DNA of 64,000 bases from Chelativorans sp. Marseille-P2723 (GTDB taxonomy: Bacteria > Pseudomonadota > Alphaproteobacteria > Rhizobiales > Rhizobiaceae), in the NCBI RefSeq assembly GCF_902809845.1, contig NZ_CADDWI010000008.1, positions 992,001 to 1,056,000 on the forward strand. Reading direction: 5' to 3'. The notes under the pieces are model-generated. The model was not told where the DNA came from. It saw nothing but the letters and a program-made list of their open reading frames with translations, and did no database searches. The first letter of the stretch is position 1; each line of letters opens with the position of its first letter. A program made the position numbers and the translations under genes. Shown here piece by piece: positions 1 through 64,000 of the stretch.

Positions 1-53
1 CCCCAACCAAGCGGTTATGAGCCGCCGGCTCTAACCAATTGAGCTACGGGCCC
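1..53 (-). tRNA. tRNA with CAT anticodon (Ile2 or Met), partial
   Basis: Read on the minus strand, the first 53 bases give the 5' part of a tRNA: acceptor strand GGGCCCG (complement of 47-53), a D arm with AATTGGTTA loop, and an anticodon stem-loop reading CTCATAA. The window edge removes the T arm and the 3' acceptor strand. A CAT anticodon can be initiator Met, elongator Met or the lysidine-modified Ile2. The CGCTTGG stretch after the anticodon resembles E. coli tRNA-Ile2, and the loop differs from initiator tRNA, so Ile2 is preferred and elongator Met remains possible. Confidence 0.85.
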
Positions 54-161
54 GGTGCGGTTCAATTAGTGGGTTTTCGCATCCGGCACAAGACAGTGAC
101 GCCGCAATCCGTTCATAATACACGTTACTGCCGAACCTTCTTCGAAAAACAGGAGATTGCG

Positions 162-887
162 ATGACGCGTTCCTTTCTTCCGCTGGCTTTGGCCGCTTTC
201 GTTCTAGCTATAGTTCCCGCCGGAGCGCAGGAGATTGCCCAGCGGCCCAAGATCTCGGTCACGGGCGAGGGGGAAGCAACGCTGACGCCGGACATGGCGG
301 TGATCCACCTCTCCGTCATGCGGGAAGCGGCAACAGCCCGCGAGGCAATGGATTCCAATAACGAAGCTATGCGGCGTGTCATCGGCGCGCTGCAGGAAAG
401 CGGCGTGGAAGATCGTGACCTGCAGACGAGCGGCCTGGCTGTGGAGCCCCGCTACGTCTATCCCAATGAAAGAAATGGGGAGGCGCAACCCCGCATCGTC
501 GGCTACCAGGTGACGAACGGGCTGATCGTGCGTGTGCGCGATCTTTCGAAGGTAGGCGCGATCATCGACGAATCGGTGACGCTTGGCGTCAACCAGGGCG
601 GCAACATTTCCTTTACCAATGACGACCCGGGCGAGGCGCTGAGCGAGGCGCGCAAGCGCGCCGTCGAGGACGCGCTATCGCGCGCGCGCACGCTCGCACA
701 GGCTGCCGGCGTCAAGCTCGGCGATGTTCTGGAAATCACCGAGCAGACGCACGGCGCGCCTCCTCCCATGCCACTCGGTGCCAGGGTCATGCGGATGGAA
801 GCGGCTGCAGACGCTTCCGTGCCGGTGCAGGCAGGAGAAAATACTTATCAGGTACAGGTTAACGTCACCTTCGAACTCGATCAGTAG
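162..887 (+). CDS. SIMPL-domain periplasmic protein, BP26/Omp28-like
   Basis: A 241-residue exported protein of the SIMPL (DUF541) family. Residues 1 to about 23 form a signal peptide ending in PAGA before QE. The rest is one SIMPL domain with blocks typical of Brucella BP26/Omp28: VTGEGEATLTPDMA near the start, EDRDLQTSGL in the middle, ESVTLGVNQGG, and a C-terminal AGENTYQVQVNVTFEL. BP26 is a periplasmic immunogenic protein that forms ring-like oligomers; family members have been linked to oxidative stress defence, but the biochemical role is unsettled. The ATG at 162 is chosen because AGGAG lies at 151-155 and the signal peptide starts there; a longer reading would run into the tRNA. Confidence 0.93.
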   Translation: MTRSFLPLALAAFVLAIVPAGAQEIAQRPKISVTGEGEATLTPDMAVIHLSVMREAATAREAMDSNNEAMRRVIGALQESGVEDRDLQTSGLAVEPRYVYPNERNGEAQPRIVGYQVTNGLIVRVRDLSKVGAIIDESVTLGVNQGGNISFTNDDPGEALSEARKRAVEDALSRARTLAQAAGVKLGDVLEITEQTHGAPPPMPLGARVMRMEAAADASVPVQAGENTYQVQVNVTFELDQ

Positions 888-901
888 GAAGCAGCACTTA
901 A

Positions 902-926
902 AAGGCGCCGCTGTGTGCGGCGCCTT
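902..926. terminator. Bidirectional hairpin between convergent genes
   Basis: Arms AAGGCGCCGC (902-911) and GCGGCGCCTT (917-926) flank a 5-base loop. On the minus strand the stem is followed by TTTTAAG, so it fits best as terminator of the small secreted-protein gene ending at 987, and it could also serve the BP26-like gene ending at 887. Confidence 0.65.
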
Positions 927-986
927 GGTGATCTTGCTCCCCGAGGTCGGACGTTTCGAACGTTCAGTTGTGCTTCCCCAGGAAGC

Positions 987-1346
987 CTAGATGAAGCGCA
1001 GCACCGGGCAATGGGGAGCGCGTGAGAAGACGACCTGCGCCCTGTGCCTGTGCTTCTGGCCGGAAACACGGATCGTATGGCGGTCGGCGCGCGTCACGCG
1101 CACTTTGCGCAGGCCGAGGCGGCGAGCTTTCTCGACGGCGCGGTCCGGGGTGCAGGCGCGTACCCGATGCGCTCCGCGATGTGGCGGATGCCAGCCCGGA
1201 CGATGGCCCACAAAGAAGCCGCCCTGCGCGCCGTTTCCGCCAATGCTGAAATAGATGCGATCTGCCTGGGCTGTGGCAGGCGCGCCTGCCAGGGTGCCGA
1301 GCCCCAGAATTGCCGAAATGGCTGCAACCCTGATCTTGCGAAACAT
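987..1346 (-). CDS. Small secreted basic protein, function unknown
   Basis: A 119-residue protein with a clear signal peptide (a charged start, then a hydrophobic stretch ending APATAQA). The mature part begins with a glycine-rich stretch, then His/Arg-rich sequence, then a block around CTPDRAVEKARRLGLRKVRV that ends with a second cysteine near HCPVLR. Proteins with this paired-cysteine, arginine-rich ending are common small exported proteins in Rhizobiales, without an assigned function. The ATG at 1346 is chosen because the signal peptide starts there and a GGGAG sequence precedes it; a longer reading to 1436 has no signal peptide. It is convergent with the BP26-like gene. Confidence 0.7.
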   Translation of the reverse strand: MFRKIRVAAISAILGLGTLAGAPATAQADRIYFSIGGNGAQGGFFVGHRPGWHPPHRGAHRVRACTPDRAVEKARRLGLRKVRVTRADRHTIRVSGQKHRHRAQVVFSRAPHCPVLRFI

Positions 1347-1461
1347 ATGTGTACTCCCGTCTGTCAAGATGCCTACCGCCGAAGCGAATGACGCGATCCT
1401 GCCAGAGCGCATCTGAACCGGGCACGAACTGGCCATTCATGGTGTGTTAATGTGGGGATCA

Positions 1462-1875
1462 CTAGCCCTGAAGGGCGGTCCGCAAAGCGCCAGGATCAAA
1501 ACAGATTGTGAGGCGGGAGAGGCCGGCATCGTCGTCAATGTCCATGAAGACGCCGACGGAAAGCGCAAAACCCTGACCTTCTGCACCCGGGAGGCCTTCC
1601 ATGGTCGCTAGATAGTTGCCCCTTAAGGTGAACTCGGTGGCTGCCCGCACGCCGCCGGGTGCGGTCATGATGGCGATATCGGCGGCTTGAGCACGAAAGT
1701 GTCGGGAGAGCCTGCCAAGATGCCAGTGGAAGATCTCGCGCCCGATGATTCGACCAATCCCGGGCAGGTCGAACGCAACGTTTTCGGAAAGCCGGGCTGC
1801 CAGTGCCTCCAACTCACCCGCATTGAAGGCGGTAAAGGCGCTTTCGATCAGCGCCCTTGTTTCTGCTTCACTCAC
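1462..1875 (-). CDS. NTF2-like / SnoaL-type protein (ketosteroid isomerase-related)
   Basis: A 137-residue single-domain protein with the pattern of the NTF2/SnoaL fold: an N-terminal helix of the type [22 protein letters not shown], then [21 protein letters not shown] and a beta-rich C-terminal half. Such cone-shaped domains may be isomerases, hydrolases or ligand binders, and nothing here fixes the substrate. Its start overlaps the end of the YcgN gene by four bases (ATGA at 1872-1875), so the two are probably translated together. Confidence 0.75.
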
Positions 1876-2324
1876 GGTTCGCTCTCCAGAAGGTGCGCCA
1901 GATAGTCCTCCGGCTCGCTCAGCTCGTCCTCATGCGCTGACGTGCGCCCACGCACGGAGATGCCCGCCTTATGCACGGTTTCCGGGTCGCCGGAGACCAG
2001 CGGATGCCACCATGCAAGTTCCTTGCCTTCCGCCAGCAGCCTGTACGCGCAGGTGCTGGGAAGCCAGCCAAGCTCGAAAACGTTTTCTGGCGTAAGTTGT
2101 ACGCAATCGGGGATGCGGGCGAGCCGTCCAGAATAGTCGGAGCATCGGCATGTAGCAGAGTCGAACAGGCGGCAAGCGACGCTCGTCCAGAGGATTTCGC
2201 CGGTGTCTTCATCTTCGAGTTTTGCCAGGCAGCACTTGCCGCAGCCGTCGCAGAGCGACTCCCACTCGGCATCGCTCATCGCGAGCAAGGGTTTGCTTTT
2301 CCAGAAAGGTTCCATGGGATGCAT
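1872..2324 (-). CDS. YcgN-family cysteine cluster protein
   Basis: A 150-residue protein of the UPF0260/YcgN family (YkgJ-type zinc- or iron-binding cysteine clusters). It aligns closely with E. coli YcgN over the block [16 protein letters not shown] (cysteines at 25, 28, 31 and 32), VACRLF, and the later [13 protein letters not shown] and WHPL segments. The role is unknown; the conserved cysteines suggest a metal cluster. Either of the first two methionines (residues 1 or 4) could be the start. It overlaps the NTF2-like gene by four bases, forming a two-gene minus-strand operon. Confidence 0.9.
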
Positions 2325-2430
2325 GTGGCGCGGGCCGGGGGCGAGGTCAAGCCGGCGGAAGCGGAGTTGCGGGAACCAAAGCCTTTTCTCGATCTTAATT
2401 GCTGGAAGGGACTCCCAGGAGCGATCAGAG

Positions 2431-4491
2431 ATGACATCATCCCGCCATTTTCTCGCCGGAACCGCGCTGTGCCTGCTGATAGCCGCGCCAGCTCCCGCAA
2501 TTGCCGCGCAGGCACCATCTGACGTTGAGCGTCCGCGCAGCGTGGGGTTGCCACTGATAGTGGCGCAGGCTGAATTACCCGGCGATGATGGTGAGCCCGG
2601 TGACGATTGCCCGCCAGGAACTGCAACGGGTGAGGATGGCGGCTGTGTGGTCCTTGAGGACGCAGTGCCACCACCTGAGGCAGATGTCCCGGAGGCGGAA
2701 GACGGTGCGCCCGAAGAGGCCGCTCCACCGGAAGAACCGGACGTGCCTGAACCTGAAGCCGAGAGCGAGGCGCCTGCTGAACCGGCCCCTGAGCAAGCGC
2801 CAGAGGAAGCCGCGCCGGAGGCCGAGGAACCCTCTCCCGCCGATGAAGGCGAGGAGACCGCGCCTCCCGCGGAGCAAGCGCCGGTAGACGTCGCGCCGGA
2901 AGCGGAAGAGCCGCCAGCGGCCGACGAGCCGGCCGAAAGTGGCGAGGAGCAGGAGGTGCCTGCTGAAGCCGCTCCTGCCGAGCCTCAGGCTGAAGAGCCC
3001 GGCGAGGATGCCTGTCCTCCTGGCACCGAACTTTCTGCTGCCGGCGAGTGCGTAACGATAGATGACGTTGAGGAAGCGGCGCCCGCTGAGGAGGAGGCTC
3101 CGGTGGAGGAGGCGCCTGCGGAAGCTGCACCAGAGGCTGAAGAGCCGCCTGCCGGGCAACCGGCCGATGCCGATGAGGAACAGGAAGTCCCTGCCGAAGC
3201 AGCGCCGCAGGAGACCGAACCCGAGAGTGAGGCACAGGAAAGTCCCGCGATAGAGGACGCAGGACCGGAAGAGGCCGCCCCGACCGAAGAGCCCGTTCTG
3301 GACGATGCTACAGAGGAGGCCATCGAAGAAGGCGTGCTGCCGGAAAACGCCGCTCCCGTTCTCGACAGCCAGAAGGAGATTATTAGCGAGCAACCCTCCA
3401 GCCAAGACGCTCCTCAGCCGGAAGTGGAGGAAGAGCCTCAGCCCCAGCAGGCTGAAGAGGTGGCTCCCCCGGAAACGGATCAGGAAGCCCAGGAAAATCT
3501 GGTCGACCGCGAACAAGTGCGTGAGGAACTGCGTGCAATCCTGCAGGAGGAGGGTCGCCGTATAGACCTCGGAGATGATCCCGAGCTTCGCCGCGAAAGG
3601 CGCCGCGAGTTCTTCCAGCCCAGGGAAGACGCACGAGTCCTCCGTCGATACGACGATGACCGCATGATCATTGAATGGGGCGATCGCGAATTCGTACGCA
3701 GCCCCGATTATGACCGCATCATACGCCGGGGCGATAATGTCCGGTATGAGGAACTGCGCGGCGGCTACCTGCGCGAGGTCGTTGAACGGAGGGATGGAAC
3801 GCGCGTCATCACCATCCGCAACCGTTACGGAGACGTGGTGCGCCGTGTGCGCGTGACGGCAGATGGGCGTGAGTATGTTATGGTCTATGTCCCGGAAGAG
3901 CGGCTGCGCGAGCCAAGGCGATTCCGCGATCCAGCCCGTGAGTTGCCGCCGCTGCGGCTCACCATTCCGGTCAGCGAATACATCCTGGAGGCTGAAAGGG
4001 TGCAGGATCCGCGTCGCTATTACACCTTCCTCGGCCTGCCGCCTGTAGAGCCGGTGCGCCGCCTCTATACGCTGGACGAGGTCCGCTACTCCGCCCGGGT
4101 GCGCGACATAGTGCGGCGGATCGATCTAGACACGATAGAATTTGCTCTCGGTTCAGCGGCAATCGAGGAAAGGGAAATCCCGAAGCTGGAGTCGCTCGCA
4201 GAAGCTATGCTGGAGTTGCTGGAGCGCAACCCGGGGGAAACCTTCCTCATCGAGGGCCATACCGATGCAGTTGGGCCTGAACACGTCAATCTTGCTCTTT
4301 CGGACCGACGGGCGGAGTCAGTGGCCGAAGCACTGACGGATGTCTACGGCGTGCCGCCGGAGAACCTGGTTACGCAAGGTTACGGGGAACAATATCTGAA
4401 GGTGAACACGCAAGCGGCCTCGCGTGAGAACCGGCGCGTGGCGGTGCGTCGGATCACCCCGCTCGTCGCCCCGGTGGCAAGCGCCCAATAA
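2431..4491 (+). CDS. OmpA-family outer-membrane/peptidoglycan protein with long acidic region
   Basis: A 686-residue exported protein. A signal peptide (about residues 1-27, ending in AIAA) is followed by roughly 300 residues almost wholly of Glu, Pro, Ala and Asp (about 50-350), then an Arg-rich, charged domain (about 370-540), then a C-terminal OmpA domain (about 550-665) with the peptidoglycan-binding pattern IEGHTDAVG and LSDRRAESV. Two short CPPGT-x-GxC units sit inside the acidic stretch (near residues 60 and 190). The architecture suggests a protein that spans the periplasm and holds the wall by its OmpA end. The ATG at 2431 is chosen for its signal peptide; a longer reading overlaps the divergent YcgN gene. 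Confidence 0.88.
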
Positions 4492-4519
4492 ACCTTTCTG
4501 CTCTTTCTGAGTAAAAGGC

Positions 4520-4554
4520 AGCCCGGACGGTGTTCACCGGCCGGGCTTTTCTTG
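4520..4554 (+). terminator. Rho-independent terminator of the OmpA-family gene
   Basis: AGCCCGG (4520-4526) pairs with CCGGGCT (4541-4547), and an inner stem adds more pairs. TTTTCTT follows. It lies 29 bases past the OmpA-family stop codon. Confidence 0.8.
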
Positions 4555-4934
4555 TCTGTTTCACTGCTTACCCCTCCGGCAACCTCCTAGCCGGATGAAG
4601 AGAGACTGAATTGTCTTAGGTTCCTCTTTGGGTGAGTTCTGATTCACCGTGGTGGCTAAGGAAGGAGGCCAGGAAGGATGGCGGCCGTATCCGATGGTCT
4701 TCGCGAACCTGGCGTGGCGGCGCAGTAGGAAGGATGTCGCGGCACCAGGCAGGCCACAGCCAGGTCGAACAGTTCCTGTCCAAGCTGAGCACCACCTGCC
4801 CGACGAGGCCAGCGGTCAACACGCGCAAACGGTTGCAAGATCACCGGCCACATCCCCAACTCGGATGTCCGGCCGACAATGCAAAATACTTCGCAAATGC
4901 CGGTTACGCCAAAACCTAATTCATCCCGCTCTAA
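4555..4934. other. Gene-poor stretch, possible transposase remnant
   Basis: I recognise no intact gene in these 380 bases. Codons ending at 4919 would encode a tail reading AKYFANAGYAKT, which loosely recalls the C-terminus of some IS630-type transposases, but the upstream reading frame does not look like a transposase. This could be a decayed insertion remnant or chance. Confidence 0.3.
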
Positions 4935-5264
4935 TCAGGGCAGCCGAAGGGAAGGAAAGATGCCGTTCGGCGAAGGAAGTACCGACCGGCAGGAGGGATA
5001 AATTCCTTGCGTTCCCGGCGGACATTGCTGGCGTACAACCGGCCGGCAGGCCGGATAATGGCCGATTGTCCCTGGTGGGCATAGCTCGGGGGTACGCGGA
5101 CGTACGCAATTTCCACCCAATAGCACAGAGCCGGGCGGACATTGCGGCCAGAGGGAGCGGGACCCGGAGTTGATGCTTGAAATGCCCGTCTGGGCAAAGG
5201 TTTGTGAGGGGACGATGAGGATGATAGTGCAGGCGAGGGCAAAACCGGCGAATACGCTCGTCAT
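4935..5264 (-). CDS. Small secreted CPPG-repeat protein
   Basis: A 109-residue exported protein. Residues 1-25 form a signal peptide (MTSVFAGF start, ending QTFAQ). The mature part has three CPPG repeats of the form CPPGT-x-G-x-YPxCR, near residues 42, 62 and 79. Such cysteine/proline repeats occur in small Rhizobiales envelope proteins of unknown function, and the same CPPGT unit occurs in the OmpA-family protein that converges on this gene. The ATG at 5264 is chosen because GGGAG lies six bases upstream and the signal peptide starts there. A 15-residue longer reading has a poor ribosome site. Confidence 0.6.
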   Translation of the reverse strand: MTSVFAGFALACTIILIVPSQTFAQTGISSINSGSRSLWPQCPPGSVLLGGNCVRPRTPELCPPGTIGHYPACRPVVRQQCPPGTQGIYPSCRSVLPSPNGIFPSLRLP

Positions 5265-5323
5265 CAGTCTCCCGCAGGAGAACCCCTCGTATTTGGGATG
5301 CTTGTCCATGATTTCCAGCGCAT
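5264..5323 (-). other. Possible 19-codon leader ORF coupled to the CPPG gene
   Basis: An ATG at 5323, 12 bases after an AAGGAG sequence, opens a 19-codon frame starting MRWKSW. Its TGA stop overlaps the ATG of the CPPG-repeat gene (TGATG). This geometry fits translational coupling, but the spacing is long and I see no sign of conservation. Confidence 0.3.
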
Positions 5324-5496
5324 TGCTAAGCGCATCTCCTTAACGGCGGAACATTGGCAGCCAGCTTCCTTCCACTGAATCGATACCCTGATGGGGCAGA
5401 GCTCGGTCGGGGGTTTGGCTTGCCAGTCCCAAGCCACGTAGCTTATTCCCTTGTCGGACAAGCGTCCAACATATTCATCGCGGAATCGATCCTCGC

Positions 5497-6672
5497 CTAG
5501 CGGCTGAAACGCAGAGTGACGGTAAAGGTATAGTTTGGGCCTCCAATCCCCTCGGGCAAACGGGGGTAGGGGGAGGCACGCCGCGCAATGGCCATCGCTT
5601 CCTCATCGAGAATGCCATGGCCGGAACTCCTGGCAACGCGTGCCCCGGCAAGCCGTCCCTGCCGGTCGATGGTGAGGGCGAGGCTTGTATCGCCCGTGAT
5701 CCCTTGGCGCGCAGCTTCTCTCGGATAGCGCTTGTAACGAGCCACGTGGCGGAAAAGCCGCTGCTTATAGGCGTCTTCCTCGCCAGCCGTCGCTTCGCCT
5801 CTGCTTCCCGACGAAGGCGCGAGCGTTTGTCGTGTAATGCCGTTTGCCGCTCGCGCGCTTCCGGCTGCAGGCGCCGCTTGTCGGCGACTGGAGGCGTTGG
5901 CGGGGATATCCTGAGCGGCCGCTGCCTTAGGTGATTGTTGGCGCGGCCGTGCCGGCCGCGGAGTGGGTGTCGGCACATTCACCCGCGGCAGGACTACGGT
6001 TGAGAGCTCCTCCCCATCCTCTTGCGGAGTTTCCATTGCCACATCGGAAAAGCCCAGCGTCATAGCCGCCGTGCTCTCCTCCTGCGGAACTTCGCCCGCT
6101 TCAACCGCCTCCGGGTGCATAGCCTCCGGTTCCTGCGGTACGGCTTCCGCAGTTTCGGCCGCCTCTGGCGGAGAGGGTTCCGGACTTGTTATGGGAGCCG
6201 GTTCCTCGTCCGCTGCGATGCCAGCCTCTTCGATGGGAAGGTCCGGCTCGGGTGCGGTGGTTTCATCGGCGGAAAGCTCTGTCTCCATCTCCGCAGCCAC
6301 TGAAGCGGCGGCGTCCGGGCTGGTTGCGAGCACGGCAGGGGCGGGCTGCACAATGATTGCGACGCTGATTGCATCGCTTCCCGCCTCCAGCCCGGTACGG
6401 GCGGCGGTCCCCGCGAAAAATGCCACTGCCAGCCCGTGCAGCGTCACGGAGACGACAAGTGCAAATGCAAGGGCGACCGGTCGGCCGCGCCGGACGGGAG
6501 GGCGGACGAGCGGCACCGCCGCAGCGGACAGCGGACCGGAACTTGTGTCGGGATCAAAGATATCCGCTTCGACCGGAGGCCCAGTGTCCGTAACGGGATC
6601 CGGTTGATGCGGCTCTACCGGCTCGGCCTCAACCTCCCCGTTGATGCCATCCTTTTCCGGCCAGGCAATCAT
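5497..6672 (-). CDS. tonB: TonB energy-transducing protein of the cobalamin operon
   Basis: A 391-residue TonB-family protein. A cytoplasmic N-terminal tail of about 64 residues precedes one membrane segment (about 65-87, with the His of VTLHGLAV that TonB proteins often carry). A long Pro/Glu/Ala-rich periplasmic spacer follows (about 100-250), then a C-terminal TonB domain (about 305-391) with YKQRLFRHVARYKRYPREA and the final FTVTLRFSR. It would pass inner-membrane proton energy to the BtuB receptor. It is the last gene of the btu operon, overlapping btuD by four bases. No exbB or exbD is seen here, so it must use partners encoded elsewhere. Confidence 0.88.
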   Translation of the reverse strand: MIAWPEKDGINGEVEAEPVEPHQPDPVTDTGPPVEADIFDPDTSSGPLSAAAVPLVRPPVRRGRPVALAFALVVSVTLHGLAVAFFAGTAARTGLEAGSDAISVAIIVQPAPAVLATSPDAAASVAAEMETELSADETTAPEPDLPIEEAGIAADEEPAPITSPEPSPPEAAETAEAVPQEPEAMHPEAVEAGEVPQEESTAAMTLGFSDVAMETPQEDGEELSTVVLPRVNVPTPTPRPARPRQQSPKAAAAQDIPANASSRRQAAPAAGSARAANGITRQTLAPSSGSRGEATAGEEDAYKQRLFRHVARYKRYPREAARQGITGDTSLALTIDRQGRLAGARVARSSGHGILDEEAMAIARRASPYPRLPEGIGGPNYTFTVTLRFSR

Positions 6673-7505
6673 GGACCGGTGTCACCTCGTGTCAGACCGG
6701 TGGGAACGAGAATCATGCCGCCGGCCGCTTTTGCGATATGGGCTTTAACGCCGTAGACGGAAGAAAGGCACTCGGCGGTCAAGATTGCATGGGGCGCACC
6801 TTCGGCCACCAGCCGGCCTTCTTTCAACATTACTACGCGGTCGCACCATCGCGCCGCCAATGTCAGGTCGTGCAGAGAGACGAACACGGCCCGCCCTTCT
6901 GTGCCAAGACGGCGCAGAGCCTCCATCATCATTATCTGGTGCGCAGGATCGAGGCCGGATGCCGGCTCGTCGAAGACAAGGAGCGGCGTCGCCTGTGCGA
7001 CCGCCCGCGCTGCAAGGACGCGTGCCTGCTCACCGCCCGAAAGCTCCGTCGCGGGACGGTTGGCAAGGGCGGCAATGTCCATCAGCTTCAATGCCGCCTC
7101 TACTGCCTTTGCATCCTCGTGAGTGGGACGCGCCCCGAAGCGGCGCCAGGGGAGGCGGCCGAGGCTCACCACATCGCGCACGGAAAGCCGCCAGCCGATG
7201 GTGCGCGTCTGCGGCAGATAGGCAAGAATGCGCGCGCGGCGGGCAGGATCGAGGGCGGCCAGGTCCTCGCCGCCGAAGCGCATGCTGCCCGCCGACGCGA
7301 GGGCGGCCAGGTCCTCGCCGCCGAAGCGCATGCTGCCCGCCGACGGCGTCACCAGCCCCGCAAGGGCGCGCATCAAGGTGGACTTTCCCGCTCCGTTGGG
7401 GCCAAGCAGTCCAACGACCTCGCCCGCTGAGAGCGAGAAGCCTGCACCGCGAAGCACCTGGCGGCCGGAAAGGGAAACGTCGAGTTGTCCGACTTCAAGC
7501 CGCAT
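6669..7505 (-). CDS. btuD: Cobalamin ABC transporter ATP-binding protein, with internal 16-residue duplication
   Basis: A 278-residue ATPase of the iron/heme/B12 importer class. Walker A is GPNGAGKS (residues 35-42), the Q-loop is at YLPQ (about 96-99), the signature is LSGGEQ and Walker B ends LLVFDEP. It would drive import through the FecCD-type permease next to it. By sequence alone it could be called HmuV, but the riboswitch and BtuB receptor upstream point to cobalamin. Residues 55-70 and 71-86 are a near-perfect repeat (SAGSMRFGGEDLAAL twice), caused by a 48-bp tandem duplication at the DNA level. The duplication keeps the frame and lies between Walker A and the Q-loop. Confidence 0.85.
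   Translation of the reverse strand: MRLEVGQLDVSLSGRQVLRGAGFSLSAGEVVGLLGPNGAGKSTLMRALAGLVTPSAGSMRFGGEDLAALASAGSMRFGGEDLAALDPARRARILAYLPQTRTIGWRLSVRDVVSLGRLPWRRFGARPTHEDAKAVEAALKLMDIAALANRPATELSGGEQARVLAARAVAQATPLLVFDEPASGLDPAHQIMMMEALRRLGTEGRAVFVSLHDLTLAARWCDRVVMLKEGRLVAEGAPHAILTAECLSSVYGVKAHIAKAAGGMILVPTGLTRGDTGP
7250..7345. repeat. 48-bp perfect tandem duplication inside btuD
   Basis: Bases 7250-7297 and 7298-7345 are identical over 48 bp and directly adjacent. The unit is 16 codons, so the reading frame is kept. The absence of any mismatch between copies suggests a recent event or an assembly artefact. Confidence 0.97.
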
Positions 7506-8512
7506 CAGGTGAACACCTCCCGTCCCGCCCGAACGACCAGCCAGAGGAAGAACGGCGCGCCGATGAGCGCCGTCAGCACACCTACATTAAGTTCGCCCGC
7601 CGGCAGAACCAGGCGTGCTGCCACATCTGCCGCAAGCAGGAGCGCCGCGCCGCCGAGCCCAGCCGGCAGGAGCAGCCGGCTCGGCAACCGATTGGTGAGC
7701 GGACGGATAAGATGCGGAACGACAAGACCGACGAAGCCGATCGTTCCGGCCACGGCAGTAGCCGCACCAACGCCAAGCGCGACTCCGAGGATCACGAAGA
7801 GACGGGCGCGGCCCATATGTATGCCGAGGCTGGCCGCTGCCTCCTCGCCGAGCGATAGTGCATCTACTGCGCGTGCCGAGATGGCGATCAGGATCCAGCC
7901 TGCTGCCATCAGTGGCACAGCCAGGATCACATGCTCCATCGACCTGTCCTTCAGCGAACCGAGAAGCCAGAAGATGATCTCATAGCTGGCGAATGGATTG
8001 GTCGAAAGATTGAGCACGAGCGAGGTGAGCGCCCCGGAAAGGCTGGAAAGCGCGACACCGGCCAGAATCAAGGTGAGGGTGGAATTGGTGCGCGCCGCCA
8101 AGGCTATCAGGACGATGACCGCCAGAAGAGCGCCCATGAGAGCGCCGAGGGGGAGCGAGTAAAGCGATGCGCCCGCAAGGCCGGTGTAGAAGATTGCCAC
8201 CGCCCCGAAGGCGGCCGTCGCCGAGACGCCGATAATGCCCGGCTCTGCCAGCGGATTGCGCAAGAAACCTTGCAACACTGCGCCTGCAATTCCAAGGGTG
8301 AAGCCGATGCCAAGGCCAAGAAGCGCGCGGGGCAGGCGGATCTCCCGCATGATAATCGCCGCTGCCTCGCCGCCGCCGGCGAAAAGGCCGCGAATGCTCT
8401 CGGAAAGACCAAGATCCGCTGGACCCACAGCCATGGAGGAAAGAAAAAGGACCAGCGCCAGAACGGCGAGCGACGGGTTGAGAACGGCAGGTCTCATTGC
8501 GCCTCGCTGCAT
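7505..8512 (-). CDS. btuC: Cobalamin ABC transporter permease (FecCD family)
   Basis: A 335-residue, very hydrophobic protein of the FecCD/BtuC permease family, the usual length, with many membrane segments. Recognisable blocks are RLPRALLGLGIGFTLGIAGAVLQG, NPLAEPGIIGVSA and, near the end, TIGFVGLVVPHLIRPL. Two copies would form the inner-membrane channel of the importer. Its start lies within the 3' end of btuF (19-base overlap) and its stop overlaps the btuD start as TGATG, so the genes form one translated block. Substrate assignment to cobalamin comes from the riboswitch context. Confidence 0.9.
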   Translation of the reverse strand: MQRGAMRPAVLNPSLAVLALVLFLSSMAVGPADLGLSESIRGLFAGGGEAAAIIMREIRLPRALLGLGIGFTLGIAGAVLQGFLRNPLAEPGIIGVSATAAFGAVAIFYTGLAGASLYSLPLGALMGALLAVIVLIALAARTNSTLTLILAGVALSSLSGALTSLVLNLSTNPFASYEIIFWLLGSLKDRSMEHVILAVPLMAAGWILIAISARAVDALSLGEEAAASLGIHMGRARLFVILGVALGVGAATAVAGTIGFVGLVVPHLIRPLTNRLPSRLLLPAGLGGAALLLAADVAARLVLPAGELNVGVLTALIGAPFFLWLVVRAGREVFT

Positions 8513-9393
8513 GAAGCGATCTCGTCGCGCAGCTCCGCGAGGACCTTCACGGCCTCAATGACCGCAGGGCCGCCGCATGACCAGGCACTTGACGGGACGA
8601 AGGGACCGATGCGGCTGTCCTTAAGCATCTGCAGAGCGGCATGGTGCGGAACACGGTCGCCGAGAGAAGGGGCATCTTCATAACCTGACGGCGTGATGAT
8701 GAGGTCGGGCTTCTTTTCAACGACCAGTTCCAGAGGAAACGGTGCCATGCCTTCCACCCCTGCTTCGGCGGCAAGATTGCGGAACCCCGCAACCGAGAGC
8801 ACGGAATCGGCCAGCGTGCCACGCCCAAGGGCAATGCCGTTCTGATCATAGACCAGTGCGACAGGGCGGTAGGGGCACTGATGAGCCGCAACCTGCTGAA
8901 GCTCGGCCTCGAAGCTCGCGGCCAACGTCTCCGCTACTGCCTCGTGGCCGAGGAGTTTGCCCATGCGGCGTATCTCTTCAGGGATTGTCTCGACAGTCTG
9001 TATGAAACTGAACTCCTCTACGCGAAACCCCAGCCGCCGCAAGAGACCCGTCGTGTTGTGAAGTGAGTAGGTTCCGGTGACGACGAGATCGGGCTGTGCC
9101 AGGAACACCTCTTCGGCCAGGCCGCGATTGACAGGGAAGTTCTGCGCCTGCCGGTACAAGGGGGAAAGCGTCGGGTCGCGCGCCAGAAAGGAGATGGATG
9201 CCAGCTGTCCCGGTGCTGCCAGCGCCATGGCTAGCTGATCGGTGCAAAGATTGAGCGACATGACGCGGGCAGGGGGTCGTGCGCCAGCAAGGACCGGCTG
9301 CGGCCAAAGCAAAGCCGGCGCGACGAGAGTCGCACCGGCGTAAAGAGCCATGCCGGAAAAAAGCGAAGCGTGTTTCCGGCAGCTTGTCATCAT
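8494..9393 (-). CDS. btuF: Cobalamin ABC transporter substrate-binding protein
   Basis: A 299-residue periplasmic binding protein of the helical-backbone (BtuF/FhuD/HmuT) class. An N-terminal signal segment (about 1-36) is followed by the start of lobe 1, RVMSLNLCTDQLAMAL, then AQPDLVVTGTY, and lobe 2 with ALVYDQNG and KKPDLIITP. It would hand substrate from BtuB to BtuCD. The gene overlaps btuB by four bases. An ABC binding protein for heme or siderophores would look similar; the riboswitch favours corrinoids. Confidence 0.85.
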   Translation of the reverse strand: MMTSCRKHASLFSGMALYAGATLVAPALLWPQPVLAGARPPARVMSLNLCTDQLAMALAAPGQLASISFLARDPTLSPLYRQAQNFPVNRGLAEEVFLAQPDLVVTGTYSLHNTTGLLRRLGFRVEEFSFIQTVETIPEEIRRMGKLLGHEAVAETLAASFEAELQQVAAHQCPYRPVALVYDQNGIALGRGTLADSVLSVAGFRNLAAEAGVEGMAPFPLELVVEKKPDLIITPSGYEDAPSLGDRVPHHAALQMLKDSRIGPFVPSSAWSCGGPAVIEAVKVLAELRDEIASCSEAQ

Positions 9394-11294
9394 TGGCCCA
9401 GCCTGGCCTTGAAACCCGCGAAGACCGAGAAGCCTGGCGTATTGAAGCCGCGTGCGGTCTGGTAATCCTGATCAAGCAGGTTTTCCACCCGCAGGTAAAG
9501 CTCAGTCTGGTCGGTGGGATGGTAGGCGACCTTCGCGTTGAGCAGGAAGTAATCGTCCAGTGCGGCGTCATCCGTGTCCACCGTGTCGATGGCGATCTTG
9601 CCGGCAGCAGAAATGGTCCACTTTTCCGCCGGCTTGTACGAAGCCATAAGGCCTATCGAATGGCGCGGTACACGCGGAAGCCTGGCCCCGGTCTGGTCAA
9701 CGGAATGGGTGTATGTGTAAGCGCCGGCGAGGGAAAGCCGATCGTTCACGTGATAACTGAGCGAAGTTTCCACGCCGCGCGCAGTGGAAGTGCCCGGTAT
9801 CTGGATATACTGGCACTCGAATGGCACGACGTCGATGCAGTCAATCAGGTTGTCAATTCGAAGCTGAAAATAGGTTACATCCGCGATCAGTCGACCGTCT
9901 AGAAAACGCTGTTCGAGCCCGATGTCGAAGCTGGTGCTCGTTTCCGGCTGAAGATTCGGATTTCCGATCGGCACACCGCCGACATAAAATGGTGGCGCAA
10001 AGAGCTCATAAAGGCTTGGCGCGCGGAAGCCCGTGCCGAAGGAAGCGTGAAGCCTCGTGTCGGTTGCAGAAAACAGATAGGATGCGGAGGCGCGATAGGT
10101 TGTCTCCCCGCCAAAGCTGCTGTGCTCGTCATGGCGCAGCCCGAGGGTGAGCGTTAGATCCTCGACGGGCGTCAGCAAGCCTTGCCCCCAGAAGCCGGTA
10201 TTGTTGGCGGAAGCATTGATGGGCAGCGAACCGGCATCGTCAGTAAACTGCGCATTCTGTCGCTCGTAATCGGCACCATACTGGAGCGTCAGCCACTCCG
10301 TGGTCTCCAAGGAGCCTTGATACTCCGCCTTGAACCGCTCGCCCTTATAGTCGGCATTGTACGGACCGAACGACGATTCGGTATGAATATCGCGGTTCAG
10401 CGCAAGACCCTGCACGGCAAAGGTGTTCTTGAGCCGCCCATCCATCAGGTCGATGTTGAAGCCTGCGCGACCGGCAAGCTGGCGGCTCTTGTTTCGGTTG
10501 GCGTGAAAGGGATCATCCTGCGGCGGGATGGAGAATGCGTCGTCGAACTCGGCCTCGGCATCAATGAACAGCGCGGAGCCGAAGACGGAGAACATGTCTG
10601 AAAATTCATGCTCGCCGGCAATATCCATCGTGATGTTCTCGTAGCCATCGCGCTCGGTGCCGGATGCGGCGGCGGAAAACCCGTCCGTGTGCAGGCCGGT
10701 CGCATTGAAGGACAGGCGGGATTGCGTGGTGGCTGCGCGCAGCCCGTATCCGGCGCGTGCCGTGCCGAAGGAGCCGCCTTCACCGGCGATGATGTGGCTG
10801 ACGCCAGGATCAATGTCGCCGAGCGTTGAAAGGCTGATGACGCCGGCGATAGCCTCCGAACCGTAAAGCGTGCTTTGCGAACCCTTGAGGACCTCGATGG
10901 AATCGATGCCGCCTGAAAGAAGATATTGGTAGGAGGTCTGGACCTGTGTGTTGGTCGGATCGGAAATATCGATTCCGTTGAAGAGCGTCTTGGCATAGCG
11001 GCGCGGCGCACCGCGGAGCGAAAGGCTTGTCTCCGTGCCCGGCCCGCCCGGCGAGGTGGTGGAGACACCAGGCAGCAGGTCGAGATAGTCCGTCACGAGC
11101 GGCATGGACTGCTCTTCGATCTCCTCGCGGCTGATGACCGAGACGGACGAACCGGTTTCCGCAAGCGCTGCGGGCGCCCTATTGGGCGTGACCACGATCA
11201 CCCCTAGGTCGTGGTCCTGTGCGCCGGCAGTGCCTGCGACCAGAGCAATGGCGAGCGCCGAAGCGCCGATGAATAATCTGTTAGCAGCGGTCAT
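9390..11294 (-). CDS. btuB: TonB-dependent vitamin B12 receptor
   Basis: A 634-residue outer-membrane receptor. The signal peptide (about 1-25) ends AGTAGA before QDHD. A TonB-box-like segment (VIVVTPN, about 32-38) leads into the plug domain, with VISREEIEEQ, LDLLPGVS, and IDSIEVLKGSQSTLYGSEAI, followed by a 22-strand-type barrel ending in FSVFAGFKARLGQ. Plug sequence and size match BtuB. GGAGGGG lies five bases before the ATG. It is the first gene of the operon and sits directly behind the cobalamin riboswitch, so expression should fall when adenosylcobalamin is plentiful. Confidence 0.93.
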   Translation of the reverse strand: MTAANRLFIGASALAIALVAGTAGAQDHDLGVIVVTPNRAPAALAETGSSVSVISREEIEEQSMPLVTDYLDLLPGVSTTSPGGPGTETSLSLRGAPRRYAKTLFNGIDISDPTNTQVQTSYQYLLSGGIDSIEVLKGSQSTLYGSEAIAGVISLSTLGDIDPGVSHIIAGEGGSFGTARAGYGLRAATTQSRLSFNATGLHTDGFSAAASGTERDGYENITMDIAGEHEFSDMFSVFGSALFIDAEAEFDDAFSIPPQDDPFHANRNKSRQLAGRAGFNIDLMDGRLKNTFAVQGLALNRDIHTESSFGPYNADYKGERFKAEYQGSLETTEWLTLQYGADYERQNAQFTDDAGSLPINASANNTGFWGQGLLTPVEDLTLTLGLRHDEHSSFGGETTYRASASYLFSATDTRLHASFGTGFRAPSLYELFAPPFYVGGVPIGNPNLQPETSTSFDIGLEQRFLDGRLIADVTYFQLRIDNLIDCIDVVPFECQYIQIPGTSTARGVETSLSYHVNDRLSLAGAYTYTHSVDQTGARLPRVPRHSIGLMASYKPAEKWTISAAGKIAIDTVDTDDAALDDYFLLNAKVAYHPTDQTELYLRVENLLDQDYQTARGFNTPGFSVFAGFKARLGQ

Positions 11295-11429
11295 TATCCC
11301 CTCCGCGCTTGAACCCGTTATGCTGGAGGGAGTCGGCCTTTTTGCGGCCCGTCTCCGCCAGCGATGACTTGTTCGTCACCACTGCGAAAACCACAGCCCC
11401 GGAAGCTGCCCGCATCCGGACGGTGACGA

Positions 11430-11610
11430 CCCGAGGCAGGTTTCCTGGCTCGCGCTTCCCCGGCATCCTCGCCTTCCCGGGCCCAAGGCCCAGTGGCATT
11501 CGAGGAGACCTCCGCGCTCACAGTTGCGGGAGCAGCCGCGGTTGGGGCGAAAAGGCCCTTCCACGTTCCCTTTTAACCCTGCCGCCTGAAAGGCCGCCGG
11601 GCACCTCTGG
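11430..11610 (-). promoter_or_regulatory. Cobalamin (AdoCbl) riboswitch
   Basis: On the minus strand this leader carries the conserved blocks of the B12 riboswitch in order: GGTGCC (complement of 11600-11605), TTAAAAGGGAA, the B12 box with CCGCGGCTG and CCGCAACTGTG, GCCACTGGG, CGGGAAGGC, and the final GAGCCAGGAAACCTGCC (complement of 11433-11450). The aptamer ends about 135 bases before the btuB start. Ligand binding would repress the btuBFCD-tonB operon. Confidence 0.95.
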
Positions 11611-11845
11611 TACATCGGACGCAGTATCAAGCCCCCTCGGCGGCGTCAATTGGATGAAGGCGGACTAGGCTCGTTCGATGATGCAGAATGTGGAAAGATG
11701 ACTTCAGCGCGCGCTGAACTGAATACAGGAGGAACTTTGGCGGCAGACGCTCAAAGATGTTTTTGACAACAAGATCGTGATGCGAAATGCTCGAAACAGA
11801 GCAAGCGAACACAGTACAAAAGAAGAAAAACGGGAGGGTGCGGCG

Positions 11846-13498
11846 ATGAAGTTTTTCAGAAGTGGCAGGGGCGAAGTCCCGTCGCGGATTGCCGCACTGG
11901 GTGAGAAGGTACGTTCAGGAAGGATGGACAGGCGCGAATTCCTGGCGCTCGCCAGCATCTTCGGCGCTACCACCGCCGGGGCCTATGCAATGGCCGGCCT
12001 TGCCGCACCCGTGAGCGCACGGGCAGACGAGCCTCGGAAAGGCGGCGTCCTGAGGCTCGCCATGTGGATCAAGGACCCGAAGGACCCGATGACGGCCGAC
12101 TGGTCGGAGATTGCCAATGCCATGCGCCAGACGCTGGAGCCGCTTGTGAAGTACACGCGCGACTTCACCTTCGAGGGCCGCCTTCTCGAAAGCTGGGAGG
12201 TCAACGAGGACGCTACCGAATATATCCTGCACGTCCGGCAAGGCGTCACCTGGAACAATGGCGACGGTTTCAACGCTGATGACGTAATGTACAATCTCAA
12301 CCGCTGGTGTGACCAATCCGTCGAAGGAAACTCCATGGCCACCCGCGTCGCCACGCTTATCGACCCGGAGACAGGGAAGGCGCGCGCCGGCGCCATCGAG
12401 AAGGTGGATGACTATACGGTGAGGCTGTTGCCGGCTGAACCGGACATTTCGCTGATTGCCGGCTTCGTCGATTATCCCGGCCTGCTCGTCCATCCCAGCT
12501 TCGATGAGACCGGACGCGACTTTGTCGCCAATCCGATTGGAACGGGCCCGTTCGAACTGGTTTCCTACCAGGTCGGTGATCGGGTGGTGCTGAAGCGCCG
12601 TGAAAACGGCACATGGTGGGGCGGCGAGCCTCATCTCGATGGGGTTGAGTTCATCGACTACGGCACCGATCCTTCAGCGATGGTTTCGGCCTTTGAGGCG
12701 GGCGAGGTCCATGCCAATTACGAGACCAGCGCTGATTTCGTGGATATTCTGGATGGGCTCGGCCTGGTAAGGAACGAGGTCGAAACTGCGGCGACCATCC
12801 TTGCCCGCACCAATGTCGAAAATTCACCCTATGACGATCAGCGGGTGCGCAGAGCCCTGCAACTCGCGGTCGACAATCCAACGGTCCTGGCTCTCGGCTA
12901 TGACAATGCGGGCAGCCCGGCCGAGAACCATCACGTCTCTCCCATTCACCCGGAATATGCTGAGCTTCCGCCGATCACGCGCGATGTGGAACAGGCGAGG
13001 GCCCTTATGGAAGAGGCCGGCCAGTTGAATTTCGAGCATGAACTTATCACGGTAGACGAGGACTGGCACAAGAACACCGGCGATACGATTGCGGCACAGC
13101 TCCGGGAGGCGGGTTTCAAGGTGAAGCGCACCGTTCTTCCAGGATCAACCTTCTGGAACGATTGGACAAAATACCCTTGGTCGATGACGAACTGGAGCAT
13201 GCGGCCGCTTGGTATTCAAACGGTGGCTCTCGCTTACCGTTCAGGTTCGTCCTGGAACGAGGCAGCCTACTCGAACCCGGATCTGGACGCGCTGATCGAT
13301 GAAGCGCTCACCATCCCTGATCCAAATAAGCGTCGTACCGTCATGAAGGACATCCAGCAGCACATTCAGGATGCGGGCATCATCATCCAGCCCTATTGGC
13401 GCAAGCTATACAACCATGCCGTACCAGCGGTGAAAAACTACGGCGTGCACCCATCGTTTGAGATTGACCTGCATGACGTCTGGCTTGAGGAGGCGTGA
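11846..13498 (+). CDS. Peptide/opine-type ABC transporter substrate-binding protein (Tat-exported)
   Basis: A 550-residue SBP family 5 protein. A twin-arginine signal (DRREFLAL at about residues 28-35, then a hydrophobic stretch ending APVSARA) indicates folded export. The mature protein has [10 protein letters not shown], a strand-helix core, [18 protein letters not shown], and [10 protein letters not shown], all typical of DppA/OppA relatives. The ATG at 11846 follows GGGAGG at 11832-11837; an upstream ATG at 11777 lacks a ribosome site. It heads an importer operon with two permeases and ATPases. Ligand class cannot be read from the sequence; neighbours suggest an N-carbamoyl or amino-acid-like compound. 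Confidence 0.88.
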
Positions 13499-13586
13499 GC
13501 CGGACCGGCGGACCTTACGGCTGCCGCAGGCGGCGCCGCGCATCGATGAAGAACGTTGAGCGCCCCGAGGAGGGGCAGGGGAAACG

Positions 13587-14624
13587 GTGCAGAGCTTCAT
13601 CATCCGACGTCTCGGCGTGATGGCGCTGACAATGCTGTGCCTGACGCTGATCGTTTTTTTTCTGGTTAATCTGGAGCCAAACCTGCGGAGGCTTGCGATC
13701 AGCCAGATGGACATGCGCGCCTCTATCGAGGACCAGGAGCGATGGCTTGAACGCAACGGCTACCGCCAGAATTTCCTTATGCGTTACGGACAGTGGCTTG
13801 GCGTCCTGCCCAAGCAGCCGAACCTGGACGCTGAGACAGGCAAAGCCGTTCCCCGTTTTCCCTATTGCCGCGAGCCGGCGTCGGCGCGCTTCTCCGGCGT
13901 TCTTCAGGGCGATTTCGGTTGTTCGACGAAGTTCAAGGTCCCCGTCGCACAGAAGCTTTTTCCGGCGCTGGGTGCGACGGGCGTCCTGATGTTCTGGGTA
14001 ATGGCGGTCATGGTGCCGGTGTCGCTTATCATCGGCGTGTTGGCAGGTATGCGCGAGGGCAGCCGCACCGACCGCGCATTATCTATTGCGTCAATCACGA
14101 CAGCGGCAACGCCGGAGTATATTTCCGGCGTCATCTTCACCGTGATCTTTGCCTTCTGGCTTGGCTGGCTCAATGGCTCTGCGGCATCCGCAACGCATCA
14201 GGGCGTCACCTTCCACAATTTCACTTTGCCGGTTATCACAATGGCCACCTATGGCACCGGCTATATCGCCCGCATGACCCGCGCTTCCATGGTGGAGGTG
14301 ATGGCACAGCAATATATCCGCACGGCGCGGCTCAAGGGGCTGAGCTTTCGTGCCGTGGTTCTCAGGCATGCGCTCAGAAATGCGCTAATTGCACCCTTCA
14401 CCGTCATCATGCTCCAATTTCCATGGTTGCTGACTGGCGTCGCCATTGTAGAGGTCATGTTCCGCTACCAGGGATTCGGTTTCACACTGATAGAGGCGGC
14501 ATCCAACAACGACATCGACCTGCTGCTTGCCTGCTCCCTGATCTCCGTTTTCGTGGTGCTGGTGACGCAACTCGTTTCCGACGTTGGGTATGCAGTTCTC
14601 AATCCGCGGATTCGCGTGCAATAG
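13587..14624 (+). CDS. ABC transporter permease (DppB-like)
   Basis: A 345-residue inner-membrane permease of the binding-protein-dependent type. An N-terminal membrane segment (about 10-30, FIIRRLGVMALTMLCLTL) is followed by a long periplasmic loop with two cysteines, then five further membrane segments. The coupling loop is present as IRTARLKGLSFRAVVLRHALRNA, the EAA motif that docks on the ATPase. The last segment ends VGYAVLNPRIRVQ, as in DppB relatives. It pairs with the next gene to form the channel. Confidence 0.88.
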   Translation: MQSFIIRRLGVMALTMLCLTLIVFFLVNLEPNLRRLAISQMDMRASIEDQERWLERNGYRQNFLMRYGQWLGVLPKQPNLDAETGKAVPRFPYCREPASARFSGVLQGDFGCSTKFKVPVAQKLFPALGATGVLMFWVMAVMVPVSLIIGVLAGMREGSRTDRALSIASITTAATPEYISGVIFTVIFAFWLGWLNGSAASATHQGVTFHNFTLPVITMATYGTGYIARMTRASMVEVMAQQYIRTARLKGLSFRAVVLRHALRNALIAPFTVIMLQFPWLLTGVAIVEVMFRYQGFGFTLIEAASNNDIDLLLACSLISVFVVLVTQLVSDVGYAVLNPRIRVQ

Positions 14625-14635
14625 GGAGAGGCGGG

Positions 14636-15793
14636 ATGCACCTGGATTCAATCGGGTTCCCCGCCATTGCGGCCGCCATGATCGCGCGGTTCTTGCCCGT
14701 ATGGATTGCACTCGCTGCCATCCTCCTGCCGAGCTTCAAATTCCGAAAGCGCCTCGGCCTTTACGGGCAGCTTCTCGAAACGGGCGTGGGTGTCGCGGGG
14801 CTTGCCATCTGCCTTTTTTGGCTTTTTACGGCCGTCTTTGCCGATATCATCGCGCCCTTCGATCCGCTGAGGCAGATCGTGATCATGAAGAATGCCGCGC
14901 CTGGGACCATAGAGCCTGAGTCCGGCCTACCCTTTATCCTTGGCGGCGACAGGCTCGCTCGCGACGTGTTCTCCCGCGTGGTCTTCGGCAGCCAGATCGT
15001 GCTGGTGATTGCGCCTGCGGCGACCCTCTTTTCGCTGATGGTCGGCACGATGCTTGGCCTGCCGGCGGGATATTACGGGGGCAGGGTCGACGGCGTACTT
15101 TCCTTCCTGGCGAATCTGGTGCTGGCGTTTCCGGTGATCCTGCTCTTTTACCTGCTGGTCACGCCGGGCATTCGCGAGACTGCTATTCCCCAATGGCTCG
15201 GCGGCGTTTTCCTGGTCTTTCCGATCGCCTTCTTCGTGATGCTGTTCTGGACGCGCTATGCCAGCCGGCCTGGGCTTCTTGCCGTGCAGCTTGGCGCAAC
15301 CCTTCTTATCGGCGGCTGGATTTATGCCGGACTCGTCTTCGATGCCGATCCGTTGCGCATCATCTCGATTGCGCCGAACGAGCTGAATATTTTCGTCGCC
15401 GTGGTCTTCGCTTCGAGTCCGGGCGTTTTCCGCATCGTGCGCGGACTCACAATGGACATCAGGACGCGCGACTATATTGCCGCCGCCCAGACGAGAGGCG
15501 AGAGCCCCTGGTACATCATGCTGTGGGAGGTGTTGCCCAATGCGCGCGGGCCGCTGATCGTGGATGCATGCCTGAGGATTGGCTACACGGCCATTCTGCT
15601 CGGAGCACTCGGCTATTTCGGCCTGGGACTGGCGCCTGAAAGCCCGGACTGGGGCACTGCAATCAAGGAATCGAGCCGCCTGCTCCGGGCCGATGTGCAC
15701 CCGGCACTGCCGCCCGTGATGGCGCTGATGTCTTTCGTGCTCGGCCTCAATCTCGTGGCTGATGCTCTGCGCGAACAATCCATGAAGGACTAG
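14636..15793 (+). CDS. ABC transporter permease (DppC-like)
   Basis: A 385-residue permease. The ATG at 14636 lies 11 bases after the end of the first permease gene and follows GGGAGAGG. Features include FILGGDRLARDVFSRVVFG, typical of DppC-type subunits, and a coupling loop around TRDYIAAAQTRGESPWYIM, then LGYFGLGLAPESPDWGT near the end. It is longer than most DppC proteins because of extra membrane-spanning sequence at the N-terminus and in the middle (about residues 165-225), a pattern seen in a subfamily of Rhizobiales importers. Confidence 0.87.
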   Translation: MHLDSIGFPAIAAAMIARFLPVWIALAAILLPSFKFRKRLGLYGQLLETGVGVAGLAICLFWLFTAVFADIIAPFDPLRQIVIMKNAAPGTIEPESGLPFILGGDRLARDVFSRVVFGSQIVLVIAPAATLFSLMVGTMLGLPAGYYGGRVDGVLSFLANLVLAFPVILLFYLLVTPGIRETAIPQWLGGVFLVFPIAFFVMLFWTRYASRPGLLAVQLGATLLIGGWIYAGLVFDADPLRIISIAPNELNIFVAVVFASSPGVFRIVRGLTMDIRTRDYIAAAQTRGESPWYIMLWEVLPNARGPLIVDACLRIGYTAILLGALGYFGLGLAPESPDWGTAIKESSRLLRADVHPALPPVMALMSFVLGLNLVADALREQSMKD

Positions 15794-15871
15794 CGGTGGC
15801 AAGGAGAAAACCTGGCGTTAAATTGAACTCTTACCTGCATCCAGCTCCGCCAGCGGAATGAAAGCCATGTC

Positions 15872-17948
15872 ATGAAGGAAGCCATCAGCGAAGGCGCTTC
15901 GGCAATGGAAGCTCCCCTGCTGGAGATTGAGAACCTTTCCATCTCCTTCTTCACCAAGGGCGGCGAGTTTCCCGCCGTGACAAACTTCTCCTGCACGGTC
16001 ATGCCCGGTGAGGTAATGGGTATCGTTGGGGAGTCCGGCTGTGGCAAGTCCACCGTCGCTCTCGGCATCATGCGCGATCTGTCCGTTGCCGGAAGGATCG
16101 TTGGCGGCCGGGTCAGGTTCAAAGGCCGGGATATGGCCGAAATGAGCGAGCAGGAGCTGCGGCACATTCGCGGCAACGAGATCGCCATGATCTATCAGGA
16201 ACCGATGGCCAGCTTGAACCCGGCCATGAAGATCTGCCGCCAGCTCATGGAGGTGCCGCTCGTCCACGAAAAGGTTTCGCGGCGGGAGGCGTGGAACAGG
16301 GCACTCCAGATGGTGCAAGCGGTGCGCCTGCCTGACCCCGAGCGCATCATGCGCGCCTATCCGCATCAGCTTTCCGGGGGCCAGCAGCAGCGCGTCGTCA
16401 TCGCTATGGCGCTCTTGTCGAAGCCTTCACTGCTGCTTCTTGATGAGCCGACTACGGCGCTCGACGTCACCGTCGAGGCGGGCATCGTGGACCTCGTAAA
16501 GGGGCTTAGCCGGCAATACGGGATGTCGATGATATTCGTATCGCACAATTTGGGGCTCATCCTGGAGACATGCGATCGTGTCACCGTGATGTATTCGGGC
16601 GAGGCGGTGGAAACGGGCAGGGTCAGGGATGTATTCGACCGCACGCGCCATCCCCCTGCCGGGAGCGGACAAGAACGAGCGGCCCCTGATCGCAATTCCC
16701 GGTCAGTTGCCATTGCCACAGGAGCGTCCGCGGGGGTGCAATTTTGCTCCACGTTGCCCTTACACCGTGAAGGGCCTATGCGATCAGGCGGAAATTCCGA
16801 TGCTGGCAATGGATGGTGATGCGGGGCATTTTTCCCGTTGCATACGCTTTGGCGAGATCGACTGGGCGGGGTACCCCACGCGCGGGAAAGTGCCGCGCGA
16901 GCCGGTAAAGCCTGGCTCCATGATGCTGAAGGTCAGTAATCTGAAGAAATACTACCGAGTGGCGGGAAGCGCTGTCTTCGGCGGGGAAGGCCGCAGCGTG
17001 AAAGCCAACGAGAACATCAGTCTTGAAGCACGGCAGAGCGAGACGCTCGCGATTGTAGGTGAATCTGGCTGTGGCAAGACAACCCTCGCGAAGGTGCTTC
17101 TTGGCCTTGAGACCGCGACGGGCGGCACCGTCACCATGGGCGATGCCGAAATCCAGTCGACGCCGGTGGAGGAGCGTCGAGGCGAGGTGGTCGCCGGCAT
17201 TCAGATGGTCTTCCAAAATCCTTTCGACACGCTCAATCCCAGCCATTCCGTGGGCGCCCAGATCATGCGCACCCTGGAAAAATTCAAGGTGGGAAAGACA
17301 GTCCGGGAGCGGAAGCGCCGGATGCTGGAAATGCTGGACCTCGTCAAGCTGCCGCGCGCATTTGCCAGCCGGATGCCACGCCAGCTTTCCGGCGGCCAGA
17401 AGCAGCGCATCGGGATTGCCCGTGCCTTTGCAGGCAATGCAGCCGTGGTGGTCGCCGATGAGCCAGTTTCCGCGCTGGACGTTTCCGTTCAGGCCGCCGT
17501 GACTGAGCTGCTGATGGATATTCAGCGCAGGAACAGGACCACCATGCTCTTCATCAGCCACGATTTGTCGGTGGTGCGCTATCTGGCTGACCGGATCGTG
17601 GTCATGTATCTCGGCCATATCGTCGAGCATGGCACGACTGACCAGATCTTTGCGCCGCCCTACCATCCCTACACCGAGGCGCTGCTCTCGGCCATTCCGA
17701 TCGCCGATACATCGGTGCGCAAGAAACGCATCGTACTTGAGGGGGACATCCCCTCCGCCGTGAACCCGCCCTCCGGCTGCCCGTTCCAGACCCGCTGCCG
17801 TTACAAGCACCTGGTGCCCAATAGGCTGTGCGAGCGTTGTCTACCGCCCTTCAAGGATCTGGGCGACGGGCACAGGAGCCTTTGCTGGCTGACAGATGAA
17901 GTCCTCTCCAAGATGGAACCGGTAATCCGGACGGGCAGGAAGCCTTAA
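15872..17948 (+). pseudogene. Fused double ABC ATPase (DppD-DppF type), frameshifted
   Basis: Two ABC ATPase domains that were probably one chain of about 690-700 residues. Domain 1 (from 15872) has Walker A GESGCGKS (about 53-60), signature LSGGQQQ, Walker B LLLLDEP and H-loop VSHNL, all intact. At about codon 260, after FDRTRHP, the frame shifts. The first frame then runs through unrelated codons to a stop at 16817-16819. The proper continuation (IPLPGADKNERPL, then the Cys pair CNFAPRCPY of the oligopeptide_HPY region) is in the other frame, which runs without a stop into domain 2. The usual YTRGL segment between HP and IPLP is absent, so a deletion of about 29 bp is likely. Domain 1 might still bind ATP, but its C-terminal domain is lost. 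Confidence 0.8.
16920..17948 (+). CDS. ABC ATPase second domain (DppF-like), possibly translated alone
   Basis: The 3' half of the broken double ATPase forms a complete nucleotide-binding subunit of 342 residues if translation restarts at the ATG pair at 16920. It has Walker A GESGCGKTT (about 49-57), signature LSGGQKQ, VVADEPVSALD, H-loop SHDLSVV, and the C-terminal oligopeptide_HPY region with CPFQTRCRYKH. Independent translation is an inference: I see no strong ribosome site before 16920, although first-frame ribosomes stop only about 100 bases upstream. Confidence 0.55.
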   Translation: MMLKVSNLKKYYRVAGSAVFGGEGRSVKANENISLEARQSETLAIVGESGCGKTTLAKVLLGLETATGGTVTMGDAEIQSTPVEERRGEVVAGIQMVFQNPFDTLNPSHSVGAQIMRTLEKFKVGKTVRERKRRMLEMLDLVKLPRAFASRMPRQLSGGQKQRIGIARAFAGNAAVVVADEPVSALDVSVQAAVTELLMDIQRRNRTTMLFISHDLSVVRYLADRIVVMYLGHIVEHGTTDQIFAPPYHPYTEALLSAIPIADTSVRKKRIVLEGDIPSAVNPPSGCPFQTRCRYKHLVPNRLCERCLPPFKDLGDGHRSLCWLTDEVLSKMEPVIRTGRKP

Positions 17949-18053
17949 GCATTTCTGTTTCTCGCGAGCCGGTTGCTGCAAACGGCGGAGCTTTTACGCG
18001 TGGCAGCGGAGAGCCTTGCGCAAGCAACAGCAAGGTAGAGAAAGGTGACTGAC

Positions 18054-19304
18054 CTAGTCGACGATCTGCGCCGTCGCCACCACGGCATGAAACAGAACAT
18101 CGGCCCCGGCCTGCGCCCACTCCTTGGTAATCTCTTCCGCCTCGTTGTGGGAAAGCCCGTTCACACAGGGGCACATGATCATCGCGGTGGGCGCAACCCG
18201 GCTGATCCAGCAGGCATCGTGACCCGCGCCGGACACGATGTCCCGAAAAGAATAGCCAAGATGTTCGGCAGCAGCGCGGATCGTTTTCACGCAGTCTTCA
18301 TCGAAGGTGACCGGATCGAAGTGGCCTACCTGTTCCACCTCATGGGAAATGTCCATGGCTTCGCACACGGTTTCGATGCCCTGGCGGATGCGTGAGTTCA
18401 TCGCGTCAAGCACCTTCTTGCTCGGGGAACGAATATCGATGGTGAAGACCGCACACCCAGGAATGATGTTTCGCGAGTTGGGATAGACTTCCATATGGCC
18501 GACTGCGCCCACGGCATCGGGTTGATAGTCCATCGCCACCTCGTGCACGAGTTCCACGATCCGCGCCATGCCGAGCCCTGCATTGCGCCGCCTGTGCATC
18601 GGCGTCGTCCCGGTGTGGCTCTCCTTGCCGGTGAGGGTTACTTGCAGCCAATAGAGTCCCTGACCGTGCGTGACGACACCGATGTCAATTCCTTCCCTTT
18701 CAAGAATCGGGCCTTGCTCGATGTGCAGCTCGAAAAAGGCTTTCATCTTGCGCGCACCTACGGGCTCGTTGCCCTTGTAGCCGATCCGCTCCAATTCCTC
18801 ACCGAAAAGTTTGCCATCTGCATCCTGCCGGGCATAGGCCCACTCAAGATCATGCACGCCGGCAAAGACCCCGGAGGCGAGCATGGCGGGCGCGAAGCGC
18901 GACCCTTCCTCATTGGTCCAGTTGGTGACCACGATAGGATGCTTTGTCCTGATGCCGAGATCATTGAGCGTACGCACCACCTCCAGCCCGCTCAGCACTC
19001 CGAGCACGCCGTCATAGCGCCCGCCGGTTGGCTGGGTGTCGAGATGCGAGCCGACATAGACGGGTAATGCGCCGGGTTCGGTGCCCTCGCGGCGGGCGAA
19101 CATGGAACCCATTGCGTCAATCGAAATGGTCGCTCCGGCCTCCTCGCACCATCTTGCGAATAGCGCGCGCGCTTCTGCATCCGCATCTGTCAGCGTCTGG
19201 CGGTTGTTGCCGCCTGCCACACCCGGACCGATCTTCGCCATTTCATGGATCGTGTCCCAAAGGCGGTCGGCATTGATCCGCAGATTCTCGCCGTGAGCGG
19301 CCAT
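18054..19304 (-). CDS. N-carbamoyl-amino-acid hydrolase / beta-ureidopropionase (M20 family)
   Basis: A 416-residue metal-dependent amidohydrolase of the HyuC/AmaB/allantoate amidohydrolase group. Metal and substrate residues are visible in GSHLDTQPTGGRYDG, TNEEGSRF, HIEQGPILE, and the late GAGHDA block. Such enzymes remove the carbamoyl group from N-carbamoyl-amino acids or from ureidopropionate, giving free amino acid, CO2 and ammonia. The next gene upstream is a beta-alanine:pyruvate-type aminotransferase, so ureidopropionate to beta-alanine (reductive pyrimidine breakdown) is a natural reading. Allantoate or N-carbamoyl-L-amino acids are alternatives. It is convergent with the ABC importer genes. 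Confidence 0.85.
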   Translation of the reverse strand: MAAHGENLRINADRLWDTIHEMAKIGPGVAGGNNRQTLTDADAEARALFARWCEEAGATISIDAMGSMFARREGTEPGALPVYVGSHLDTQPTGGRYDGVLGVLSGLEVVRTLNDLGIRTKHPIVVTNWTNEEGSRFAPAMLASGVFAGVHDLEWAYARQDADGKLFGEELERIGYKGNEPVGARKMKAFFELHIEQGPILEREGIDIGVVTHGQGLYWLQVTLTGKESHTGTTPMHRRRNAGLGMARIVELVHEVAMDYQPDAVGAVGHMEVYPNSRNIIPGCAVFTIDIRSPSKKVLDAMNSRIRQGIETVCEAMDISHEVEQVGHFDPVTFDEDCVKTIRAAAEHLGYSFRDIVSGAGHDACWISRVAPTAMIMCPCVNGLSHNEAEEITKEWAQAGADVLFHAVVATAQIVD

Positions 19305-19362
19305 TCCACGATCTCTTTCTCGGGCGGGGACGGCTGGCTCCGGAGAGCCGGCCGCCGGTATC

Positions 19363-20691
19363 TCAGTCTATGGCCTTCAGAGTCTTTCTGACATGATCGA
19401 CAAGCTCGTCGATCTGTGCCTTGGAGATGATGAGGGGCGGAGACAGGGCGATGATGTCGCCTGTCGTGCGGATCATGTAACCACTCTCAAAAGCATTGAG
19501 GAAGGCTGAAAAAGCACGCTTGGTTGGCTGACCGGGAATTGGCTCCAGCTCGATCGCGCCGACAAGGCCGATATTGCGGATGTCGATGACGTGCGGCGCA
19601 TCATTGAGGGAATGCAGCGCGTCTTCCCAGTACTGGCCGATTTCTTCGCCACGCGTCAGCAGCCCTTCTTCCTTATAGGTTTCCAGCGTAGCCAGTCCGG
19701 CGGCACAGGCGATCGGGTTGCCCGAATAGGTGTAGCCGTGGAAGAACTCGATCATGTGCTCCGGGCCGGTCATGAAGGCGTCGTGGATCTCCTTCTTAAC
19801 GAAAACCGCGCCCATCGGGATGACGCCGTTGGTCACGCCTTTCGCCGTTGTCATGATGTCCGGCACCACACCGAAGTAATCGGATGCGAAGGGAGTTCCA
19901 AGCCGGCCAAAACCAGTGATGACTTCATCGAAGATCAGGAGGATGCCATACTTGTCGCAGATCTCGCGCAGCCGCTTCAGGTAACCTTTTGGAGGCAGCA
20001 GTACGCCCGCAGAGCCTGCCACCGGTTCGACGATGACTGCAGCAATCGTGGAAGCATCGTGCAGGGCAACGAGACGTTCAAGCTCGTCGGCAAGTTCAGC
20101 CCCATGTTCCGGTACGCCTCGGGAAAATGCGTTCTTCTCGATGAGATGCGTGTGCGGCAAATGGTCGACGCCTCCAAGCAGCGTGCCGAACATCTTCCGG
20201 TTGGCTACGATGCCGCCGACCGAAATGCCGCCAAAATTGACCCCGTGATAGCCCCGCTCTCGGCCGATCAACCGGGTGCGCGAACCTTCTCCCTTCACCC
20301 GATGATAGGCGAGGGCGATCTTCAACGCTGTTTCTACCGATTCTGAACCGGAATTTGTAAAGAACACATGGTCCATGCCTTCGGGTGCAATGTCCACGAG
20401 GCGGTTGGCAAATTCAAAGACGATCGGATGGCCCATCTGGAATGCCGGCGCATAGTCGAGCTCGCCGGCCTGGCGGCGGATCGCCTCCGTGATCTTCGGG
20501 CGGCAGTGCCCTGCATTGACGCACCAAAGGCCTGACGTGCCATCCAGAACCTTGCGGCCATCGTCGGTCGTGTAATGCATGTCCTTGGCCGAGACCAGCA
20601 TGCGCGGAGCTTGCTTGAAGTGCCGGTTCGCGGTGAACGGCATCCAGAATGCGCGAAGATCGTTCGGCTTTGTGCCGAGGCGGTCCAACAT
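19363..20691 (-). CDS. Omega-amino acid (beta-alanine):pyruvate aminotransferase
   Basis: A 442-residue class III PLP aminotransferase. It closely follows Pseudomonas omega-amino acid:pyruvate transaminase: FWMPFTANRHFKQAPRML at the start, SGLWCVNAGHCRP, FFTNSGSESVETALK, and RGYHGVNFGG. The PLP-binding lysine lies in TTAKGVTNG (about residue 285), preceded by FDEVITGFGRLG. It would move the amino group of beta-alanine or a similar omega-amino acid to pyruvate. The ATG at 20691 has GGAGG seven bases upstream; a TTG two codons earlier is less likely. It is transcribed in the same direction as the carbamoylase, 58 bases ahead of it. Confidence 0.9.
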   Translation of the reverse strand: MLDRLGTKPNDLRAFWMPFTANRHFKQAPRMLVSAKDMHYTTDDGRKVLDGTSGLWCVNAGHCRPKITEAIRRQAGELDYAPAFQMGHPIVFEFANRLVDIAPEGMDHVFFTNSGSESVETALKIALAYHRVKGEGSRTRLIGRERGYHGVNFGGISVGGIVANRKMFGTLLGGVDHLPHTHLIEKNAFSRGVPEHGAELADELERLVALHDASTIAAVIVEPVAGSAGVLLPPKGYLKRLREICDKYGILLIFDEVITGFGRLGTPFASDYFGVVPDIMTTAKGVTNGVIPMGAVFVKKEIHDAFMTGPEHMIEFFHGYTYSGNPIACAAGLATLETYKEEGLLTRGEEIGQYWEDALHSLNDAPHVIDIRNIGLVGAIELEPIPGQPTKRAFSAFLNAFESGYMIRTTGDIIALSPPLIISKAQIDELVDHVRKTLKAID

Positions 20692-21138
20692 CACCAAGCC
20701 TCCTTCCTCTCTATCGTCCCGGTCACGCTTGGTACGTGCGCAGATAGCTGCGAAAAAGAACTAACCGTCAGACAAGGTTATCGTCGCCAGGAGGACGGTC
20801 AATACTATTCTAGAGGTTCATCCCCCAGCTTGCGCGCGCCAGGTTGGCCTAAATGATTGGACCAGAAGCTTCGCGGAGCAGCACCCGCGAGCTGGAGATG
20901 AGGAAATGCCTTCCTCCGCTTCAACCCGGTGCGCTTCAGCAGTGCCTTTGGTGAAATGTGGCCGCTGTCATGGTTTCTGCGGAGCCTTGTAATTGTGATC
21001 CCTGAAGCCGGAGGAAATCCCCCAGCACCTGGGGAAAAAAGGCTGCGTTTTCGCATGAGTGGTTCCTGGAACTGAACAAAGCGGCCTGTTTCTCGTTGCT
21101 GTCATTGCACTGACATTCTGGGCGACGGAGGCAATGAC
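20692..21138. other. Divergent intergenic region, no recognisable gene
   Basis: This 447-base region separates the aminotransferase and PBP1A-like genes and must hold both promoters. I see one tight hairpin (CCCCAG-CAC-CTGGGG, 21020-21034) without a T run. Short open frames are present on both strands, but none has a recognisable product. Confidence 0.4.
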
Positions 21139-23550
21139 ATGGCTGGAAGGACCGGTGCTTCGCACAGCGAAGGGGGTAAGGCAGCACGCCGCCTCAACCG
21201 GTCCGGCCATCTCCGCGCCGATGAGGAGGCAGGATTTGCCGAGACCCGGGGTGCCTTGAGGCAGTTCGGCGCCGCTCTTCGTCATGACATTGCTGCAGCA
21301 TGGAGGCGCGCAGCCGACCGGCTCGCGAGCAGGAAGAAGCGACAGGCAGCAAACCGGCCCCCACACCAACGGGCGAAGCGAGGCAGCGTCGTTTTGCGGG
21401 CCGTGCGAGGAATTGCGGCTGCCCTGGTCGTTGCCACGGCTGCGCTGATTGGCTTGGCCGTGTGGGCGCTGCACGACATTCCATGGCAGGAGATTGCGGA
21501 CGGGTCGCTGGCACCGGTGGTGGTGCTGGAAGCCTCGGACGGACAGGAACTCGTCAGCCATGGTCCCTATCAGGGCGCCTATGCCAGCTATGATGATTTT
21601 CCGCGACATCTTGTCGATGCCGTCATCAGCGCCGAAGATCGGCGTTTTGAGGAGCATTTCGGGCTCGACCCTATCGGCATTGGCCGCGCCGCGCTCAACA
21701 ATCTGAAAGCCGGCACAATCGTGGAGGGTGGCAGCACGATCACCCAGCAACTCGTCAAGATCAGCTACCTGGAACAGGAGCGCACCTTCAAGCGCAAGGT
21801 GCAGGAAGCCGTGATTGCCCTGTGGCTTGAGCGCCGGCTCGGCAAGCGTGAAATCCTCACCCGCTACCTCAACAACATCTATCTGGGTGCAGGCGCTACC
21901 GGGGTGCCGGCGGCGGCCCGTGTTTACTTCAACAAGGAGGTGGGTGATCTGGATGCCGGTGAATCGGCGCTGCTTGCAGGTCTCATCCGCGCGCCTTCGC
22001 AGCTCAATCCGCTGGAAAATCCCCAGGCGGCAAGGCGAAGGGCGGAAATGGTGCTCGCCACCATGGTGGCCGATGGCAAGATCGATTCTTCCGTGGCTGA
22101 GGAGGCAAAGCGCCATTTTGCCGAACTGAATCCTACAAGACCGATGGCACGCTCGGGAAGCTGGTTTGCCGATTGGGCAAGTGAAGCCGCGCGCGAGATC
22201 GCCGGGCCTTATCGGGGAACGATCCGGGTCAGAACCAGCCTCGATCCGCGCCTGCAGGAGATCGCCGAAAGGGTTGTTGTTCAGCTTCTGGAGAGCGAGG
22301 GCGCAGCGGCCGGCGCTTCCCAGGCCGCACTTGTGGCGATGCGGCCGGATGGCGGCGTCGTGGCAATGGTAGGCGGCCGCGATTATGACGAGAGCAGCTT
22401 CAATCGTGCCGTCACGGCGCAGCGCCAACCCGGTTCGGCTTTCAAGCTCTTTACATATTACGCGGCGCTCAAGGCAGGCTATTCGCTGGACGATATCGTG
22501 GAGGATGCACCGATAAAGATAGACAATTGGGAGCCTCAGAATTTCAGCAATGATTATCTCGGTCCGGTTACGCTCGCTGAAGCTTTCACCCGCTCCCTCA
22601 ATGCGGCAACGGTCTGGCTGGCGCAACAGATTGGTCTGGAGAACGTCATAGCCGCGGCGCGCGAACTGGGGATCGACGCCCCATTAGGCGAGACACCAAG
22701 CCTTATGTTGGGCAGCTATGAAGTGAACCTTCTCGATCTTACCGGAGCCTATGCCTCGGTGAGGGCGGGCAGGGCTCCAATCGAACCCTGGGGGATCGCT
22801 TCCTTCCGGGCCGAGGGTCAGCCGCGGGCATTCAGCGTTGGGCCGCCGAAGCCTGTCGAGACCGATGTCAGGCCGTATCAGGCTGATATGGTGAGGCTCT
22901 TGCAGCTCGTGGTGGAGCAGGGCACCGGCACGGCCGCAGCGCTTGACGGTTTCGCGGCGGGCAAGACGGGAACAAGCCAGAATTTTCGCGACGCGTGGTT
23001 CATCGGCTTCACGCGGTCCCTCGTTGCTGGCGTCTGGGTCGGCAATGATGACGACGCGCCGATGCGGGAAGTTACGGGCGGCAGGCTGCCCGCCAGGATC
23101 TGGCATGATTTCATGGCCGAGGCGATGCAGGTTCTAGGCGAGGAGGGCGATGCTATCCGGCCTCCCCCATCAGCCTCTTCAGGCGGTGCCTCCATCGTGT
23201 CGGCCGATAGCGGTCTTGCAGATTTCGCACCCCAAGGGGCGGCGGCGGATGCCCCCGCGGTATGGCGCGGGGCTGCTTGCGATATCAATGCCTGTTCGCG
23301 CAGATACCGCTCCTTCCGTGCGGAGGATTGCACCTACCAACCCTATGGTGGAGGCGCCCGCCGGTTATGCCCAATACCGCCGGCGGCCGCCGAAGCCGAG
23401 CGTGCCGCGCCGGTTCAGGCCGTCGGCGGCCAGCAGCAACTTCTTTCTTGCAACTACCGCGCTTGTTCGCGGTATTATCGGTCGTTCCGGCCAGCCGACT
23501 GCAGTTACCAGCCCTATGGCGGCGGTCCGCGTAGACTGTGCCAGCGCTGA
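21139..23550 (+). CDS. Bifunctional PBP1A-like peptidoglycan synthase with two C-terminal BA14K-like modules
   Basis: An 803-residue class A penicillin-binding protein. A basic cytoplasmic tail (1 to about 90) precedes one membrane anchor (about 92-112). The GT51 glycosyltransferase domain (about 130-310) has ISAEDRRFEEHFG and GGSTITQQLVK. The transpeptidase domain (about 390-670) has the active serine in PGSAFK (about 432), TRSLNAA, and AGKTGTS (about 608). The last 95 residues hold two copies of a cysteine module, C-x4-ACSxxYRSFRxxDCxYQPYGGGxRRLC, near 711-743 and 770-802, resembling the BA14K family of Rhizobiales. GGAGG precedes the ATG. It stands alone, divergent from the aminotransferase. 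Confidence 0.88.
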   Translation: MAGRTGASHSEGGKAARRLNRSGHLRADEEAGFAETRGALRQFGAALRHDIAAAWRRAADRLASRKKRQAANRPPHQRAKRGSVVLRAVRGIAAALVVATAALIGLAVWALHDIPWQEIADGSLAPVVVLEASDGQELVSHGPYQGAYASYDDFPRHLVDAVISAEDRRFEEHFGLDPIGIGRAALNNLKAGTIVEGGSTITQQLVKISYLEQERTFKRKVQEAVIALWLERRLGKREILTRYLNNIYLGAGATGVPAAARVYFNKEVGDLDAGESALLAGLIRAPSQLNPLENPQAARRRAEMVLATMVADGKIDSSVAEEAKRHFAELNPTRPMARSGSWFADWASEAAREIAGPYRGTIRVRTSLDPRLQEIAERVVVQLLESEGAAAGASQAALVAMRPDGGVVAMVGGRDYDESSFNRAVTAQRQPGSAFKLFTYYAALKAGYSLDDIVEDAPIKIDNWEPQNFSNDYLGPVTLAEAFTRSLNAATVWLAQQIGLENVIAAARELGIDAPLGETPSLMLGSYEVNLLDLTGAYASVRAGRAPIEPWGIASFRAEGQPRAFSVGPPKPVETDVRPYQADMVRLLQLVVEQGTGTAAALDGFAAGKTGTSQNFRDAWFIGFTRSLVAGVWVGNDDDAPMREVTGGRLPARIWHDFMAEAMQVLGEEGDAIRPPPSASSGGASIVSADSGLADFAPQGAAADAPAVWRGAACDINACSRRYRSFRAEDCTYQPYGGGARRLCPIPPAAAEAERAAPVQAVGGQQQLLSCNYRACSRYYRSFRPADCSYQPYGGGPRRLCQR

Positions 23551-23562
23551 TCGCTTTTTTTT
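23543..23562 (+). terminator. Weak terminator after the PBP1A-like gene
   Basis: A short AGCG/CGCT stem overlapping the stop codon is followed by nine T bases. The stem is only four pairs, so termination here is uncertain. Confidence 0.35.
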
Positions 23563-23617
23563 CGGTATGACGTTGATGGCTAGCGCCGGATGCCGAACTT
23601 GCAGAGACTTGCGGTCT

Positions 23618-24790
23618 TCATCCCTCGTCTTGCAGCTCGCGCAGTATCTCTTCCGTGTGCTCGCCGAGCCTTGGGGCAGGGCGCTCGTAGGTTAGCGGCG
23701 TCTGCGACATTACGATTGGCGCGCGGACCGATGGCAGTATATTGCCGCGCCCGTCGTCGAGCGAAAGACGCATGCCTCGGGCAGCCGTTTGCGGGTCGTC
23801 GAACATCTCTGCGATCGTGTTGATGGGGCTTGCGGGCACGCCGGCCTCCTCAAGCTGCTTGAGCAGCACATCCCGCGCGAAGGTCTTGAGGTGCTGAGCC
23901 AGTCGAGCCCGCAACTCGGCACGGTTGGCCACGCGTGCGGCATTGGTGGAGAAACGTGCGTCTGTGGCCAGCTCCTCCAGGCCCGTCACGTTGCAGAAAC
24001 GTGCAAACTGCCCGTCATTACCGACTGCAAGGATGAAATGGCCGTCCTCGACCTCAAAGACCTCATAAGGTGAAATGTTGGGGTGGGCGTTGCCCATGCG
24101 CACCGGAGCCGTGCCGGAAACGAGATAGTTCAGGTTCTGGTTCGCCAGTACGGAAATCTGAGTGTCGTAAAGGGCCATGTCGATGTGCTGCCCCTGTCCG
24201 GTCTGCTCGGCGTGGCGAAGCGCAGCCTGAATGGCGATTACAGAGTAAAGCCCGGTGAAAATGTCGGTTACGGCCACACCAACCTTTTGCGGCTCGCCGT
24301 CGGCCGGCCCCGTGATCGACATCAGCCCCGACATACCCTGGATAATGAAATCGTAACCTGCCCGTGGCGCGTAGGGTCCGTCCTGGCCGAAGCCGGTGAT
24401 GGAACAATAGACGAGGCGGGGATTCACGGACTTGAGGCTCTCATAGTCGAGACCGTATTTCTTCAGTCCACCGAGCTTGAAGTTTTCGATAAGGACATCG
24501 GCCGTTGCGATCAGCTTGAGAAGGACAGCGCGGTCCTTCTCAAGGCTGAAATCGAGGGCGATGGAGCGCTTGCCGCGGTTGGTCGAGTGGTAATAGGCTG
24601 CCGACAGGTTGTCGCCGTCCTTCCCCTCGACGAAGGGCGGTCCCCACTTGCGGGTGTCGTCGCCTCCATCGGGATTTTCGACCTTGATTACATCGGCGCC
24701 AAGATCGGCCAGGAGTTGCCCTGCCCAAGGTCCGGCAAGAATACGGGCAAGCTCGATCACGCGGACGCCTTGGAGCGGCGGTTGTGTCAT
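23618..24790 (-). CDS. CaiB/BaiF family CoA-transferase
   Basis: A 390-residue class III CoA-transferase, full length for the family. It opens with GVRVIELARILAGPWAGQLLADLGADVIKVE, then HSTNRGKRSIALD, ENFKLGGLKKYGLDYE, GFGQDGPYA and the VAVTDIFTGLYS region that holds the catalytic aspartate in this family. Such enzymes move CoA between carboxylic acids (oxalate, carnitine, succinate/glutarate and others). The donor and acceptor cannot be told from the sequence. No dehydrogenase or hydratase lies nearby to suggest a pathway. Confidence 0.88.
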   Translation of the reverse strand: MTQPPLQGVRVIELARILAGPWAGQLLADLGADVIKVENPDGGDDTRKWGPPFVEGKDGDNLSAAYYHSTNRGKRSIALDFSLEKDRAVLLKLIATADVLIENFKLGGLKKYGLDYESLKSVNPRLVYCSITGFGQDGPYAPRAGYDFIIQGMSGLMSITGPADGEPQKVGVAVTDIFTGLYSVIAIQAALRHAEQTGQGQHIDMALYDTQISVLANQNLNYLVSGTAPVRMGNAHPNISPYEVFEVEDGHFILAVGNDGQFARFCNVTGLEELATDARFSTNAARVANRAELRARLAQHLKTFARDVLLKQLEEAGVPASPINTIAEMFDDPQTAARGMRLSLDDGRGNILPSVRAPIVMSQTPLTYERPAPRLGEHTEEILRELQDEG

Positions 24791-24888
24791 GGTCTAGAAC
24801 TCCTTGAAAGCATTGCCGGTCGGCGGCAGGGGCTCACTAACAGAAGTGCGGGCCATCTGCCATATGGGTGATGGACCCGCAAGGATCA

Positions 24889-25824
24889 TCAGCCGCGCAG
24901 CGCCTGTTTAGCCCAGAGTACAAAATCATCCATCACCTCTGTCCGGTTGACCTCATTGAGAGATTCGTGCCGGATATGTGGGTAAATCCTTGTTTCCAGA
25001 TTCGAAAAGCCTTTTCGGCGCAGCCGCTTCTCGAGCTCTTTTATGGATTTGCCATTCCCGGTGGAAGGATCCGCACCGCCGCCAGCTAGCTGGATGGGCA
25101 GAGTCTTGTCGACCGCGGCAAATGACTGCCGGCGGGTGATTGCAAGATTGAAGTCGAAAATGGCGTTCCACATTCCGATGCTGGGCAGCCAGCCGCAGAG
25201 CGGGTCTGCGATGTACTTCTCGATGGTTACAGGATCGCTGGAGATCCAGTCGAATTGCGTGCGGGCGTCAGGCAGGCTTTCCGCCCAGCGGTGGAAGGTG
25301 AAAAGCGGCATCAGCCGGGATGGCACATCCGATCCGAGGCGGAGCCGCTCCCATGAAAGCACAATTTTTGCGGCACGCGCCGTTGGAATGGTGGTGATCG
25401 GGACGTTCCACAGCGCCGCCGCCGCGACAGGAGGGAAATGCCTGGCAAGAAAAGTAAGCGCGATCATCGCGCCCATGGAGTGGCCGAAGAGAATGACGGG
25501 CAGTCCCGGATAGGTAGCGGCAATATGCCCATGCACCGCAAGCACGTCCTCCAGCACATGGCTCGCGGCCGCCTTTCCTTGGCCGAATGAGCCCATCGGC
25601 GCACCCGGCGCAACTGTGTGGCCATGCCCTCGATGGTCGTGCGCAACGACATGGAAGCCGCGTTCTGAAAGAAAACCAGCAAAGGGCCCGTAACGACCGG
25701 CATGTTCGGCAAGGCCGTGATTGATCTGGACGACTGCTCGCGCCTTCTGCCGCGCTTGGCAGGCGTAAAGTTGCAGGCACGCGCCTGTTGGCGTGCTCAG
25801 CTTCGTTGCAGTGTCGAATGCCAC
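24889..25824 (-). CDS. Alpha/beta hydrolase, lysophospholipase / monoacylglycerol lipase type
   Basis: A serine hydrolase of the PldB/monoglyceride lipase group. Conserved points are INHGLAEHAGRYGPFAGFL, HDHRGHGHT, and the nucleophile elbow LFGHSMGAMIA; a late His is in YPHIRHESLNE. It may act on lysophospholipids or monoacylglycerols; the substrate is inferred only from family. I place the start at the GTG at 25824 (311 residues) because GGGGAG lies just upstream and family members begin near FDTATKL. A longer reading to an ATG at 25938 reaches back toward the divergent EttA gene and has no ribosome site. Confidence 0.8.
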   Translation of the reverse strand: MAFDTATKLSTPTGACLQLYACQARQKARAVVQINHGLAEHAGRYGPFAGFLSERGFHVVAHDHRGHGHTVAPGAPMGSFGQGKAAASHVLEDVLAVHGHIAATYPGLPVILFGHSMGAMIALTFLARHFPPVAAAALWNVPITTIPTARAAKIVLSWERLRLGSDVPSRLMPLFTFHRWAESLPDARTQFDWISSDPVTIEKYIADPLCGWLPSIGMWNAIFDFNLAITRRQSFAAVDKTLPIQLAGGGADPSTGNGKSIKELEKRLRRKGFSNLETRIYPHIRHESLNEVNRTEVMDDFVLWAKQALRG

Positions 25825-25967
25825 ATTGCTCCCCGGACGGCTTTCGCCTACATACGCCGCAACCTTACCGGTGATTGGTAATGGTGGTGAATGGTCAGCG
25901 GCTACGCCATGACTACTTTTGCCGCTCCCATTCACCATTCAGTTTCATCCACGGAGCGGTATGCCCC

Positions 25968-27617
25968 ATGGCACGTCAATTCATCTATCACATGTCCGGG
26001 CTGAGCAAGGCTTATGGCGCCAAGAAGGTCCTGGACAACATCAACCTGTCCTTCTACCCCGACGCCAAGATCGGTATCCTGGGGCCGAACGGCGCGGGTA
26101 AATCTACCGTGCTTCGCATCATGGCTGGGCTCGACAAGGAGTTCACGGGCGAGGCTTGGCTTGCCGAGGGGGCGACGTCGGGCTATCTGCCACAGGAGCC
26201 GCAGCTCGATCCGTCTTTGGACGCCTTGGGCAATGTCATGCAGGGCGTGGCTGCCAAGAAGGCCATCCTCGACCGTTACAACGAGCTCATGATGAACTAC
26301 TCGGACGAGACGGCCGAGGAAGCGGCCAAGCTTCAGGACCAGATCGACAGCCAGAATCTATGGGACCTGGAAAGCCAGGTGGAAATGGCTATGGAAGCGC
26401 TGCGCTGCCCGCCCGGCGACGCGGATGTGACGAAGCTTTCCGGCGGTGAGAAGCGGCGGATCGCGCTCTGCCAGCTCCTTCTGCGCCAGCCAGACCTGCT
26501 TCTGCTTGACGAGCCGACCAACCATCTCGATGCGGAAACGACTGCCTGGCTTGAAAGGCATCTGCGCGAATATCCCGGGGCCGTGCTGATCATCACCCAC
26601 GACCGCTACTTCCTCGACAATGTCACAGGCTGGATCCTGGAGCTGGACCGAGGCCGCGGCATTCCCTATCAGGGCAATTATTCGGCCTATCTTGAGGCGA
26701 AGGCCAAGCGCATGCAGCAGGAGGGCCGCGAAGAGGCTGCCCGCCAGAAGGCGCTGGCCCGCGAGCGGGAATGGATTTCGGCAAGCCCCAAGGCGCGGCA
26801 GGCTAAGTCCAAGGCTCGAATCCGCGCCTATGACGAACTGGTGCAGGCCGCAAGCGACCGGCGGCCCGGAGACGCCCAGATCATCATTCCCGCTGGCGAG
26901 CGTCTGGGAAATGTGGTGATCGAGGCGGAAGGGTTGAGCAAGGGGTATGGCGACCGTCTCCTGATCGAGGATCTTTCCTTCAAGCTGCCGCCCGGTGGCA
27001 TCGTCGGCGTGATCGGCCCCAACGGCGCCGGTAAGACGACGCTTTTCCGCATGATCACCGGGCAGGAGCAGCCCGATTCCGGTTCGATCCGAATAGGGGA
27101 TACGGTGAAGCTTGGATATGTCGATCAGAGTCGCGATACACTCGCACCAGATAAGACGGTCTGGGAGGAGATTTCGGGCGGAAACGACGTCATCAAGCTC
27201 GGCAAGCATGAGGTGAACTCTCGTGCCTACTGCTCTTCCTTCAATTTCAAGGGTGGCGACCAGCAGCAGCAGGTCGGAACGCTTTCAGGCGGCCAGCGCA
27301 ACCGCGTGCACATGGCCAAGTTGCTCAAGGAAGGCGCCAATGTCCTCCTGCTCGACGAGCCTACAAACGATCTTGATACTGAAACGCTGGCGGCACTTGA
27401 AGATGCGCTGGAGAATTTTGCTGGCTGCGCTGTGATCATCTCTCACGACCGCATGTTCCTCGATCGGCTCGCGACTCACATCCTTGCCTTTGAGGGCGAT
27501 AGCCACGTCGAATGGTTTGAAGGCAACTTCCAGGAATACGAGGCGGATAAAGTGCGCCGTCTGGGGCCGGATAGCATCAATCCGCGGCGTGTCACCTATA
27601 AGCGGCTGACCAGGTAA
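25968..27617 (+). CDS. ettA: Energy-dependent translational throttle protein EttA (ABC-F)
   Basis: A 549-residue ABC-F ATPase with two nucleotide-binding domains and no membrane segments. Domain 1 has [20 protein letters not shown] and [12 protein letters not shown] charged linker (about 245-310, ending [13 protein letters not shown]) joins it to domain 2, with [24 protein letters not shown] and [11 protein letters not shown]. The start [17 protein letters not shown] and ending [10 protein letters not shown] match EttA. It acts at the ribosomal E site and couples entry into elongation to the ATP/ADP ratio. An upstream in-frame ATG at 25875 would add sequence unlike the family. Confidence 0.93.
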
Positions 27618-27621
27618 GGTT

Positions 27622-27645
27622 CTGCGGGTACGTCAGCACCCGCAG
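27622..27645 (+). terminator. Hairpin after ettA lacking a T run
   Basis: CTGCGGGT (27622-27629) pairs with ACCCGCAG (27638-27645) across an 8-base loop, five bases after the ettA stop. No T run follows, so it may stabilise the mRNA end rather than terminate. Confidence 0.35.
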
Positions 27646-27799
27646 CGCCCACGAAAGCAATTTGCAACCAATTCCCTGTATTGGAAGTTGGCAAAGGCCA
27701 TGGAGTGCGCCTATTGAGTGCTGAAATGTGGTTTTTCGTCCTCTGCGGCTCCTACCTGAACGTGCTTCCAAGCGCGAACGTTTCCCGCGTTGGCCGCCC

Positions 27800-28189
27800 A
27801 TGACAATTTCCGTCCCCTCCCGAAAATTCGAGGGAATACGTGTCTTCATCGTTGAGGATGAGGCGCTGGTGGCCATGAATCTGGAGATGATGCTGGAAGA
27901 TCTCGGCTGCGAAGTCGTCGGTCCCGCTATGCGCTACGACACTGCGGAAGAGATGGTATCTAACGGCGTCCACGCGGACATTGCGATCCTTGATGTGAAT
28001 CTCGGCGGGCGGGAAGTCTTCCCGCTTGCGGCCAGGCTTGCCAAAGATGGTATTCCTCTGATTTTCTCCACTGGATATGGTGCAGCGGTCTTGCCGGAAC
28101 AATGGCAGCGGCGACCCTTGCTGCAGAAGCCTTATACCGTCGGGGATGTTGCCAGCAGGCTCTCGCTTGCGCTTTCCATCGAGGGATAA
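27800..28189 (+). CDS. Single-domain response regulator
   Basis: A 129-residue protein made of one receiver domain and no output domain. The acidic pocket is in VFIVEDEALVAMNL, the phospho-acceptor Asp in AILDVNLGG (about residue 64), the Thr/Ser position in IFSTGYG, and the conserved Lys in LLQKPYTVGDV. Stand-alone receivers act as phosphate relays or sinks, or by protein binding. No histidine kinase lies nearby. The ATG at 27800 is chosen because the domain starts soon after; upstream codons look unrelated. The ribosome site is weak. Confidence 0.82.
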   Translation: MTISVPSRKFEGIRVFIVEDEALVAMNLEMMLEDLGCEVVGPAMRYDTAEEMVSNGVHADIAILDVNLGGREVFPLAARLAKDGIPLIFSTGYGAAVLPEQWQRRPLLQKPYTVGDVASRLSLALSIEG

Positions 28190-28326
28190 GAATATTTCTC
28201 GGCTGCGAGAAGGAATGCCATTTTTATACTCCATTAGCCATTTATCCGTGATAATGCCAAGTTCGGGAGGCTGTGCTGCATCACCGGCTGGGCTTCGTAG
28301 ATTCATAGGAACAAGGTGAATCAATC

Positions 28327-29511
28327 ATGCTACGCCGGACGAGCGAGCACGGCGCCGAGGAAATGGCGCTGACCGGGATACCGGAGGGCTTCAGCCGCGT
28401 TTGTCTCGGCGGTATCGGGGTGGAGATCCCGGAAAGCTTCATCTGCAATGAAGAACTGGTCGAAACCTATAATGGGTGGGCAGAGGCCGAGAATGCGGCC
28501 CGCGCAGCGCGTGGGGAGGAGCCCGTGCCGCTGTCCAGTGCCGAGTTTATCGTTCAGGCTTCAGGCATCCGACGGCGGCATGTCTACGAGCGTAACGGCA
28601 TTCTCGATCCGGCGCGGATGGCGCCTGTCATCCCGGCGCGTGGCGACGATGAACTTTCCGTAATGGCCGAGTTCGGCCTGGCGGCTGCCAGAAAGGCGCT
28701 GGCTCACGCCAAGCTTGAGCCGAATGAGCTTGATCTTATTATATGCTCTGCCGCTCATCACCAGCGGCCATATCCTGCGATCGCCATCGAGATCCAGCAG
28801 GCACTTGGTGCGCAAGGGGCCGCTTTCGACATGGGGCTTGGCTGTTCCTCTGCGCTTGCAGGGTTGCATGTAGCAAGCAACATGGTGCGTTCCGGCGCCT
28901 ATCGGCGCGTATTGGTGGTTACTCCGGAACTGATCACCGCTCACCTCAATTTCCGCGACCGCCAGACGCACTTCATCTTCGGTGATGCTTCGGTGGCTGC
29001 CATTGTGGAAGCAATGGACCATAGGGAGGAGCGGCAGGGGCGCTTTGAAGTCGTCGACACCCGGCTGTGGACGCGGTTTTCCAATGGCATCCGCACCAAT
29101 TTCGGCTTTCTGAGCCGTCTTGCCCAGGAAGATCCCTACCTGCTTGAGATGCACGGGAACATGATCAAGCAGATGGGCAACAAGGTCTTCAAGGAAGTGA
29201 CCCTGGCGGGGCACCAGTTCATCGTTGAATTTCTCGGCGAGTACGACCATACCCCGCATTCCATGCGCCGCTTCTGGCTGCACCAGGCCAATGCCCGCAT
29301 GAATGCGATGATCCTGAAGCTCGCTTTAGGGGAGAATGTGGATCACGACCGCGCGCCCCTCGTGCTCGACCGGTTGGGCAATACGGCTGCGGCAGGCGCG
29401 ATCATTGCGCTTGCCGAGAATCATGAGGATATGAAGGCCGGCGAACTCGGCCTGCTTTGTGCCTTCGGCGCCGGATACTCTATCGGCGGTGCGCTTTTGA
29501 AAATGATGTGA
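28327..29511 (+). CDS. Beta-ketoacyl-ACP synthase III-like protein
   Basis: A 394-residue thiolase-fold condensing enzyme of the FabH family, about 70 residues longer than housekeeping FabH, with most of the extra length in the N-terminal half. The catalytic triad is visible: Cys in GLGCSSALAGLH (about 174), His in FWLHQANARM (about 319) and Asn in RLGNTAAAGAI (about 353). ASGIRRRHVYE is the usual motif near the CoA site. It probably starts or extends an acyl chain. The extra length suggests a specialised substrate rather than the main fatty-acid starter reaction. Confidence 0.85.
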   Translation: MLRRTSEHGAEEMALTGIPEGFSRVCLGGIGVEIPESFICNEELVETYNGWAEAENAARAARGEEPVPLSSAEFIVQASGIRRRHVYERNGILDPARMAPVIPARGDDELSVMAEFGLAAARKALAHAKLEPNELDLIICSAAHHQRPYPAIAIEIQQALGAQGAAFDMGLGCSSALAGLHVASNMVRSGAYRRVLVVTPELITAHLNFRDRQTHFIFGDASVAAIVEAMDHREERQGRFEVVDTRLWTRFSNGIRTNFGFLSRLAQEDPYLLEMHGNMIKQMGNKVFKEVTLAGHQFIVEFLGEYDHTPHSMRRFWLHQANARMNAMILKLALGENVDHDRAPLVLDRLGNTAAAGAIIALAENHEDMKAGELGLLCAFGAGYSIGGALLKMM

Positions 29512-29514
29512 GGT

Positions 29515-29829
29515 CTATTCCTCTTCCTCCTCGGGATCGAGCAGCCGTGTCGCACGCCAGCGAGTCAGCACCGCGTTGATCTGATCGACGACGAAGTAGC
29601 GTGCCGCGTCCCGATCGTAGCCTTCGGCAAGCAGCTCGTCATAGTCGCTGTGCTCATGCCGCACATGGGAGACAGTCGCAATCCACACCGCGACGGAGGC
29701 GGGGAGCGTCCGCAGCTTCCGGTCATTGGCAAGGGTCTGGATCCTTTGAATATCCGCATATGGAGCCTGGGGCAGCAGCGTCGTCAGCGCCTTGTTCACC
29801 GCCCTCCGGCGCTGTGTCGAAACCTTCAT
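29515..29829 (-). CDS. DUF2293 domain protein
   Basis: A 104-residue protein matching the pattern of DUF2293: LPQAPYADIQRIQTLAN, a central VWIATVSHVRHEHSDYDELLAEGYDRDAAR, and an ending that leads to LTRWR and a run of glutamates. The function is unknown. The ATG at 29829 has AGGA six bases upstream; a longer reading to 29919 would run into the control region of the divergent ArsR gene. It converges on the FabH-like gene with only three bases between stops. Confidence 0.75.
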   Translation of the reverse strand: MKVSTQRRRAVNKALTTLLPQAPYADIQRIQTLANDRKLRTLPASVAVWIATVSHVRHEHSDYDELLAEGYDRDAARYFVVDQINAVLTRWRATRLLDPEEEEE

Positions 29830-29930
29830 CAATGTTCCTGCTCTATGTTTCTTGCTCTCAGGGTTGCTCGCCGTTCGGACAGATGGGGGATGCCTGCGGG
29901 CAGGCTTGTCAAAAGTCAAAGTCTTATATA

Positions 29931-29948
29931 AACATATCTTTATATGTT
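29931..29948. promoter_or_regulatory. Palindromic operator upstream of the ArsR-methyltransferase and metF genes
   Basis: AACATAT-CTTT-ATATGTT is a perfect inverted repeat with seven-base arms, 13 bases before the ATG at 29962. A -10-like TATAAA (29927-29932) overlaps its left arm and a weak -35 (TTGTCA, 29906-29911) lies upstream. This is the position expected for a repressor site. The ArsR-type protein encoded just downstream is the natural candidate to bind it. Confidence 0.6.
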
Positions 29949-29961
29949 ATTGGAGGGCCGT

Positions 29962-30978
29962 ATGCTGAAAAGGCCGATGGCGGCGCTGGGGTTCGAGGCG
30001 GCGGTGGATATTTTGAAGGCGGCAGCCGAGCCCAGCCGCTTGCGCATTCTCGTTCTGCTTGCACATACGGACTTGACGGTCTCCGACCTGACCGAGGTTC
30101 TTAGCCAATCGCAGCCCCGCGTCTCGCGGCATTTGAAGCTTTTGCTCGATGCCGGCCTCATCGCCCGTTACCAGGAAGGTTCCTGGGCCTTCTTCCGGCT
30201 TTGCGATGCGGAGGCGTCGCGGAGCTTCATCGACAGTGTGGTGGGTCGCGTGGACAAGGCAGATCCCCTGGTCGGACGCGATCTGGAGCGGCTGGAGGCG
30301 ATCAAGCGCCGCCGGCAGGAGAGAGCTGCTGAATACTTCAGCAAAAATGCAGCAAGCTGGGATCAGATCCGCTCGTTGCACGTACCCGATGCGGCGGTAG
30401 AGGCGGCACTCAAACATTTGATTGGCGAGGAAAACTTTGAGTCGATGGTGGATCTTGGCACGGGAACAGGCCGTCTGCTTGAGCTCTTCTCTCCTCTCTA
30501 CCGGCGCGGGGTAGGGGTCGACCTTTCGCGCGAGATGCTGACAGTGGCGCGCGCCAATCTGGAGCGGGCCGGTGTCACCAATGCGCAGGTGCGGCTCGGC
30601 GATATTTACGCGCCACCCGTGGATCGCGACGCGCACGATCTCGTCACGATCCATCAGGTGCTGCATTATCTGGATGAGCCTGCCGTTGCGATCAGTGAGG
30701 CAGCGCGGCTGCTGCGCCCCGGCGGGCGGCTGGTGGTGGTGGATTTCGCCCCGCATGACCATGAGTTCCTGCGTGAGGAACACGCACATTTGCGCCTTGG
30801 CTTTTCCGACCAGCAGATCGCCGAATGGCTTGTTGAGGCCGAGCTAGAACTTGTTGAAACGCAAGCCTTCGCTCCTGAGGGCGAGGCGGCGGAAGGACTG
30901 ACGGTAAAATTGTGGCTTGCTCGGGACCCACGTATTGCGCTTGCAAGCGCGGGTGCCGAAACGAAGGAGATTGCTTGA
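29962..30978 (+). CDS. ArsR-family regulator fused to SAM-dependent methyltransferase
   Basis: A 338-residue two-domain protein. The N-terminal winged helix (about 10-100) has AAAEPSRLRILVLLAH, DLTEVLSQSQPRVSRHLKLL and YQEGSWAFFRL, as in ArsR/SmtB proteins, but no metal-binding CVC. The C-terminal class I methyltransferase domain (about 140-310) has motif I VDLGTGTGRLLELF and the later VVDFAPHDHEFLREEHAH. The ATG at 29962 follows TGGAGG. Its stop overlaps the metF start as TGATG. The pairing suggests a regulator that senses S-adenosyl compounds through the methyltransferase fold and controls methionine synthesis; SahR/SamR-type ArsR regulators of this cycle are known in proteobacteria. Sensing is inferred. 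Confidence 0.85.
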   Translation: MLKRPMAALGFEAAVDILKAAAEPSRLRILVLLAHTDLTVSDLTEVLSQSQPRVSRHLKLLLDAGLIARYQEGSWAFFRLCDAEASRSFIDSVVGRVDKADPLVGRDLERLEAIKRRRQERAAEYFSKNAASWDQIRSLHVPDAAVEAALKHLIGEENFESMVDLGTGTGRLLELFSPLYRRGVGVDLSREMLTVARANLERAGVTNAQVRLGDIYAPPVDRDAHDLVTIHQVLHYLDEPAVAISEAARLLRPGGRLVVVDFAPHDHEFLREEHAHLRLGFSDQQIAEWLVEAELELVETQAFAPEGEAAEGLTVKLWLARDPRIALASAGAETKEIA

Positions 30979-31886
30979 TGCCCTACAAATTCTCCAGACG
31001 ACCGGAGGCGGGCGCAAAGATCCGCGTTTCCTTCGAGTTCTTCCCACCCAAGACAGATGAGATGGCACAAAGGCTCTGGAATACGGTCGAGCGGTTGTCG
31101 CCCCTTCAGCCCGCCTTTGTCTCTGTTACATATGGTGCGGGCGGATCGACGCGGGAGCGCACCCAGCATACCGTTCGCCGCGTACTGGATGAGACTAGCG
31201 TTACACCGGCTGCGCATCTGACCTGCGTTGACGCGGATAAAGATGAGGTAAACGCAGTCATCGCCGATTTCCTGGAGATGGGCGTCAGGCGTTTCGTGGC
31301 GTTGCGCGGCGATCCAGCCGAAGGGGTCGGCGCGGCCTACAAACCTCACCCGGACGGCTACATGAACGCTGCGGAACTGGTAGGCGCGCTTGCGCGGCAT
31401 AGAGACCTCGACATTTCCGTTGCCGCCTATCCAGAAAAACATCCAGAAAGCCCCGATTTCGCTACCGACATCGAGATGTTGAAACGGAAGGTGGATAATG
31501 GCGCCACGCGCGCGATCACCCAGTTCTTCTTCGACAATGATGTCTACGAGCGCTATGTGGAGCGGGTACGCCGTGCAGGCATCTACGTGCCTATCGTCCC
31601 GGGCATTTTGCCCGTGCATAATTTCACGCAGATGGTGCGCTTTGCCAGCCGCTGCGGCGCCCATGTGCCGCAATGGCTTGCGGAGCGTTTCCAGGGTCTT
31701 GAGAGCGATCCTGCCACCCACCAACTCGTTGCCGCGGCGGTGGCTGCCGAACAGGTGCTGGATCTTGTTGAGCGCGGTGTGGAGGATTTTCATTTTTACA
31801 CCATGAACCGCGCCGATCTTTCCTTTGCGATATGCCACCTGATCGGCATCCGCCCCCAAGGCGAAGCGGAAGCAAGGGCAGCATAG
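30978..31886 (+). CDS. metF: 5,10-methylenetetrahydrofolate reductase
   Basis: A 302-residue FAD-dependent TIM-barrel enzyme that reduces methylenetetrahydrofolate to methyl-THF for methionine synthesis. Motifs include SFEFFPPKTDEM near the start, VSVTYGAGGSTRERT, AAHLTCV, FVALRGDP, YPEKHPESPD, and ITQFFFDNDVY, all typical of MetF. Length is normal. The ATG at 30978 shares a base with the stop of the ArsR-methyltransferase gene, so the two are coupled; the in-frame ATG or alternative start further upstream lies in that gene. Confidence 0.95.
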   Translation: MPYKFSRRPEAGAKIRVSFEFFPPKTDEMAQRLWNTVERLSPLQPAFVSVTYGAGGSTRERTQHTVRRVLDETSVTPAAHLTCVDADKDEVNAVIADFLEMGVRRFVALRGDPAEGVGAAYKPHPDGYMNAAELVGALARHRDLDISVAAYPEKHPESPDFATDIEMLKRKVDNGATRAITQFFFDNDVYERYVERVRRAGIYVPIVPGILPVHNFTQMVRFASRCGAHVPQWLAERFQGLESDPATHQLVAAAVAAEQVLDLVERGVEDFHFYTMNRADLSFAICHLIGIRPQGEAEARAA

Positions 31887-31895
31887 CCAATAAAA

Positions 31896-31920
31896 AAGGC
31901 CGGGGTTTCTACCCGGCCTT
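31896..31920. terminator. Bidirectional terminator between metF and the 28-residue ORF
   Basis: AAGGCCGGG pairs with CCCGGCCTT around a short loop. On the plus strand it is followed by CCTG and is only moderate for metF. On the minus strand it is followed by TTTTTTATT, an excellent terminator for a transcript coming from the small ORF at 31946-32032. Confidence 0.85.
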
Positions 31921-31945
31921 CCTGTTAACCTGCTTCCTTGGGTAT

Positions 31946-32032
31946 TTAAGGCAGTACCCCCACTATGAGGGCGCCCACGAACGCGAATGACGCCAGAATC
32001 ACCAGCAAATTGATTGGCCGTGTCAGTCCCAT
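31946..32032 (-). CDS. Putative 28-residue membrane protein
   Basis: A very short ORF that starts with ATG at 32032 and ends with TAA. The product begins MGLTRPINLL, continues with a fully hydrophobic stretch (about residues 8-28) rich in Val, Leu, Ile, Ala and Phe, and ends GVLP: a single membrane helix with one N-terminal arginine. AAGGAGG (complement of 32042-32048) lies nine bases before the ATG. A promoter-like pair lies just upstream, and a strong minus-strand terminator begins 25 bases after the stop, so it looks like a complete one-gene transcript. I do not know a function. It converges on metF and is 231 bases downstream of the lysozyme-like gene. Confidence 0.6.
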   Translation of the reverse strand: MGLTRPINLLVILASFAFVGALIVGVLP

Positions 32033-32065
32033 GGGCGAAAGCCTCCTTTCAACATGGTGATGCGG

Positions 32066-32093
32066 ATTCTATGGACTGGGGGGCTAAAGCCAA
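32066..32093 (-). promoter_or_regulatory. Promoter-like sequence for the 28-residue ORF
   Basis: On the minus strand TTGGCT (complement of 32088-32093) and TAGAAT (complement of 32066-32071) are separated by 16 bases. Transcription would start near 32058, giving a leader of about 26 bases with the Shine-Dalgarno inside it. Confidence 0.45.
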
Positions 32094-32263
32094 GGATTTT
32101 TTTTCCTGCGACTGGGAAACGGGCGAAATCCGTTCGTCTTTTGCGGCCTCTACCGCTTGAATTCTCTGGAAAAACCGCAGCGATTCACATTGTGTTAAAA
32201 TGATGAAGCTTGGCACTTACCAGGGCGCAAATCGAGGTTGCCGGCCTCCACTGCTCACCGGAC

Positions 32264-33052
32264 TCAGCCTGCGTAGGCCCTGAGCCAGCCTTGCCAGGCT
32301 TCGTGGTTGCCGTGAAAAACATTGATGTCGGCGTTTCCATTGATCCCGGGCAGGACGCCCGTACCCGTGTACTGCCAGAAGATCCAGGGATGGTTGCCAT
32401 ATCTCTCGTCCGGATGCCCCGCTACAGAGCGCAACCAGAACGGATAGCCTTTGAAATGTGAAAGGCCATTGTCATCGAAGAAATCGATGGAGGTGTAGAT
32501 GATGGGGCGTTTGCCATAATGCCGCTCCACCGTATCGAGGAAAACCTGCATCTCTGCGCGCACCGTCTCGGGAGAGGGGCGCAGCCTGCATGTGGGGGAG
32601 AGATGGTTCCACTCCATGTCAAGGACCGGGGGCAGGGCATGGCGCTCACGCGGCACGTGCTGGATGAACCAGCGCGCTTGTTCGATGGCTGGCCGGCAGA
32701 AGTAAAAAAAGTGGTAAGCGCCACGCGGAATGCCTGCTGCATGCGCGCCCATCCAGTTGCGCTGGAAGAAGTCGTCGATCATATCTCCACCTTCGGTAGC
32801 TTTGATGAAGGCGAAGGCAATGCCGCTTCTCCGCAACGCGCCCCAGTCGATCTCGCCCTGATATTTGGAGACGTCCGTCCCGTGGATCGGGTATTGCCAT
32901 GGCGGCCGCCCATCCCATGCATGCGGCTTGGTATCATCAAAGCGCGGACCTATCTCGGGAGCCGAAGCCGGTAACAGGTCGGAGAAATCGTAGCTGCCGC
33001 CGGCGCAGGCGAAAAGCGGCAGGGTCAACATCAGGACCATAAGCAATCGCAT
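32264..33052 (-). CDS. GH25-family lysozyme-like lipoprotein
   Basis: A 262-residue exported protein with a lipoprotein signal (hydrophobic start, then LPLFAC with Cys16 as the lipid site). The GH25 (Chalaropsis-type muramidase) domain covers about residues 55-262: HGTDVSKYQGEIDWGAL, FAFIKATEGGDMID, PRGAYHFFYFC, and the catalytic acidic pair in VLDMEWNHL, then WIFWQYTGTG. It would cut the glycan strands of peptidoglycan from an anchored position. It stands alone, divergent from the beta-lactamase-fold gene. Confidence 0.9.
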   Translation of the reverse strand: MRLLMVLMLTLPLFACAGGSYDFSDLLPASAPEIGPRFDDTKPHAWDGRPPWQYPIHGTDVSKYQGEIDWGALRRSGIAFAFIKATEGGDMIDDFFQRNWMGAHAAGIPRGAYHFFYFCRPAIEQARWFIQHVPRERHALPPVLDMEWNHLSPTCRLRPSPETVRAEMQVFLDTVERHYGKRPIIYTSIDFFDDNGLSHFKGYPFWLRSVAGHPDERYGNHPWIFWQYTGTGVLPGINGNADINVFHGNHEAWQGWLRAYAG

Positions 33053-33114
33053 AAACGAAGAGCCTCCCCCCGAACGAATCGTTATCCTGTGCCCAGCTTT
33101 GCAGGGGATAGGTG

Positions 33115-34512
33115 ATGCGTGCTGTTCTTTCCATCATCAAATGGCTGACTGGACTGGTGGTCGTGGCATTGCTCGGCGCCATGCTCTGGCTGTGGCAAGC
33201 GCCGCCGGATCTCATCCGATTAGGCGCAAGCTATGCGGCCAAGACGGTATGCTCAAATGCCCTGATCGCGGCGCGCGATCCGCAGTCTGTACTGGCGGCC
33301 GACGTGCAGGCGCCGGGCCATCCTCTTTTGAAGCTCATGCGCGTGAGCCTGAATGAAGACGAGGGAGTCGCGCGGGCGGGACTATTCGGCTTCATGGGCC
33401 GCGGGGTTGCGGTTTTTCGAAACGGGATCGGTTGCGCGGCCGTGCCAGACAACGATGTGGAAACGGCCCGGATGGCGCATCTTTCCTTTCCGCAGATGTT
33501 GCCGAAAGACGGTCACTGGCCAGACGGCGAAGAGGCTGAAACCTTGGACAGTACGGCTCTTGCTGCCGTGCTTGACGATCCGGCCATTATTGGGCCGGGC
33601 ATGCGGGCATTGGTTATCGTGCGTGATGGCAGCATCATTGGGGAGCGTTTCGCCCCCGGAATATCTCCCGATCAGCCGCTACTTGGCTGGTCTATGACGA
33701 AGACCGTCAACGTCGCGATACTCGGAACGGTGGTTGGAGCAGGCAAGCTGTCACTCGATACACGCAATCTGTTTGCCGAATGGAAGAACGATGGGCGCAA
33801 CGAGATCACGGTCGAGCATCTTGCCGCACTTACGAGCGGTCTTGCCTTCAACGAGGATTACGGCGGCGTGACGGATGTCACGCGCATGCTCTATCTGGAG
33901 CCGGACATGGCAGCCTTTGCGGCAGACAAGCCGCTGCTCTACGAACCGGGATCGCATTTTTCCTATTCAAGCGGGTCGAGCGTGATGCTGTCGCGCGTGT
34001 GGCAGAACGTCTTAGCGGATGAACGGGAAGCTCTTGAGTGGCCCTATCGCACGCTTTTTCGTCCGCTCGGAATGCGGACCGCGATGTTTGAAGCGGATGC
34101 GCGCGGCACCTATGCCGGCTCTTCCTATCTTTACGCCTCGGCGCACGACTGGGCGCGTTTCGGCCAGCTTCTGCTGCAGGATGGCATGTGGCAGGGAAAG
34201 CGCATTCTGCCGGAGGGATGGGTCGACTGGATGCGCAGCCCCACCGTCGCCTCCGGCGGTGAATATGGCCATGGCTTGTGGATGCAGGGCCCGCGAGTGA
34301 CAACCCCGCCGGACCGGCATCAGGATGAAGGCTTTGCCCTGCCGGAGGATGCATATTGGCTGATCGGACATGACGGACAGACGATGACGATCATTCCTTC
34401 GTTGAGGCTCGTCATATTGCGCATGGGCCTGACGCCCACCATTCTGGGCTACAAGCCTCAGGCGCTTGTGGAGGCGGTCGTCAGGGTGCTTCAAGCAGAA
34501 GAAAACGGATGA
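33115..34512 (+). CDS. Membrane-anchored serine hydrolase, class C beta-lactamase fold
   Basis: A 465-residue protein. An uncleaved N-terminal membrane helix (about 5-28) anchors a periplasmic domain. The beta-lactamase/esterase fold starts near residue 150; the nucleophile is in LGWSMTKTVNVAILG (SxxK), the Tyr motif in FSYSSGSSVML, and a third motif lies in HDGQT near the C-terminus. Family members include class C lactamases, DD-peptidases and esterases; without a canonical KTG I cannot choose, though the esterase/oligomer-hydrolase type is likely. The ATG at 33115 has AGGGGATAGG upstream. Confidence 0.82.
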   Translation: MRAVLSIIKWLTGLVVVALLGAMLWLWQAPPDLIRLGASYAAKTVCSNALIAARDPQSVLAADVQAPGHPLLKLMRVSLNEDEGVARAGLFGFMGRGVAVFRNGIGCAAVPDNDVETARMAHLSFPQMLPKDGHWPDGEEAETLDSTALAAVLDDPAIIGPGMRALVIVRDGSIIGERFAPGISPDQPLLGWSMTKTVNVAILGTVVGAGKLSLDTRNLFAEWKNDGRNEITVEHLAALTSGLAFNEDYGGVTDVTRMLYLEPDMAAFAADKPLLYEPGSHFSYSSGSSVMLSRVWQNVLADEREALEWPYRTLFRPLGMRTAMFEADARGTYAGSSYLYASAHDWARFGQLLLQDGMWQGKRILPEGWVDWMRSPTVASGGEYGHGLWMQGPRVTTPPDRHQDEGFALPEDAYWLIGHDGQTMTIIPSLRLVILRMGLTPTILGYKPQALVEAVVRVLQAEENG

Positions 34513-34620
34513 GCTTAAAGCGATATGTGAGTCAAAATAATGCCTTGCCGCGCACAGCTTGCAATCCGATTCAGGTCCTTCATGCAACGCTTGCAGAGCA
34601 AGGCCGTTCAGAACCCAGCA

Positions 34621-37600
34621 TCATGCCCGTCCGAATCCGCCGCCTGTGGGCGTGGTGACGATTACAGCTTCGCCAGCCTCCACCGCGGTCTGATCGCAAG
34701 CCTTCAGCGTCTCGATCTGTCCGTCCTTGCGCCTTACTTCAGTGCGCCCCGGTTCGCCGTCGCCGCCTGCTTCTATCCCTCGCGGCGGTATAGACCGGTG
34801 CGAGGAGAGGATGGCGCACTGCATTGTCTCAAGAAAGCGTATCGTGCGCTGCGTGCCGTCTCCCGCATTCCATTTGCCTTTTCCGCCCGAACCTTCGCGC
34901 AAGTGGAAGTCCTCCAGCAGAACGGGAAAGCGCAGTTCGAGAATCTCCGGATCCGTTAGGCGCGAATTGGTCATGTGGGTGTGCACGCCTGACGTTCCGT
35001 GAAAGCCGCGCCCGTCATTCATGCGGCCGGCGGGAGAGCCTGAGCAAATAGTCTCGTAATACTGGTACTTGTCATTGCCGAAGGTGAGATTATTCATCGT
35101 GCCCTGAGAGTTGGCGAGCGCACCCATGGCCGCAAACAGCGCATTTGTCACATGCTGGGAGGTCTCCACATTGCCGGCTACCACAGCCGCTGGATAGGAC
35201 GGGCGCAGCATCGAGCCTTCCGGGATGATGATTTTGATGGGCCGGAGACATCCGGCATTCATGGGGATCGAGCCTTCAACCATGACGCGAAAGGCGTAGA
35301 GCACCGCGGCGCGCGTCACCGGCTCGGGCGCGTTGAAATTGTTCTTCATGACAGGCGAGGTGCCGGTGAAATCCACCACGGCCTCGCGCTTCTGCCGGTC
35401 GACGCTGATCTTGACCCGGATCACCTGGCCGGTATCCGTGTGGTATTCGCAGGAGGCTTCGTCCGGCAGCCGCTCCAGAACGCCGCGCACCGCCTCGGCC
35501 GCATTGTCCTGCACATGGTTCATATAGGCTTCGACGACATCGAGCCCGAACTCTGCCACCATCTTCCTCAATTCGGCCACGCCTTTTTCATTGGCAGCGA
35601 TCTGCGCCTTAAGATCGGCGATGTTCTGATGAGGATTGCGGGCAGGGTAGGGATGGTCGGTCAGAAGATCGTACAGTTCTTTCTCTCGGAAGCGGCCGCG
35701 GCTAATGATGCGGAAATTGTCGAAGAGCACGCCTTCCTCGTCTACCGTCGTGGCCAGCGGCGTCATAGAACCGGGCGCCGTGCCCCCTACGTCTGCATGA
35801 TGCCCGCGCGAAGCGACCCAGAAGAGGATCTGCCTGCCACCGTAGTCGAAGACCGGCGTCACCACCGTGATGTCGGGCAGATGCGTGCCGCCATTGTAGG
35901 GGGCGTTGAGCGCAAAGACGTCGCCCGGGTGGATATCCCCTTCGTTAAGGCGGATAATCGTCTCAACCGAACGATCCATAGAGCCCAGATGTACAGGCAT
36001 GTGCGGGGCATTCGCCACCAACGCCCCATTGCGGTCGAAGACGGCGCAGGAAAAGTCGAGCCGCTCCTTGATATTGACTGAGTAGGCCGTGTTCTGCAGC
36101 GTTACGCCCATCTGCTCGGCGATGGACATGAAGAGGTTGTTGAAGACCTCAAGCATGACCGGATCGGCATGAGTACCGATGGCGGCCTGCCGCTGCTTCT
36201 TCTCCACCCGCCGCATCAGAACGTGGTCATGCGCGGTGATTTCCGCTTGCCAGCCGGGCTCCACCACAATCGTCTGGTTGTTCTCGATGATGAGCGCCGG
36301 CCCCGCGACGCGCGCACCCGGAACGAGTGCTTTCCGCAGATACACGCCTGCATCGCGCCATTCGCCTTCGCAGTAGATCCGGCGCGTGACGTGAGGTTCT
36401 GGCGTATTGTCGTTAAGCGGGAGCGGTGGCTCCTCGGGCGCAGCGCTTTTTGCGTCCACGCCTTCCACATTCACCGCCTCCACGATGATTGGCTTGTCGT
36501 CGTAGATAAAGCCAAATTGCGCCTGGTGTGCCGCTTCAAAAGCTTTCCTAGCCTCGTCGATCGAGCGCTCGAACGGCACCGACAGCGTGGTGTCCGTTCC
36601 TTCATAGCGGATTTCGAGCCGTTTACCCCAGCGGATCGCGTCCGCCGTCACCCCCTGAACTTCCAACTCCCGGCCGACCTCGTCCCGCAACTCGCATATG
36701 AGAGTTTCAATCTGGGGCAGGGCGTCTTGCGCAAGCGGCTGGATCAACGCCTTCTGGCGTGAGGCGGAGACGGATGCAAGCCCGATCCCATAGGCGGACA
36801 ACAGACCGGAAAGGGGATGGATCAGCACCGACTCCATACCGAGGGCATCGGCCACCAGGCAGGCATGCTGCCCACCTGCGCCTCCAAAGCAATTAAGCAG
36901 ATAGCGTGTGACGTCATGCCCGCGCTGCACCGAAATCTTCTTGATCGCATTCGCCATGTTTTCCACGGCGATGGTGATGAACCCCTCAGCCACAGCCTCG
37001 GGGCTGCGCCCGTCCCCGATCTGGTTTGCAAGTTCAGTGAAGCGCTTGCGCGCGATGTCAAGATCGAGCGGCAGGTTCTGCTCCGGGCCGAAAATATTGG
37101 GAAAGAAGTCCGGCTGCAGCTTCCCCAACATCATATTGGCGTCCGTTACGGCAAGCGGGCCGCCGCGCCGGTAGCAGGCGGGGCCAGGATCAGCGCCTGC
37201 TGAATCGGGTCCAACCTGCTGCCGCCCATCTTCATAATGCAGGACCGAACCGCCGCCGGCCGCCACGGTGTGGATTCGCATCATCGGCGCCCGGATGCGC
37301 ACGCCCGCAACTTCCGTATCGAAAGCGCGCTCATAATCCCCGTCATAATGGGCAACGTCGGTTGAGGTGCCGCCCATATCGAAGCCGATCACCTTATGGA
37401 AGCCCGCTAGACGCGCCGTCTCCGCCATGCCTACCACGCCCCCGGCAGGACCCGAAAGGATGGCATCCTTGCCCCGAAACATGTGAGCGGCGGTAAGGCC
37501 GCCAGAGGACATCATGAACTTGAGGCGCGGGAAGCCTGTGCTGCTGCTTTCCGGCCGGATCCCCAATTCTCCTGCCACCAGACGCACATAGCGGGCCAGG

Positions 37601-38253
37601 ATTGGCGAGAGATAGGCATCGACCACCGTGGTGTCGCCGCGCCCCACCAGCTTGATCAGCGGCGATGTTTCATGGCTGGTCGAAATCTGGCTGAAACCGA
37701 GAGCGCGGGCAAGCTCGGCCGCCTTCTTCTCGTGCTCGGGAAAATTCCACGCATGCATGAAGACGACTGCCACCGCTTCCATGCCGTCACGCCTGGCATC
37801 CTGCAGCCCGGCCCGCACCTCATCCAGGTCGAGCGCGGTCTCCACCGTGCCATCCACGCGTACCCGCTCGGGCACCTCGATTACGCGCTCATAAAGCTGC
37901 TCGGGCAGGATGATTTCCTTGGCGAAGATGTCAGGCCTCGCCTGATACGCGATCCTGAGTGCATCGCGGAAACCGCGAGTGATGAGAAGCAGAACACGTT
38001 CGCCGCTGCGTTCCAGAAGTGCATTGGTCGCAACGGTCGTGCCCATCTTGACCTCAGCAACACGATGGGTGGGGATGCTCTTCCCTTTTCCTACCCCAAG
38101 GAGGTCGCGGATCCCTTGAATTCCGGCATCAAGATATGCGCCCGGATTTTCCGACAGAAGCTTCTTCTGGTGCAGGTTTCCGTTGGGATCGCGCCCGATC
38201 ACGTCGGTGAAAGTGCCGCCTCGATCGATCCAGAAATCCCATCTGCCGGACAT
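34621..38253 (-). CDS. 5-oxoprolinase (ATP-hydrolysing), fused HyuA-HyuB type
   Basis: A 1,210-residue fusion of the hydantoinase/oxoprolinase A and B subunits, as in eukaryotic and many bacterial 5-oxoprolinases. The A part (1 to about 690) is an actin-like ATPase: [24 protein letters not shown], and [13 protein letters not shown]. The B part (about 693-1210) begins with [20 protein letters not shown] and has [20 protein letters not shown]. It would open 5-oxoproline to glutamate using ATP, a glutathione-turnover or salvage step. N-methylhydantoinase or acetophenone carboxylase relatives are less likely because those are usually separate subunits. No coupled genes. Confidence 0.9.
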
Positions 38254-38420
38254 CTGTTTTCTCCAAGCTTCTTCACTGCCGCAGCCATATACGAAAAGCA
38301 GTGCTTTCCACAGGGCTTAAATATAACGAAGCGTCATCCAATGTGAGGAAACCCCCACAGCGCCCATGCATTACTGCCGCAGCGCTCCCACGGGACGCAA
38401 AGAAAGCAAGGAGTTGTGCG

Positions 38421-38621
38421 ATGAGGAAAATTCTGGCGGGTGTCTTTGCCAGCGCTGCGCTTTTGGGCCTTGCGGCCTGTGGCGACACGGATGACACAAC
38501 AACCCAGGGGATCGAGCCTGGCAACGATCCTGCGGTTCAGCAGCCCACAGACGGCACAACCGATGGTGGGACGACGGATCCTGGCACCGGTGGTGCCGGC
38601 GGAACAACCCCGGCTCAGTAA
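38421..38621 (+). CDS. Small lipoprotein with Thr/Gly-rich tail
   Basis: A 66-residue lipoprotein. The signal (KILAGVFASAALLG) ends in lipobox LAAC with the acylated Cys near residue 20. The mature tail is Asp/Thr then Gly/Thr/Pro rich (PTDGTTDGGTTDPGTGG) and ends PAQ, with no domain. AAGGAG at 38408-38413 supports the ATG at 38421. Such short low-complexity lipoproteins are frequent in this group; the role is unknown. Confidence 0.75.
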   Translation: MRKILAGVFASAALLGLAACGDTDDTTTQGIEPGNDPAVQQPTDGTTDGGTTDPGTGGAGGTTPAQ

Positions 38622-38705
38622 GCGAGGATACTCAGAAGTACTTGACGCTCCGCCCATCCTCCCAGGCGGTAGGGCACGCATATGTGACCTGCGCGTTGAG
38701 TGATG

Positions 38706-38727
38706 AAAGGCCGGGAAACCGGCCTTT
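38706..38727 (+). terminator. Rho-independent terminator after the small lipoprotein gene
   Basis: AAAGGCCGG and CCGGCCTTT form a nine-pair stem with a GAAA loop, followed by CTTCTT. It lies 84 bases past the lipoprotein stop. Confidence 0.75.
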
Positions 38728-38834
38728 CTTCTTATGCTGAGACCGCTTGCTGCCCTTCCCGGAGCGGGCAATGCTTGCCTTAAAGGCGCTGACTGGGCTC
38801 GAATTTGCCATCAAAGCGCTTTAGGGATGGAGGA

Positions 38835-39548
38835 ATGACACTGCTTGTACGCATATCCGGCTTTCTGGCGCGCGCCTCCGACGGCGTGCTGTCTGCGCTC
38901 GTGCAAACGGTCCGCACGACCTTCAAGGGCGATCCGCAGCTACGGCGCCGCGTCGCCTTTTCCGTTGCCCTCATTGCCCTTTCCGCCAAGATGGCGAAAG
39001 CCGACGGGGTCGTCTCGCTGGAAGAGGTGCGCGCCTTTCACGAGATTTTTTCCGTTCCGCGCAGCGAGATGCGCAATGTTCTGCGCCTCTATGGGCTTGC
39101 CAAGAAGGATGTGGCCGGCTTCGAAGCCTATGCCCGGCAGATGGCAGGGCTGTGCGGCTCCGGCAAGGCGGACTGCCCGATGCTGGAGGACATTCTGGAC
39201 GGTCTTTTCCATATCGCCAAGGCGGACGGCGTCGTGCATGAGCGCGAGGAAGCCTTTCTTGCGCGGGTTGCCGAGATCTTCGAGATCAGCAAGGCGCATT
39301 ACGAGCACATTCGCGCACGTCATATGTGGCCGCACCGGGGAAGCAATCCTTACGCGCTCCTCGGCGTCCCTCATGGCGCGCCTTTTTTGGAGGTCAGGCG
39401 GCGCTATCTCGCTCTTGCGGCGGAAAATCACCCGGATCGGCTTCTAGCGCGGGGCGTTCCGGAGGAGTTTCTCGCCCTGGCCAATGCGCGGATGGCAGCG
39501 TTAAACGCCGCATATGAGGAAATCGAGCGAAGCCGGCAGCCGGCATGA
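38835..39548 (+). CDS. TerB-DnaJ protein, DjlA-like co-chaperone
   Basis: A 237-residue protein with a TerB-like helical domain (about 40-160: IALSAKMAKADGVVSLEEV and the repeat HIAKADGVVHEREEAF) followed by a C-terminal J domain (about 170-237: NPYALLGVPHGAPFLEVRRRYLALAAENHPD) with the HPD motif needed to stimulate DnaK. This is the DjlA arrangement, but I see no clear N-terminal membrane anchor as in E. coli DjlA. GGAGG precedes the ATG at 38835. Its stop overlaps the start of the amidase gene (ATGA), so the two are coupled. Confidence 0.87.
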   Translation: MTLLVRISGFLARASDGVLSALVQTVRTTFKGDPQLRRRVAFSVALIALSAKMAKADGVVSLEEVRAFHEIFSVPRSEMRNVLRLYGLAKKDVAGFEAYARQMAGLCGSGKADCPMLEDILDGLFHIAKADGVVHEREEAFLARVAEIFEISKAHYEHIRARHMWPHRGSNPYALLGVPHGAPFLEVRRRYLALAAENHPDRLLARGVPEEFLALANARMAALNAAYEEIERSRQPA

Positions 39549-40300
39549 ACGGGTTTTTTCCCGACCATCTCGCCGCGCATTTGCGTCCTTCGCCCAATTT
39601 CGGCCCTCGACGCCGCGGCATGGAGCCTGACGCCGTGATCCTGCACTATACCGGAATGGAAACGGGCCAGGCCGCAGAGGACAGATTGTGCGATTCGGCC
39701 AGCGGAGTGTCGGCCCATTATCTCGTTCATGAAGACGGGCGCATCGTACAGATGGTCCAGGAGGCGCAGCGCGCCTGGCATGCGGGAGCAGGCTCCTGGC
39801 AGGGGCTCGATGACGTCAACTCCTTTTCCATAGGGATCGAGATTGTCAATCCGGGCCATTCCAATGGCTATCCCGATTTTCCTGCCTCCCAGATAAAGGC
39901 TGTTATTGCACTTTGCCGTGATATCTGCCGGCGGCACTCGATCACGCCGCAAAGGGTGCTTGCCCATTCGGATGTGGCACCCGGTCGCAAGATCGATCCA
40001 GGGGAGAAGTTCCCCTGGGCCATGCTCGCCAAGGAGGGGGTAGGTTATCATGTTGACCCTGCGCCCATCGTGCCCGGGCGGTCGCTTTGCCGCGGAATGC
40101 AGGGACCGATGGTGCAGGAATTGCAAACGATGCTGCATGATTATGGCTATGGCATTGAAAAAACCGGGATTTTCGACCAAAAGACAAAGGATGTCGTTGC
40201 GGCCTTTCAGCGGCATTTCCGGCAGGAGAAGGTGGATGGTGTTGCCGATCCGTCCACGCGGGAGACGCTCCGCCGTCTGATTATCGCAGTGATTCGATAG
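39545..40300 (+). CDS. N-acetylmuramoyl-L-alanine amidase with peptidoglycan-binding domain (AmpD-like)
   Basis: A 251-residue Amidase_2 enzyme. The zinc ligands are in ILHYTGME (His near residue 36), DDVNSFSIGIEIVNPG, and LAHSDVAPGRKIDPG (late His and Asp). A peptidoglycan_binding_1 domain (about 180-250) has GPMVQELQTMLHDYGYGI and VVAAFQRHFR. There is no signal peptide, so it most likely works in the cytosol on recycled anhydromuropeptides, as AmpD does. It is joined to the DjlA-like gene by a four-base overlap. Confidence 0.9.
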   Translation: MNGFFPDHLAAHLRPSPNFGPRRRGMEPDAVILHYTGMETGQAAEDRLCDSASGVSAHYLVHEDGRIVQMVQEAQRAWHAGAGSWQGLDDVNSFSIGIEIVNPGHSNGYPDFPASQIKAVIALCRDICRRHSITPQRVLAHSDVAPGRKIDPGEKFPWAMLAKEGVGYHVDPAPIVPGRSLCRGMQGPMVQELQTMLHDYGYGIEKTGIFDQKTKDVVAAFQRHFRQEKVDGVADPSTRETLRRLIIAVIR

Positions 40301-40490
40301 TCGGCTGTCAAGTCTATTGGAGGCGTTTATTTCGCCTTGTCACTCTTCTTGAACAGAAAAGCCCTTTTTGCTTCATCATTGCCTGTAAAAGCCTTCACCA
40401 GACGAAGGCAGGTGCTCCTTGAGCCATGTCTTGAAAAACATGAAACCAAAAAAGCCGCACATCTTCGTGGGTTAGAATCCAAGACGGGTA

Positions 40491-41090
40491 ATGATGAAAA
40501 TTCGCGTGATATTCGCGACAGCGCTGGCTGTCGCGTCGATGACTGCTTGCGCCTTCGCGCAGAGCATTCCTCACCATCCGGAAATATCCGGCTCTGCGAA
40601 GGCAGCACCGCAGTCAGGAGTGCAGACCGTGAACGCCGAGCGTGCTGCTGCCATTGGCATCCTTTCCAAGGCGCGCGCGGCCAGGCAGCAGCCACAGGTG
40701 GAGGAAGAGGTTCATGGACCGCCCTTCAATTCCATTATTACGCACTATGCCAAGCTCTATGGTGTTCCCGTGGAGCTCGCCCACGCGGTAATCCAGGTCG
40801 AGAGCAACTACCGGCCCACTGCGCGGGGGCGCGCAGGCGAGATCGGCCTAATGCAAATCAAGCATTCTACGGCGCGGATGATGGGTTATACAGGCCCTGC
40901 AAAGGACCTTTATCATCCAGAGAACAACATCAAATACGGGATGAAGTATCTGGGCGAAGCTTTCCGTCTGGGTGGGGGCAGCACTTGCGGGGCGATCCTG
41001 AAGTACAATGCCGGCCACCATGCGAAGCGCATGAACAAGATCTCGTCAGCATATTGCGATAAGGTGAAGCGCATTTTGCGGAAGGGATAG
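40491..41090 (+). CDS. Lytic transglycosylase, SLT domain
   Basis: A 199-residue exported protein. A signal peptide (about 1-23, ending ACAFAQ) and a linker of about 60 residues lead to a GH23 SLT domain (about 80-190): ITHYAKLYGVPVELAHAVIQVESNYRPTA with the catalytic Glu in QVES, GLMQIKHSTARMMG, NIKYGMKYL, and LKYNAGHH. It would cut glycan strands and leave 1,6-anhydro-muramic ends, substrates for the amidase just upstream. The usual late tyrosine region reads ISSAYCDKV. Confidence 0.9.
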   Translation: MMKIRVIFATALAVASMTACAFAQSIPHHPEISGSAKAAPQSGVQTVNAERAAAIGILSKARAARQQPQVEEEVHGPPFNSIITHYAKLYGVPVELAHAVIQVESNYRPTARGRAGEIGLMQIKHSTARMMGYTGPAKDLYHPENNIKYGMKYLGEAFRLGGGSTCGAILKYNAGHHAKRMNKISSAYCDKVKRILRKG

Positions 41091-41102
41091 GGCGGCAAGC
41101 CA

Positions 41103-41132
41103 TTGCGTTTTGGTTCGTGAATCCCTTTATAC
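41103..41132 (+). promoter_or_regulatory. Promoter of the RNase P RNA gene
   Basis: TTGCGT (41103-41108) and TTATAC (41127-41132) are spaced by 18 bases. A start about seven bases later falls at 41139, matching the 5' end of the RNA as judged by its terminal helix. Confidence 0.5.
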
Positions 41133-41135
41133 GAG

Positions 41136-41610
41136 GGGCCAGCCGGTCGGACGGCCGCTCTCGGGCAATTCGGCCTTGGTTTAGTATCGAGTATCGCCAA
41201 GGCCGGATGCCCGTGGAGAGGAAAGTCCGGGCTCCGCGGAAAAACGGTGCCGGGTAACGCCCGGCGGGGGCGACCCCAGGGAAAGTGCCACAGAAAGCAG
41301 ACCGCCCCGCCTGTTATTCGGCTCTCTGCCCATGGCGGGCAATGAGCCGAGATATTAGCGGGGCAAGGGTGAAAGGGTGGGGTAAGAGCCCACCGCGCTT
41401 CCTGGTAACAGGGGCGGCACGGCAAACCCCACCGGGAGCAAGACCGAATAGGAGCGGCAAGAAGGCCAGCCTTCAGGGCTTTTCCGGCCCGCCGCTCGGG
41501 TAGGTTGCACGAGGCCGATGGTAACATCGGTCCCAGATGAATGGTCGTCACGCCGCGGACCTTTAGCGTCGCGGCCATACAGAACCCGGCTTACAGACCG
41601 GCTGGCACTT
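41136..41610 (+). ncRNA. rnpB: RNase P RNA (type A)
   Basis: The catalytic RNA that trims the 5' ends of pre-tRNAs. The 5' strand GCCAGCCGGTC (from 41138) pairs with the 3' strand GACCGGCTGGC (41596-41606), closing helix P1/P2. Conserved core blocks appear in order: GAGGAAAGTCCGGGCTCC, CACAGAAA, GGGTGAAAGGGTGGGGTAAGAGCCCACCG split over the core, GGTAACAGGGGCGGCACGGC, and CGGCTTACAG near the end. Length of about 470 bases is at the high end for type A, as in alphaproteobacteria. A T run follows. The ends are estimated from the pairing. Confidence 0.95.
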
Positions 41611-41808
41611 TTCCGCTTTGCAGCTTTTTCTTGTCGAATGTCACTCAGCGGATGCGGCCGCACCTGCCATGCCCTACGGCTCGGTACGACCGGCGGAGCC
41701 GCGGACGTCGCCCTCCGCTCTTGCGCCCTATTTCTTGGGCATGGCGTGAACTTTTCCGAATTCAAAGCGAGGAGAAGCCGCCTGCGTGCAGCGTTGGTGT
41801 GCCCAATT

Positions 41809-41842
41809 CCCATTGACCCCCATATAGCCCCATGCTATCCCA
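41809..41842. promoter_or_regulatory. Candidate MraZ boxes: four CCCA units at 10-bp period
   Basis: CCCA occurs at 41809, 41819, 41829 and 41839, exactly ten bases apart; on the minus strand these are four TGGG units. E. coli MraZ binds direct TGGGN repeats separated by five bases, also a 10-base period. The array lies 173 bases before the mraZ start, in a 404-base region (41611-42014) otherwise free of recognisable genes. The orientation is opposite to that described for E. coli, so MraZ binding is an inference from spacing and position. Confidence 0.65.
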
Positions 41843-42014
41843 TGCATCGTTAATCGAATAAGGATTGTGGCTTGGGGCGGTCCGCGTCACCGTTTGCGAA
41901 CGCAAGGCATGAAGGTGCTCTGCGCATGCGATGCGAGCTGATGTCGAGGAGCCGCTTTTCACGCGGTTTTGGAGCTTTAGAGGGGCTTGGCGCCGTTGAC
42001 CGCCGCTGCAAGTG

Positions 42015-42482
42015 ATGGATCGATTCTTATCCAGTGCGATCAACAGGATCGATGCCAAGGGGCGGGTTTCCGTGCCGGCCCATTTTCGCGCCGTGGTGCA
42101 GCGAAGGGGCTTTGTCGATCTTTACGCGTTGCGGGCGCTGGATGTTCCCGCGATGGACGTTGGAGGGCCGGATTTGCTCGACCGCTACGAACAGCGCATC
42201 GCGCTCGAAGATCCATTTCTGCAGACGGCGGACGATATGTCCTTTTTCGTCCATGGAGATGGCAGCTTCCTGAAGCTGGACCAGGACGGCCGCATTACCG
42301 TCTCCGATTTCATTCGCGAGCATACCGGGATCGTCTCGGACGTCGCGTTTGTGGGGAGGGGCTTGTTCTTCCAGATGTGGGAGCCGGAGCGTTTGAAGGC
42401 TTATGGCGCGGAAGTGCGTGCACGGCTCCTGAAATTGCGGCAGCAGGCTTCGCAGGGCCAGCCTGCCGCGCGTGCAGAATGA
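42015..42482 (+). CDS. mraZ: Transcriptional regulator MraZ
   Basis: A 155-residue MraZ with two AbrB-like repeats. The first has [19 protein letters not shown] and the second [19 protein letters not shown], each with the DxxGR signature. It forms a ring and represses its own division/wall cluster. It is the first gene of the dcw cluster here. The ATG at 42015 is chosen over the GTG just before it. No strong Shine-Dalgarno is visible. Its stop overlaps the rsmH start. Confidence 0.93.
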
Positions 42483-43501
42483 TGGCGGGCTCCGGCGGCA
42501 TCAGTGCGGCCGGTGGCGGACCGGCCCGCCACGTCCCCGTGCTCCTTGATGCCGTAATCGCCGCGCTCGATCCGTCGGGAAAGCGCGTCATTGACGGCAC
42601 TTTCGGCGCAGGCGGCTATACCCGGGCGCTTCTCGAGGGCGGCGCGGATGTCATTGCGATCGATCGCGATCCGGATGCGATAGCCGCAGGCGCCAGCCTC
42701 GTTAGGCGTTTTGGTAGCCGGTTGAGGCTTGAGCTTGGCCGGTTCTCCGACATGGAGCGCATTGCGGGTGAAACCGTGGATGGCGTTGTGCTGGATATCG
42801 GGGTTTCCTCCATGCAGCTCGATGAGGCCGGACGGGGATTCTCCTTCCGCAAGGATGGGCCGCTTGATATGCGCATGGGTCGAGAAGGCATGACGGCTGC
42901 CGATGTGGTCAACCGCTTCAAGGCCAGCGAGCTTACGCGCATTTTCGGACTGTTGGGCGAGGAGCGTCACGCAGGGAGGATTGCTCGAGCAATCGAGAAA
43001 AGGCGCGCGGAAAAGCCTTTCAGCACCACTGCTGACCTTGCTGCTCTTGTGGAGCAGGTGATCGGCTCCCGACCGAAGGATCCGATCCACCCGGCGACGC
43101 GGGTCTTTCAGGCGCTGCGCATCTTCGTCAATGACGAACTGGGCGAACTCGCTCGGGCGCTGTTCGCCGCGGAGCGGATCCTCAATACTGGCGGCGTGCT
43201 CGCCGTCGTCACCTTCCATTCTCTCGAAGACCGCATCGTAAAGCGCTTTCTCGCTGCCCGTTCAGGGCGCGTGGCGCGCTCGCGCCATTTGCCTGAAATG
43301 GCGCAGGATACTCCCACCTTCGAAAAACCCATGAAGCCGATCGAGCCGGGCGATGCCGAGATAGCCGCAAATCCGCGCGCTCGCTCGGCTCGTTTGCGGG
43401 CGGCAAGGCGCACAACGGCAGCCGCGGGAGCGGAAGATTTCAGGATGCTGGGGGTTCCAGCTCTGTTCGTAACCGAGCAGCTCGGCCGGAAAGGGGGTTG
43501 A
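42479..43501 (+). CDS. rsmH: 16S rRNA (cytosine(1402)-N(4))-methyltransferase
   Basis: A 340-residue RsmH (MraW). It has [13 protein letters not shown], the SAM-binding [56 protein letters not shown], and [13 protein letters not shown], all diagnostic. It methylates C1402 of 16S rRNA at the P site. The ATG pair at 42479/42482 overlaps the mraZ stop. Confidence 0.95.
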
Positions 43502-43506
43502 GAACC

Positions 43507-43884
43507 ATGTTTCGCACCAGTGACATTGTTCTGATCGCGGTCATGCTTTCAGCGGCCGCCTTCACCTACAAGACAAAGCATGACGCTCAGGCGATGATGA
43601 ACCGCGTCGAGGCGCTTGCCACCCAGATTCAGATCGAGAAGGACCGGATCGATGTGCTGAAGGCTGACTGGAGCCTTCTTACCCAGCCCGCGCGGCTCCA
43701 GAAGCTCGCCGAAACCTATGAGGGCGAACTGGGCCTGAAGCCTGTCGAGCCACAGCAGATAACCGGGCAAGCTGCCCTCGGAGGAATCCCAATGCGCCCG
43801 CCGACGCTTGAATCCCTGATCGTCGAGAGTGCAAAGGAGCTGATTGTGCCTGATCCGCTTATGACGGGAGGGGTGGGACGATGA
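43507..43884 (+). CDS. ftsL: Cell division protein FtsL
   Basis: A 125-residue bitopic protein. A short N-terminus precedes one membrane helix (about 6-21, IVLIAVMLSAAAFTY), then a coiled-coil stretch (about 25-80) with QIQIEKDRIDVLKADWSLL and TQPARLQKLAE, the FtsL pattern. It links FtsQ/FtsB to the FtsW-FtsI synthase. The ATG at 43507 is preferred to a TTG at 43498 that overlaps the rsmH stop. It overlaps ftsI by four bases. Confidence 0.88.
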   Translation: MFRTSDIVLIAVMLSAAAFTYKTKHDAQAMMNRVEALATQIQIEKDRIDVLKADWSLLTQPARLQKLAETYEGELGLKPVEPQQITGQAALGGIPMRPPTLESLIVESAKELIVPDPLMTGGVGR

Positions 43885-45605
43885 GGATTCCGGGTCTGGG
43901 ACGCCTGTCGCGTTCATCTCGTCAAGGAGAGAAGCCAGGCAGAACGATTGTGATCAATGGCCGGCGGAAAGCTTCCGGCGTGCGTGCGCAAAGCCGCGTG
44001 CTGATGGCCATGGGCGTTCTCTTTGCCATTTATGCCGCTCTTGGCGTGCGCCTCGTCCATCTTGGAATGGTGGACCGGGAGCAGGTGAATCTTCCCCAAA
44101 GCCGCCCCACCGCTTCGCGGCCGGATCTTATCGACCGCAATGGCGAGGTGCTGGCAACCGATATCAAGACCGCCTCACTTTTTGCGGAGCCGCGCCATAT
44201 CGTCGACATCGATGAAGCGATTGAGAAGCTGCGGCGCGTATTGCCTGACCTCGACTATGAGCAAACATACCGCCGCCTGGACAGCGATGCCGGCTTCGTC
44301 TGGCTGAGAAGGCAGCTTTCACCGCGCCAGCAGGCGGAAATTCTTGCGCTGGGTATTCCTGGTCTCGGTTTCCGTACGGAGAAACGCAGGTTCTATCCCG
44401 GTGGTCCGGTTGCTTCGCATATTCTGGGTCTCGTCAATGTGGATAATAAGGGCATCGCGGGCATCGAGAAATTTGTCGACGATCAGGGCTTGGCAGACCT
44501 ACAGGCTTTGGGGCTTGCAGGACCGGATACGCTTGAGCCGTTCTCCCTGTCGATCGACATGCGGGTGCAGCACGTGCTTCGTGATGAACTCATGCGTGCC
44601 ATGGAGCGCTACGACGCCATCGCCGGTGGCGGAATTATTCTCCATGCGCGCACGGGCGAAGTCCTGGCCATGGTCTCGTTGCCCGACTATGACCCCAACA
44701 ATCCATACAATGCCCTGGAAAAGGATCGGCTCAACCGCATGACAGCGGGGGTGTTCGAAATGGGGTCGACCTTCAAGCTCTTCACCACCGCCATGGCACT
44801 CGATTCAGGAAAGGTGAGCATCAACGACAGTTTCGATGCGACGCGGCCCTTAAGGATTGGCCGGCACACCATCCGCGATTTTCATGGCAAGGGGCGTGTG
44901 CTCACCGTACCCGAGGTCTTCATCTACTCCTCTAATATTGGAACCGCCAAGATGGCGGATGTGGTGGGCATAGAAGGGCATCGCGAGTTTCTGAAACGGG
45001 TTGGGCTTCTCGACCGGATCAGCACTGAATTGCCGGAGATCGCGACACCGACGGAGCCTGCGATCTGGAAGAAGATCAATTCGGTAACGATTTCCTTCGG
45101 CCACGGTGTTGCCACCACCCCGCTTCAGACGGCGGCTGCGTCCGCGGCGATGCTGAACGGCGGAAAGTTCATCCCTCCTACTTTTCTCCCGCGCACCGAA
45201 GAGGAGGCGAATAGGCTCGCAAAACAGGTCATCTCGGAAAAGACAAGCCGCGAGATGCGCTATCTCTTCCGCTACAATACCGAGAAGGGCTCGGGCCGTC
45301 GCGCTGAAGTTCAAGGCTACCATGTGGGTACAAAGACGGGGACTGCGGAGAAGGTGGTCAATGGCCGTTATTCTAACGACACTCGTTTTAACACCTTCAT
45401 TGCTGGTTTTCCTGCAACCGATCCCGACTATGTTGTATTCGTGGTATTGGACGAACCGAAGCCGGAGCAGCCCGGCATGTCTGCAACCTCTGGCCTGACG
45501 AACGCCCCGCTTGCCGGAAATATCATCCGCCGTTCAGCGCCACTACTTGGCGTGGAGCCGGATTTCGGCCATGAGGGTGAGGCCCTGCTGGTCTCCTATC
45601 AGTGA
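43881..45605 (+). CDS. ftsI: Peptidoglycan transpeptidase FtsI (PBP3)
   Basis: A 574-residue class B penicillin-binding protein. One N-terminal membrane helix (about 38-58) is followed by the pedestal domain (with RPDLIDRNGEVLATD) and the transpeptidase domain. The active serine is in MGSTFKLF (about 296), the SxN motif in YSSNIG, and KTG in GTKTGTAEKV (about 484). It cross-links septal peptidoglycan with FtsW. It overlaps ftsL by four bases; murE starts 43 bases after it. Confidence 0.95.
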   Translation: MRIPGLGRLSRSSRQGEKPGRTIVINGRRKASGVRAQSRVLMAMGVLFAIYAALGVRLVHLGMVDREQVNLPQSRPTASRPDLIDRNGEVLATDIKTASLFAEPRHIVDIDEAIEKLRRVLPDLDYEQTYRRLDSDAGFVWLRRQLSPRQQAEILALGIPGLGFRTEKRRFYPGGPVASHILGLVNVDNKGIAGIEKFVDDQGLADLQALGLAGPDTLEPFSLSIDMRVQHVLRDELMRAMERYDAIAGGGIILHARTGEVLAMVSLPDYDPNNPYNALEKDRLNRMTAGVFEMGSTFKLFTTAMALDSGKVSINDSFDATRPLRIGRHTIRDFHGKGRVLTVPEVFIYSSNIGTAKMADVVGIEGHREFLKRVGLLDRISTELPEIATPTEPAIWKKINSVTISFGHGVATTPLQTAAASAAMLNGGKFIPPTFLPRTEEEANRLAKQVISEKTSREMRYLFRYNTEKGSGRRAEVQGYHVGTKTGTAEKVVNGRYSNDTRFNTFIAGFPATDPDYVVFVVLDEPKPEQPGMSATSGLTNAPLAGNIIRRSAPLLGVEPDFGHEGEALLVSYQ

Positions 45606-45648
45606 TTCCCTTGAGAGCGGCGGGAGGGCCTGAAAAGATTATTGAGAA

Positions 45649-47103
45649 ATGATGAAGCTGGATGAACTTGCCGACATCTTGCCACATGATGAGCCAATAG
45701 AAGGCGGCATGAAATTCTCCGGCCTCTCATCCGACTCCCGAAAGGTTAATTCGGGAGATCTCTTTTTTGCGCTACAGGGCAGCAAGGCTGATGGTGCAGC
45801 TTTCGCGGCTGAAGCGGCGCGCAAGGGCGCAGTTGCTGTTGTCGCGATGCCCGGAACGGTAAGCGGCATCAGCATTCCAGTCATGGAGGTGGAGGATCCG
45901 CGCCGTGCACTCGCGCTCACCGCAGCGCGCTTTTACGGGGCGCAGCCGGAAACCATGGTGGCAGTCACAGGCACGGCCGGAAAGACCTCGGTTGCCTCCT
46001 TCACACGTCAGATATGGGAGCAGGCGCATCTGCCGGCGGCTTCCATCGGCACCACCGGCGTGGTTGCGCCTGGCCGTGACGATTATGGCGAACTGACGAC
46101 GCCGGACCCGATTAGCCTGCATCGGCTGCTCAAGGAACTGTCAGAGAGCGGCGTCACGCATGGCGCCATGGAAGCGTCGAGCCATGGGCTCGCTCAACGG
46201 CGCTTGGACGGCGTGAGATTGTCTGCCGGCGCTTTTACCAATCTAGGCCGCGATCACATGGATTATCATCCGTCGATCGAGCACTATCACCAATCCAAGA
46301 TGCGCCTCTTCGACACATTGCTGCCGAAGGGCGCGCCTGCTGTCATCTTCGCGGACGACGCCTGGGCGGAGCCAACCCAAAAAATGGCTCGCGAGGCTGG
46401 CCTGAAAATCTATACGGTTGGCCGCAATGGCACTTTTCTAACCCTGAAGCGCGACGAGCACGAGCGTCATCGGCAGCGGGCAGAAATCGAGCACGAAGGC
46501 ACGATCTACGAAATCGTTCTGCCTCTGGCGGGCGAATTTCAGATTGCCAACGCGCTCGTGGCTGCTGGCTTGGCGATCGTCACCGGGCTTGCCCCGGGCG
46601 ATGCCCTTTTGGCGCTGGAGAATCTCAAAGGTGCTTCGGGGCGCCTGGAGCTGACCGGAACAACGCCGGATGGCGCCCAGATCTACGTGGATTACGCGCA
46701 CAAGCCGGAGGCGCTGGAAAACGTGCTTGCTGCCGTTCGCCCCTTCACGACCGGCCGCGTCATTGTCGTCTTCGGCTGCGGTGGTGACCGCGATCCTGGC
46801 AAGCGGCCCATCATGGGCGCCATCGCCAACAGGCTCGCAGATATCGTCATTGTAACCGATGACAATCCACGCTCGGAAGAACCCGCTTCAATCCGCCGCG
46901 CGATACTCGATGCCGCGCCCGGAGCGCGGGAGATTGGCGACAGGCGAGAGGCCATCCGCGCCGCGATCGCCATGTTGCAAACGGGCGATACGCTGATCGT
47001 GGCCGGAAAGGGGCATGAGATAGGGCAGGAAGTCGCGGGGGTGAAGACGCCGTTCTCCGATCATGAGGAAGTGCGCCTGGCCCTTGAGGAGATGGGCGCT
47101 TGA
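45649..47103 (+). CDS. murE: UDP-MurNAc-L-Ala-D-Glu:meso-diaminopimelate ligase
   Basis: A 484-residue Mur ligase. The ATP loop is [13 protein letters not shown] (about 105-117), and the third-residue selectivity motif DDNPRSEEP (about 403) is the DNPR form that specifies meso-diaminopimelate. KGHEIGQEV near the end is typical. It adds meso-DAP to the stem dipeptide in the cytosol, so the wall here is of the usual DAP type. Confidence 0.95.
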
Positions 47104-47105
47104 CG

Positions 47106-48530
47106 ATGCTGTGGGAAATCGAGCCGTTGGTTAAGGCCATGGGGGCGCGTCCGTTCGGCGCTTTGCCTGAAGGCGTTACGGGCATTTCCATTGACACGCG
47201 CACGCTGCAACCGGGCGACGCCTTCTTCGCCATCCGGGGCGAGCGTTTCGACGGGCACGATTTCGCGACGGCGGCAATGGCCGCAGGTGCCAGCCTGCTC
47301 GTGGTGTCGCAGGAAAAATTGCCGGCGCTTGGTCGCCTCTCGGTGCCGAAGCTTGTCGTTCCCGATGTATTGAAGGCGCTCTATGATCTTGCTGCTGCCG
47401 CACGCCAGCGCACGCACGCCAAGATCATCGCCGTCACGGGCTCCGCGGGGAAGACCACGACCAAGGAAATGCTGCGCCACGCCCTTTCCAGCGTAGGCAG
47501 CGTGCATGCGGCAGACCGCTCCTTCAATAACCATTGGGGCGTGCCGCTTACGCTCGCCCGTCTTCCGGTCGATTGCGACTATGCCGTTTTCGAGATCGGC
47601 ATGAACCATGCTGGCGAGATCGAGCCGCTGGCAAAACTCGTGCGACCGCATATTGCCCTCATCACGCTTATTGCGGCGGCCCATCTGGGGCATTTCAAGA
47701 ATCTGGACGAGATTGCCCGCGCCAAGGGCGAGATCTTTTCCGGCGTCGTAAAGGGCGGGCATGCGCTTATCAACCGCGACGACCAACGTTCAAAGATCCT
47801 GTCGAAAATGGCGGTCGAGGCGGGGATCAAGAATATCTGGACCTTCGGCGAGAATGCGCGCGCGCAGCTTCGCCTTGTGGCCAGGGAGCCGCAGGGGGAA
47901 GGCTCGGCAGTCACCATCAAGGTGGCAGGCGAAGAACTTGCCGGCCGTATCGGCGCGCCCGGCCGCCACATGGCGCTGGATGCGCTCGCTGCAATCGGAG
48001 CGGGGTATTTGGCTGGCGCCAATCCAGCAAGGCTGCTTGGCTCTCTCGACCAGTTCGACGCCGGCGAGGGGCGGGGCAAGCGCCATAGGCTGCGCAAGGA
48101 GGGCGGCCTGTTCACGCTGATCGACGAGAGTTACAACGCCAACCCCGCCTCCATGAAAGCAGCGCTCGATCTGCTTTCGACAATGCCGGCCGGGGAAGGG
48201 CGGCGGATTGCGGTTCTGGGCGATATGCTGGAACTCGGTGTCCACTCGGCTGCGCTACACGCTGCGCTAGCCGACCTAATCACAGCAAGTGGCGTAGATG
48301 TCCTGCTGATCGGGGGCGAGGAGATGAAAGCGCTGGCGGCCAGGCCTCCTGCCGGGATTGACGTCGAATATCGCGCTTCGGTCGAGGAGATGGAGCAACT
48401 TCTTCTTGACCTGGTGAGACCGGGGGACATGGTCATGGTCAAATCATCCAAGAGCACGGGCTTCTCCCGATTGGTTGAAGCCCTTCTAAGGCATTTTCCG
48501 GCGGCGGGTGACGGGCCGGTGGGGGCTTGA
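47106..48530 (+). CDS. murF: UDP-MurNAc-tripeptide:D-Ala-D-Ala ligase
   Basis: A 474-residue Mur ligase that adds the D-Ala-D-Ala dipeptide. It has ISIDTRTLQPGDAFFAI, the ATP loop VTGSAGKTTTKEML, NNHWGVPLTLAR, EIGMNHAGEIEPL, and LIDESYNANPASMKAAL, all diagnostic of MurF. The ATG at 47106 is three bases after the murE stop; a TTG at 47100 is the overlapping alternative. Confidence 0.95.
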   Translation: MLWEIEPLVKAMGARPFGALPEGVTGISIDTRTLQPGDAFFAIRGERFDGHDFATAAMAAGASLLVVSQEKLPALGRLSVPKLVVPDVLKALYDLAAAARQRTHAKIIAVTGSAGKTTTKEMLRHALSSVGSVHAADRSFNNHWGVPLTLARLPVDCDYAVFEIGMNHAGEIEPLAKLVRPHIALITLIAAAHLGHFKNLDEIARAKGEIFSGVVKGGHALINRDDQRSKILSKMAVEAGIKNIWTFGENARAQLRLVAREPQGEGSAVTIKVAGEELAGRIGAPGRHMALDALAAIGAGYLAGANPARLLGSLDQFDAGEGRGKRHRLRKEGGLFTLIDESYNANPASMKAALDLLSTMPAGEGRRIAVLGDMLELGVHSAALHAALADLITASGVDVLLIGGEEMKALAARPPAGIDVEYRASVEEMEQLLLDLVRPGDMVMVKSSKSTGFSRLVEALLRHFPAAGDGPVGA

Positions 48531-48564
48531 CGGATCAGGATAAAGTCCGCGCGGGGATAAACAC

Positions 48565-49647
48565 ATGCTGATGCTGCTCGTTCAGTTCGCTGATTCCATC
48601 TCGGCCTTGAACATATTCCGCTACATTACGTTCCGGACGGGCGGCGCGCTTATCACTGCTGCAGTCATCGTGTTTCTCTTCGGACCGGCAATCATCGCAT
48701 CATTGCGAGTGCGGCAGGGGCGGGGCCAGCCGATCCGGGCCGACGGTCCACAGACCCATTTCAAGAAAGCGGGTACGCCCACCATGGGCGGGCTCATGAT
48801 CCTCTCCGGCATACTCGGCTCATCGGTCCTGTGGGCAAATCTCACCAGCATCTATGTCTGGGTGGTGCTGATGGTCACCGTCGGCTTCGGAGCGATCGGC
48901 TTCTACGACGATTATCTGAAGGTCACCAAGCAATCGCATCTCGGTTTTTCCGGTAAGGTCCGGCTGGCGCTGGAGTTCCTGATCGCAGGGGTTGCCGCGT
49001 GGATCATCATGCGTGCCGGACAGGGATCTTTCTCTTCCTCGCTCACCTTCCCATTCTTCAAGCAGCTTCTTCTCGATCTTGGGCTCTTCTTCGTCCCTTT
49101 TTCGGCTTTCGTCATCGTGGGAGCGGGCAACGCCGTGAACCTGACTGACGGGCTTGACGGGCTCGCCACCGTTCCGGTCATGGTGGCCGCTGCTTCCTTC
49201 GGCGTGATCGCCTACCTGTCGGGCAACGCCATCTTTGCCGATTACTTGCAGATTCATTTCGTGCCGGGCACGGGGGAACTTGCGGTGATCCTCGGCGCCG
49301 TCATCGGTGCCGGGCTTGGTTTCCTTTGGTTCAACGCGCCGCCTGCCGCTATCTTCATGGGCGACACGGGATCGCTAGCGCTTGGCGGCCTCATCGGCAC
49401 GGTTGCTGTCGCTACCAAGCACGAGATCGTGCTCGCCATCATCGGTGGGCTTTTCGTGATAGAGATTCTCTCCGTCATCATTCAGGTTGCCTTCTTCAAG
49501 ATGACGGGCCGCCGCGTCTTTCTCATGGCGCCCATTCACCACCATTTCGAAAAGCTCGGCTGGACGGAAAGTCAGGTCGTCATCCGCTTCTGGATCATTG
49601 CCGTCCTTTTGGCGCTAATCGGACTGTCGACGCTGAAACTGAGATAG
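48565..49647 (+). CDS. mraY: Phospho-MurNAc-pentapeptide transferase
   Basis: A 360-residue membrane enzyme with about ten helices that makes lipid I. Active-site blocks are [46 protein letters not shown], and [13 protein letters not shown]. Length is normal. It lies 34 bases after murF, in the same direction. Confidence 0.96.
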
Positions 49648-49663
49648 GTTGAATGGAGGCTTC

Positions 49664-51067
49664 ATGATTCCCGCTACCTCCTTTCACGGCAGGAGTATTG
49701 CCGTTTTCGGCCTTGGCGGCTCGGGAATTGCGACGGCGCAAGCGCTTCTGGCAGGGGGGGCCTCGGTCCTTGCCTGGGACGACAATCCTCAACGCATAGC
49801 CCTGGCCGCCGCCGAAGGCATTGAAACAGTCGATTTGCGCCAGGCCGACTGGTCGCAACTTGCCGCGCTGCTGATTGCGCCGGGCGTTCCGCTCACCCAT
49901 CCGCGCCCGCACTGGTGCGTTGATCTTGCCAAGGCGGCAGGCGTGGAGATCATCGGCGACGTTGAGCTTTTCGCGCGCGAAAGGCGGGCGCATGCGCCTC
50001 AGTCCCCATTCATCGCCGTAACAGGCACCAACGGCAAGTCCACCACCACGGCACTGACGGCGCATGTGCTGACTTCCGCCGGCCGCGATGTTCAAATGGG
50101 AGGTAATATCGGCCGGGCCGTCATGACGCTCGATCCATTTGCAGGCAACCGCCACTATGTGGTGGAATGTTCCTCCTATCAGATTGATCTTGCGCCATCG
50201 CTCGATCCCACCATCGGTATCCTGCTCAACCTTTCGCCTGACCATCTCGACCGGCACGGGACCATGAAGAACTATGCCTCTCTGAAGGAACGGCTGGTTC
50301 TAGGCAGCAGGGTGCCGATCGTCGGCATGGACGATGCCCATTGCCGCGTTATCGCGGCGCGACTGGAGGACGCCGGCCGCAAGGCGATGCGGATTTCGAC
50401 CTCCCATGCGCTCGATGACGGCTTCTATGCCAATGGCCCGCTGTTGATGAGGGTCGACGGGGGAAGGGCCACGCCCCTGTTTTCGCTTGAAGGCATCGGT
50501 TCGTTGCGGGGCCGGCACAATGCGCAGAACGCGCTAGCTGCTGCCGCAGCCTGCCTTTCCTGCGGCCTGACGGTCGCGCAGATCGAGGCAGGCTTTCGCA
50601 GTTTTCCAGGGCTTGTCCATCGCATGGAGCAGGTGGGCAGGAAGGCGCATGTTCTCTTCATCAATGATTCGAAGGCGACGAATGCGGAGGCAGTCGCACC
50701 CGCGCTGTCTAGCTTTTCGCGCATCTACTGGATCGCCGGTGGACTTGCGAAAGAGGGTGGCATCGAAAGCCTGAGACCTTACTTTTCAAGGGTCGCGAAG
50801 GCCTACCTGATAGGCGAGGCGGCACCTGCCTTTGCAGCCACCTTGGGGGAGGCGACGGACTTCGAAATTTCGGGTACGATGGAAGCGGCCGTCGAGCATG
50901 CTGCGCGGGATGCGGCGCAAGATCCTGTGGGCGAAGCGGTGGTTCTGTTGTCGCCGGCCTGTGCGAGTTTCGATCAGTTCAGGAATTTTGAAGTGAGGGG
51001 TGAGGCATTCCGCCAGGCGGTGCTTTCGCTCGCGGGCGTCGAGCCGATACGAGGGACAGGAAAATGA
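49664..51067 (+). CDS. murD: UDP-MurNAc-L-alanine:D-glutamate ligase
   Basis: A 467-residue Mur ligase. A Rossmann-type start ([17 protein letters not shown]) is followed by the ATP loop [24 protein letters not shown], and [10 protein letters not shown]. It adds D-Glu to UDP-MurNAc-L-Ala. The ATG at 49664 has GGAGG six bases upstream; a TTG 15 bases earlier is less likely. Its stop overlaps ftsW. Confidence 0.95.
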
Positions 51068-52215
51068 TCAGCCGCACTGACCGCAGCCTGGTAGCCAATT
51101 GGTGGTGGACGGTGGATCGCTGGTTCCTTGCCGCTTTCCTGATGCTGATGGGGCTAGGGGTGATCCTGTCTTTCGCGGCAAGCCCCGCTGTTGCTGAGCG
51201 TATCGGGCTTGACAGTTTCCACTTCGTCACACGGCAGATCATTTTCATGATTCCCGCCGTAATGGTCCTCATCGGCGTTTCCTTCTTCAATACTCGAAGC
51301 ATCCGGAGGCTGGCGCTCGTGATGCTTGTCGTCTCTCTGATTCTAATGGTAATCACGCTTTTTTTCGGCATGGAGGTGAAGGGGTCACGCCGCTGGATTT
51401 ACCTGTTCGGCATCTCCGTCCAACCCTCCGAATACATGAAGCCGGCCTTTGTCGTCATTTGTGCGTGGCTCTTCGCCGAACATGCGCGTCAGCCAGAAAT
51501 TCCGGGCAATCTCTTCGCCATGATCCTGCTGGGGCTGGTGGTGGCCCTGCTTATTGCTCAGCCGGATCTCGGCCAGACGATCCTTGTTCTTGGAACGTGG
51601 GGCGTCATGTTCTTCATAGCCGGGATGCCTTGGCTCTGGATTGCCATTCTGGGCGGCTTGGGGATCATCGGCGGGGTTCTTGCATATGCGACCTTTCCGC
51701 ATGTGGCTGATCGTGTCGACCGCTTCCTCACCGGTGAAGGCGATACCTTTCAGGTCGATATGAGCCTCGAAGCGATGACACGCGGCGGCTGGCTCGGTCA
51801 GGGTCCGGGGGAAGGCTCCGTCAAGCGCATCCTTCCGGACAGCCATACAGATTTCGTCTTCGCCGTGGCGGGGGAGGAGTTTGGCATCATCATGTGCCTG
51901 CTCATCCTGGCGCTCTTTGCCTTCATCGTGCTGAGGGGGCTTGCCATGGCTCGGCGCGAGGAGGATGCTTTCGTGCGTTATGCGCTCTCCGGTCTTGTCA
52001 TCCTGTTCGGTTTCCAGTCGATCATCAATATGGCCGTGAACGTTCGTCTAATGCCGGCCAAGGGCATGACGCTGCCTTTCATTTCCTATGGCGGCTCCTC
52101 GCTCATTGCCATGGCCATTTCCATGGGCATTGTCCTAGCACTGACGCGCAAGAAGCCGGAGAAGCGGCGCCCTGTGCTTGCCGGTGTATCCGGCGCTGCG
52201 GCAGCGGCCGGCTGA
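51064..52215 (+). CDS. ftsW: Peptidoglycan glycosyltransferase FtsW
   Basis: A 383-residue SEDS protein with about ten membrane helices. Conserved blocks are [63 protein letters not shown] and [15 protein letters not shown]. It polymerises septal glycan with FtsI. It overlaps murD by four bases (ATGA), and murG begins one base past its stop. Confidence 0.95.
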
Positions 52216-52216
52216 C

Positions 52217-53341
52217 ATGGCGGATCAGACCGTACTCTTATGCGCCGGCGGCACAGGCGGGCACTTGTTCCCGGCCCAAGCGCTGGGCGATGCGCTGGCA
52301 GCCCGCGGCTGGGAAGTGCATCTTGTGACCGATCGCAGGGCAGCCCGCTATGCCGGTGCGTTCCCAGCCAACAAGCTGCACACGATAGAGGCTGCGACTT
52401 TTAGTTCCCGCAACCCGCTCGCGCTGCTGAACAGTATGCTCACCATCTGGCGTGGTGTGCGCCAGTCCTCCGCGCTCATCGCGCGGCTGCGGCCAAAGGT
52501 CGTGGTGGGATTTGGCGGCTATCCGACTCTTCCTCCTCTATTTGCGGCGACAAGGCGCCGCGTACCGACCATCATTCATGAACAGAACGCCGTGATGGGC
52601 CGGACAAACCGGATGCTCGCCCCTCGCGTCACCGCCATTGCTGGCGGCTTCCTGAAGGCTGAGGGTCCTCATGCTCCCAAGATCGTGGAGACCGGAAACC
52701 CGGTGAGGCAGGCCGTTCTCGATGCGGCGGTCAATTCCTATGAAGCTCCGCAAGATGGCGGACCAGTCCGCTTGCTCATCTTTGGCGGCAGCCAGGGCGC
52801 GCGCTTTTTTTCCGAAATGATGCCCGAGATCATCGCGCGCCTGCCGGATGCGCTTCGTGCCCACCTTGCAATTGTCCAACAGGCGCGACCCGAGGACGAG
52901 GAAAGGCTTCGCGAGCGTTATCGTGTACTTTCTGTGGATGCGGAGGTTGCGACCTTCTTTTCCAATCTTCCGGCACGGATGGCTCAAAGCCACCTGGTCA
53001 TATCGCGCGCTGGCGCGTCCACAGTGCTTGAACTTGCGGTCATCGGTCGGCCGGCGGTCCTCGTGCCGCTGCCTCATGCGTTGGACGATGACCAATCCCA
53101 CAACGCACGCCTTCTTGTGGAAGCGGGAGCTGCCATCGTGAGAAAGCAGCAAGACATCCGCACCGACACGCTTGCTGCGGAGCTTGCTGCCTTACTTCAG
53201 GACGCCCCCCGCCTTGCTGCCATGGCCGTAGCAGCAAGGACGGTGGCGCGGACAAACGCGACTTCCCTCATGGCAGCGCTTACCGAGGCTGTTGCGGCAG
53301 GTCAAACAATAGAGGATTTCAGAAGGGGAGCGGCCGCATGA
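52217..53341 (+). CDS. murG: UDP-GlcNAc:lipid I GlcNAc transferase
   Basis: A 374-residue GT28 enzyme that converts lipid I to lipid II at the inner face of the membrane. It has [56 protein letters not shown], and [19 protein letters not shown]. The ATG at 52217 is chosen because the GGTGGH motif lies near it; a longer reading overlaps ftsW. Confidence 0.95.
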
Positions 53342-54735
53342 AAATGCCGCAGACGATCGGAGTTGTGCATTTTATCGGGATCGGCGGTATCGGGATGAGC
53401 GGTATTGCCGAAGCGCTGCATACCCTGGGTTACAGCGTGCAGGGTTCCGATCAGGCGGAAAATGCGAACGTAACCCGGCTGCGTGAAAAGGGCATTCCCG
53501 TAGTTGTCGGCCAGTCGCCCAAAAATCTTGCCGAGGCGGAGGTGGTCGTCATTTCCAGTGCCATCCGGCCCGATAACCCCGAATACATGGCTGCCCGCGA
53601 GCGCCTGCTGCCGATCGTACGGCGTGCAGAAATGTTGGCCGAGCTCATGCGCTTCCGTCAGGCAATTGCCGTCGGCGGCACCCACGGCAAAACCACCACG
53701 ACTTCCATTGTCGCAGCGCTTCTGGAAGCGGGCGGGCTCGATCCCACCGTCATCAATGGCGGCATCATCAATGCTTACGGCACCAATGCCCGCATGGGCA
53801 AAGGCGACTGGATGGTGGTAGAAGCGGATGAAAGCGACGGTACGTTCTTGAAGCTTCCGGCCGACATTGCCGTTGTTACAAATATCGACCCTGAGCATCT
53901 CGATCATTATGGCTCTTTCGAAAAAATGCGGGATGCCTTTCGTCAGTTCGTGGAGAATGTTCCGTTTTACGGTTTCGCTGTCATGTGCATCGACCATCCC
54001 GAGGTGCAGTTGCTCGTCAGCCGCACCGAAGACCGCCGCGTGATCACCTATGGCGAGAATTTACAGGCGGATGTGCGATTTGAGAAACTGCGCATGGATG
54101 GCGCGGTTTCCGTCTTCGATGTTGCCTTCAGCGAGCGCAGCAAAGGGGGCGTTAGGGTGATGGAAGGCCTCCGACTGCCAATGCCGGGAAGGTACAACGT
54201 CTCCAATGCAACTGCCGCCGTCGCCGTTGCCGGCGAGCTTGGCCTTGGGGAAGAAGCTATCCGCGCGGGACTTGCCGCCTTCGGCGGGGTCAAGCGGCGC
54301 TTCACGCCAACCGGTTCATGGAACGGTGTCCAGATCTTCGATGATTACGGTCATCACCCCGTCGAGATTCGCGCTGTACTCAAGGCCGCGCGGGAGTCTA
54401 CCGGGGGGCGTGTCATTGCCATCGCGCAGCCTCACCGCTACACGCGTTTGCGTGATCTGTTTTCCGACTTTTCCGCCTGCTTCAATGATGCCGATACGGT
54501 TCTGATCGCGCCTGTTTATGCGGCGGGCGAGGCTCCGATCGATGGCATTACGGCTGAGGCGCTGGTGGCGAGCGTTCGTGCGGCAGGCCATCGGGACGCC
54601 CGCTTCATCGAGGGACCGGAGGCTATCGCTCCTATTGTGCGCGACATTGCGAAGGAAGGCGATTTTGTCGTCTTCCTCGGGGCGGGCAGCATAACCCAGT
54701 GGGCCTATGCACTGCCGCAGGAGCTTGGCTCATGA
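53338..54735 (+). CDS. murC: UDP-MurNAc:L-alanine ligase
   Basis: A 465-residue Mur ligase. It has [15 protein letters not shown] near the start, [19 protein letters not shown] (ATP loop), [23 protein letters not shown], and [12 protein letters not shown]. It adds L-Ala to UDP-MurNAc, the first step of the stem peptide. It overlaps murG and murB by four bases at each end. Confidence 0.95.
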
Positions 54736-55697
54736 AGGAAGGGGAAGCACTGATCGAGAAGCTGGGTACGCGGCTTTCCGGCCTGCGCGGAAGGCTGACG
54801 CCTGATGCTGAAATGGACAAGATAACGTGGTTTCGTGCCGGGGGCAGGGCTGATGCGCTCTACCAGCCGCAGGATGAAGAGGATCTTGCCCATTTTCTGC
54901 GCGCAGTACCCGAAGAGATTCCCGTTACTGTCGTCGGTATCGGCTCTAACCTTCTGGTGCGTGACGGGGGTCTTCGCGGCTTTGTCGTGAGGCTGTCCGC
55001 CAAAGGCTTTGGGCAGGCTGAGCAGGTCTCGCCCACCCGGATTCGAGCCGGAGCAGCCATCCCCGACAAGCGCCTTGCTGCGGTTGCGCTGGAGGCAGGT
55101 ATCGGAGGCTTCCATTTTTATCACGGAATCCCGGGCGGCCTCGGCGGCGCGCTGAGGATGAATGCCGGCGCCAATGGCGTGGAGACGCGCGAGCGAGTGG
55201 TCGAGGTGAGAGCGATCGACCGGAAGGGCGAGCTGCATGTGCTTTCAAACAAGGATATGGGCTATGCCTATCGCAAGTCTCAAGCGCCGGCCGATCTCAT
55301 TTTCACCTCCGTCCTCATGGAAGGCTATCCGGAGGAACGGGAGGCGATCCGCGCCGCCATGGACGCGGTGCAGCACCATCGCGAGACAGTGCAGCCCATC
55401 CGCGAGAAGACGGGCGGCTCGACCTTCAAGAATCCGGAAGGAAGCTCGGCTTGGAAGGAGATCGACCTAGCCGGTTGCCGCGGCCTGATGATCGGCAGCG
55501 CGCAGATGTCGCCCATGCACTGCAACTTCATGATCAATACAGGAGCTGCGACCGGCTATGAGCTTGAATATCTAGGCGAGACGGTGCGCGCCCGTGTGCT
55601 GGAGACGTCCGGCATCAAACTGCAATGGGAAATCAGGCGCATCGGTGCTTTCAGGGCCGGACACACCATAGATCCCTTCCTCGGCCAGCTCCTTTAG
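54732..55697 (+). CDS. murB: UDP-N-acetylenolpyruvoylglucosamine reductase
   Basis: A 321-residue FAD enzyme that makes UDP-MurNAc. It has [13 protein letters not shown], the FAD-binding [30 protein letters not shown], and [14 protein letters not shown] with the catalytic serine region. The ATG at 54732 overlaps the murC stop. It ends the tightly packed first half of the cluster; a 331-base gap follows. Confidence 0.95.
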
Positions 55698-55810
55698 CGT
55701 CCGCCATCTTCACCCATCGGCACCATAAGGGTGACCTGTAGGTCCGCTTCGCCGGAAACATTCCTGGCTTGGGCAAAAAGCTGCTGCGATCTTTGCCGAT
55801 AACCCTGCCG

Positions 55811-55953
55811 TTAACCGGCCGGGTCCGGCTGCATCCTCTACCGCTCACTTTTGAGCCGCTTTCTCAGAAAATTTGAATTGGCGGGAATCTCAGGCCCTTG
55901 CCAGTGAGTCAACTCTCTGATTCTTTAGCTAAAAGCGTTTCCTGATTTGAGTC
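55811..55953. promoter_or_regulatory. Control region before ddl-ftsQAZ: TTAACC and four GANTC sites
   Basis: The 331-base gap between murB and ddl (55698-56028) holds no recognisable gene. It has a TTAACC half-site (55811-55816), preceded at CtrA-like spacing by a poor TAAC. GANTC, the CcrM methylation site, occurs at 55885-55889, 55906-55910, 55919-55923 and 55949-55953. This is the likely promoter region for ddl-ftsQAZ, probably cell-cycle controlled. Protein binding is inferred. Confidence 0.6.
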
Positions 55954-55970
55954 GGCGGCCAATGGCCGCC
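55954..55970. repeat. Hairpin GGCGGCC-AAT-GGCCGCC before ddl
   Basis: A perfect seven-pair inverted repeat directly after the last GANTC site, 58 bases before the ddl start. No T run follows, so it is not a standard terminator. It could act in the leader RNA or as a protein site. Confidence 0.6.
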
Positions 55971-56028
55971 TGAGTTCTCCAGTAGCTATTATCGCGAGGA
56001 CGATCGTGGCCAAGCCGCAGAAGGGCCT

Positions 56029-56961
56029 ATGCCAATGAAGAACAAGCATATTGCTGTGCTCATGGGCGGGTTTTCGTCAGAGCGCCCGGTGAGCTTGTCC
56101 TCGGGTGAGGCTTGCGCGCGGGCGCTAGAGGCGGAGGGGTATCGCGTCACGCGAGTCGATGTGGCGCGCGACGTTGCCCGGGTGCTTGAGGATCTGGGGC
56201 CGGATGTCGCCTTCAATGCTCTCCATGGGCCTTTTGGGGAGGATGGGACCATCCAGGGCGTGCTCGAATATCTCGGGCTTCCCTATACGCATTCCGGCGT
56301 GCGCGCCTCGGCGATTGCCATGGACAAGGAGGTTGCCAAGCTGGTTGCCGGCGCCGCCGGGGTGCCGGTGGCTGCCTCGCGCGTCATGAGCCGTTTCGAC
56401 ATCGTAGGCGAGCATCCAATGGAGCCTCCCTATGTCGTGAAGCCAGTTGCGGAAGGCTCCAGCTTCGGGGTTGTTATTGTCCGGGAGGGGCAGGGGCGTC
56501 CTCCTCAGATTTTGACCTCCGATGACTGGCGCTACGGTGATCGCGTCATGGTGGAGCGCTATGTCCATGGGCGTGAACTGACCTGCGCGGTCATGGGCGA
56601 CAGGGTGCTGGGTGTTTGCGAGATCGTGCCGCAGGGGCATTCGTTCTACGATTATGACTCGAAATACGCTCCTGGCGGCTCAAAACACATTTGTCCCGCA
56701 GAAATTTCACCGAATATTTACCAAAGAATACAAAAACTGAGCCTCATGGCACACCGAGCGATCGGCTGCAGGGGCGTGAGCCGTTCAGACTTCCGTTACG
56801 ACGACCGGCTTCCGGGAGAGGAAGGGCTTGTCTGGCTGGAGGTGAATACGCAGCCCGGCATGACGCCGACGTCTCTGGTCCCTGATATCGCCTCTGAAGC
56901 GGGTATCGATTTTGGATCGCTGTTGAGTTGGATGGTGGAGGACGCTTCTTGTTCGCGCTGA
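56029..56961 (+). CDS. ddl: D-alanine:D-alanine ligase
   Basis: A 310-residue ATP-grasp enzyme. It has [14 protein letters not shown] at the start, [48 protein letters not shown], and [15 protein letters not shown]. It makes the dipeptide used by MurF. Starts at 56029 or 56035 are both possible (ATG-CCA-ATG). Its stop overlaps ftsQ. Confidence 0.95.
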
Positions 56962-57845
56962 TGTCATCATGGAGGGCTTCTGGCGAGGTGCGCCCCGTCT
57001 TGCCGCGCTTTATGCGCAAGCCTGCGCGCATGATGCATCGTTTGCGGCTGGGCGCATTCGAATCTCCTCCCTTCGCGGCGACGGGGGCGACTGCAGCGCT
57101 CTTTGCGCTCACCGGGCTTTATGGCGGCTTGCAGGGCGGTCACATGGATGCCGTGGTGGCGGCGCTGACCTCTCGCGTCGGCTTTGCCATCGAACATGTC
57201 GAGGTGATGGGCAATGTCGAGGTTTCCGAGATCGATGTGCTGCAGCAGGTCGGCCTTGATGGCTGGACATCCATGGTCGGCTTCGATGTGAAAGAGGCGC
57301 GTCAACGCATTGCGGAGCTTCCCTGGGTCGAGGACGTCACGGTCCGCAAAGTCTATCCGGCCACGCTCGACATCGCCATTGTCGAGAAGAAGCCGTTTGC
57401 CATCTGGCAGCAGGGAAGCCAGCTCGCGGTCATTGAGGGGAATGGTGAGGTGATTGCTCCCTTCTCCGGTGGGCGCCATGCCTCGCTCCCGATGGTGATC
57501 GGCCGGGGTGCCAATGAGAAGGGGCCGGAATTCATCGCGCAGGTGGAGCGGGTGCGAGGGTTTCAGGACCGTGTGCGTGCCTACATCCGCGTGGCCGATC
57601 GGCGCTGGGATCTGCGTCTCGATAACGGGCTAACGGTCAAGCTGCCGGAAGTGGGCGCGATGGAGGCGCTGCAAGAGGCTTCGCGGCTTGATGCTGAATA
57701 TGGGTTGTTCTCGCGCGATGTAACCACTGTCGACATGCGCGTTCCCGGCCGCCTGTTCGTGGGTCTTTCGCCGGATGCGGCCAAGGCACGCCAGGCGGTC
57801 TTCGAGGAAATGGAAGAACTGCGGAAGAAAGGGGCCAGGATATGA
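56961..57845 (+). CDS. ftsQ: Cell division protein FtsQ
   Basis: A 294-residue bitopic protein: a basic N-terminus, one membrane helix (about 40-60), a POTRA domain (about 75-145) with IEHVEVMGNVEVSEIDVL and LPWVEDVTVRKVYPATLDIAI, and a C-terminal beta domain ending with the family helix. It recruits later division proteins. The ATG at 56961 shares a base with the ddl stop (TGATG). A TTG at 56949, nearer to GGAGG, is an alternative that adds four residues. Confidence 0.9.
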   Translation: MSSWRASGEVRPVLPRFMRKPARMMHRLRLGAFESPPFAATGATAALFALTGLYGGLQGGHMDAVVAALTSRVGFAIEHVEVMGNVEVSEIDVLQQVGLDGWTSMVGFDVKEARQRIAELPWVEDVTVRKVYPATLDIAIVEKKPFAIWQQGSQLAVIEGNGEVIAPFSGGRHASLPMVIGRGANEKGPEFIAQVERVRGFQDRVRAYIRVADRRWDLRLDNGLTVKLPEVGAMEALQEASRLDAEYGLFSRDVTTVDMRVPGRLFVGLSPDAAKARQAVFEEMEELRKKGARI

Positions 57846-59146
57846 GCTGGCTTCTTGGCAATCGCGGCGGCGCGCAAGGGTCTGGTATCGTGACCGTGCT
57901 CGACGTTGGATCGAGCAAGATCTGCTGCATCATCGCGCGGCTCCTGCCGGCGGAGAGCGGGCGCGCACTAGCGTACAGAACCCATCGCATCAGGGTGATC
58001 GGCATCGGTCACCAGAAGTCGCGGGGGGTGAAATCGGGCGTGATCGTGAACCTCGATCATGCGGAACATGCGATCCGTCTTGCGGTCGACGCCGCTGAGC
58101 GCATGGCCGGTTTGACCGTTGAATCCTTGATCGTGAATGTCTCCGCCGGCCGTCTGAAGAGTGATACGGCTTCGGCCGTTATCAAGCTGGGCGGCTACGA
58201 GGTCTCGAAAGCCGACGTCTCCCGCGTGCTTCTTGCCGGTGCGCGCCAGGCGATGCAGGCGGACCGCGAGGTGGTGCATTCCCTTCCTGTTGCTTTTTCG
58301 CTGGATCAGGAGCGCGGCATCCGCGACCCGCGCGGCATGATGGGCGACACGCTTGGTGTCGACATGCATGTGCTGACAGCAGACGCCGTGCCGCTGCGCA
58401 ATCTGGAACTCTGCATCAACCGCTCGCACCTCTCGGTAGAGCGCATGGTGGCGACTCCTTATGCGAGCGGGCTTGCTGCGCTGGTCGATGATGAAACGGA
58501 GATGGGTGCAGCCTGCATTGATATTGGCGGCGGCACAACAACCATGTCGGTTTTCGTCGACGGCAAGTTCGTGCATGCCGATGCGCTGCCGATTGGCGGA
58601 AACCATGTCACCATGGATCTGGCTCGCGGATTGTCGACCAGGCTAGAGGATGCCGAGCGGCTGAAGGTGATGCATGCTTCCGCCCTTCCGGTAAGCGCGG
58701 ACGATCGCGATATGGTTGCCATCCAGCCTATGGGTGATGAGGGCGAAGACCCCCTGCAGGTGCCGCGGGCGGTGATGGCGCGGATCGTGCGTGCGCGCAT
58801 CGAAGAAATCCTGGAGCTGGTCCGCGACCGGCTCAATCGTTCGGGATATGGCAGCCTTGTAGGCCGCCGTGTGGTGCTCACTGGCGGCGCGAGTCAGCTC
58901 GCCGGACTGCCGGAGGCCGCGCGTCGGCTTATGGGGCGCAATGTGCGACTGGGCCGGCCGCTTGGGGTGGCCGGCCTGCCGGAGGCGGCCAAAGGCCCCG
59001 CCTTCGCAGCTCCAATCGGACTGCTCATCTATCCGCAGGTCGCGGAGTTCGAGAGCGGCAAGATAAGGGGCGGACTCTTCACGCGCTCCACTGGAACCGG
59101 AGGAAGGTTTCAGCGTGTCGGACAGTGGCTGCGAGATAACTTTTGA
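57842..59146 (+). CDS. ftsA: Cell division protein FtsA
   Basis: A 434-residue actin-like ATPase that tethers FtsZ. It has VTVLDVGSSKICCIIARL (phosphate 1), IDIGGGTTTMSVFVDG (phosphate 2), and LTGGASQLAGLPE. The C-terminus ends VGQWLRDNF, an amphipathic membrane-binding helix. It overlaps ftsQ by four bases. Confidence 0.95.
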   Translation: MSWLLGNRGGAQGSGIVTVLDVGSSKICCIIARLLPAESGRALAYRTHRIRVIGIGHQKSRGVKSGVIVNLDHAEHAIRLAVDAAERMAGLTVESLIVNVSAGRLKSDTASAVIKLGGYEVSKADVSRVLLAGARQAMQADREVVHSLPVAFSLDQERGIRDPRGMMGDTLGVDMHVLTADAVPLRNLELCINRSHLSVERMVATPYASGLAALVDDETEMGAACIDIGGGTTTMSVFVDGKFVHADALPIGGNHVTMDLARGLSTRLEDAERLKVMHASALPVSADDRDMVAIQPMGDEGEDPLQVPRAVMARIVRARIEEILELVRDRLNRSGYGSLVGRRVVLTGGASQLAGLPEAARRLMGRNVRLGRPLGVAGLPEAAKGPAFAAPIGLLIYPQVAEFESGKIRGGLFTRSTGTGGRFQRVGQWLRDNF

Positions 59147-59212
59147 CCGGGGAAGGCCCCATCGGATGCCGCAATGGCGATAGCGGCGGGAAAGGCGGAA
59201 AGGACGAGGACC

Positions 59213-60889
59213 ATGACCATCAACTTGCAGAAGCCGGACATTACCGAGCTGAAGCCGAGGATTACAGTCTTCGGCGTCGGCGGCGGCGGTGGTAACGCCG
59301 TCAACAACATGATCACCGCAGGCCTGCGTGGGGTGGAGTTCGTGGTGGCGAACACTGACGCCCAGGCGCTGACAACGTCCAAAGCCGAACGGATCATCCA
59401 GCTTGGCGCGAATGTGACCGAGGGCCTGGGCGCTGGGTCGCAGCCGGAGGTCGGTCAGGCCGCTGCGGAAGAATGCATCGACGAGATCCTGGATCACCTT
59501 TCGAGCACGCATATGTGCTTCGTTACCGCCGGGATGGGCGGCGGGACAGGTACTGGCGCTGCTCCCGTCGTGGCGCGCGCCGCGCGAGAAAAGGGTATCC
59601 TTACGGTTGGTGTGGTCACCAAGCCTTTCCATTTCGAAGGGCAGCGCCGTATGAGGACGGCCGACGCCGGCATCGAGGAATTGCAAAAGTGCGTTGACAC
59701 GCTCATCGTCATTCCCAATCAGAACCTGTTTCGCATCGCCAACGACAAGACCACCTTCGCCGACGCTTTCGCGATGGCAGACCAGGTGCTCTATTCGGGT
59801 GTGGCCTGCATCACCGATCTCATGGTCAAGGAGGGGCTTATCAATCTCGACTTCGCCGATGTGCGTTCGGTGATGCGAGAGATGGGCAAGGCTATGATGG
59901 GCACGGGCGAGGCTTCGGGCGAGGGCCGTGCAATGGCTGCTGCAGAGGCGGCAATCGCCAATCCGCTATTGGACGAAACCTCCATGAAGGGCGCCAAGGG
60001 CCTCTTGATCTCCATCACGGGCGGCCGCGATCTTACCTTGTTCGAGGTGGACGAGGCAGCAACGCGCATCCGCGAGGAAGTGGACCCGGAAGCCAACATC
60101 ATTCTCGGAGCCACATTCGACGAGGAGCTCGAAGGGGTTATCCGCGTGTCCGTCGTCGCTACGGGCATCGATAAGTCGTCACATGAGATTTCCGCTGCGC
60201 CGGTCGTTCGTCCGCAGGCAACCAGGCCAGGCGGCCAGCCGCAGCAGCCGCAGCAAAGGCCAGCCGCAGGGTTTGAAACGCGAGCGCCGGCTGCGCCTCA
60301 GCCTGTGGCCTCGCGTCAGAGCGAACCCGCCGAGGCTCCACGCGCTGCAGTAATGAACGATCCGGTGGCCGACGCGATCCGCGCGGCTGAGCATGGTGCA
60401 GGACAGGCCGGCGGCTTCCAGCCTCAGAGCCGGCTGTTCAAGGCGGAGCATCAGCCGCCGCGCCCGGTCCAGCCCCAGCAGCAGCCCATGCAGCACCTGG
60501 CCGTAGCTGCTCAGGCGCCGATGCATCATCAGGAGGCTCCCGCCCCGGCCCCCCGCATGCCCAGGGTAGAGGACTTTCCGCCGGTCGTGCAGGCTGAAAT
60601 CCAGGCAAGCACCCGTCATCCTTCCGAGGATCAGGAGGAACGTGGACCGATGGGACTCCTGAAGCGGCTGACCAATGGTCTTGCCCGCCGCGAGGAAGAG
60701 GCACCCGCGTCACAGCCGCCTGCACCCCGCCTGCGTGAAGTCGATCCGCGCCGCGCCGTGAGCGACAGTCAGCTTTACGCGCCGCCCCGCGGTCAACTCG
60801 ACGAGCATGGCCGGGTTGTTCAGCAGCCTCGCCACCAGGAAGAGGACCAGCTTGAGATTCCCGCTTTTCTTAGAAGGCAGGCAAACTGA
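59213..60889 (+). CDS. ftsZ: Cell division protein FtsZ (long rhizobial type)
   Basis: A 558-residue tubulin-like GTPase. The GTPase core (about 1-320) has [18 protein letters not shown] and the tubulin signature [13 protein letters not shown] linker of about 200 residues, rich in Gln, Pro and Ala, follows; this long linker is typical of rhizobial FtsZ1. The C-terminal peptide [12 protein letters not shown] binds FtsA. The ATG at 59213 follows GAGGA; in-frame codons before it lack similarity to the family. Confidence 0.96.
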
Positions 60890-60935
60890 AGTCACCGGCT
60901 TCCGTGCTTGGTAACGTAACATTGCGTATTGTAAC

Positions 60936-60963
60936 AGGCGAGTGCTGCTGCGCTCGCCTTTTG
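60936..60963 (+). terminator. Rho-independent terminator after ftsZ
   Basis: AGGCGAG pairs with CTCGCCT, with more pairs inside, followed by TTTTGCTT. It separates ftsZ from lpxC. Confidence 0.75.
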
Positions 60964-61144
60964 CTTAGAAAAGACTATTTAAAACAGATGGTTATTTTCA
61001 AAACGGCAGGAACATGCCCGTGACAGCGGGAAAAAAAGCGTGATTTGGCGCGATGACACCTGATCATTATGTTGCGGCGGCTAGATGGGGGGCAAGCCAG
61101 TTTGGGGATAATCCCAGCTTTTCGTTGCGCAGAGCCGTCCGTAC

Positions 61145-62131
61145 ATGAAAAAAGATCTTCAAATGCTGCGGGCGAGCCGGTCGGGGGTGGATTTGCTCGA
61201 ATATCAGACGACGTTGAAGTCGCGGCTGACGCTGTCGGGTGTTGGCGTGCATACCGGGACAGCGGTTTCGATACATTTTTCGCCCGCCGATTCCGACACC
61301 GGGATTGTGTTCCGGCGCGTAGACAAAGGGGCGTCCGGTCAACTTATTCGCGCGCTCGCCGCAGAGGTGGGCGCCACCGACCTATGCACCGGGCTTGGCA
61401 ATCCGGAAGGCGATCACGTTGCTACGGTGGAGCATCTGATGGCGGCGCTCTCGGCCATGGGCGTGGATAATGTCGCTATCGAGATAGATGGCCCGGAAGT
61501 GCCTATCATGGATGGCAGCGCTGCGGTTTTTGTTGAAGCTTTCCGGCGCACCGGCATAGTGCAGCTTTCAGAGAAGCGGCGTTACATCCGTGTCGTCAAG
61601 CCCGTGCGCATTGACATCGGCAAGTCGTGGGCGGAGTTCCTCCCCTATGATGGAACGCGTTTCGAGATCGATATCGATTTTGACAGTCCGGCTATCGGAC
61701 GCCAGTTCTTCGCTGTCGATCTCAGTCCTGAAATCTTCGCCCGGGAGGTTGCTCACGCTCGCACCTTTGGTTTCATTAAGGATGTGGAACGCCTCTGGGC
61801 CGCCGGTTACGCCCTTGGCTCCTCGCTGGAAAATTCCGTTGTGATCGGCGAGGATCATAACGTCATCAACATGGACGGGCTGCGCTATCCGGATGAGTTC
61901 GTGCGCCATAAGATGCTTGATGCGGTCGGCGATCTTGCCCTTGCAGGCGCGCGCTTCATAGGTTGCTTCAGCTCCTATCGCGGTGGACATCGCGTCAACG
62001 CCGCGGCGCTGCGTCACCTTCTGACGGACCATTCAGCCTTCGAGATAGTAGAGGCTACGCGCCGCGAGCGCGGTCGCAGGCCGGAAATGATCGCTGTCAA
62101 CGCTCCGGTCTATGCGCCCTGGATGATCTAA
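61145..62131 (+). CDS. lpxC: UDP-3-O-acyl-N-acetylglucosamine deacetylase
   Basis: A 328-residue zinc enzyme for the committed step of lipid A synthesis. It has [17 protein letters not shown], the zinc His in [41 protein letters not shown] with further ligands, and [13 protein letters not shown]. Length is normal. It follows ftsZ in the usual alphaproteobacterial order, with its own promoter expected in the 181 bases after the terminator. Confidence 0.95.
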
Positions 62132-62306
62132 GCGGCGCAGGCGGTTTCCGGTCCGGCCGGTGGTCGCGATGCGGCAGTCTGGCCGGAAATGCTGGTTATT
62201 TTGCCACAAATTTGTGCCAAAGCTATCGATAGCGTTGCCGCGAGTCGGCTTTGCGCATAAGACAGCGTCCACGCATGTCCCGTCACGCCGGAGGTACGGA
62301 CCGCGA

Positions 62307-63185
62307 ATGTTCTCGATCAAGACCGCCAGCCCTTCTCGTTGCCGATGGCCTTCTGCTTTTGCACTGGCTGCATTGATGGCGCCGCTTCTTCTGGCCGGAT
62401 GCAATGCGGAGAAGGATCTCGATCTATCGGCCTATGCCGCTGAACCGGCGGAGCCTGCAGACCAGCTCTACAATCAGGGCCTTGCGAACCTCAATGCCGG
62501 GCGGATGAACGAAGCCGTTGCCAAGTTTGAGGCGGTTGACCAGCAGCATCCTTACTCTGAGTTCGCTCGCAAGGCGCTGATCATGGCCACCTTCGCCAAT
62601 TATCGCCAGGGCAACTACACCGATGCTATCAGCAGTGGCAGGCGCTATGTCTCGCTCTATCCGACGAGCGACGATGCGGCCTACGCGCAGTATCTCGTTG
62701 GGCTCAGCCATTTCCGCCAGATCCGCGACGTGACGCAGGATCAGCGGGAAGCGCGGCAAACCATCGAGGCAATGCAGCAGGTTGTCGATCGCTGGCCTGA
62801 CTCTGAGTATGTTCCCGACGCGCAGGAGAAGATCCGTTTCGCTCGCGACCAGCTTGCAGGCAAGGAAATGCAGGTTGGCCGCTACTATCTGGAGCGGCGG
62901 GAATATATTGCCGCGATCCGGCGCTTCCGCGGCGTAGTGGAGCACTATGGCAATACGCGCCATGTGGAAGAGGCATTGGCCCGCCTTGTCGAGGCTTATT
63001 ATGCCATGGGCGTTGCTTCGGAAGCGCAGACAGCCGCCGCGGTCCTGGGGCATAACTATCCGGATAGCGACTGGTACAAGGATTCTTACCGGCTCCTGCA
63101 GTCCGGCGGCCTGGAGCCGCGGGAGAATACCGGTTCCTGGATATCGCGAGCAGGCGCCCTGATCACGGGGGCCAGAAGCAGCTAG
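62307..63185 (+). CDS. bamD: Outer-membrane protein assembly factor BamD
   Basis: A 292-residue TPR lipoprotein of the Bam complex. The signal ends in lipobox LLAGC (Cys about 32). The TPR part has [57 protein letters not shown], and [30 protein letters not shown], as in BamD/YfiO. GGAGG at 62290 supports the ATG at 62307. lpxC-bamD-recN is a conserved order in this group. Confidence 0.93.
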
Positions 63186-63290
63186 AGTATCGGACCGACT
63201 GTGAAAACCGGTTTTGGGGGCAAACCGATGCTCAAACTAGAAGTTCGATTCCTTTCTGCGCGTCCTGCGGGACGCATGGCGCTCTAAGCT
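63186..63290. repeat. Two-palindrome intergenic element, RIME-like
   Basis: Between bamD and recN lie two perfect palindromes: AAAACCGGTTTT (63204-63215) and GCGTCC-TGCG-GGACGC (63260-63275), the latter followed by GCGCTCTAA. The composition and two-palindrome layout resemble the mobile RIME-type intergenic elements of rhizobia, but I cannot compare copies from one window. Confidence 0.45.
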
Positions 63291-63293
63291 GCC

Positions 63294-64000
63294 ATGCTAT
63301 CGCATCTGTCGATCCGAGATATCGTTCTGATCGAACGGCTCGACATCGATTTCTCCAGAGGTTTATCGGTGCTCACCGGCGAAACCGGGGCCGGGAAGTC
63401 GATCCTGCTTGATTCCTTATCGCTCGCTCTCGGCGCCAGGGGCGATGCCTCACTGGTACGAAACGGCGCTACGCAAGGACAGATTACCGCCGTTTTCGAT
63501 GTTCCGGCAGCTCATCCCGCGCGCGCTATTCTGCGGGAGAATGGTATCGATGACGAGGGAGACATCATCCTGCGCCGGACCCAGGCCATTGATGGGCGCA
63601 CCCGCGTATTCATCAACGACCAGCCTGCAAGCGTCGCGCTGATGCGGCAGGTTGGTCGCATCCTTGTAGAAATTCATGGTCAGCATGACGAGCGCGCACT
63701 GGTCGATACGGCCATGCATCGCGGATTGCTTGATGCCTTCGGAAATCTGGACGAGCAGGTAGCGTTGGTGCGTGAAGCTTGGCGCGAGTGGCGTCATGCC
63801 GATCAGGAGCTTGCGCGTCATCGGGCCCGGGTGGAGGCAGCGGCCCGCGAGGCCGATTACCTTCGCGCGGCTGTAGAGGAACTTACAGAACTCGACCCGC
63901 AGCCGGATGAGGAGACTGCATTGGCCGAAGAGCGGGCAGATATGATGCGCGCGGAGAAGATGGCCGCCGAAATCGCTGACGCACAGGACATCCTGACCGG
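63294..64000 (+). CDS. recN: DNA repair protein RecN, partial
   Basis: The first 235 codons of an SMC-like ATPase that runs past the window end. It starts MLSHLSIRDIVLIERLDIDF and has the Walker A loop LTGETGAGKSILLDSLSLALG, then LRRTQAIDGRTRVFINDQPAS and LVEIHGQHDERALVD, followed by the beginning of the coiled-coil arm. RecN acts in double-strand break repair. The ATG at 63294 is 108 bases after bamD. Confidence 0.95.
   Translation, partial: MLSHLSIRDIVLIERLDIDFSRGLSVLTGETGAGKSILLDSLSLALGARGDASLVRNGATQGQITAVFDVPAAHPARAILRENGIDDEGDIILRRTQAIDGRTRVFINDQPASVALMRQVGRILVEIHGQHDERALVDTAMHRGLLDAFGNLDEQVALVREAWREWRHADQELARHRARVEAAAREADYLRAAVEELTELDPQPDEETALAEERADMMRAEKMAAEIADAQDILT

Follow-up and report, generated by a model that had tools for sequence, protein, structure and literature searches.

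CydX, a small subunit of cytochrome bd, is encoded together with the oxidase genes. The same protein is mentioned in PMC10117765, where SEP6 (sORF6) of S. meliloti is described as a product of fewer than 30 residues with a predicted membrane helix and conservation in Hyphomicrobiales, its translation being supported by Ribo-seq and by Western blotting of the tagged protein, which was recovered mainly in the P100 pellet. YohP of E. coli, with 27 residues, is a further small membrane protein, and one for which a starvation-linked theme is described (PMC12719787). On the regulatory side, PhaR (AniA) is a regulator which senses polyhydroxybutyrate (PHB), and binding motifs have been published for S. 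meliloti (WNWD2NYGCRNYGCRNH2WNW, PMC12542648) and for B. diazoefficiens (TGCRNYGCASMA, PMC6201568). Here we describe a family of small genes whose promoters contain the palindrome YGCRNYGCR, the core of both published PhaR/AniA sites; its occurrence in the promoters of this family is new in this analysis.

The family was followed from a single locus in Chelativorans sp. Marseille-P2723 (GCF_902809845.1, NZ_CADDWI010000008.1:992,001-1,056,000, forward strand), a stretch of 64,000 nt which we refer to as the window. The first-pass annotation had proposed an overlooked transcription unit for a 28-residue membrane protein opposite metF, and the promoter-like boxes, the Shine-Dalgarno sequence and the short frame all lie where it had placed them on the minus strand (Table 1). 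The strong hairpin that it reported beyond the stop codon starts ~25 bases downstream and folds at -19.5 kcal/mol (z -4.48), more stable than every one of 200 shuffled sequences. On the plus strand, 3' of metF, the same stem gives -18.7 (z -3.43) and runs into TTCCTG, so the better T run belongs to the small gene's side, as had been noted, and the fold scores on both strands are consistent, for the window, with a terminator shared by the two genes. The product also bore out its description as one hydrophobic helix with one positive residue near the N-terminus, with a best 19-residue Kyte-Doolittle mean of 2.85 (2.52 and 2.94 in two further members, hydropathy being the only score used). The promoter by itself is within chance, as two promoter-like sites were found in 2 kb against 0.8 +/- 1.0 in shuffled sequences, and the scan of these 2 kb did not report the hairpin.

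Table 1. The small gene, its signals and its neighbours in the window (position 1 is the first base of the 64,000 nt stretch).
Feature	Positions	Strand	Evidence
28-codon gene encoding MGLTRPINLLVILASFAFVGALIVGVLP, with one predicted membrane helix (start ATG at 32032-32030, stop ending at 31946)	31946..32032	-	ORF list, homologues, dN/dS, hydropathy
Shine-Dalgarno AAGGAGG, nine bases 5' of the ATG	32042..32048	-	Sequence; GGAG kept in family loci
Promoter TTGGCT-N16-TAGAAT (-35 box 32093-32088, -10 box 32071-32066, spacer 16 bases)	32066..32093	-	Promoter scan and family footprint
Remnant TCGCA where most relatives have the PhaR-type operator YGCRNYGCR; right half lost	32107..32111	-	Upstream sequence comparison
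Intrinsic-terminator-like hairpin (31923-31893), then TTTTTTATT	31893..31923	-	Folding; same stem directly behind metF on the plus strand
metF, methylenetetrahydrofolate reductase, convergent neighbour	30912..31886	+	TIGR00676, 354 bits against a cut-off of 293.7; also PF02219
GH25 family protein, upstream neighbour	32264..33052	-	PF01183
Hydantoinase/oxoprolinase, 1210 residues	34621-38253	-	PF02538, PF01968, PF05378

The gene is distributed widely in Hyphomicrobiales. Members of the window's GTDB family mostly have one copy, convergent with metF. Used as a query, the 28-residue peptide matched 156 of the 199 family genomes at E ≤ 1, and a profile made from an alignment of 49 distinct peptides raised this number to 166 at E ≤ 0.01 (154 of the 186 good genomes), mostly once each; the family genomes lacking a match include some of 1.1-2.0 Mb. 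Across the order, the profile matched 212 of 297 genomes at E ≤ 1, chance matches included, whilst at E ≤ 1e-4 the matches listed contained 79 genomes from 19 other families of the order. In a sample of the class, two of 385 genomes matched at E ≤ 1e-3, the window's own and one of the 384 others, so chance matches at that level are rare; four members of the order named in the class listing gave no profile match. A degenerate pattern recovered 65 stretches in named genomes, 56 from Rhizobium and nine from entries named "Rhizobiales bacterium", with R. johnstonii 3841 amongst the matches.

The single class match outside the window's genome comes from a member of another alphaproteobacterial order (L138, 1.5 Mb), and is a 32-residue frame, MNLRKGTDVLSSSLNALLVGAAFAFIAAMLFI, at ~1500-1598 on the minus strand with AGGAGG ahead of it. 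It is flanked by an ATPase_gene1 (atpI-type) frame and an ATP synthase A chain frame, both on the opposite strand.

The frame itself was compared between the window and 140 family loci, a set which was picked for matching and gives no estimate of prevalence. Over the first 23 codons none of the 141 frames is interrupted, the start codon is ATG in 140 and TTG in one, GGAG precedes the start in 138, and the peptides have 28 residues in 89 loci, 25 in 44 and 27 in eight. Codon-position entropies are 0.85, 0.33 and 1.41, and the bias towards synonymous changes, which the first-pass annotation had named as a check alongside retention of the frame and Shine-Dalgarno sequence, is strong, with a dN/dS of 0.137 over 2644 sequence pairs. 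Frame and ribosome-binding signal are kept in close and distant relatives, beside metF within the family. This is a genuine protein gene under selection with its own signals; the unit as a whole exceeds chance because of its conservation, as seen in the profile matches and the low dN/dS, and that conservation, together with purifying selection, gives good support to the proposal of a real, overlooked gene for a small membrane protein. Amongst the 49 distinct peptides, F16 is invariant and M1, N8, A14 and F18 are conserved in at least 90%. The peptide has no match in NCBIfam or Pfam, a weak hit to stannin in the latter (E 0.1, 13.2 bits against a cut-off of 25) being rejected, and a search of one paper collection for the peptide letters and related wording returned no description of the family.

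Of the 141 family loci, 137 contain metF, convergent with the small gene in every case and separated from it by less than 400 bases in 129; the examined stretches of the other four contained no metF at E ≤ 1e-20, one of them lying where its contig ends. Beyond the family this neighbourhood is only partly kept. We also inspected 20 loci, each of up to 12 kb and selected for strong matches, from other families of the order. In seven of them metF lies within ~6 kb, convergent in six of these, and in four it is both convergent and within 400 bases. A large frame common to six of the 20 is read as metH from the homocysteine S-methyltransferase domain (PF02574) of the L141 copy, the sole copy scanned, and large frames akin to the window's hydantoinase/oxoprolinase lie near the small gene in L139, L149 and L158, the domain being confirmed for L139. 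On the upstream side, a DMT transporter and a lytic murein transglycosylase separate the small gene from GH25 in S. meliloti Ak57 (CP090106), and in other layouts inspected a PLP decarboxylase (PF02784) is also found in between; the window is without this block, which leaves GH25 adjacent. The GH25 gene was discarded as a candidate partner, as other genes intervene in the remaining layouts inspected. In Sinorhizobium, inspection by eye found no comparable hairpin just downstream of the small gene.

The promoter region of all 141 loci is summarised by a footprint: TG.CGCA.TGCAGCA....TT..GCTTG, a spacer, TA.A.T, AGGAGG and the ATG, with the -35 (CTTG) and -10 (TA.A.T) elements prominent. Strict matches to YGCRNYGCR are present at -100 to -55 in 106 of 141 loci (114 when one outer mismatch is allowed; 62 of 92 after dereplication), ~80 bases before the start and directly upstream of the -35 box, against a background per 45-base window of 4.1% (632/15342) and 5.5% (31/564). 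When positions from -300 to +150 were divided into 15-base bins, 110 matches fell into -90 to -76, the next largest bin, inside the frame, held 15, and the other occupied upstream bins held between one and eight. In other families of the order the site lies at -92 to -79 in 10 of 20 loci, all nine Sinorhizobium genomes searched have both gene and operator, and three Rhizobium loci that were inspected encode the peptide MGLTQSLNVLLVSAAFAFVLSMLFI with the operator. PhaR control is predicted from this site in most relatives. The window's own promoter is without the palindrome, the best match within 240 bases having six of the eight specified bases and only the left half-site standing at the usual place.

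Within the family, phaR was found in 174 and phaC in 169 of 199 genomes, and the window's genome has both. Among the 141 loci, 132 come from genomes with PhaR, and 104 of these have the strict operator; 27 of the 131 other than the window's lack it, eight of the 27 having a one-mismatch site. Both genomes with phaC but no PhaR match (G031 and G191, 96% and 79% complete) carry the operator, and none of the seven genomes with neither PhaR nor phaC does, the small gene being present; five PhaR-negatives (G181, G182, G184, G189 and G191) were assigned by subtraction. The absence of the operator from PhaR-less genomes (61 of 76 with PhaR, none of five without) was at one point taken as support for PhaR and then dropped, since the seven genomes fall into a single clade when metF is used for the tree (a quick one, in which 47 of 133 inner branches have good support) and their coincident losses provide no independent support. 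Three PhaR-bearing neighbours of that clade also lack the operator, so its loss seems to have been a single event that preceded the loss of PhaR. Across the whole tree, the label "operator with PhaR" changes 19 times against a shuffled mean of 28.8, and the site thus seems to have been lost repeatedly. Twenty family genomes, counted by subtraction, have PhaR but no detected small gene, which together with the retention of the gene where PhaR and phaC are missing implies that PHB alone does not account for its function.

The reading that we prefer, and consider likely, is that of a genuine, vertically inherited gene for an inner-membrane peptide of 25-28 residues, with its own promoter and, in most of the family, predicted PhaR control. 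It would be expressed from its own short mRNA, comprising a 5' leader of ~25-30 bases downstream of the promoter, the strong Shine-Dalgarno sequence, the small frame and the terminator. Its composition, with Arg5 ahead of the helix, suggests membrane insertion with the N-terminus inside, and the peptide may act via helix-helix contact with a membrane protein through Asn8, Ala14, Phe16 and Phe18. Since the palindrome upstream of the -35 box matches the PhaR/AniA operator, the gene is predicted, in most of the family, to be expressed in step with PHB stores, most likely through PhaR repression which would be relieved as PHB titrates the regulator away, in the manner of phasin genes; that the effect is repression is a guess, as is the "regulatory" role that was first suggested for the peptide. 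In the window the operator is degenerate, so the gene there is probably no longer under PhaR, though phaR and phaC are kept. More broadly, and only tentatively, we propose that across much of the order PhaR controls a dedicated peptide of 25-28 residues that conveys carbon-storage status to the inner membrane, by tuning a respiratory or transport complex, for instance, and that in some lineages, including the window's strain, it has been freed from PhaR. The promoter of the gene predicts that carbon storage and the membrane are directly connected, and a product of this size would easily be overlooked by the proteomics that defined the PhaR regulon.

Rather unlikely, in our estimate, but the most serious of the alternatives, is that the peptide serves constitutively as an accessory subunit in a complex of the inner membrane (respiratory or transporter), as CydX does for cytochrome bd, with the palindrome only tuning its level or binding a regulator other than PhaR. 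Such a subunit would fit the presence of the gene in most family genomes, mostly in single copy, its retention with a Shine-Dalgarno sequence where PhaR is missing and the conservation of specific residues (F16; M1, N8, A14 and F18), and published PhaR-site genes elsewhere include cyoA, sdhC and nuoA1; however, in the layouts inspected nothing follows the gene on its strand before metF, which places it outside any operon with a complex, and the peptide has no relative amongst PDB sequences.

We regard it as very improbable that the transcript is a small RNA in which the frame is incidental or secondary. The dN/dS is lowest in the small gene's frame, the other forward frames giving 1.20 and 2.88 and the reverse strand 1.00, 0.36 and 3.22 (the 0.36 being next lowest), the frame is kept in all 141 loci and the Shine-Dalgarno sequence in 138, the leader and frame together fold no better than shuffled sequences (z 0.41), and Rfam gave no match at gathering score, all of which weigh against what a short, single-gene intergenic unit with a terminator-like hairpin might otherwise suggest. 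Type I toxins are of similarly small size and hydrophobicity. That the peptide, which resembles them in both respects, is the hydrophobic toxin of a type I toxin-antitoxin pair is about equally improbable, given mostly one copy per genome in a fixed place family-wide, a strong Shine-Dalgarno sequence and a short leader. Short frames are common, with 105 ORFs of at least 20 aa overlapping 29000-35500, but order-wide conservation and purifying selection are decisive against a chance ORF between metF and its neighbour, to which we attach practically no weight.

In S. meliloti Ak57 the ortholog is a 25-residue peptide, MGLTHSLNVLMISAAFAFVAVMLFV, encoded in the interval that separates metF from the DMT transporter gene, and the operator CGCAGTGCA lies at -80 of its start. 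The gene is kept across much of the order, including Rhizobium and Sinorhizobium, yet no feature is listed for it in the PLSDB gene table of Ak57; the table describes itself as incomplete, which limits "not annotated" to the table. The Ak57 record itself (CP090106.1) is labelled pSymB, spans 3.72 Mb, has metF and ettA, and is probably the chromosome, mislabelled.

Amongst the known systems, CydX is likewise a tiny membrane protein, whereas the small gene stands alone beside metF. YohP resembles its product in size, as a small membrane protein and in the starvation-linked theme, but comes from another bacterial class and is likened by description, without a claim of sequence relation, PhaR regulation not being reported in the available text of PMC12719787. 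With the PhaR/AniA regulon of S. meliloti and B. diazoefficiens (phaP1, phaP2, phaZ and mmgR) the small gene shares the same palindrome core beside the -35 box and the single-gene unit; several regulon promoters were tested by gel shift or footprint (PMC12542648, PMC6201568), whereas its own site is predicted from sequence and is absent from Table 3 of PMC12542648, whose scan was of regions upstream of annotated genes. SEP6 and the family are alike in having fewer than 30 residues, a helix and a spread through Hyphomicrobiales (the 25-residue Ak57 ortholog and the order-wide matches). The main text of PMC10117765 does not contain "metF". The S. meliloti ortholog may plausibly be SEP6 itself and, if the two are the same peptide, translation and membrane location would already be supplied for the family.
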